Assembly (NCBI GenBank): GCA_903894145.1
Contig: CAITPB010000132.1
Coordinates: forward strand, 1-33,563
Length of the DNA: 33,563 nt
Direction of reading: 5' to 3'
Origin: Candidatus Firestoneibacteriota bacterium
Lineage (GTDB): Bacteria; Oederibacteriota; D2-FULL-39-29; CAIOVX01
Under the pieces are notes generated by a model. That model did no database searches, had not been told where the DNA came from, and worked only from the letters and a program-made list of their open reading frames with translations. Positions within the stretch are counted from its first letter, which is position 1. Every line of letters starts with the position of its first letter. This document shows positions 1 to 33,563 of this stretch, piece by piece. The translations under genes and the position numbers were made by a program.

Positions 1-342
1 ATTAAAGACAGTTCCCGCCGCGCCGGTATTTGGCTCGCTTGCGCCGAAATAGAGTTTATCTATTCTGGATAGCACCATGGCGCCGGCGCACATTGAACAG
101 GGTTCCAGCGTGACATACATCTCCGCGCCGTTTAACCTCTCGTATTTGATTCTGGCGGATGCCTTCCGGATAGCGAGCATTTCTGCGTGAGCTGTGGGAT
201 CTTTCTTTTTGCGCACCAGGCTGTGAGCCCTGGCAATAATTTTGCCGTTTTGCACTATCACAGCGCCTACGGGCACCTCGCCTTTTTCAGCCCCTTTGCG
301 GGCCTCTTTAAGCGCTTCCAGCATGAATAGGTCGCGAATCAT
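1..342 (-). CDS. tadA: tRNA-specific adenosine deaminase TadA (C-terminus cut off by window edge)
   Basis: Reverse-strand translation MIRDLFMLEALKEARKGAEKGEVPVGAVIVQNGKIIARAHSLVRKKKDPTAHAEMLAIRKASARIKYERLNGAEMYVTLEPCSMCAGAMVLSRIDKLYFGASEPNTGAAGTVF. HAE and PCSMC zinc-deaminase motifs. Start codon overlaps the AI-2E transporter stop (ATGA). Not in the ORF track because it has no stop in the window. Confidence 0.93.
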   Translation of the reverse strand, partial: MIRDLFMLEALKEARKGAEKGEVPVGAVIVQNGKIIARAHSLVRKKKDPTAHAEMLAIRKASARIKYERLNGAEMYVTLEPCSMCAGAMVLSRIDKLYFGASEPNTGAAGTVFN

Positions 343-1421
343 TTCCCTGCCGGCTCCGCGCCCTGCCCTTCCCAGAAACCGTAAGTTATCAAACCCTTGT
401 GAAGCACTTCAAATGTCGCTTTTAGCGCGCAGAAAACCGGAACGGCAATCAGCATACCAACAACACCAAGGAGCGCTTCGCCAACGGCTATACAGAGGAT
501 CACAACTAGCGGATGAAGCTCAACTGAATTGCCTACTACCATGGGATTTACCAGGGCATCGTCAATCAGTTTCACAATTGACAGGACAAGCAATACACGC
601 AGTCCCATCGGCAAAGAGTTCCCGTCTATCAAGGCCATCATGAAACCGACAATCATTCCTGTCAGCGGGCCAAGGTAAGGAATCATGTTCATCAGGCCCA
701 CTATAGCTCCCACAAGGATGGCATATTTAAACCCGATTAACGCAAGACCTGCCGTGGATAAAACGCCAATGATAAGACAGTCTGTTATCTGCCCGCGGAT
801 ATAATTCCCGACCGCCGTATTTACTTCGTCAAGTATCGTCAGCGTAATCTCAAAATAGCGGTTGGGAACTGATCTAATAAGCTTTTTACGCATCAGTTTT
901 CCGTCTTTCAACAAGAAGAAGACCGTAAACATAACTATAATCGAAGACATTATCAGGCTTACAGCCGAAATTATCAGGCCCGGCGCGGCTGAAAGCATTA
1001 CTCCAGAGTTTTGGCTGAATTTTTCCTCTATAATCCCCGAGAAAAAACCTTTAGGAAGGAAGTCCAGTTGTTTTTCCAAAAGCCCCGCAGTCTGAATTAG
1101 CGAGCCTTTAATGCTCAGCAGGTATTTAGGCAGGCTAACCTTCAGGTAATCAACCTCTCCCATCAGGGAACCCCATGAGAAATATCCGCCGACGGCAATT
1201 ACGGCCACAAATACAAGAAACAAGACCGCGACTACCGCGCTTCTCCTGACGCCTTGCCCTTCGAAATAATCGGCAATCGGGTTCAAGATATAGACAATGA
1301 GGCCTGCCGCAAAAAATGGCATCAGCACTTCACGCATGAGAAAGGCAAGGTACATAAGGAAAATAATAGAAAGGAATATTCCGAGCAGCCGCAACCAATT
1401 GTAAAAACGTATCTTATCCAT
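339..1421 (-). CDS. AI-2E family transporter (multi-pass membrane protein)
   Basis: 360 aa, multiple TM segments, family-like GAIVGLMNMIPYLGPLTGMIVG and LVNPMVVGNSVELHPLVVILCIAVGEALLGVVGMLIAVPV. Confidence 0.9.
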   Translation of the reverse strand: MDKIRFYNWLRLLGIFLSIIFLMYLAFLMREVLMPFFAAGLIVYILNPIADYFEGQGVRRSAVVAVLFLVFVAVIAVGGYFSWGSLMGEVDYLKVSLPKYLLSIKGSLIQTAGLLEKQLDFLPKGFFSGIIEEKFSQNSGVMLSAAPGLIISAVSLIMSSIIVMFTVFFLLKDGKLMRKKLIRSVPNRYFEITLTILDEVNTAVGNYIRGQITDCLIIGVLSTAGLALIGFKYAILVGAIVGLMNMIPYLGPLTGMIVGFMMALIDGNSLPMGLRVLLVLSIVKLIDDALVNPMVVGNSVELHPLVVILCIAVGEALLGVVGMLIAVPVFCALKATFEVLHKGLITYGFWEGQGAEPAGK

Positions 1422-1434
1422 AGCTCCCCGGAAA

Positions 1435-1989
1435 TTACTGCAGTTTTATTGTTTTGAATGAATCCAGCAGGCCGGCAACCACAAAAGTGACGGCGTTTGA
1501 AAGATCAAAAGCTTCGTCGTCATTTCTGGCGCTCCAAACTATCTCTCCGGTATTAACGTCAATAAGCCTCGCTGAAACACCTACCACAGCGCGCGACATT
1601 GAAACATCAGCCCGGGTATTGCCGCTGGAATCCGTATAATAAAAAGTGCGGCCCGCGTCTTCTGAATATTTCGAAACAGACCCGGTCAGAATGGCATCCA
1701 CGCCGAGAAGTTTCCCGAGCTTGCTGTAATCGGAAGAGTCAATATTCCTTTCCCTGATCAGAAGGTTTACTTTGTTACGCTCCATCACATTGTAGCCTTT
1801 GTCTATCATCTGCATGACGAACTCGTCGGCAATGATGTCTCCTGAATTCGCGAAAACAGAACTTCCGGAAAACTCACAGACAGCTATGCGCTTAATCTTC
1901 GTAAAATCATAACCTTTCTTAACGGAATACCTGACCGCACAGCCGAATAATAGCGCAGCCATAAGGCAGAGAAGCATAGTTTTTTTCAT
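1435..1989 (-). CDS. CsgG/LpoB-like outer-membrane lipoprotein
   Basis: Lipobox LLFGC; RIAVCEFSG, VMERNKVNLLIRERN, LGVDAILTGSVSKY, ARLIDVNTGEIVWSAR pattern typical of CsgG-type proteins. Confidence 0.75.
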   Translation of the reverse strand: MKKTMLLCLMAALLFGCAVRYSVKKGYDFTKIKRIAVCEFSGSSVFANSGDIIADEFVMQMIDKGYNVMERNKVNLLIRERNIDSSDYSKLGKLLGVDAILTGSVSKYSEDAGRTFYYTDSSGNTRADVSMSRAVVGVSARLIDVNTGEIVWSARNDDEAFDLSNAVTFVVAGLLDSFKTIKLQ

Positions 1990-2424
1990 CTATTGGCCTT
2001 TTTCATTGAGACGTTCTTTCAAATGTCTTATATGCTTATTCGCCGTTTCGGACAGATCGTCAGCCGGCTTCAACCTCAACACCGCCTCCCATTCCGACAC
2101 AGCCGCGGCGCGGTCTTTTTTCTTTTCAAGCAACATAGCCATAACATAGTGAGACATGGCATTTGAAGGATTGCTTTTTATTGAAGCTTGAATCTCCGTT
2201 ACAGCGCTATCATAATCCTTTTTATTTGCATACAGTACTCCCAGATTCAGGTGATAATCCGCCAGTCCAGGGGAAAGTTCAAGGGCTTTCTTGAGATTTT
2301 CAATGGCATTGTCTATGTGACCATGATGCGCCGCCTCAATGCCTTTCTTGAAGTATTCATCGGCAGTCTGGGAAAAAACAGAGACGGACAGGAGCATCAG
2401 AACAGAAAGGATAGTCTTTTTCAT
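1990..2424 (-). CDS. Exported tetratricopeptide (TPR) repeat protein
   Basis: Signal peptide MKKTILSVLMLLSVSVFSQ; TPR-like repeats ADEYFKKGIEAAHHGHIDNAIENLKKALELSPGLADYHLNLGVLYANKKDYDSAVTEIQASIKSNP. Confidence 0.85.
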   Translation of the reverse strand: MKKTILSVLMLLSVSVFSQTADEYFKKGIEAAHHGHIDNAIENLKKALELSPGLADYHLNLGVLYANKKDYDSAVTEIQASIKSNPSNAMSHYVMAMLLEKKKDRAAAVSEWEAVLRLKPADDLSETANKHIRHLKERLNEKGQ

Positions 2425-2493
2425 ACTCTCTCCTCGTACCTGTTAAAGAACTGTTTTAGAATTTAGTGTTTAGAATTTGCTTTTTGCTTTATA

Positions 2494-2567
<74 letters not shown>

Positions 2568-2575
2568 GTGACTAA

Positions 2576-2604
2576 ATTATAGCAATTTCATGCGCTTTTA
2601 GCAA
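2576..2604 (-). promoter_or_regulatory. Sigma70-type promoter of tRNA-Arg(ACG)
   Basis: Minus strand TTGCTA-N17-TATAAT with extended -10 (TGCTATAAT), 8 nt before the tRNA 5' end. Confidence 0.75.
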
Positions 2605-2627
2605 TTTCATAATCGGATGAGGGCCTA

Positions 2628-5486
2628 TTAGATGTAGTTTATTTCCATTACTACTGCTTTGAAGCCTTCCAGACTGTGCAGCGCCGCACTTTCCGACGTT
2701 TTCCCGTTAATTTTTACGGATTTTATTTTTTCCGTTCTGCCGGTACCGCTGTGAATATTCAACTCGAAAGGGATTATTTCAAACCCTGCCGAACCCGCTC
2801 TGTGAATCAGCCTTCTAAAGACCAGTTCCCCTTTGAGTTCAGCTGGCAGGCGCGGCGACACTTCAATGTCGGGCTTGTTTGAATCATGCAGAGCCAGTTT
2901 AATTCCGGCTATTTCCTGAAAGAACTCAATGATCCAGTCCGTAGAACCGGAGAGCCCGAAGTACATTCCCTTCCCGTAATGAGGGTCATCGGAATCGGAA
3001 GCATAAGATGTCGACGGCATGTCAAACGGCCCGCCTAGAGACTCGTCCCTGGTCGCTGAAATGACCGCCTTAAACTGAGACCAGGCTTTATCCGTTTCAC
3101 CTCGCACCTGAACCCTGAAAAAATGCATCATCAGCTGTGCGTGATGATACTCCCCGTTCTCCGCTGTCCCGGCCGGAATCATGCCCATTCTGCCTACAAG
3201 CCTCAGGGAATTCTCGTCATTTGAGATTGGCGGGCTGAAGAGTTTGAATCCCAGTTCCCGGTCATAAAGCGTTCTGTCAGCGGTTTGAAGGAGTTCCTTG
3301 AGCATTTCGGCGCCGTACTTAACCGGTTCAAGATAGGCTCTCTCTTTTAGCAGCATCGGGATACAATGCGCCTGAGTTAGCAGCTCGCGTCTTTTAATAC
3401 CGTCAAACTCCCTTGCTTTTAGCGAGCCGATTGTATAACCCGTCTCCCCGGCATCATAATCGGGCCTTGCGCCGTCCCGCCTGAACTCGTGTATTGCGTC
3501 AAGAAAAGCGCCCGGTTTTCCGTTTTCCCAGCCAGACCTGATAATGTTTTTTCTGAGCATGCCGGCCGTAATCTTAAGCCGTTCTATCCTTGATTTGAAT
3601 TCTCCGGAAGCTGTTTCAAGATACTCAACCGAACCGATTATGTCAATTGCTTCAACCATACTGTTAAAAACATGCGCGCTCAGCCTGACACTGACGCCCC
3701 TTCCAATGCCTCTGGTGGAAGCGTCCCCGGGGATTGAGGTTCCTATCATATCGACAGGATCGCACCAGTCTCCGTACATCATTTGCACCATGCCGTAGGG
3801 CGAGTCTTTCGCCTGACGCCCGTAGCATTCTAGTATTTCAAGCATGGTTTCGGCTATGGTCATGGACTCTTCAAGCCCGGCAATGCCTGATTGCTCGGGT
3901 TTGTCGGGGTTGGTCAGCTTTACGCACCTGACCTTCTCGTCCAGGATGCCAAGATCCCCTGTTTCGGCGAGGTATTTTGTCAAAGAGTTCAGAAGCCAGA
4001 CGGCGCTGTCATTATAAGGCCTGTTATCGTTCATGACAGGTTTTGACCTGTCAAGCCACCTGCTGGGGAACTGGCGGGGAAACATGCCGTGCAGTTTCTC
4101 GGTTCTTGTCAGGGGAGAAGACCACTTATGACCGGTCTTAACCGTGACATATCTGAAACTTAAAGCATTGAGCAGGTCCGCTCTGACCCGCGCCGCGTCT
4201 TCCTTCATCTTTGGCCACATATCCTGGCCCCGGTCCCTGGTGCCAAGCTCAATCCCGTCTGCCAGCATAGCGCCGTGAGCCCTGCAGTTCTCGTACAACT
4301 CCTGAACTCCGGTCCAAACAGAACGCGCGTATTCAGTCACTACTCCGGAATTTGGCATTCCTATTTCAAAAACCGGCCTGGAGGGAACGCCGGCCAACCC
4401 GGCTGCCTTTAATAAAGCTTCGGCGTCAGGGGTGCTTTTAATCAGGTTTTTTGACGCGGCTGCAAACGCTTTTTCAACATGTTTATATCCCGGGTAGCTG
4501 CAGGACGATTTATTTCTGAAGACGGATATGATGCCCGGCTCGGTCATAAATTGAAGGCTTTGCTCAAAAACTCCGCCTTTCCCGGGAGCTATGTCAATCC
4601 GGCATTTAAAAGCCGATATTGTCGGCACGGAAAACCGGTTAAACATTTTTCCAGAACCGTTCAAGAAACTTCCGCTCCTAACCGCCTGCGGCAGCAGGGA
4701 AAAAGCCGAAATGTCGCCGATAAAACCGGTATAATCGCAGGAAGCTCCTTTTATTTTTATGCCTGCGTAAGCCCGGCCGGAAACCCGCTTGATTTGCAGA
4801 ATATCCGTATAAGGCACCCTGCAGGAAACCACTGTTTCTGCCGGCAGAACGGCAAGCCCCGCGTCATACCATAGCGGTTTGTTATAGACAAATCTTTGGG
4901 TTCCCTGAAGGTTGAAATAGGCCCATAAATCGCCTCTTAGGGCTTTCTTCCCGCGGTTCTTCACATAGGCCTGTCTGATAATCGCGGGACCAAAAGCCGA
5001 CGCGATAAACATATATTTCACCGCGGTGCTGAAATAAACGCCGGGCTCCGGGGAAAAGTCAAAACTATACCACATTGCCCTTTCAGGGTCTCCGAGTTTT
5101 ACTATCTTCATAGAATCAGGCGCGCAATTTACATTACAGCCGGGATTAATGAGCGAGGTTATCCGCTCCCGCTTTCCGGAACCGAGAGACAACCAGATAT
5201 TTGAAGATGGCGCGTTGACCTCGTGTTTCTCGTTCGGATCAAAACTTCCGGCAAGCACGTTTATGTCCATGCCCTCTTTAGTCTTGACCTCGAATGAAAC
5301 AGAACCGTTCGTCATGAAAACCGCTTTGGAACTGCCGCGGCTTGTCATTAGAGTTGACGGGCATCCCGAAGGATGCTTCTCGTAGATAACCTCGCCCGCC
5401 GGGCCGTAGCCGCCCAGAGAATTGACGCGGCTCTTCACTTTCAAAGACAGGATTTTTTCCGCTTCTTCCTTAAAATTATATTTCAT
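2628..5486 (-). CDS. GH94-like glycoside phosphorylase (cellobiose/chitobiose phosphorylase-type family)
   Basis: 952 aa; GDWCDP resembling the GH94 catalytic ADWND region; YNDSAVWLLNSLTKYLAETGD; YHHAQLMMHFFRVQ; YGLSG/FGLSGSTDWIIEFFQEIAGI C-terminal pattern. Sequence diverges from characterised members as I recall them. Confidence 0.7.
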   Translation of the reverse strand: MKYNFKEEAEKILSLKVKSRVNSLGGYGPAGEVIYEKHPSGCPSTLMTSRGSSKAVFMTNGSVSFEVKTKEGMDINVLAGSFDPNEKHEVNAPSSNIWLSLGSGKRERITSLINPGCNVNCAPDSMKIVKLGDPERAMWYSFDFSPEPGVYFSTAVKYMFIASAFGPAIIRQAYVKNRGKKALRGDLWAYFNLQGTQRFVYNKPLWYDAGLAVLPAETVVSCRVPYTDILQIKRVSGRAYAGIKIKGASCDYTGFIGDISAFSLLPQAVRSGSFLNGSGKMFNRFSVPTISAFKCRIDIAPGKGGVFEQSLQFMTEPGIISVFRNKSSCSYPGYKHVEKAFAAASKNLIKSTPDAEALLKAAGLAGVPSRPVFEIGMPNSGVVTEYARSVWTGVQELYENCRAHGAMLADGIELGTRDRGQDMWPKMKEDAARVRADLLNALSFRYVTVKTGHKWSSPLTRTEKLHGMFPRQFPSRWLDRSKPVMNDNRPYNDSAVWLLNSLTKYLAETGDLGILDEKVRCVKLTNPDKPEQSGIAGLEESMTIAETMLEILECYGRQAKDSPYGMVQMMYGDWCDPVDMIGTSIPGDASTRGIGRGVSVRLSAHVFNSMVEAIDIIGSVEYLETASGEFKSRIERLKITAGMLRKNIIRSGWENGKPGAFLDAIHEFRRDGARPDYDAGETGYTIGSLKAREFDGIKRRELLTQAHCIPMLLKERAYLEPVKYGAEMLKELLQTADRTLYDRELGFKLFSPPISNDENSLRLVGRMGMIPAGTAENGEYHHAQLMMHFFRVQVRGETDKAWSQFKAVISATRDESLGGPFDMPSTSYASDSDDPHYGKGMYFGLSGSTDWIIEFFQEIAGIKLALHDSNKPDIEVSPRLPAELKGELVFRRLIHRAGSAGFEIIPFELNIHSGTGRTEKIKSVKINGKTSESAALHSLEGFKAVVMEINYI

Positions 5487-5525
5487 TTAAGTACTTCCTT
5501 GTTAAGCACAGGGCCGATTTTTGGT

Positions 5526-6566
5526 TCAGAACAAATGTTTAACCAGACCGAGGATGCCCTGTTTCCAGGGCGCGCGGTGGGAGACGCCGCTCTTTCCTTT
5601 AAAACTATTAAGATTAGCCAGATACCAGGCGTAATTTCTGAGCAACGCGTCTTTGTTGGAGTACCTGGGAAAAAATCCGAGTTGTTTTTCCGCTTTTTCA
5701 GTTGAAACAAATGAATCTTTTGAGGCGGTTTCATAGACCCATTTATACAGAGGCGAAAGCTTTAAGAACTCAAGGACTCTCAGGACCATTATTACCGGCC
5801 AAGCGGGAAATCCTTTTATTTTTTTCCCGAAACCTGCCTTATCCAGGACCGACTGGTAATCCTCTTTCATTGTTGTGAATTCCTTGGCGCCTATATTGAA
5901 GGTGTCATTGACAGTCCTCTCGTCCTTTGTAGCAACCAGGTAAATGGCTTCGCATAAATCTTCAACATCGAGAAACTGGTACCGGTTATTGCCGCTGCCA
6001 ATCATAGGGAACCCGCGCCCGTCCTTGGCCCAATCATAAAACAGCGCGAAGACTCCGAGCCTTTCCGGACCGATAAATGATTTTGGCCTGAGGACCGGAA
6101 CACACAATCCTTTCTTCCTGTAATCAGCGCACATCTCTTCAGCAAGTATTTTTGCTTTCCCGTAGGAACCAACGCCGTCAAGCCTGTCATCTTCCACAAG
6201 CGGGTGATGGTCCGGAATACCGTAAACAGCCGTCGAAGAGATATGCACAAAACGTTTAATTCCGTTTGCAAGCGCGCCTTCAAGCATATTGCGGGTGCCG
6301 TCCACATCGGTTGTCAATATATCACGGCTGCTGTATAGCGGCAAGGCAGCGGCGGTATGCACAACTATTTCGCATCCGGCCTGCGCCTGCGCCGTAAGCC
6401 GCGCGTCCCTGATATCCCCGAGAACATGAGTAATGAGGCCTTTAACATCTTCATACTCAAAAGGGACAAGGTCATATGAAACAATCTCGTGCCCTTTGGC
6501 TAGAAGAAAGCGAATGAGGTTGATTCCGAGGAAACCGGAGCCTCCTGAAATAAAATATTTCGCCAT
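5526..6566 (-). CDS. NAD-dependent epimerase/dehydratase (extended SDR)
   Basis: N-terminal GGSGFLGINLIRFL Rossmann motif; SSTAVYGIPDHHPLVED; YGKAKILAEE (YxxxK). Confidence 0.88.
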   Translation of the reverse strand: MAKYFISGGSGFLGINLIRFLLAKGHEIVSYDLVPFEYEDVKGLITHVLGDIRDARLTAQAQAGCEIVVHTAAALPLYSSRDILTTDVDGTRNMLEGALANGIKRFVHISSTAVYGIPDHHPLVEDDRLDGVGSYGKAKILAEEMCADYRKKGLCVPVLRPKSFIGPERLGVFALFYDWAKDGRGFPMIGSGNNRYQFLDVEDLCEAIYLVATKDERTVNDTFNIGAKEFTTMKEDYQSVLDKAGFGKKIKGFPAWPVIMVLRVLEFLKLSPLYKWVYETASKDSFVSTEKAEKQLGFFPRYSNKDALLRNYAWYLANLNSFKGKSGVSHRAPWKQGILGLVKHLF

Positions 6567-6596
6567 TTCAACCCTCCGGGAAGTTTTTAGCGGGAC

Positions 6597-7553
6597 TCAG
6601 AGATACTTGCCGTCTTTTAAATAAGAAGCGTAGTCTTTTACTGATTCCTCAAGCTCCATGCATTTGTGCCTGCAACCGCTCTTTATCAGTTTTGCCGTGT
6701 CAGCCTGCGTGAAATACTGGTATTTTCCCCTGAGCGCTTCAGGCATATCTATGTACTCTATCTCGGGCTGCCTTCCGGCGGCCTTAAACATTGCTTTCGC
6801 GAGGTCATTCCAGCTTCTCGCCTTCCCGGTTCCGATATTGTAAATACCTTTCTTTCCCGGATGCTTGACGAAATACCAGACCATCTCAACCGCGTCTTTT
6901 ATGTAAATGAAATCTCTTTTCTGCTCTCCATGACCGTATTCATTCAGGTAGGATTTATAGAGTTTCATACTGCTTCCGGCGAGTACTGAAGGATAGGCCT
7001 TGGCGATTACGCTCTTCATGTCTCCTTTATGGTATTCATTCGGACCAAAAACGTTAAAGAACTTAAATCCTGTTATCTTCTTATCAAGGCCGGTTTTAAT
7101 TGCATGCAGGTCAAAGAGCTGCTTGGAATAGCCGTACGCGTTGAGCGGCGCCAGCTTCGCTGACACCTCGTTTGAATCGTTGTAGCCGAAGCTTCCGTCC
7201 CCATAGGTAGCCCCGGAGGAAGCGTACAGGAAATGCACTTTCCTGGCCGCGGAATATTCGGCAAGCAGGCGGGTATAGCGGTAGTTGTTTTCCATGAGAT
7301 AGGAAGTATCAGTCTCGGTTGTGGCGGAGCAGGCCCCCATGTGAAGGATAAGCCCCGGCTTGTTCTTTTTCAAATAATCCGGCAGGGCGTCTATGTCAAG
7401 ATAGTCGCTTATTTTCTTGCCTGACAGGTTCTTCCAGCTGTCAGACTTGCCTACTCTGTCAACAACGATAATATCGTTAATGCCTTCGGAATTGAGCTTT
7501 GCAATAAGACAACTTCCAATAAATCCCGCGCCCCCTGTTACTATCGTTTCCAC
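6597..7553 (-). CDS. hldD: ADP-glyceromanno-heptose 6-epimerase-like protein
   Basis: TGGAGFIGSCLIAKLN, GACSATTETD, YASSGATYGDG, YGYSKQLFD, FNVFGPNEYHKGDMKSV, YNIGTGKARSWNDLA: HldD/RfaD family pattern. Confidence 0.87.
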   Translation of the reverse strand: METIVTGGAGFIGSCLIAKLNSEGINDIIVVDRVGKSDSWKNLSGKKISDYLDIDALPDYLKKNKPGLILHMGACSATTETDTSYLMENNYRYTRLLAEYSAARKVHFLYASSGATYGDGSFGYNDSNEVSAKLAPLNAYGYSKQLFDLHAIKTGLDKKITGFKFFNVFGPNEYHKGDMKSVIAKAYPSVLAGSSMKLYKSYLNEYGHGEQKRDFIYIKDAVEMVWYFVKHPGKKGIYNIGTGKARSWNDLAKAMFKAAGRQPEIEYIDMPEALRGKYQYFTQADTAKLIKSGCRHKCMELEESVKDYASYLKDGKYL

Positions 7554-7573
7554 AGAACCTCCGTGTCACAGAA

Positions 7574-8797
7574 TTATTTCAATAATTCGCCAAGGTCTTC
7601 GTTCCCTGTATCCTTTAACTTGTCAAAATCTTCCGGTTTATCTTCAAACTTATCCCTGATTTCCCTGACCTCATCGAGGCTGCCAAGAAAACAATCAAGC
7701 ATTTCCGGGTCAAAATGAGACCCACTGCCTTCCTTCATGATCTTTATCGCCTGTTCTTCCGGCATCTGCGCCTTGTACACGCGTTTGCTGGTAAGCGCGT
7801 CAAAAACGTCCGCAAGCGCCACAAGCCTCCCTTCGGCCGGAATGGCAAGACCCTTTAATTTCATTGGATACCCTGTGCCGTCGTATTTTTCATGATGGGT
7901 CAAAGCTATAACCTTGGATTTTTGAATCACGGGGACCTTTGAATCCTTCAGAACTTTCGCTCCTATTACGGAATGTTTCTCCATTATCTTGCGTTCTTCG
8001 GGATCAAGCGGCCCCGGTTTTTGAAGTATGGAGTCCGGTATACCCAGTTTTCCGATATCGTGCATCGGCGCGGCCCAAAAGATAAGCGAGCAGTCTTCAG
8101 TACAGTACCTGAGCTTATCTGCAATCATCCTGGCGTAGTAACTCACTCTTTTAATATGATTAGAGGTCTCCTTATCCCTGTATTCCGCGGCAACCGAAAG
8201 CCTGAAGATGGTGTCGAAGTTTGCTTCCCTTAGCTGTTCGGTCAGGCTGGTGTTTAGAATAGCAACTCCCGCTTGAGAAGAGAAAGATTCCGCAATTTCT
8301 TTATCCTCGCCGCTGAATCTCGTTACTTTCCCGTTTTCAATCGCGTTTATCATTTCAAGCACGCCTATTACTTCATTCTTTTTATTTTTAATAGGGGTCA
8401 CCAGCAAAGACACGGTCTTGTACCCGTACTTCTCGTCGAATGCGGGGTCGAACCGGTATTGCTCTGCGCCCGGAATCTGCGAAACATCGGAAATATTCAA
8501 AGCGGATGCCGTTAAGGCCACATAACCGGCAATGCTGTTCTTTGTCAGCGCCATTTCAAAAGTTTTGAACGTAGCTTTTGTCTTTTCCTCGCCCCACATC
8601 CTGAAATATGTGCCTGAGCGCATGGCTTTGAAAACCAGCTTATTCTTTTCCACAAGAAAAATAGACGCGCCGTCGCATCCCATGAGTTCCTGCGCTTCCC
8701 GTAGAATTAGATCAAGCAGGGTATCAAGATCTTCAACGCTGGAAAGAGCTATTCCTACCTGAAGCAGCCGTTCTACGGATTCATTCTTTTCAATCAT
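7574..8797 (-). CDS. GAF plus HD-GYP domain protein (putative cyclic-di-nucleotide phosphodiesterase)
   Basis: N-terminal GAF-like region; HD-GYP motifs HDIGKLGIPDSILQKPGPLDPEE, HHEKYDGTGYP, ALADVFDALTSKRVYK. Start overlaps the znuB stop by 4 bp. Confidence 0.9.
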   Translation of the reverse strand: MIEKNESVERLLQVGIALSSVEDLDTLLDLILREAQELMGCDGASIFLVEKNKLVFKAMRSGTYFRMWGEEKTKATFKTFEMALTKNSIAGYVALTASALNISDVSQIPGAEQYRFDPAFDEKYGYKTVSLLVTPIKNKKNEVIGVLEMINAIENGKVTRFSGEDKEIAESFSSQAGVAILNTSLTEQLREANFDTIFRLSVAAEYRDKETSNHIKRVSYYARMIADKLRYCTEDCSLIFWAAPMHDIGKLGIPDSILQKPGPLDPEERKIMEKHSVIGAKVLKDSKVPVIQKSKVIALTHHEKYDGTGYPMKLKGLAIPAEGRLVALADVFDALTSKRVYKAQMPEEQAIKIMKEGSGSHFDPEMLDCFLGSLDEVREIRDKFEDKPEDFDKLKDTGNEDLGELLK

Positions 8798-9600
8798 CTT
8801 CCTAACACCTTCCTTAGCCCGAAGGCCGCGCAGAAAAGAATAAAACTTACCATTACAATAGCCGCACCCGCCGGAAGATCCGCGGCGTAAGAAAGGAAGA
8901 TGCCGCTTACCACGGAGACCAGGCCAAATACCGCGGAAACAAGGATGGTTGTCCTGAAGCTCAATCCCAGCTGAAGCGCGGAAGCCGCCGGAATTATGAG
9001 AAAGCTTGAAACAAGCATTATACCGACAATGCGCATGGAAAGAACCACCGTAAGCGATGTTAAAAGTACGAGCACCTTGTTCACCCGCCCCGTGTTAATA
9101 CCCATTACTTTGGCGGATTCCTCATCAAAGGCTGCCGCAACAAGGTCGTGATAATAGAAACCCACCAGCCCTATTACGAGCGCCGAAAGGGCTATTGAGA
9201 GCGCGACCTCGCCCCATTGGATTGTCAGTATGCTGCCAAAAAGATAACTCATCAGGTCAACATTGAACCCGCCGGAAAGGCTGGCTATTATCACTCCTCC
9301 CGCTATGCCGAGCGAAGAAACTATGCCTATTGCCGTGTCGCCGAAAACATTTCCCTTTTCCGTAAGCTTCAGAATCCCGAGGGACGAAACGGCGACAACA
9401 GGCACCGAAACATAGAGCGGAGAGGTTTTGAAGAACAGTCCGAGCGCGATTGAAAAAAATGTCACGTGAGAAAGCCCGTCGCCTATAAGAGAGAATTTTT
9501 TCAGGACCAGGAATACCCCGAGCACGGAGCAGAGAACAGAGATGAAAACGCCCGCGAGCAGGGCTTTCTGTATAAAAGCGTAGTGGAGAGCTTCAAGCAT
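8794..9600 (-). CDS. znuB: Metal (Zn/Mn) ABC transporter permease, ZnuB family
   Basis: Multi-TM ABC-3 family protein; LGVFLVLKKFSLIGDGLSHVTF. ORF track start is 9633, but MLEALHYAFIQKALLAGVFIS at 9600 is more likely. Confidence 0.88.
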   Translation of the reverse strand: MLEALHYAFIQKALLAGVFISVLCSVLGVFLVLKKFSLIGDGLSHVTFFSIALGLFFKTSPLYVSVPVVAVSSLGILKLTEKGNVFGDTAIGIVSSLGIAGGVIIASLSGGFNVDLMSYLFGSILTIQWGEVALSIALSALVIGLVGFYYHDLVAAAFDEESAKVMGINTGRVNKVLVLLTSLTVVLSMRIVGIMLVSSFLIIPAASALQLGLSFRTTILVSAVFGLVSVVSGIFLSYAADLPAGAAIVMVSFILFCAAFGLRKVLGR

Positions 9601-10375
9601 TATGGCCTTCCCCCGCCGCCCGTTCGTGGTCATGCCTGTGGCAAATTATATGCTGGGCGTATTTGCCAAAATAGAGCGCGGCATCCGGAGAGATGCAGAA
9701 ATCCCCGAAAGTCCCGTAGAACACCATCTTTTTGTCTATGTAGAGCATCTTATCGGCGTATTTACCGATGTTAGCTATATCATGAGTTACTAGGATTACG
9801 GTCACTTTGCGGATCTCGTTTAGATCCCGAATTAACTTCATGAACGCTTCACCCGCGGCCACATCGAGCGCGGCAGTCGGTTCATCCAGTACCAGAAGCT
9901 CCGGATCATTGACCAGCGCCCTCGCCAACATTACCCGCTGCTGCTGCCCCCCGGAAAGGTTTCCTACAAGTTTGTCGCCAATGCTTGTTATGTCCAGCGC
10001 ATGAAGCGTCGCACGCACCTTATCCCGGTCAACCGCCAATATAGTTTTCGGATTCTTCTTTCCGGAAAGAAGGCCAAGACTGACAGCTTCAAACGCTGTC
10101 AGCGGAAACTTGCTATCTCCGGCAAATACTTTTTGCGGGATATAGCCAACCTTTCTCCAGTCCCTGAATTGCTCCGGAATCTCTCCAAAAAGTTTTACTT
10201 CCCCCTCAGCCTGTTTCAAAAGGCCAAGCATCGTTCTTACCAGCGTTGTTTTTCCGCTCCCGTTCTGGCCGACTATACCCACAAAGTTGCCCTCAGAAAC
10301 GCTGAAGCTGATGTTATCAAGAATAATCTTTCCCGAGGCGTTATAAGTGACTTTCCTGAATTCAACTACGCTCAC
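9593..10375 (-). CDS. znuC: Metal ABC transporter ATP-binding protein, ZnuC family
   Basis: Walker A GQNGSGKTT, signature LSGGQQQRVMLARAL, Walker B LLVLDEPTAALD, H-loop VTHD. GTG start. Confidence 0.9.
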   Translation of the reverse strand: MSVVEFRKVTYNASGKIILDNISFSVSEGNFVGIVGQNGSGKTTLVRTMLGLLKQAEGEVKLFGEIPEQFRDWRKVGYIPQKVFAGDSKFPLTAFEAVSLGLLSGKKNPKTILAVDRDKVRATLHALDITSIGDKLVGNLSGGQQQRVMLARALVNDPELLVLDEPTAALDVAAGEAFMKLIRDLNEIRKVTVILVTHDIANIGKYADKMLYIDKKMVFYGTFGDFCISPDAALYFGKYAQHIICHRHDHERAAGEGHNA

Positions 10376-11250
10376 TTCAACCCCCGCTCAAGATTATTTA
10401 AATTGCGCTGAAAGATCGCTAACAAGGTCACACCACCGGATTGTTCTTTCTTTGTAATATTATGCGCAGCGGAAAGTTCCAGGACGGTCAAACCGCCCGA
10501 AGAGGCCAGGGCATCGGCAAGCCTTGAAGAAAGCAGTTCTTCCCGGTAAATTACCGTTGCGCCCGCCTTCTTAATCCCGTCGGACATCCTCGCAAGAGCC
10601 TTTGGAGTAGGTTCGGCGTCAGGCGAGAACCCTTTAAACGGCGAATCATAGGTCAGCCCATACCTTTTCACAAAATAACCGTAAGCGAAATGCCCGGCAA
10701 AAAAGAACTTCTTCTTCGAGAAACCGGAGACGGTCGTTTTCGCCAGCGCGTCAAACTCGTGAAGGGAACTAATATATGCCTTGGCGTTCCGGCGGTATTT
10801 CTCCGCGTTAGCCGGATCCTTTCTTTCAAAAGCCGCAGCTATGTTTCCGGCCATCCTTGCGGCGTTCATTGGGTCAAGCCAGGCGTGAGGATCTTTTCCC
10901 CCGGGATCATCACTGTCGCCGCCAAGAAACTCTATATTCTTGCAGGAATTTACCAGACTACCCGGTTCAACTCCGGCACCCCGCGCCGCCTTTTCTATCC
11001 ATGGCTCCATATAAGGATTGGTATAAACAAGAAGGTCGCATTTTCCAAGCCCGGTTATTTGCCCGGGGGTCGGTTCGTAAGAATGAGACTCGGTGCCGGG
11101 GGGTATTAACATTGAAACTTCGCATAGCCCGCCACCCACCTGCCTTGACAGGTCGTAAACAGGGAAAATTGTCGCAATGACTCTTATTTTGCCGGCAGCC
11201 AGCGAAACCGTTATCATCAATAGCAACAACACTAATTTTTTCATTTTCAT
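10372..11250 (-). CDS. znuA: Metal ABC transporter substrate-binding protein, ZnuA family
   Basis: Signal peptide; IRVIATIFPVYDLSRQVGG; PPGTESHSYEPTPGQI; DPHAWLDPMNA. Confidence 0.9.
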   Translation of the reverse strand: MKMKKLVLLLLMITVSLAAGKIRVIATIFPVYDLSRQVGGGLCEVSMLIPPGTESHSYEPTPGQITGLGKCDLLVYTNPYMEPWIEKAARGAGVEPGSLVNSCKNIEFLGGDSDDPGGKDPHAWLDPMNAARMAGNIAAAFERKDPANAEKYRRNAKAYISSLHEFDALAKTTVSGFSKKKFFFAGHFAYGYFVKRYGLTYDSPFKGFSPDAEPTPKALARMSDGIKKAGATVIYREELLSSRLADALASSGGLTVLELSAAHNITKKEQSGGVTLLAIFQRNLNNLERGLK

Positions 11251-11279
11251 CCGAGTTCCAGGAATCGCAACCGGCTAAT

Positions 11280-11813
11280 CTACTTATCCAGTATAGTTAC
11301 GCCGCCAAAGACAGTGTCAACCTCTACATTCAGCACGCTCTTTGAAGTCTTCGCTGAATCGGTACTGTAGGTATACTCGCCAAACGAGATTACATTCCCG
11401 TCAGGCGTCTTAGCGCTTGCAAAAACAGCTTTTATCCTGACACTCACCGGTTTAGCCGTATCAATCTTAATCCGGCTTTCTCCGAAAATAGTTTTCACTT
11501 TGACAGTCTCTCCGCCTTCTTTCGGCAGGAGCGCGCTGAGATCCACCTCGCCTTTCCCGAATACAACAGAATACTCGCCTTCTTTCGCGTCGGAAGAAGC
11601 AACATGCAGGTCATTCATGAAAGCTTTGCACTTTGCCTTACAGCCAAAACCGCCTGTCAAAATGGACATACCGATATATACAAAAAGCAGACCAAACATG
11701 ACGCTCATCACAGGTATTTTTATTCCGAATGCCCTCAGTATTATAGAAAGCCCGACGATTACGACTATTACACCCCAAAACACAGCACTGAACATAAAGC
11801 ATCCCATTTTCAT
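11280..11813 (-). CDS. LiaF-like membrane protein
   Basis: N-terminal TM hairpins and a C-terminal beta-rich repeat (VKTIFGESRIKI, VKAVFASAKTPDG, VDTVFGGVTI) as in LiaF-like C-terminal domains. Confidence 0.7.
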   Translation of the reverse strand: MKMGCFMFSAVFWGVIVVIVGLSIILRAFGIKIPVMSVMFGLLFVYIGMSILTGGFGCKAKCKAFMNDLHVASSDAKEGEYSVVFGKGEVDLSALLPKEGGETVKVKTIFGESRIKIDTAKPVSVRIKAVFASAKTPDGNVISFGEYTYSTDSAKTSKSVLNVEVDTVFGGVTILDK

Positions 11814-11902
11814 ACCTCCTCCCGGAAACAGAGTTATATTTTCTCCTCGTTTAGTATTTTATCATAAAAGTATTTTCCTTTGGAATCTTTCTTATCGGCC
11901 TG

Positions 11903-14455
11903 TTACTTGATTATACCGATTTTACCTGTCTTTTTCCCGGCGGGACTTATTACCGAGTAAAGATAGACCCCCCTGGCAACCGTATCTCCGGAACTATTCT
12001 TTCCGTCCCAGACAGCATAATAGCCGTTCGAGGCCTGCGCAAAGGATGTTAATCTTCTGACAAGCGAACCGCCGCTGTTATAGATTTCAATCGAAATTGG
12101 CTGGACTGAAAATGCCGCTATCTTTACGCTCCCCCCGGCTGAAATATTGCAGGGATTGGGAAATACCACAGTGTTCACGGAGCTTGTTCCGCCTGGCGGA
12201 GGCGGCTGCGTCGCCCCGGCAGCGTTTGTCCAGACCCCGCTGCCGTACGAACATACATATAGGCAGCTATTTACCGGATCGACGCGGACATTATTAATCG
12301 GAAGGAACTGAAAAGCAAGCGCTGACCAGTTGCCGCCTCCGTCAGTACTCTTCCAAAGACTGTTATCACTTGAGGACAGGTAGAGCACCGAAGTGTTCGA
12401 CGGATCTATGCTTATGGTTTCCGGCGTGGCCATTCCGTAGGTTTGATTATAGGTGCCGCTAAAAGTGAATTTGGTCCAGGAAACTCCTCCGTTAGAGGTT
12501 TTATAAACCCCGTAGTCAGAGCCATTCCTGGACGCGGCCGCGCAAAGATAGACAATACTGCTGTTATCCGGATCGAACTCAAAAAGCCTTGGATTATAGA
12601 GCGGCGTGCTGCCCAAATAGACATTCTGCGCGATATTGCTCCAGGTAGTACCGCCGTTTGTTGACATATATACCCCTCCGGCATCAGGCGTCTGCCAGCT
12701 GCCGGAACCCCACGTCCCCCCGCTGTAAGTTATCCTCCCTACGAGCCCGGCAAAGATTGTGCCGTCCTTGTGAACTTTGATTTTATAGAAATGGTTATTA
12801 TTGTTTATCGCTGGGACGCTTAATCTAGTCCATGCTCCCCAGACGCCGCCGGTTTTTACGGACTTGTAAACTCCGTCGCCGTATTGTGTTATGTAAAGCG
12901 ATGTTCCTGCTGAATCAACCGCTATCCCTGTGCAGGGATACGGATAAGTGCCCTGGGTCCAGCTCTTTGTCGTAAGCCCGGAGAAACTCATCGCAGACCA
13001 GGTCTTGCCGTAATCGGTGCTTACAACAGGTCCGCCGGGATAATCCGGGGTGTCTTGAGATTTCCCCCAGCCGGTCGGTATATCGTGGTCTGCAGAACCG
13101 GCCCCATACATTGTTCCCGGTGAATTCGGATCAAAAGCCAGATCATAAAATGTGTTCGGGAAAGGAGTTCCTGTCCAGGAAGAAAACCAGGTCAGTCCGC
13201 TGTCATTGCTTTGAGCCAGCCCTATATCGGTGTAACAAATATAATGTTTTGTGGTATCCGACGGATGTATGTAATAATTCCAGACTGTTGTTACATTAAG
13301 GCCGTTACTCTGCCATTTCTTATGTTTGCCGCGCGTCCCGGTATCGGCATATTTAGTATAGACTGCGTTCCAGGTTGTTCCGCCATCTGACGTCAGATAA
13401 ACCTCTCCTCCGCCGGCCCCGACAACATAATTTGGATCTGTACTGCAGGCGTAAAACCCGTAGGTGAATGTGCTATTCCAGCCCGGCTCATCGTACGCCT
13501 GCCAACCGAGCGTCACATTATCTCCCGGAGGATCGGCGGGGGGGCTCGACTGCCAGGCAAACGGATTCGCAATGAAGACATTTGCCCAGCTGTTCCCGCC
13601 ATCGTAAGTCTTATATATGTTCAAGTCCCAGGGAACGTTTGAATTATTGACCATCGCGTACGCTATATCAGGATTTGTTTCAGCGCAAACTACTTGATAA
13701 AGATAACCCTGGTCAGTCAAAGGAATTCCTGCAGTGGAAGCAGCAGCCCAGTTATCGCCGTTGTTGATAGACAGATAGACTTTGCCGTCGGTTCCGGTGC
13801 AGTAAAGCCTTGTGATGCTGTTGTTGCTCCCTCCGCAAAAACTGTTCAAAGCTGAAGGACCTGCCGGGCTTTTAACAACCCAGTTGCCCCCGTCATTGCC
13901 CGAACGCCAGATATTCTTGGAGGTTGCCGCGTATTCGTACTTGGCGCCGGAATTTGATATATAGAAACCTTTGGCTGAAGCCGAGTCAGTGATGTCAGTG
14001 CATTTTGTCGCATTCTTATAGATTGCGGCATTAGTTCCGGCATAAATATTGGCCGAATTTAAGGGGTCAATATATATCCTGTAAATCGCCGTGTCCGGAG
14101 AATATGAGCGTATCGTTGACCAGGTGCTGCCTCCGTCGCTACTGGTTTTTAGAACGGCATTTGTTGCCGTATATATCCGGGCCGGGTCTGAAGGGTCAAA
14201 GGCAGGATAGCACTGATTGCAGCTGTTTACTTGATGAAAATCGACAACATTCCAGGAAGCTCCCGCGTTCTGGCTTTTATAAAAACCGGACATATCGCAG
14301 CTTGCAAACATTAAACTCTTGTTAAGCGGGCTTATCGCGGGGTAATAGGTGGCGCCTCCTCCGGAGAGCCCAATCTGATGGAAAGTCTGCCCAAAAGCTG
14401 CGTTGATCATAAAAAGAATGATGACCGGCGCCAGAGTTTTCGCGAAATTTCTCAT
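11903..14455 (-). CDS. Exported BNR/sialidase-like repeat protein with FlgD-Ig-like C-terminal domain
   Basis: Signal peptide; many S.DGG.TW / STNGGTTWSNI repeats; C-terminus FPNPCNISAGGSVKI...YAVWDGKNSSGDTVARGVYLYSVISPAGKKTGKIGIIK. Confidence 0.82.
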   Translation of the reverse strand: MRNFAKTLAPVIILFMINAAFGQTFHQIGLSGGGATYYPAISPLNKSLMFASCDMSGFYKSQNAGASWNVVDFHQVNSCNQCYPAFDPSDPARIYTATNAVLKTSSDGGSTWSTIRSYSPDTAIYRIYIDPLNSANIYAGTNAAIYKNATKCTDITDSASAKGFYISNSGAKYEYAATSKNIWRSGNDGGNWVVKSPAGPSALNSFCGGSNNSITRLYCTGTDGKVYLSINNGDNWAAASTAGIPLTDQGYLYQVVCAETNPDIAYAMVNNSNVPWDLNIYKTYDGGNSWANVFIANPFAWQSSPPADPPGDNVTLGWQAYDEPGWNSTFTYGFYACSTDPNYVVGAGGGEVYLTSDGGTTWNAVYTKYADTGTRGKHKKWQSNGLNVTTVWNYYIHPSDTTKHYICYTDIGLAQSNDSGLTWFSSWTGTPFPNTFYDLAFDPNSPGTMYGAGSADHDIPTGWGKSQDTPDYPGGPVVSTDYGKTWSAMSFSGLTTKSWTQGTYPYPCTGIAVDSAGTSLYITQYGDGVYKSVKTGGVWGAWTRLSVPAINNNNHFYKIKVHKDGTIFAGLVGRITYSGGTWGSGSWQTPDAGGVYMSTNGGTTWSNIAQNVYLGSTPLYNPRLFEFDPDNSSIVYLCAAASRNGSDYGVYKTSNGGVSWTKFTFSGTYNQTYGMATPETISIDPSNTSVLYLSSSDNSLWKSTDGGGNWSALAFQFLPINNVRVDPVNSCLYVCSYGSGVWTNAAGATQPPPPGGTSSVNTVVFPNPCNISAGGSVKIAAFSVQPISIEIYNSGGSLVRRLTSFAQASNGYYAVWDGKNSSGDTVARGVYLYSVISPAGKKTGKIGIIK

Positions 14456-14496
14456 CTTTACTCCGTAGTTCCCGGCACTTTGCCGCTTTGGCGCAA

Positions 14497-16293
14497 TTAC
14501 AAGCTCCTATTTATCCTTTCTCCCATGCTTTTCACGTACTCAGAATACAGCTCAACGACAAATCTTCTTTTCATTTTTAGAGTCGCCGTAAGTTCCCTTC
14601 CGGCCGCAAAAGGCTTCGGGAGCAGGCGGAATTCTCTAATCATTTCGAAATCTTTTAACCCGGCCCCGGGGTTCAAATACTTTCTAATCTCCAGCCTGTA
14701 GAGTTCTTTTATCTTTTCGTTAGACAGGGTCGTTGTAAGATCTTCCGGGTCGTAAGCGATGGCGCCGGCAAGGCACCACTCTTTTAGCCTTTCAAACCGC
14801 GGGACTATAAGAGCGCCTATGTGCTTCCAGTCATGTCCCGTAACCAAGATATTTTCGATGAACCCGCTTTTTGAAAACCTTTCTTCGATTGAAGCCGGGT
14901 TAACATTTTCCCCGTTGGAAAGCACAACCATGTCTTTTTCTCTCCCGGTTATCACGAGATTGCCGGCGGCGTCAAAATACCCGCGGTCGCCTGTGTCCAG
15001 CCAGCCCCCGCCGTCAAGAACCTTATGCGTATTTTGATAATCGCGGTAATACCCTTTCATTATATTAGGGCCTTTTACGTAAAGAACGCCTTCTTTCCCG
15101 GCAGGCAATTCTTTCCCTGTTTCGTGGTCTATTATTCTGCCGCTGACATTGTCAAGCAGCGGGCCGACTGTGTAAGGAGCAGGAGTTCCGGGACGGCGCG
15201 CCGCTAACACAGGAGAAGTTTCTGTGAGCCCATAACCCTCAAGAAGCTCAATACCGGCTGCCGCGAAGAAATCGTCTATGTGCGCGGGAAGCTTACTGCC
15301 GCCTGAAACTCCATACCTGAACTTTCCGCCTAACTGCGCCCTTATTCCCGCGAATATCTTCGCGTCAAAATAGGGTTTCACCAGCGGCCCGATAATCCTG
15401 GATGGGTGAAACAACGCTTTGTTCTTCTCGGAATCAATAATTGACTTTACGCCAAGTTCGAATACAGCTTTTCCCAACCTCCCTTTTTCTCCGACTTTCC
15501 TGATAACGGCGCTGTAGACTGTTTCCCAGACCCTGGGAACGGAGGCAAGGACTGTCGGCTCCTGTTCTTTTAAATCCTTAATAAGATTTTTTGGAGAGGA
15601 ATAAAACGTTTCACAACCGCTTGAAAGAGCGAAAAGCTTCACTATTCTTTCAAACGCATGCCAGGCCGGCAGTATTGACAGAAATTTGTCGGAAGAGCTT
15701 ATCATAATGGCTCTTGTGCAGGCGTCGGCATTGGATGTAAAGTTATGGTGTGAAAGTTCAACGCCTTTTGGATCGCCTGTGCTTCCCGAGGTATAGATTA
15801 TACTGCAGGAAGTATCGCCGGAAACAGCAGGCATTCCAGCCAGGCTCTTAGCGCCTGCCGCGCTTATCTCGGAAATATGCTTCATCCCTTCAGCGCGCTT
15901 TATAGTGTAAAGACCGAGGACTTGCTTGTGCGAATATTTGCTTACTTTTTTCGCGATTTCCCCGTCAGCGGCTATGACCAGCCTTGAATGGCTATGTTCA
16001 ATAATATATCTTATCTCCTCTTCATCGGAATTTTCGCCGCGCGGCACATCCACCAGTCCGGCATTATTTATTCCGAGCACGACAAGAATCCATTCAGGCA
16101 CATTGTCGGAGAATACCGCAACCCTGTCTCCGGGAGACAAGCCGATTTCAAGGAATCCTCTGGAGTAGGCATTAACAATATCGGCAGCCACGCTGTAGGA
16201 CACGGTTTCAATAGTCCCGCCATTCTGCCAGGAAACAAAAGATTTCCCTGCGAAGGACCTCATTCCTAGAACATAATCCCGTATCGTTTTCAT
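14497..16293 (-). CDS. AMP-dependent synthetase / long-chain acyl-CoA synthetase
   Basis: IIYTSGSTGDPKGVELSHHNF, GYGLTETSPVLAAR, WLDTGDRGYFDAAGNLVITGREKD adenylation motifs. Confidence 0.9.
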   Translation of the reverse strand: MKTIRDYVLGMRSFAGKSFVSWQNGGTIETVSYSVAADIVNAYSRGFLEIGLSPGDRVAVFSDNVPEWILVVLGINNAGLVDVPRGENSDEEEIRYIIEHSHSRLVIAADGEIAKKVSKYSHKQVLGLYTIKRAEGMKHISEISAAGAKSLAGMPAVSGDTSCSIIYTSGSTGDPKGVELSHHNFTSNADACTRAIMISSSDKFLSILPAWHAFERIVKLFALSSGCETFYSSPKNLIKDLKEQEPTVLASVPRVWETVYSAVIRKVGEKGRLGKAVFELGVKSIIDSEKNKALFHPSRIIGPLVKPYFDAKIFAGIRAQLGGKFRYGVSGGSKLPAHIDDFFAAAGIELLEGYGLTETSPVLAARRPGTPAPYTVGPLLDNVSGRIIDHETGKELPAGKEGVLYVKGPNIMKGYYRDYQNTHKVLDGGGWLDTGDRGYFDAAGNLVITGREKDMVVLSNGENVNPASIEERFSKSGFIENILVTGHDWKHIGALIVPRFERLKEWCLAGAIAYDPEDLTTTLSNEKIKELYRLEIRKYLNPGAGLKDFEMIREFRLLPKPFAAGRELTATLKMKRRFVVELYSEYVKSMGERINRSL

Positions 16294-16303
16294 CCTGTCT
16301 CCG

Positions 16304-16424
16304 TTTATTTAGTTTATCACGAAGAACACCCCGCCATTCATGGCGGCACGTGATGTCCGCCAAGGAGGCACAGCCTCCGGCGGAAATTCGGTGTGAAAGA
16401 TATTTTTACCAACCGAAACAAAAC
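16304..16424 (+). repeat. Copy 1 of a dispersed structured intergenic repeat
   Basis: TTTATTTAGTTTATCACGAAGAACACCCCGCCATTCATGGCGG...CCGCCAAGGAGGCACAGCCTCCGGCGGAAATTCGGTGTGAAAGATATTTTTACCAACCGAAACAAAA; aligns to the reverse complement of 31892..31991. Confidence 0.85.
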
Positions 16425-16510
16425 AAGAAAAGCATTTCCTGATAAGCCTCGATATTGTTCTGTAAGTTTCACTGACAAGCAGGATATGTCGGCCTTAAGA
16501 CAGCAATAAT

Positions 16511-17635
16511 TTATTTCTTCTTTTGCCTGATTTCCTTCCTGAATTTGTCAACTGCCGCCAGCGCGTCTGCGGTGCCTATGGCGCGGAGAGCTTGAACTAT
16601 CTTATCCTGTGTGTAATTAAGCTTGCTTGACATAAGGGCTTTTGAAAGAGCCTGCACTGACAGGTACGCCTTTCTGTCGAAACGTCCAAGAGCTTCAGCG
16701 GCCGCAGCCCTTACGAACTCATCCTCATGACTTAGTGAAGCCTCGAGCACGGGAACCGAACGCGCAGGATCAACTCCAATTTCGCCTATTACCCTCAGGA
16801 CATTTAGGCGTAGAACTATGTCTTCATTCGCAGCCAGTTCGCAGAGATATGGCACAGCCTCAAACGACGATTCGCCGAGATTGCCGAGCACTTTCAAGGG
16901 AATTATCCTCCCCTCCTTGCTTTCTGTTTTCAACACTTTAAGCACATCGGCGGCCGATGCGGATGCCCGCGAGCCGAATTTGTTAAGGCAATTAAGAGCC
17001 GCATCTCTTATGCTGCCCGGATTCTCTAGCCTGATTATTACGGTCTGAATCTCCGGCGCAGTCGGTTTTGCCGCTGTGCTCAGGGCTCTCAGGCAAAATA
17101 TTGTCATTTTTTCTTCATTGGAAGCTTTCAAAATTCTTGAAATATGAGAGGCTGCTTCATCATTTTCAGGGTCGATTTTCAGCATCAGTGAAGCCGCCGC
17201 GGCAGAGTGGACTCTGTCAGAAGTTAAGAATTTTCTTAGTTCGGGAATTGCTCCTTTTCCTGCGTTTAGACAAATATCAACCCAGGGGTTTCTTTCGGCA
17301 AAAGTAACATCTTCTATTACTTTTATTGCCGGGCTTATGGCAGAGGCTCCAATATTTATTAAGACTTTAAGCGCCTGGTCATCTGGCTGGTTGGCGCTGC
17401 TGTAAGACCTTTCAATGAGTCTTCTTGTAATATTTTCTTTAAGACCTGCATCAGAAGAATCGAACCGGTAGAAAGCTTTTTGCCTTATCTCAGAATCCTG
17501 GCAGACAAGGTCATCAAACAGCTCCGCGCTGGTTGTTTGTGAAAACAGGGAGACAGCCAAGAATACAACAAGCCACGAAAAAAGAGTCAAAGTTTTGATA
17601 CGCATATCCCGATTATACTTATTGGCAATGCTCAC
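16511..17635 (-). CDS. Exported HEAT-repeat protein
   Basis: Signal-like MRIKTLTLFSWLVVFLAVSLFSQ (likely true start near 17605); repeated HEAT units e.g. AVPYLCELAANEDIVLRLNVLRVIGEIG, SVPVLEASLSHEDEFVRAAAAEALGRF. Confidence 0.82.
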   Translation of the reverse strand: MSIANKYNRDMRIKTLTLFSWLVVFLAVSLFSQTTSAELFDDLVCQDSEIRQKAFYRFDSSDAGLKENITRRLIERSYSSANQPDDQALKVLINIGASAISPAIKVIEDVTFAERNPWVDICLNAGKGAIPELRKFLTSDRVHSAAAASLMLKIDPENDEAASHISRILKASNEEKMTIFCLRALSTAAKPTAPEIQTVIIRLENPGSIRDAALNCLNKFGSRASASAADVLKVLKTESKEGRIIPLKVLGNLGESSFEAVPYLCELAANEDIVLRLNVLRVIGEIGVDPARSVPVLEASLSHEDEFVRAAAAEALGRFDRKAYLSVQALSKALMSSKLNYTQDKIVQALRAIGTADALAAVDKFRKEIRQKKK

Positions 17636-17721
17636 TTCAACCCCCTTGCGTCATAAGAAACTTAACCTTCTGACCCTGTACCACTCACGTAACCTGCGAA
17701 CAGGACTCGCCTTCCGGTCAT

Positions 17722-19584
17722 CTAAATAATATTCACATCAATCATTTTTGCTCTAAACTTTTTGTCGCGCGACAACTCCGCTTTCGCGGCCTTAATTAAT
17801 GCGCCTACTCCGGTTTGAGAACGGAGCAGAAACTGAGACCTGAATCCCGCGAAAGACTTCCCAAGTTCAAGAGGCCCAAGGATTTCAACACCGCTGCTAT
17901 TATGTTTCTCAAGACTTAAACCGAAAATATGCTGAAAGTTCTTGAGCTCTTCCTCAGTTTTTCCGCTCAGCGTTATGAAAGCCAGCCTGGAATAAGGCGG
18001 GTAAAGAAGTTCTTTTCTCTGAGCAAGTTCCATTCTCATGAATTCTTCGACTGAGCCGCCCTGAACCGCTCTGGCAACAGGATTCTTTCCGTCTCTTACC
18101 TGAAGAATCAATTTAGCCGAAACCGGAGCCGTATCGGCCGCCTTCGCAACGAACGAAAGCGCCTGTTCAACAGCGCGGAAATCATTTCTGTTCATTAAGT
18201 GTTCAATCCCTGAGATTACTGCAGCTCCGCCATCGATTCCTGCAAGATAAGCTATCGCAAGATGAGTGCCTACAGCAAGCCTTCCGCTTCCCAGCTTAAA
18301 TTCAGCTTTAGCGCCGGCCCTGTCGGACTTCCTTTTCAAAGCTTCAGTATCTATACGAGCAGTTCTGACTCCCGGCATCAATTCTGCCGCTTCAGCTTCA
18401 GCTCTCTCCACGCCATCCCCTATGCCGGACAATAGGATACCTTTGCATTTAGGGCACGATTCCGGAATCGGGCTCTTTATCCCGCAGTATCCGCACCGCA
18501 GGGTGCTATCCTCTTTGTGTTGAACGAGCGGTATGCCGCACTTGCCGCAGCGGATAACCGAACCGCACTCATCACAGAAGGTAGCCGTGGCAAAACCTTT
18601 ACGCGTGGTAATCAAGACCGCGTTTTTTCCTTTTTTCACGGCGTCTTCAAGCGGTTTTACGGCGAGCGGAGAGAGCATCCTAAACCTATTTTTGAAGGCT
18701 ACCACAGTTATTCTGCCGGGGCTGAAAAACTCGCTCTTTTCAGGAGGGAAACGGTGACGGGTGTCGACCGAGAGCAGGTAGGAACCCAGAATGACATCAA
18801 AACCTGAACGCTTTGCGCGTTCAACAAGCACATCCCTGGCCAGGAATCTCGGAGTTTCATCGCTTCTGTAACTATTTGCGTTCTCTTCCTCAAGAATAAC
18901 CGCGCGCAAATCTCTGACAGGCAAGAAGAGGCCCTGCCGAGAGGCTACAACACACAGCGGGCCTTCGCCCTGCATGGCGGTAAGCGCCAAAAACTGCTTG
19001 CCTTGAGGAAGCTTCGCGTTCGCTTCAACAGTCAAAACGCCGGCAGCCCTGATTTTCACGGCAAAATCTGATATCAAATCCGTTTCCGGAAGAATGATCA
19101 TTGTCTTGCCGCCGGCTGCAGCCGTTCTTTTTATTATGTCCAAATATTCGGCTTCTCTTTTTACTCGGGGAAGTTCTATGGATCTTACTGAATTTTTAAC
19201 TTTCACGGCGCTGCCGTCAGTAAAGCGCTCGGGCAGGTCCGGGAACGATCCTCGCGACGGAGGGAATACTTTTAACTTGTCGGGAAGCATTGTGTGAAGA
19301 CACATTCCCAGGGAAGAGGCATATTCCTCAGCCATCCAAAAAGCGAGCCCTGACAGATTCTTGTCAAGCACGGGCAGAGGGTCAAAAAGAGAGGAAACAT
19401 TCTTGAGATTTGCGACTGGAGACGAATCAGGGAAGCCGGTTACGAATGCTATGGCTTTTCTGTTGCCTAAAGGAACAATAACGCGCTGGAATAAGGAAAG
19501 GCGTCCTTTCAGTTCCTCCGGAATAATATAAGTGAAAGAAATATCTCCCGGCGCATTAATCGCCGCTTCGACAAATTCTGTCAT
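17722..19584 (-). CDS. priA: PriA-like primosomal protein N' with degenerate helicase motifs
   Basis: Zn-binding block CDECGSVIRCGKCGIPLVQHKEDSTLRCGYCGIKSPIPESCPKCKG; SYRSDETPRFLARDVLVERA; NDFRAVEQALSFVAKAA; YPPYSRLAFI: PriA architecture throughout. Confidence 0.85.
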   Translation of the reverse strand: MTEFVEAAINAPGDISFTYIIPEELKGRLSLFQRVIVPLGNRKAIAFVTGFPDSSPVANLKNVSSLFDPLPVLDKNLSGLAFWMAEEYASSLGMCLHTMLPDKLKVFPPSRGSFPDLPERFTDGSAVKVKNSVRSIELPRVKREAEYLDIIKRTAAAGGKTMIILPETDLISDFAVKIRAAGVLTVEANAKLPQGKQFLALTAMQGEGPLCVVASRQGLFLPVRDLRAVILEEENANSYRSDETPRFLARDVLVERAKRSGFDVILGSYLLSVDTRHRFPPEKSEFFSPGRITVVAFKNRFRMLSPLAVKPLEDAVKKGKNAVLITTRKGFATATFCDECGSVIRCGKCGIPLVQHKEDSTLRCGYCGIKSPIPESCPKCKGILLSGIGDGVERAEAEAAELMPGVRTARIDTEALKRKSDRAGAKAEFKLGSGRLAVGTHLAIAYLAGIDGGAAVISGIEHLMNRNDFRAVEQALSFVAKAADTAPVSAKLILQVRDGKNPVARAVQGGSVEEFMRMELAQRKELLYPPYSRLAFITLSGKTEEELKNFQHIFGLSLEKHNSSGVEILGPLELGKSFAGFRSQFLLRSQTGVGALIKAAKAELSRDKKFRAKMIDVNII

Positions 19585-20251
19585 ATTCCTTCCTCAGCAG
19601 TTTTACATCTTGCCAGACATCCACCTTAAGGTTAGGATTTCTAAGACAGGCGGAAGGGTGGTAGGTTGGAATTACCGGTATTCCGTTGTAATCTTGTATT
19701 GTACCGCGAAGTTTTGTTATCCCGATTTCCGTTTTCAATAAGTTATGAGTTGCAGGATTGCCCAGAGTGCAGATAATTTTTGGGGCTATTATCTCCAGCT
19801 GGGCTTTCAGATAAGGAATACACAGATTTTCTTCTTCAGGTTCCGGCGGCCGGTTATCAGGAGGACGGCACTTCAGCACGTTAAGAATAAAGACCTGCTC
19901 TCTTTTAAAACCAATGGCTTCTATTATCTTGTCCAGCAGTTTGCCGGCTTTCCCTACAAAAGGCCTGCCCTGCTCATCCTCGGTTCCTCCGGGAGCCTCG
20001 CCGACAAAAACAAGTTTTGCCTCGGGATCCCCCTCTCCGAAGACGAAATTCTTCCGTGAAGCGCCGAGAACGCACTTTCTGCAATCCTTAATACTCTCAT
20101 AGAGCGCCTTGAGGGTTTCAGCTTTCCCCGCAAACAGGGGCGTGTTCCCGCCTGCGGCCGCTCCCGATTTTTCTCTAAAACAAACATAGCCGTCATCCTC
20201 AACGGCTCTCTTAATCATTTTCTTTATCTGTTCCCTTGCGTTGTTGCTCAC
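19556..20251 (-). CDS. Type-4 (Fe-S) uracil-DNA glycosylase family protein
   Basis: VFVGEAPGGTEDEQGRPFVGKAGKLLDKII, NVLKCRPPDNRPPEPEE, TYHPSACLRNP; DCRKC cysteines. Confidence 0.92.
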   Translation of the reverse strand: MSNNAREQIKKMIKRAVEDDGYVCFREKSGAAAGGNTPLFAGKAETLKALYESIKDCRKCVLGASRKNFVFGEGDPEAKLVFVGEAPGGTEDEQGRPFVGKAGKLLDKIIEAIGFKREQVFILNVLKCRPPDNRPPEPEEENLCIPYLKAQLEIIAPKIICTLGNPATHNLLKTEIGITKLRGTIQDYNGIPVIPTYHPSACLRNPNLKVDVWQDVKLLRKEYDRICRSGD

Positions 20252-20271
20252 GTTAGTCCTTGGAAGGGAAC

Positions 20272-20484
20272 TTACTTCGCTTTTTTCTTGCCTTCTGTTT
20301 TAAGTTTTACTTTCCCTTCAAGCACCTCTTCGAGCCCGATGCTTGTGGCTTTGCGAAAAACAGATTTTGTGTCAAAATCAAAACTCCTGTCATTTAAAAC
20401 CCTCGCCCTTTTTGCGGCGACAACCGTCAGCATGTATTTGTTGTCAACCTTGTCTAGCATCTTTTCAAGCTTAAATGTGGACAT
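20272..20484 (-). CDS. rpoZ: RNA polymerase omega subunit
   Basis: 70 aa, MLDKVDNKYMLTVVAAKRARVLND; located directly after gmk. Confidence 0.83.
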   Translation of the reverse strand: MSTFKLEKMLDKVDNKYMLTVVAAKRARVLNDRSFDFDTKSVFRKATSIGLEEVLEGKVKLKTEGKKKAK

Positions 20485-21116
20485 TAATGTGCCTCCTTGG
20501 CATGCTTTATCTTTGAATTCTCTGCTTTTATTATCGCCTTTATACTGCAGACAGCGTCGTTAAGGCTGTCGTTTATCACAAGGTACTCATACGCCGGCAG
20601 TTCTCTTAGTTCTTTTTCTGCAGTTGAAAGCCGCAGATTCACAACGGGCCTGCTTTCCGTCCCTCTCATCTTTATCCTCTTGAGCATTTCCTTAAAAGAC
20701 GGAGGCAGAATAAATATAAGGCAGGCGTCTTTGAAATTCTTTTTCACCTGCCTGCCTCCTTTCACGTCTATCGTCAAGATCACGTTCTTCCCTTTTTTCA
20801 ACAGTGCTTTGGCGCGCAGTCCCGGAGTACCGTAGTAACTGTCGTGTACTTTTGCCCATTCCAGGAAGAAACCCTGTTTTATTCTTTCCCTAAAAACATT
20901 TTCTCCGATAAAATAGTAGTCAACTCCGTCCTTCTCTCCCTTTCTCGGGCGTCTTGTCGTGCAGGAAATAGAACGCACGCAAGTGCTATCGGACTTGATT
21001 AGTTCGGCGCATACGGTAGTCTTGCCGCCGGCGGTAGGAGAGGAAATCACCACAAGCCGTCCTCCCGACCTGCTCCATTTCTTCATAGCGCTGTTGAAAA
21101 CGGCGTTATTCAACAT
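20484..21116 (-). CDS. gmk: Guanylate kinase
   Basis: SISCTTRRPRKGEKDGVDYYFIG, FLEWAKVHDSYYGTP, P-loop variant SSPTAGGKTT; gmk-rpoZ-yicC neighbourhood. Confidence 0.9.
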   Translation of the reverse strand: MLNNAVFNSAMKKWSRSGGRLVVISSPTAGGKTTVCAELIKSDSTCVRSISCTTRRPRKGEKDGVDYYFIGENVFRERIKQGFFLEWAKVHDSYYGTPGLRAKALLKKGKNVILTIDVKGGRQVKKNFKDACLIFILPPSFKEMLKRIKMRGTESRPVVNLRLSTAEKELRELPAYEYLVINDSLNDAVCSIKAIIKAENSKIKHAKEAH

Positions 21117-21972
21117 TCTGGACCTGTTCCCTCACCTTCTCGAGTTCTTCCTTGAAGGCGACTACAATGTGGGATATTTCGTTCGTGTTGCACTTGCTGC
21201 CGATGGTGTTTATCTCCCTCATAAACTCTTGAAGGAGAAAATCAAACTTCCTCCCCGCGGGTTTATTTTCCCCGGCTATGCGTTTGAACTCCTCGATATG
21301 TCCTGAGAGCCTGGCTATCTCTTCGGAGATATCCGCCCTTTCAACCATCAAAGAAGCTTCCGCGCAAATCCTGTTTTGGTCCATCTTATCAACATTTTTA
21401 AATATCTCCTGCAGTTTTTCAGTTACCGCCTTTTTCTTTTCCGGCATTATCCTTGCATTGATTTTTATGATAGTATCGAGCATCTTGGAAAGAGAAGCTG
21501 TCCTGGCGCCGATATCTTTACCGACTTTCGCGCCTTCATTTTTTCTTGACGTTGTAAGGCCTTTAACCGCTGTCTCAAAAGCCTCTTTTAGAGCCGGAAA
21601 ACTCGTTTCTTTATGCTCTGTAGTCCTTATGATGTCGTTGAACTTGAGTATTTGATCAATGGAGATGCCGCCATTTAATTTCAGCGTCTTGCCAAGCCCG
21701 GAGAGAGCGCCGAGATATTTCTTTGCCAGCTTGCTGTTTACTATTATTTCTTTTTCTTCTTTGTTTTCCCACGCGAAGATATTTACCTCTATATGGCCAC
21801 GGTCAATTCTGGCGTGCAGCAACTCTCTGAGTTTGCTTTGGTATTCGTTCATGGAGCCTGGCATGCGGAAACTCACATCGAAGTACTTGTGGTTTACCGA
21901 ACTTATCTCCACTGAATAGCGGACGCCCTTGGCTTCTTTAACTCCCCGCCCAAACCCCGTCATGCTATTCAT
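21106..21972 (-). CDS. YicC family protein (putative endoribonuclease)
   Basis: MNSMTGFGRGVKEAKGVRYSVEISSVNHKYFDVSFRMP start and C-terminal GRKFDFLLQEFMREINTIGSKCNTNEISHIVVAFKEELEKVREQVQNVE. Confidence 0.93.
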   Translation of the reverse strand: MNSMTGFGRGVKEAKGVRYSVEISSVNHKYFDVSFRMPGSMNEYQSKLRELLHARIDRGHIEVNIFAWENKEEKEIIVNSKLAKKYLGALSGLGKTLKLNGGISIDQILKFNDIIRTTEHKETSFPALKEAFETAVKGLTTSRKNEGAKVGKDIGARTASLSKMLDTIIKINARIMPEKKKAVTEKLQEIFKNVDKMDQNRICAEASLMVERADISEEIARLSGHIEEFKRIAGENKPAGRKFDFLLQEFMREINTIGSKCNTNEISHIVVAFKEELEKVREQVQNVE

Positions 21973-22022
21973 ATTCGCTCCTCGCGATTTACATTACAAG
22001 CTTCGCATCTGGCTTTGCTCTT

Positions 22023-22068
22023 ACCTTATGAACCTTATAAACTTTATTAACCTTATAAACTTTTTATG
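22023..22068. repeat. 9-bp tandem array A (~5 units)
   Basis: ACCTTATGA|ACCTTATAA|ACTTTATTA|ACCTTATAA|ACTTTTTAT|G. Confidence 0.9.
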
Positions 22069-22070
22069 TG

Positions 22071-22676
22071 TTACTTTACTATCGCTAAAATCAACGCGAG
22101 TATCCCCACCGCTGTCCCGGCCACTCCCCAATAAGGCCAGCCGGCCGGATCCTCAGGCGTCAGCCTGCTGCTTTTGTTCAGTTCTTCCCTCATCTGCCGG
22201 TAAGACTTGCGGCAGTCGTTCAGACTCTCGGTGTTCATATCCACGCTCTTTTTTAGAGACGAAATGTTCTCCCGCAAACTGTTAAGATCGTCTGACCTTA
22301 TCTTTGAATCATTTTCAAGATAGTTCAGTTTCGTCTTCAGCGAATCAAGGTCATCAGCAAAGGAGCCTGACTGTTTAAGAACTTTCTCGAGACCTTCCTG
22401 CGCTTTTTTAAGATCAATCCCGAGCAGTTCAGCCGTCTTTCTTTCTGACGTGACGTCTTTCGCCACAACAGTTATCTTTTCGGATAACCACCTGATCGAA
22501 CCCCTTATAGTTAGCAACTCTCCGGCTATCTCCGCCTGCCTCGCGGAAAGTTCTTCAACCTTAAGTTCAAACCCTCCGGGTGCTCTCTCCGGTGTAGCCT
22601 GCGCCTGCGGCAGGTCAGCAGCTAGTACAGGGAACGCAAAAGCGGCAACAAGAAGAGCTGCAAGCTTTTTTACCAT
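22071..22676 (-). CDS. Uncharacterised exported coiled-coil protein with C-terminal TM segment
   Basis: Signal-like MVKKLAALLVAAFAFPVLAA; long charged helical region; WPYWGVAGTAVGILALILAIVK at the C-terminus. Start overlaps nuoN by 7 bp. Confidence 0.7.
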   Translation of the reverse strand: MVKKLAALLVAAFAFPVLAADLPQAQATPERAPGGFELKVEELSARQAEIAGELLTIRGSIRWLSEKITVVAKDVTSERKTAELLGIDLKKAQEGLEKVLKQSGSFADDLDSLKTKLNYLENDSKIRSDDLNSLRENISSLKKSVDMNTESLNDCRKSYRQMREELNKSSRLTPEDPAGWPYWGVAGTAVGILALILAIVK

Positions 22677-24130
22677 AGATTTAAGACTGATCCCGCAGCC
22701 GCTGAAATGAACGGATCGGGATAAATACAGGCTAACAGTACCAGAACTGCGGTAACACCCGCTATCACTGCAAGTCCTGTAGAGAGTTCGACTTTTCTTT
22801 CGTCTTTCTGTTCGCCAAAATAGACAAAATAGGCGATTCTAAAATAGTAGTAGAGAGCTATAACGCTGTTCATTATGCCGATAATCGCAAGCCACAGGAA
22901 TTTCTGCCCGGCCTGAATTATAGCGGAGAAGACATAGAACTTTCCTATAAAACCAGCTGTCGGAGGTATTCCGGCAAGCGAGACCAGAAAAACAACAAGT
23001 ACCAGCGCTAGGTACGGATTGCTCTTTGAAAAGCCGGAGTATGACTGCATATCATCGCTGCCGGTCTTGTTAAAGAAAGCTATTATCACTGCAAATATCC
23101 CGATATTCATAAGCATGTAAACAAAAGCGTAGAGCAGCACTGAGGTAATCCCCAGCGCCGGAGCCGTTCCCGAGCAAGCCGCGACCACACCCATTAAAAT
23201 ATATCCTGAATGCGCAATACCTGAGTAAGCAAGCAGCCTTTTTACATTGTTCTGCTGGAGCGCCATCAGGTTTCCGGCTGTCATCGTAAGCGCTGAGAGC
23301 ACGGCAAGCGCCATAACAAGGTCACCTTTTCCTGTTACTGCTGCCAGCGCAACCCGAAGAAGTACTGCGAAACCTGCAGCCTTCGAAGCCGTAGAAAGAA
23401 GGGCTGTAACCGGTGTAGGCGCGCCTTCATACGCCTCAGGAGCCCAGCTATGAAAAGGAACCATTGCGATTTTGTACCCAAATCCGACGAGCATCAGCAG
23501 AAAACCGCAGATAAATAGCGGTGAATAAGCGCCCGGCCCGCGGAGTATTTCAGTCATTGCCTTGAGATTGGTCGTACCTGTAGAAGTGATGACAAGAGAC
23601 ATCCCGTACACGAATATTCCTGCGGAGAAAGCGCCTATCAGGAAGTACTTAAGCGCTCCTTCCGCTGATTTCGGGTCATTCTTGATATACCCCGTAAGCA
23701 CGAAGAAAGCGATGCTGACAAACTCCACGCTCAGGAAGATCATCAGCAAGTCGCTGGAAGACACCATAAACATCATGCCGAGCGCCGCGAAAACTACAAG
23801 CGCCGAGAATTCCCCTATAACCTCGTCCTTTATTGGAGCGTAATATCTTGCCATCGTCAGCGCGAATACCGTGGAAAGTATTATTATGCCTTTAAAGAAT
23901 ACCCCGTAGGCATCTATTGAAACCATATTGCCGAGTATCAGCCCTTTTGCCGGAGCGTATACGAGCAGCACAAGCGACAGGAGCAGTCCCCAGACAGAGA
24001 GATTTATGATATACCTGCGCCTAAACCTTTCAGGGATGAAAAGGTCAAAGCCCAGTATCAGGATACCGAGACAGAGTACGAATATCTCAGGCACCAAATA
24101 TATGAAATCTTTCAGTAAAGCAGTATTCAT
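22670..24130 (-). CDS. nuoN: NADH-quinone oxidoreductase subunit N
   Basis: 486 aa multi-TM; VSIAFFVLTGYIKNDPKSAEGALKYFLIGAFSAGIFVYG; MVPFHSWAPEAYEGAPTPVTALLS; NVKRLLAYSGIAHSGYILMG. Confidence 0.93.
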   Translation of the reverse strand: MNTALLKDFIYLVPEIFVLCLGILILGFDLFIPERFRRRYIINLSVWGLLLSLVLLVYAPAKGLILGNMVSIDAYGVFFKGIIILSTVFALTMARYYAPIKDEVIGEFSALVVFAALGMMFMVSSSDLLMIFLSVEFVSIAFFVLTGYIKNDPKSAEGALKYFLIGAFSAGIFVYGMSLVITSTGTTNLKAMTEILRGPGAYSPLFICGFLLMLVGFGYKIAMVPFHSWAPEAYEGAPTPVTALLSTASKAAGFAVLLRVALAAVTGKGDLVMALAVLSALTMTAGNLMALQQNNVKRLLAYSGIAHSGYILMGVVAACSGTAPALGITSVLLYAFVYMLMNIGIFAVIIAFFNKTGSDDMQSYSGFSKSNPYLALVLVVFLVSLAGIPPTAGFIGKFYVFSAIIQAGQKFLWLAIIGIMNSVIALYYYFRIAYFVYFGEQKDERKVELSTGLAVIAGVTAVLVLLACIYPDPFISAAAGSVLNLW

Positions 24131-25608
24131 GGCTTGATAGTCCCCAGGGCTTTAAGCATTGAATCCACGCTCGCGGAAGACAGCTCCATAACTATTCTTG
24201 GCAGGAAACCAAGGACAACCATGATGATAATCAGCGGAACGACCGAGATAAGTTCACGGGTGTTGATCTCCGACAGGCCTTTCCATTTTTCATTGGCTGG
24301 CCCGAGAAATACCTTCTGTATCATAATAAGGAAATATGCAGCCGTCACCACGATGCCAATCGCGGAGAAACCTGTAATGATCTTCATCCAGGTGTTTTGA
24401 ACCTGGAAAGCGCCGAGGAAGCACATAAATTCAGACCAAAAACCCGAGAGACCAGGGAGCCCGAGGGACGCGAATACCGCAACTGTCATAATTCCGGTAT
24501 AAACCGGCATAATTGATCCGAGACCGCCGAAGCCCTCAATCTCCCTTGTGTGCGCCCTGTCGTAAATAACTCCTACCAGAAGGAAAAGCGCGCCGGTTAT
24601 TATTCCGTGATTAAACATCTGGAAGATGGCGCCGTTTAAACCGGCAGTTGTCATGGCCGCCATGCCCAGCAGGACATAACCCATGTGATTTATTGAAGAG
24701 TAGGCTATCATCTTTTTCAGGTCTTTCTGCGCCATGGCGCAGTAGGCGCCGTAAACAATGTTTATCATCGCCAGTACCGCGAGCGGCAGGGCAAAATAAA
24801 CGACGGCCTGGGGCAGAATGCTGTAGCTGACCCTGAGCATTCCGTAAGTTCCCATCTTGAGCAGCACGCCGGCGAGGATTACGCTGACGGCTGTCGGCGC
24901 TTCCACGTGAGCGTCAGGAAGCCAGGTATGGAACGGGAAGACCGGCACCTTGATCGCGAACCCGATGAAGAGCGCGACGTATATAACATTCTGAAATAAT
25001 TTCGTGAAGAGCGGAGCCTGTTTCGCCAGCTCAAGCATGTTGAAAGTATGGGGAGCGCTGGTAAAATAGAGAGCTATTATTCCCAGAAGCATTATGACGC
25101 TTCCGAACAGAGTATAAAGGAAAAACTTGATGGCCGCGTATTCCTTCCTCGGGCCGCCCCAGATACCTATCAGGAAGTACATCGGAACAAGGGTAATCTC
25201 CCAGAAGACATAGAACAGGAAAAAATCCAGAGCGAGAAAGACTCCTAGCATTCCTGTTTCAAGCAGCAAGAAGAAGAAGAAATACTCCTTTACCCTGGAA
25301 GTAACGTTATAAGAATAGATAACCGATATTAGAGAAAGAAGTGTTGTCAGGACCAGCATCGCGATACTTAAGCCGTCCACGCCCATAAAATATGTGACAT
25401 TAAGGGAAGGGATCCAGCAGCACTGTTCAATGAACTGCATTCCGCCGATACTTTTGTCATACCCCAGAAGAACCATAAGAGATATGATAAGCGCGACCGC
25501 GGCAGCCGCGGTTGCTATACCCCTCACGATATTGTCCTTACCCTTCGGGACGAATAAGAGCGCCAGCCCTCCGATGAGCGGGATGAATGTCACCAGTGTT
25601 AACAGCAT
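24127..25608 (-). CDS. nuoM: NADH-quinone oxidoreductase subunit M
   Basis: MYFLIGIWGGPRKEYAAIKFFLYTLFGSVIML; VFPFHTWLPDAHVEAPTAVSVILAGVLLKMGTYG; KKMIAYSSINHMGYVLLG. Confidence 0.94.
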   Translation of the reverse strand: MLLTLVTFIPLIGGLALLFVPKGKDNIVRGIATAAAAVALIISLMVLLGYDKSIGGMQFIEQCCWIPSLNVTYFMGVDGLSIAMLVLTTLLSLISVIYSYNVTSRVKEYFFFFLLLETGMLGVFLALDFFLFYVFWEITLVPMYFLIGIWGGPRKEYAAIKFFLYTLFGSVIMLLGIIALYFTSAPHTFNMLELAKQAPLFTKLFQNVIYVALFIGFAIKVPVFPFHTWLPDAHVEAPTAVSVILAGVLLKMGTYGMLRVSYSILPQAVVYFALPLAVLAMINIVYGAYCAMAQKDLKKMIAYSSINHMGYVLLGMAAMTTAGLNGAIFQMFNHGIITGALFLLVGVIYDRAHTREIEGFGGLGSIMPVYTGIMTVAVFASLGLPGLSGFWSEFMCFLGAFQVQNTWMKIITGFSAIGIVVTAAYFLIMIQKVFLGPANEKWKGLSEINTRELISVVPLIIIMVVLGFLPRIVMELSSASVDSMLKALGTIKP

Positions 25609-25650
25609 CCTTCCTCCTTTCGACTGAAACTATTCAAGAAACAATTTCTT

Positions 25651-25742
25651 CAGGATTACTCAGATTCCTTAAACCGATTGGGCAGATTAAGCCATGCTCT
25701 CTCTAATCCGCGTAATTGTCTTTCTAAATCGGCGCAATCAGG
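25651..25742. repeat. Imperfect inverted repeat (~40-nt arms) in the nuoL-nuoM spacer
   Basis: Left CAGGATTACTCAGATTCCTTAAACCGATTGGGCAGATTAAG; right CTCTAATCCGCGTAATTGTCTTTCTAAATCGGCGCAATCAGG. GATT/AATC blocks recur in register between arms. Confidence 0.65.
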
Positions 25743-25752
25743 AAATATTTTC

Positions 25753-27666
25753 CTATTTAATGAAGAAAAAAACAACAACAGCCAGAGCCGCTCCCGCAAC
25801 CAGAATTAACATATAGTTTTGAACCAGCCCCGTCTGAACCCTGCGGAGCATTCCGCCTCCGCCCTGCGCCGCGCCGGCAACGCCGTTCACGGCGCCGTCA
25901 ACAGCGGCTTTATCGAAGATATTATGCAGTTTGCTTATAATCACATTTATTACGCCTGTAAGATTAACCGCGCCGTCGACATATTTGGCGTCAAAAGAAA
26001 AAAACCTGCGCGCCATGTTGAACGAAGGTTTAATTACCGTCCTGTCATAGAACTCGTCAACATACCATTTATTAATCAGAACTGTGTGAAGGCGGGGGAA
26101 TTTATTCCTAAAGTAACCGTCAGGCACAAGTTTGAACACATAAATTGCCGCAGCCAGCCCGATACCAATTACGGATGCCGCGATGGAAATCCAGACAACG
26201 AGCATATTCCCCTCTTCCGCGGCAGCTTCCTTAAAATGCACCAGGTGTTCAAACGTGTGCCCCTGGACAAAGAGCCAGCCGGCTACAACAGAGAGTACCG
26301 CCAGAATCATAAGAGGAATTGTCATAACAAAGGGAGATTCGTGAGGGTGCAGTTTTGTCCTCATCTCTCCGGCAAAAGTCTTGAAGAATAGCCTGAACAT
26401 ATAAAACGCCGTCATAAACGCCGTAAAAGTCGCGGTGATATAGATTGGCTTGCTGTAATTAAACGCGGCGAGCAAAACTTCGTCTTTGCTGTAGAAGCCG
26501 GAGAACGGAGGAATTCCGGCAATCGCGAGGCAGGCAATGAAGAAGGTCACCATCGTTATCTTCATATGCTTTCCAAGCCCGCCCATTTCCCTGATATCCT
26601 GGGTTGCCGCGCCGTGTATTACCGAACCAGCGCCGAGAAACAGGAGCGCCTTGAAGAACGCGTGAGTTGTAAGGTGAAACATCCCGGCCGTAAAACCTCC
26701 GACGCCGAGAGCCATTATCATGTAACCAAGCTGACTTACGGTTGAGAACGCGAGCACGCGTTTGATATCGGTTGCCACAAGCGCCATCGTTGCCGCGAAG
26801 AAGGCCGTAAAAACGCCCGTATAGGCTACCACCGCCGAGGCGGTTGGAGACGCCGCGTAAAGAAAATAAGTCCTTGCCACAAGGTATACGCCTGCCGCAA
26901 CCATTGTAGCGGCGTGGATAAGCGCTGACACCGGAGTAGGTCCTTCCATGGCGTCGGGTAGCCAAACGTGGAGCGGAAACTGCGCGGACTTGCCGATAGC
27001 GCCGCAAAAAACAAGTATTCCCGCAAGCGTCAAAGCGCTCCCTGACAGAGCGCCTTTCGATATGGCATCCGACACCTCGCCAAAATTCAACGTGCCGCAA
27101 AATGCGAATATCATCATTATGCCGATTGAGAATCCGAAATCGCCGAACTTGTTCGTGATAAAAGCTTTTTTGCCCGCGTCAGAAGCCGATTTCTTCTCGT
27201 ACCAGAAGCCGATGAGCAGATAGGAACTGACTCCGACAAGCTCCCAGGAAACAAACATCATGGCGAAGTTATTGGCGATAACCAGGAGCAGCATTGAAAA
27301 AGTAAAAAGGCCCAGGTAAGCGTAATATCTCGGATATTTGGGATCGCCGTGCATGTAGCCGACCGAATATATTTGAACCAGGAGGCTTACAAGCGTGACT
27401 ACTATAAGCATAACCGAAGTCATACCATCCACCAGGAAACCCATTCCGAATTTCACGGTGCCGAGATTGAGCCATTCAGGATTTACTTCATACCGCTGCG
27501 CCCCTCCAAGAAAAGCAAAGAATATTGAGAGAGAAATCAAAAAAGCAGCCGAAATGGCGGCTATTCCTATATAGGCTGAAACGCCTTTCAGCCGCTTTCC
27601 GAAAAAAATGTTTACGGCAAAGGCCGCGAGCGGCAGGAGAGGAATTATGTAAGCGAAATTTATCAA
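25753..27666 (-). CDS. nuoL: NADH-quinone oxidoreductase subunit L
   Basis: VSWELVGVSSYLLIGFWYEKKSASDAGKKAFITNKFGDFGF; FPLHVWLPDAMEGPTPVSALIHAATMVAAGVYLV; IKRVLAFSTVSQLGYM. Confidence 0.95.
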   Translation of the reverse strand: MINFAYIIPLLPLAAFAVNIFFGKRLKGVSAYIGIAAISAAFLISLSIFFAFLGGAQRYEVNPEWLNLGTVKFGMGFLVDGMTSVMLIVVTLVSLLVQIYSVGYMHGDPKYPRYYAYLGLFTFSMLLLVIANNFAMMFVSWELVGVSSYLLIGFWYEKKSASDAGKKAFITNKFGDFGFSIGIMMIFAFCGTLNFGEVSDAISKGALSGSALTLAGILVFCGAIGKSAQFPLHVWLPDAMEGPTPVSALIHAATMVAAGVYLVARTYFLYAASPTASAVVAYTGVFTAFFAATMALVATDIKRVLAFSTVSQLGYMIMALGVGGFTAGMFHLTTHAFFKALLFLGAGSVIHGAATQDIREMGGLGKHMKITMVTFFIACLAIAGIPPFSGFYSKDEVLLAAFNYSKPIYITATFTAFMTAFYMFRLFFKTFAGEMRTKLHPHESPFVMTIPLMILAVLSVVAGWLFVQGHTFEHLVHFKEAAAEEGNMLVVWISIAASVIGIGLAAAIYVFKLVPDGYFRNKFPRLHTVLINKWYVDEFYDRTVIKPSFNMARRFFSFDAKYVDGAVNLTGVINVIISKLHNIFDKAAVDGAVNGVAGAAQGGGGMLRRVQTGLVQNYMLILVAGAALAVVVFFFIK

Positions 27667-27672
27667 GTCACC

Positions 27673-27978
27673 CTACCATTTCATGATGTTGATCTTCTCG
27701 ACATAAACCGTCTTTGTCTGGCGGTAAATGGAGAGAATGATCGCTAGGCCTACCGCGGCTTCCGCTGCTGCTATGGTGATAACAAATATCGGAAAAATAA
27801 TTCCGATGCTGTTCTCAAGGTTTAGGAACTTATTGGCGGCCACAAGGTTTATGTTCGCGGCGTTAAAGATCAGTTCAAGCGACATCAAAATCCCTATCGC
27901 GTTCCTTCTGGTGAGCGCGCCGTAAACTCCTATAGCGAAGATTATTGCAGAGATCCCTATGAACGGGACAAGCATCAT
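27673..27978 (-). CDS. nuoK: NADH-quinone oxidoreductase subunit K
   Basis: 101 aa; RRNAIGILMSLELIFNAANINLVA; AAAEAAVGLAIILSIYRQ. Confidence 0.93.
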   Translation of the reverse strand: MMLVPFIGISAIIFAIGVYGALTRRNAIGILMSLELIFNAANINLVAANKFLNLENSIGIIFPIFVITIAAAEAAVGLAIILSIYRQTKTVYVEKINIMKW

Positions 27979-27980
27979 GA

Positions 27981-28469
27981 CTACTCCCCCTTCTTGCCTG
28001 CAAGAACTATCGCGCCGATAAGCGAGACAAGCAGGACAACCGACGCTATTTCAAAAGGAAGAGCATACACCGTAAGGAGCAGCTCTCCCGTTGTTCTTGT
28101 AGTCCCTTCCGGGTCCGCGCCGTAAAAAGCGGTTACGAGGCTTGTCTTGAACGCGGCGGTCGTAATCGCCGCAACCAGAAGCAGGCAAGCCGCTATAGCG
28201 AGGCCTTTCTGCTCGTTAGTCTGCTCCATCAGCGCGCTGGAAACCCTTGAAGTCAGCATGACGGCGAAGAGAATAAGGACTATTATGCCGCCTACATATA
28301 CCAGGATCTGCACAATTCCCAGGAAGTCTGCGTCAAGACAGAAGAATATGCCGGCAACGCTAAGCAAAAAGAGCGCCAGAAAAAGCGCGCAATGCATTAT
28401 GTTCTTCATTGAAACTACCATAAGCGCGGATATAATAGCGACTACGGCAAAGAGCAATAGAAGCAGCAT
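27981..28469 (-). CDS. nuoJ: NADH-quinone oxidoreductase subunit J
   Basis: 162 aa multi-TM; FCLDADFLGIVQILVYVGGIIVLILFAVMLTSR; position upstream of nuoK. SD-like GAGAGG before ATG. Confidence 0.9.
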   Translation of the reverse strand: MLLLLLFAVVAIISALMVVSMKNIMHCALFLALFLLSVAGIFFCLDADFLGIVQILVYVGGIIVLILFAVMLTSRVSSALMEQTNEQKGLAIAACLLLVAAITTAAFKTSLVTAFYGADPEGTTRTTGELLLTVYALPFEIASVVLLVSLIGAIVLAGKKGE

Positions 28470-28678
28470 TTTACCTCTCGTTGATAAGGTTTGCCGGAAT
28501 GTTCCGGATAAAAAAGGCTTTTAAAGATTAGGGATTTTATCATTTTAGGCGTCCAAAATCAAGCGAAAAACCCTTGAGCCGTCCTCAGGGTTTCTCTTAA
28601 AAATACGATGGCAGAAAACTGGAAAACAAGGATTAAACCTTTTAATACCTTTAATAATCGCCAAAATAATGCTAATCT

Positions 28679-29962
28679 ATGTATATGGAAAAAGAAAATA
28701 GCAGTTTCTACGGATTAGGAATAGCTCCCGGGATATTTGACGCGCTGGAAAAGCTAAACTTCACGGTTCCCACCCCCATTCAAAGCAAGGCAATTCCGCA
28801 GGCAATAGCCGGAAAAGACATAATAGGCATAGCGCAGACAGGTACAGGGAAAACCCTTGCTTTCGCTATACCGATGATACAGCGGCTTGCCAACGGAAAA
28901 GGACGCGGCCTAGTGCTTGTGCCGACAAGGGAACTCGCTATCCAGGTCGAAGAATCCTTCCAAAAGCTTGCCCCCCTCTTTAAGATGAAAACGGCGGTAC
29001 TCATAGGAGGGGTGTCCATGTTCGGCCAGAACCAGGACTTGGCTCACAACCCTCAGATAATAATTGCGACTCCCGGAAGGCTAAACGACCACCTTGAAAG
29101 AAAAACGGTCAATATCAGGAATGTTGAAGTGCTTGTACTTGATGAAGCTGATCGGATGCTGGATATGGGTTTCCTCCCGCAGATAGAGCGCATAATACGG
29201 TTAATCCCAAAAGAAAGACAGACCATGCTCTTCTCCGCGACAATGCCGTTCGGCATAGTTGACATCGCAAGAAGATACATGCAGCTGCCGGTCCGCACCG
29301 AGATTGCTCCTTCAGGAACAGCGGCGGAAACAGTAACCCAGGAACTTTTCGTTGTCAGCAAGGAACTCAAGAACAAACTGCTTAACGAACTCCTGAAACA
29401 ATACAACGGTTCCGTGCTGCTTTTCACAAGGACTAAGAGAGCCGCCGCAAAAATAACTTCAACCCTCCGCCAGCTCGGGCACAAAGCCTCCGAGATTCAT
29501 TCCGACAGGACACAGTCCCAGAGAAAAGAGGCTCTCGACGGGTTTAAATCAGGCAAATACAGAATACTCGCGGCAACAGACATAGCCGCTCGCGGCATTG
29601 ACGTGACCGACATTGAACTTGTCATAAATTACGAGATACCCGATGATCCTGAAAATTACGTCCACCGCATCGGCAGGACCGGAAGAGCGGGCAGAAAGGG
29701 GCACGCCATCACTCTTGCCACTCCCGATCAGGGCGCCGATGTAAAAAGCATAGAGAAAATAATAAACGCGTCAATACCGCTCGCTTCGCACCCGATTTAT
29801 CCGTCGGAAAAGCTATCCTCAACTATTTCAGCGGGGAGTTCGTGGGGCGGCAGGAAAAGAGGGCTCAAGAGCGCTCGCCCTGGACAGGCGAAAGTGGAAG
29901 TAAAAGATTCGGATATTTATACAGGTCCGGGAATTAAGATACTTTATCAAAGTAAACACTAA
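28679..29962 (+). CDS. DEAD-box ATP-dependent RNA helicase
   Basis: AQTGTGKTLAFAIP, PTRELAIQ, DEADRMLDMGF, SATMP, ARGIDV, HRIGRTGRAGR. Confidence 0.96.
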   Translation: MYMEKENSSFYGLGIAPGIFDALEKLNFTVPTPIQSKAIPQAIAGKDIIGIAQTGTGKTLAFAIPMIQRLANGKGRGLVLVPTRELAIQVEESFQKLAPLFKMKTAVLIGGVSMFGQNQDLAHNPQIIIATPGRLNDHLERKTVNIRNVEVLVLDEADRMLDMGFLPQIERIIRLIPKERQTMLFSATMPFGIVDIARRYMQLPVRTEIAPSGTAAETVTQELFVVSKELKNKLLNELLKQYNGSVLLFTRTKRAAAKITSTLRQLGHKASEIHSDRTQSQRKEALDGFKSGKYRILAATDIAARGIDVTDIELVINYEIPDDPENYVHRIGRTGRAGRKGHAITLATPDQGADVKSIEKIINASIPLASHPIYPSEKLSSTISAGSSWGGRKRGLKSARPGQAKVEVKDSDIYTGPGIKILYQSKH

Positions 29963-29963
29963 G

Positions 29964-30008
29964 TTCAAAAGTTCATAAGGTTCATAAGGTTTGTAAAGTT
30001 TATAAAGT
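29964..30008. repeat. 9-bp tandem array B (~5 units)
   Basis: TTCAAAAGT|TCATAAGGT|TCATAAGGT|TTGTAAAGT|TTATAAAGT. Confidence 0.9.
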
Positions 30009-30030
30009 GAAAGAAAGTATGGCATAAAAC

Positions 30031-30063
30031 AAAAGAGCCGGGAATCCCGGCTCTTCTTTTTTT
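30031..30063. terminator. Bidirectional Rho-independent terminator between DEAD-box gene and pfp
   Basis: AAAAGAGCCGGGAATCCCGGCTCTTCTTTTTTT; perfect GC stem with A/T tracts on both sides, between convergent genes. Confidence 0.93.
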
Positions 30064-30065
30064 CC

Positions 30066-30101
30066 ACCTTATGAACCTTATTAACCTTACAAACTTTTTA
30101 T
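30066..30101. repeat. 9-bp tandem array C (4 units)
   Basis: ACCTTATGA|ACCTTATTA|ACCTTACAA|ACTTTTTAT. Confidence 0.9.
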
Positions 30102-30105
30102 GGAA

Positions 30106-31812
30106 CTATATTTTAAACCCTAATTTCCCATACCCCTGATTAAGAGCAACTGTCATCGGCATCTGGTTTGAAACCGGCCCCCAAAGTTGACGCGGACCGG
30201 GAGAAGTGAATAGATCCTGCTCGCCCCATCTGGCCCTGTTAACGGCAAAGTACAGGAACGCCGGTGAGTCAGTTTTAACCAGCGCTTTTTCGATTACCAT
30301 CTCTTCCCTGCCGTGCCTCATCTCTATGTTCAAAAGCCCGACAAGCGGCACAGCGAGTATCTCACCGCCGTTTTCCAGTTCCGTAAAAGCAACAATATAA
30401 CCCGTCATGCCGTTCACAATCGCGGCCGCGGCGGTCAATCCCAGGTTGTAGCAGTATGCCGCATCAAAGAGCGACGGCGCGCCGCACCTGCCTTCGTATC
30501 CGAAGAAATGATTGAGTGTGGAGAATTTCGTCTCTGGAGAATTTGACTTGACGTACTTCTTTACCATGTCAATGAGCAGCTTTTCGGTCGGTATCTGGGA
30601 AACCTGCAGGTTGCCGTGCGAGTCGCGGTCAAAGAGCAGCATCTCCTGGATATAATGCGGCAGGCTGGCAAAGAGGCTGCTGTGCTCTTCGGAAAGTTTT
30701 GTTCTGACAAATTCAATCTTCTTCGAAAGGTCAAGGCCGGCCGTCTCTTTTTCATGCCGCGCCACTATATGGTTAAGCTCGTGTATCAGCAGGTTCATTT
30801 CAGGGATGAATTCTATCAGTCCTTCAGGAACCACGACAACGCCGTAGTTCATCTTGTTATGAGCGCGGTTTATTACCGTATCTCCTATCTGTTTTACTAT
30901 ATCGCCGAGCGCCATCTTTTTTTCGGCTACTTCCTCGGAAATAAGCGCGACGGCAGGTTTAGTCTGAAGCGCGACTTCAAGAGCAACATGGCTGGCGGCC
31001 CGCCCCATAAGCTTTATAAAATGCCAGTACTTGCGCGAGGAAGGCGTGTCCTGCAGTATATTGCCTACCATCTCCGCAAAGATTTTTGTCGCGGTGTCAA
31101 ACCCGAAAGATATCGGGAGGTATTTTCCTATCTGAAGATCGCCGTCAATAGTCTTTGGCACGCCAATCACCTGCACGCCTGAACCATCGGGTTTTACGCC
31201 AATATATAGATACTCGGCAAGCACTGCCGCGTTTGTATTTGAGTCATCCCCGCCAACAACCACAAGAGCGTCAAGCTTGTTGTCAACACAGGTCTTCTTT
31301 ACCGCCGCGAACTGTTCGTCTGTCTTTATCTTGGTCCTGTCCGATCCAAGATAGTCAAATCCGCCGGTATTTTTTATCCTCTTTATATCTTCGGCCTTTA
31401 TCACAAAAAGGTCTCCGTTAATCAGCCCCTTGGGACCAGCCTTGACGCCGAGCAGCGTGCATTTTGAAGCCGCCAGCATGTCGAAGAGCCCGGCAACCAC
31501 ATTGTGCCCGCCTGCGGCCGGCCCGCCCGAGAAAAGAACTGCAACCCTCTTCCCTTTGAGTTTCGGAGTTTTCCCGCCCCTCACTCCTTCCATAACTTTC
31601 GAGGCTGTCTCCCTGAGATTAGGGAAACTCGCGAAGACCTTCGTCGAGTCCTTGGTAGAGACAGAATTTTTTGAAGGCTTGAAATCAACCGGGGAGATTT
31701 TCCCGCCTCTTAGGAACTGCTTGCAGACGGGTATTTTTATTTTCCGAATTTCCGCCTCAAAAAGCGAATTTCCTTTGTCGCTCTTATTTAACAGCTTATC
31801 CAGTGCTCCCAT
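30106..31812 (-). CDS. pfp: Pyrophosphate-fructose-6-phosphate 1-phosphotransferase
   Basis: 568 aa; VLFSGGPAAGGHNVVAG; GGDDSNTNAAVLAEYL (GGDD is the PPi-type signature); GVPKTIDGDL; GRAASHVALEVALQTKP. SD GGAGGG upstream. Confidence 0.93.
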   Translation of the reverse strand: MGALDKLLNKSDKGNSLFEAEIRKIKIPVCKQFLRGGKISPVDFKPSKNSVSTKDSTKVFASFPNLRETASKVMEGVRGGKTPKLKGKRVAVLFSGGPAAGGHNVVAGLFDMLAASKCTLLGVKAGPKGLINGDLFVIKAEDIKRIKNTGGFDYLGSDRTKIKTDEQFAAVKKTCVDNKLDALVVVGGDDSNTNAAVLAEYLYIGVKPDGSGVQVIGVPKTIDGDLQIGKYLPISFGFDTATKIFAEMVGNILQDTPSSRKYWHFIKLMGRAASHVALEVALQTKPAVALISEEVAEKKMALGDIVKQIGDTVINRAHNKMNYGVVVVPEGLIEFIPEMNLLIHELNHIVARHEKETAGLDLSKKIEFVRTKLSEEHSSLFASLPHYIQEMLLFDRDSHGNLQVSQIPTEKLLIDMVKKYVKSNSPETKFSTLNHFFGYEGRCGAPSLFDAAYCYNLGLTAAAAIVNGMTGYIVAFTELENGGEILAVPLVGLLNIEMRHGREEMVIEKALVKTDSPAFLYFAVNRARWGEQDLFTSPGPRQLWGPVSNQMPMTVALNQGYGKLGFKI

Positions 31813-31863
31813 GAAATTCCCTCCAAAATAAAATAATTTAAACAGTTTTTATGCCGGAACAAT

Positions 31864-31895
31864 AAAAAACTGCGGCCTGAAGGCCGGAGTTTTTG
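31864..31895. terminator. Rho-independent terminator of the grx-FTR-miniprotein operon
   Basis: AAAAAACTGCGGCCTGAAGGCCGGAGTTTTT; stem CGGCC/GGCCG with flanking A and T tracts. Confidence 0.8.
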
Positions 31896-31991
31896 TTTCG
31901 GTTGGTAAAGATATAATTCATGCCGAATTTCCGCCGGAGGCGGACATCCCCGCCATTAATGGCGGGGTATTCTTCGGCATAACGAAATAAA
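31892..31991 (-). repeat. Copy 2 of the dispersed structured intergenic repeat
   Basis: Minus-strand reading TTTATTTCGTTATGCCGAAGAATACCCCGCCATTAATGGCGGGGATGTCCGCCTCCGGCGGAAATTCGGCATGAATTATATCTTTACCAACCGAAACAAAA; homologous to 16304..16424. Confidence 0.85.
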
Positions 31992-32002
31992 GCCAGTCAA
32001 TT

Positions 32003-32167
32003 TCACTTCTCGTAGGGGTTCTTGCCGGTTTCCTTCTCGTAGGCCTTGCAGTAAGGGCACCAGAGGGAATGATAAATGAATTTTACGAAGCCATGCCAAA
32101 AACTTCCCGGTTTTTCACGGGCCTTCTTGCAGCACCAGCAATCAACGCAGAAATCCGCTTTATTCAT
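32003..32167 (-). CDS. Cys-rich miniprotein (54 aa), function unknown
   Basis: MNKADFCVDCWCCKKAREKPGSFWHGFVKFIYHSLWCPYCKAYEKETGKNPYEK; ATG lies 2 nt after the FTR stop (ORF track start 32185 would overlap FTR). Confidence 0.65.
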   Translation of the reverse strand: MNKADFCVDCWCCKKAREKPGSFWHGFVKFIYHSLWCPYCKAYEKETGKNPYEK

Positions 32168-32168
32168 A

Positions 32169-32678
32169 TCAGGCAAAGACCTCAAACCTTTCCTTGCCGG
32201 CCTTGCATATCGGGCATATTTCAGGCGGCTGTTCCCTGGCGCAAAGATACCCGCAGACCTTGCAGTGCCATACAGGCAAAGAAGGAAGACGTCTTACCCT
32301 TTTGTTCTTCTTCTTTGCCTCTTCTCGCGCTTCCTTGGGCGGCCTTCTGTCAGGTATAGCTTCTGCCGCTTCTTTACCGGCGCCTATTTTGCTTGAGACA
32401 TAGAGCGCGCAATAACAGGCTTCATGCTCTATCAAGTCCGCGTCCCTGTAATCACACGGACAAATCATATCAACATCTTCGTTCTTTATTCCGGAAGCCA
32501 GCCGGCACGGGCAGGCCCAGTACCCGTATCTTTTTTCATTTATCAAAAGGCCGAGTACTAGGTCCTTGGCAAACTGAACATCAGGATTTAGATGGTAACC
32601 CCCGACATCAGCGTCTTTCTTTATTTTCGCGTAAACTCTATCAACTTCGAGATTCAGAGCTTTTTTAACGTCTATCAT
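32169..32678 (-). CDS. Ferredoxin-thioredoxin reductase catalytic-type domain fused to a C-terminal rubredoxin-like domain
   Basis: YWACPCRLASG, MICPCDYRDADLIEHEACYCALYV (FTR catalytic cysteines); WHCKVCGYLCAREQPPEICPICKAG (rubredoxin-like CxxC pair). Confidence 0.9.
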   Translation of the reverse strand: MIDVKKALNLEVDRVYAKIKKDADVGGYHLNPDVQFAKDLVLGLLINEKRYGYWACPCRLASGIKNEDVDMICPCDYRDADLIEHEACYCALYVSSKIGAGKEAAEAIPDRRPPKEAREEAKKKNKRVRRLPSLPVWHCKVCGYLCAREQPPEICPICKAGKERFEVFA

Positions 32679-32956
32679 AAACCCAGTTTCTCCTTAATCT
32701 CTTCAGGCTGGTAGCCAAGCACGGCTTCCTTGTTGTTTATTACAAGGGTCGGAAAGGATATCGAGGGATTCCATTTCTTTATGTCTTTCTGGGCAGCTTC
32801 CTTGTCCGCACCCTCCTCAAGGTCAACATCACAGTAATCAAAGGCCACTTTCTTGTCTTTCAGAAGTTGTTTGGTCTTACGGCACCAGATGCAGGTGGAG
32901 AGCGCATATATCATTATCTTTCCTTTGTTTTCCCCCTCAACATGGATAATATTCAT
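32675..32956 (-). CDS. Glutaredoxin-family protein
   Basis: MIYALSTCIWCRKTKQLLKDKKVAFDYCDVDLE, NPSISFPTLVINNKEAVLGY (cis-Pro); SD GGAGG 5 nt before the ATG at 32956; overlaps the FTR gene by 4 bp. Confidence 0.9.
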   Translation of the reverse strand: MNIIHVEGENKGKIMIYALSTCIWCRKTKQLLKDKKVAFDYCDVDLEEGADKEAAQKDIKKWNPSISFPTLVINNKEAVLGYQPEEIKEKLGL

Positions 32957-33004
32957 TGTAGCCTCCGATGGTCCCTATATAAAAGTATTACTTCCAGATT
33001 AAAA

Positions 33005-33054
33005 TGTCAACGGAAAACATATGCCGCTTAAATCGTTCTGATTTCCCGTTGACT
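33005..33054. promoter_or_regulatory. Divergent glutaredoxin/ndk promoter region with inverted -35 boxes
   Basis: GTCAACGG (33006-33013) and CCGTTGAC (33046-33053) form an exact 8-bp inverted repeat containing TTGACA (minus) and TTGACT (plus). Confidence 0.65.
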
Positions 33055-33077
33055 TAAGAAAATGCGTATGTTATAAG
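33049..33077 (+). promoter_or_regulatory. Sigma70-type promoter of ndk
   Basis: TTGACT-N17-TATAAG, 8 nt before the ndk ATG. Confidence 0.72.
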
Positions 33078-33085
33078 ATTAACCT

Positions 33086-33563
33086 ATGAGCCAATCAACC
33101 CTTGTAATAGTAAAACCTGACGGACTGAAGAAATCCCTGACCGGGAACATCCTCACGAGGCTTTCAGAGACAAAGCTCGAGATCATAGCCGCGAAAGTGG
33201 TTAAGGTAGACAGAGCGCTCGCGGTGGAACACTACCGGCATCTCAAAGAAAAACCTTTCTTTGAAGATGTGATAAAATACCTCCTCGGCGATTATCACGA
33301 CAGGCACAAAGTACTCGCCATGGTCTATTGGGGCAAGGATGCTATCAAGAAAGTCAGAGAGATCGCGGGAGCGACCAATCCCGAAGAGGCAGACCCGGTA
33401 TCCATCAGGGGAGCTTACGGCAGGATTACCACAACCGGCGTTTTCGAAAATGTCATTCACGCTTCTTCCGACGAAACAGACGCGGAACGCGAGATAAAAC
33501 TCTGGTTTAAACCCGAAGACGTCATAGTTGACGTTTATGCCTCCAAAGTGGCTACCTTTAAGG
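33086..33563 (+). CDS. ndk: Nucleoside-diphosphate kinase (3' end outside window)
   Basis: Translation MSQSTLVIVKPDGLKKSLTGNILTRLSETKLEIIAAKVVKVDR...RGAYGRITTTGVFENVIHASSDETDAEREIKLWF; catalytic His in NVIHASSD. Not in the ORF track as a sense ORF because it runs off the window. Confidence 0.93.
   Translation, partial: MSQSTLVIVKPDGLKKSLTGNILTRLSETKLEIIAAKVVKVDRALAVEHYRHLKEKPFFEDVIKYLLGDYHDRHKVLAMVYWGKDAIKKVREIAGATNPEEADPVSIRGAYGRITTTGVFENVIHASSDETDAEREIKLWFKPEDVIVDVYASKVATFK

Follow-up and report, generated by a model that had tools for sequence, protein, structure and literature searches.

Short palindromic repeats of Candidatus Firestonebacteria as probable transposase-less derivatives of IS200/IS605 elements

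Introduction

The window analysed here is a 33,563-nt stretch of DNA (contig CAITPB010000132.1, assembly GCA_903894145.1) from Candidatus Firestonebacteria, and it holds two similar palindromic stretches in opposite orientation. An earlier note, made from the letters alone, had read them as a folded element of the MITE, REP/BIME-like or structured RNA kind. What kind of element are they, where do they begin and end, and do they move? The palindrome-associated transposable elements (PATEs) of the archaeon Haloquadratum walsbyi offer a point of reference. In the portion of their published description available to us, they have near-terminal palindromes and no MITE-type terminal inverted repeats, do not duplicate their target, are too short for a transposase, have ends related to IS605-type elements, and carry palindromes that are themselves targeted by small mobile repeats (PMC3119063).

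Results

Copies and distribution

Positions 16304-16424 are homologous to the reverse complement of 31892-31991 (BLAST E 2.9e-18, 75% over 120 positions), as the earlier note had seen. It had known of two copies; with either as query, many more places were found in the same genome (1.88 Mb, 283 contigs, 87% complete). For a covariance model, ten copies were aligned, most of them with hairpin II reduced to its simplest version; the model detected more than 20 clear copies there, about 20 of them full, plus several fragments. Outside this genome the counts are lower bounds, 23 candidates having been scored in each genome: at least 19 to 23 copies in each of three sister species of the same genus, at least 22 in the top genome of another family of the order, and at least a small number in one more family of the phylum. 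A 22-letter core pattern searched through 84,980 species matched 35 places, every one named Candidatus Firestonebacteria. One locus of another phylum (L100, G130) shows the same architecture: it has TTTAT and GAATACC-hairpin-GGATGAA, and its right end carries the pair GAAG/TCAC. With lengths of 110-206 nt, full elements leave no room for a transposase gene, and no coding gene was found inside them. Subfamily D is shorter, about 76 nt, lacks hairpin I and has no recognisable left guide.

Limits and architecture

Alignment of the copies with their flanks gave sharp limits: TTTAT precedes the element, and variable DNA follows it. At its right end the element has TTTCAT, GCTCAT or TTTTAT, depending on the subfamily. 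From the left, about 8 nt are followed by the 5' arm of a helix P1 (ATGCCGAA and variants), a four-base guide, hairpin I and GATG; then come an optional hairpin II, AAT, the P1 3' arm, about 30 nt, a second guide, the right-end hairpin and a short tail. The limits first drawn were too short at both copies, and at copy 2 they had left out the right-end hairpin (Table 1).

Table 1. Features of the two repeat copies in the window and what each assignment is based on
Feature	Position	Strand	Basis or remark
Copy 1, whole element (very probably a PATE)	16309-16514	+	206 nt, subfamily A-like, nested insertions; limits from sister-species empty site and family alignment
Copy 1, left target pentamer TTTAT (CL)	16304-16308	+	host DNA kept at left flank; G001 empty site
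Copy 1, P1 5' arm ATCACGAA	16316-16323	+	
Copy 1, left guide (GL) AACA	16325-16328	+	directly 5' of hairpin I; IS608 guide rule, read by eye
Copy 1, hairpin I (CCGCCAT tc ATGGCGG)	16331-16346	+	left-end hairpin; sequence, fold, family covariation
Copy 1, hairpin II	16356-16384	+	optional nested palindromic module, fixed site GATG^AAT
Copy 1, P1 3' arm TTCGGTGT	16387-16394	+	
Copy 1, second small repeat, contains CTGTAAGTTTCACTGACAAGCAGGATA	16424-16486 (limits approximate)	+	inserted before right-end hairpin; same sequence in L114
Copy 1, decayed right-end hairpin TGTCGGCCTTAAGACAGCA	16487-16505	+	by-eye alignment to ACTCCGGCCTTCAGGCCGCAGT; empty-site end at 16514
Copy 2, whole element (very probably a PATE)	31862-31986	-	125 nt, subfamily A; best covariance-model match, 156 bits
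Copy 2, left target pentamer TTTAT	31987-31991	-	sequence
Copy 2, P1 5' arm ATGCCGAA	31973-31980	-	
Copy 2, left guide (GL) AATA	31968-31971	-	element +16 to +19, IS608 guide positions
Copy 2, hairpin I CCCCGCCATTAATGGCGGGG	31948-31967	-	left-end hairpin
Copy 2, hairpin II module, shortest form TCCGCCTCCGGCGGA	31930-31944	-	
Copy 2, P1 3' arm TTCGGCAT	31920-31927	-	
Copy 2, right guide (GR) AAAA	31891-31894	-	
Copy 2, right-end hairpin ACTCCGGCCTTCAGGCCGCAGT	31869-31890	-	terminator-like on both strands

Folding and covariation

Both copies fold far better than dinucleotide shuffles (copy 1: z -5.7, 0 of 200 shuffles as good), and hairpins I and II are present as the earlier note had written them. 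Its claim of a compensatory change in the outer arms between the two copies failed. In the homologous register of P1 (ATCACGAA with TTCGGTGT), copy 1 has the mismatches C/T and A/G where copy 2 has G-C and C-G, and the pairing proposed instead, CACGAA with TTCGgTG, requires a bulged G and joins non-homologous bases. A new CGTGAT nearby (16349-16354) is also fully complementary to the ATCACG of the copy 1 5' arm; the two enclose hairpin I, and theirs is the pairing of the predicted fold. Copy 1 extends to 16514 because the second small repeat splits its body from its own right-end hairpin. It is a rearranged, partly decayed member of the family.

At the level of the family, covariation was present and is real. 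The palindromes near both termini, hairpin I and the right-end hairpin, each covary. Among 49 distinct native copies, 93% of stem cells pair, compared with 31-40% once the partners are shifted 1-3 columns out of register, and both sides have changed in 171 cells against 54 in shuffles; the alignment behind these figures was fitted to the model and so favours structure.

In subfamilies A, B and C, as well as in a second family of the order, hairpin II occupies one fixed position, GATG^AAT. It is lacking in five copies (C143, C175, C45, C259, C251) and variable in others. Thirteen of the 17 matches to its core in the genome lie within these elements, and C190 is the sole clear free-standing module there. 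As an optional module with a fixed position, hairpin II explains the palindromic indel between the two copies.

Other small repeats occur within the elements. The second small palindromic repeat (CTGTCAGTTTCACTGACAAGCAGGATA type) is found in copy 1 and in the C138 copy (L006), where a related repeat sits within hairpin I; in L114 the sequence also adjoins the right-end hairpin. A different short insert (AGCCTGTCCGCCAATCTTTT...) is present in the right-end hairpin loop of several f2 copies (L230, L232, L258; G004).

The termini have no MITE-style inverted repeats, though the first 4-6 nt pair internally: in nearly every subfamily they match the stretch directly before the right guide, forming a helix that we call P0. 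The summed best match was 51, compared with 34.5 for shuffled partners, and 0 of 200,000 shuffles did as well, a figure that is not an exact probability since the subfamilies are related. A helix linking the two tips is not known to us from IS200/IS605 elements, and P0 appears to be undescribed so far.

Guides and cleavage sites

Within the IS608 guide, A+16 and A+17 pair with T-3 and T-4 of the target (PMC5934647). The published IS608 guide/cleavage sequences AAAG/TTAC and GAAT/TCAA fit a pairing of guide to site of 1:2, 2:1 and 4:4, the G4:C4 part of which we infer from these sequences. The same rule (G1:C2, G2:C1, G4:C4) was applied to the repeats. The left end of subfamily A has AATA at +16 to +19 facing TTAT, and the right ends show the pairs AAAA/TTAT, GAAA/TCAT, GACA/TCAT, AAGA/TTAT, AAAT/TTAA, CAAT/TGAA and GAAG/TCAC. 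Within the genus the guides are AANA or GANA. The rule is satisfied at 39 of 39 right ends and 29 of 30 left ends, the one failing pair belonging to subfamily G; the tetranucleotides were read by eye, and that of subfamily I is a choice among three hairpin registers. Only 4 of 200,000 shuffled reassignments of the right ends were equally good (146 of 200,000 when subfamily I and L100 were left out).

Insertion sites and recent movement

Thirty of 31 subfamily B copies follow TTTAT. One of the copies, C259 (L070, G000), interrupts a nitroreductase gene at codon 5. When its flanks are joined, the first 64 residues match nitroreductase with 69.8 bits, and the site is uninterrupted in all three sister species (G001, G002, G003), where the join is base-exact and the reading frame is restored. 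Copy 1 also has an empty site, in G001: the window reads CCGTTTAT|element|TTCTTCTTTTGCC, and G001 reads CCGTTCAT|TTTTTCTTTTGCC. The target-site duplication proposed for checking in the earlier note was found neither at the base-exact C259 site in three species nor at the copy 1 site in G001. At the site syntenic to copy 2 the element is absent in all three sisters, but the flanks have diverged so far that the junction could not be placed, and this site was rejected as a base-exact case. The full element is likewise missing in relatives at sites C199, C207, C222 and C233, whose junction alignments are gapped or mismatched and were not counted as base-exact, whereas the insertion at site C9 is common to this genome and G003.

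A 111-nt subfamily B element occurs in 21 letter-identical copies across four species, with flanks unrelated to each other. The aligned flanking genes of those species are only 68-87% identical at two loci, and the identical copies therefore point to recent movement.

These sites bear directly on two of the earlier readings. A classical MITE of a DDE transposon, in which the arms would be the terminal repeats and TTTAT(T) the duplicated target, is extremely improbable: subfamily A does show TTTATT at each end and the P1 and P0 arms resemble inverted repeats, but in nearly all copies of subfamilies B and C the left TTTAT faces a right TTTCAT or GCTCAT, so that the ends are not duplicates, DDE-type ends are lacking, and the C259 empty site, with neither gain nor loss, refutes a MITE for subfamily B. 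If the repeats were structured non-coding RNAs, or scattered terminators maintained because of how their RNA folds, this would account for the covarying stems and for a right-end hairpin that is terminator-like on both strands. We nevertheless consider this reading very unlikely. The same loci are occupied or empty depending on the sister species, the 21 identical copies share no flanking sequence, one copy disrupts the nitroreductase gene, and the covariation of guide and cleavage site sits at a DNA boundary. The repeats have no Rfam match at gathering thresholds, and a tRNA is the sole Rfam match in the window.

The surroundings of some copies are repetitive. TTAT-rich arrays built of 9-bp units, for example ACCTTATGAACCTTATAAAC, lie at 22023-22068 and 29968-30102 of the window, and the sister species have arrays of this kind at dozens of loci. 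Copies C227, C226 and C251 and copies of subfamily D lie in or adjoin such arrays, which may be landing sites for the repeats. Subfamily D also forms head-to-tail pairs (L089, L207, L211, L212, L215, L217), in which the right end CTTAT is the TTAT target of the next copy.

An autonomous relative and the host enzymes

An autonomous IS200 element was found in G014, from another family of the phylum (L177). It encodes a 161-aa tnpA with 150 bits to NCBIfam IS200/IS605. Its left end starts after TTTAT with GAAAACC-hairpin-GGATGAA; its right end is GAAACCCC-hairpin-...TTCAT, followed by unrelated DNA, at five junctions. A short element of G032 aligns to both the left end (E 1e-8) and the right end of the G014 element.

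A canonical IS200/IS605 tnpA was not found in the genome of the window, its three sisters or the f2 genomes searched (assemblies 80-98% complete), where only REP-type relatives were present. No tnpB (PF07282) match was obtained in the genome of the window, and a TnpB or guide-RNA element was rejected on this ground. The check for a TnpA-REP gene suggested in the earlier note did identify one gene in this genome (L060, G000:C71, 1423-1974 and flanks; 183 aa, 98 bits to NF047646), whose ends do not match the repeats; it is flanked by its own unrelated REP palindrome GCATCAGCACTGCTGATGC. The RAYT-type genes of G001 and G002 are flanked by GGGACAGCGCC or GGGGACAGACACC motifs. At the RAYT-type loci L186 (G002) and L266 (G001), the flanks carry GGGGACAGACACCTTTAAT motifs in place of classic REPs.

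It is quite unlikely that the repeats are REP/REPIN-like elements moved by such a host RAYT (TnpA-REP). RAYT-type enzymes are the only Y1 transposases found in the genome of the window and the only kind found in G001-G008, and the copies are palindromic and mostly intergenic. Nonetheless, different palindromes or motifs flank the RAYTs of G000, G001 and G002, the element's ends are missing from every Y1 locus read in G000-G008, GTAG or GTGG does not stand at the hairpin foot, and insertion at TTTAT with a TCAT right end obeys the IS200 rule.

Discussion

IS200/IS605 elements are marked by a fixed short target 5' of the insertion, a fixed right end, insertion without duplication and hairpins near the ends. 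The repeats obey the guide rule and share their ends with the tnpA-bearing element of G014, which the short element of G032 also matches. Therefore, both repeats of the window are very probably PATE copies, that is, transposase-less IS200/IS605 derivatives, which a TnpA supplied in trans would move. Of the earlier note's interpretation, a mobile, folded, covarying and non-autonomous element remains; its MITE part does not hold in the strict sense, its REP part does not agree with the palindrome around the REP-type gene, and structured RNA is unsupported.

A TnpA of the IS200/IS605 type, presumably an HUH enzyme with a single tyrosine, would bind the hairpins of both ends, hairpin I on the left and the right-end one, at a time when, we suppose, the top strand is single-stranded. 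The four bases directly 5' of each hairpin would pair with the cleavage sites, TTAT on the left and TCAT or TTAT on the right. The enzyme would then excise the element as single-stranded DNA, which would be joined 3' of a new TTTAT without duplication of the target. In the predicted fold, P1 would enclose hairpin I, with the optional nested palindrome within P1, and P0 would join the first bases of the element to those before the right-end hairpin, closing the ends onto each other. P0 may thus be a new structural feature that ties both ends of a single-stranded transposon, and it is testable. We regard as unlikely the further proposal that the single strand folds end to end through P0 so that the cleavage sites lie adjacent, and that the mover in trans is a RAYT or another enzyme that escaped recognition. 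Judging from its sequence, the right-end hairpin may act secondarily as a terminator, and an effect on neighbouring genes is possible.

The source of the enzyme is a puzzle. Letter-identical, recent copies are present in four species, yet the only relatives of TnpA in the genomes searched are of the REP type. It is possible that the enzyme was missed through assembly gaps, but this is unsatisfying for G002, which is 98% complete, has at least 11 identical subfamily B copies and has one Y1 gene, of REP type by sequence and flanks.

The DNA-guide rule of IS608 has so far been known from few elements and from engineering work. The repeats provide a natural data set for its evolution: where guides differ from one subfamily to the next, the cleavage sites differ with them. 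Like IS608, they insert 3' of a short target, have one hairpin per end with a four-base guide directly 5' of it (on the left at +16 to +19), and follow the same pairing rule (PMC5934647). Unlike IS608, they have neither tnpA nor tnpB, their target is TTTAT instead of TTAC, and their guide/cleavage pairs differ (AATA/TTAT, GAAA/TCAT and others) with complementarity kept. The G014 element resembles them in its TTTAT left flank, its GAAAACC-hairpin-GGATGAA left end and its GAAAC-hairpin-TTCAT right end; it differs in having a tnpA, in its stem sequences and in belonging to another family of the phylum. With REP, BIME and REPIN sequences the repeats share shortness, palindromes, intergenic positions and related Y1 enzymes, whereas they lack the GTAG/GTGG guide, are discrete two-ended elements inserted precisely, and differ from the flanks of the host RAYT.

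The closest known systems are the PATEs of Haloquadratum walsbyi. The repeats described here come from a bacterial phylum, Firestonebacteria. They possess P1 around the left hairpin and the covarying, tip-linking P0, which do not appear in the part of the Haloquadratum PATE description available to us (PMC3119063), and in three subfamilies, as in a second family of the order, their nested palindrome keeps to a single fixed position. Even so, they largely match the PATE definition, as far as that part gives it, including the reception of smaller repeats inside the palindromes (PMC3119063), and the CTGTCAGTTTCACTGACAAGCAGGATA-type repeat within them resembles the SMR-A repeats of Haloquadratum.
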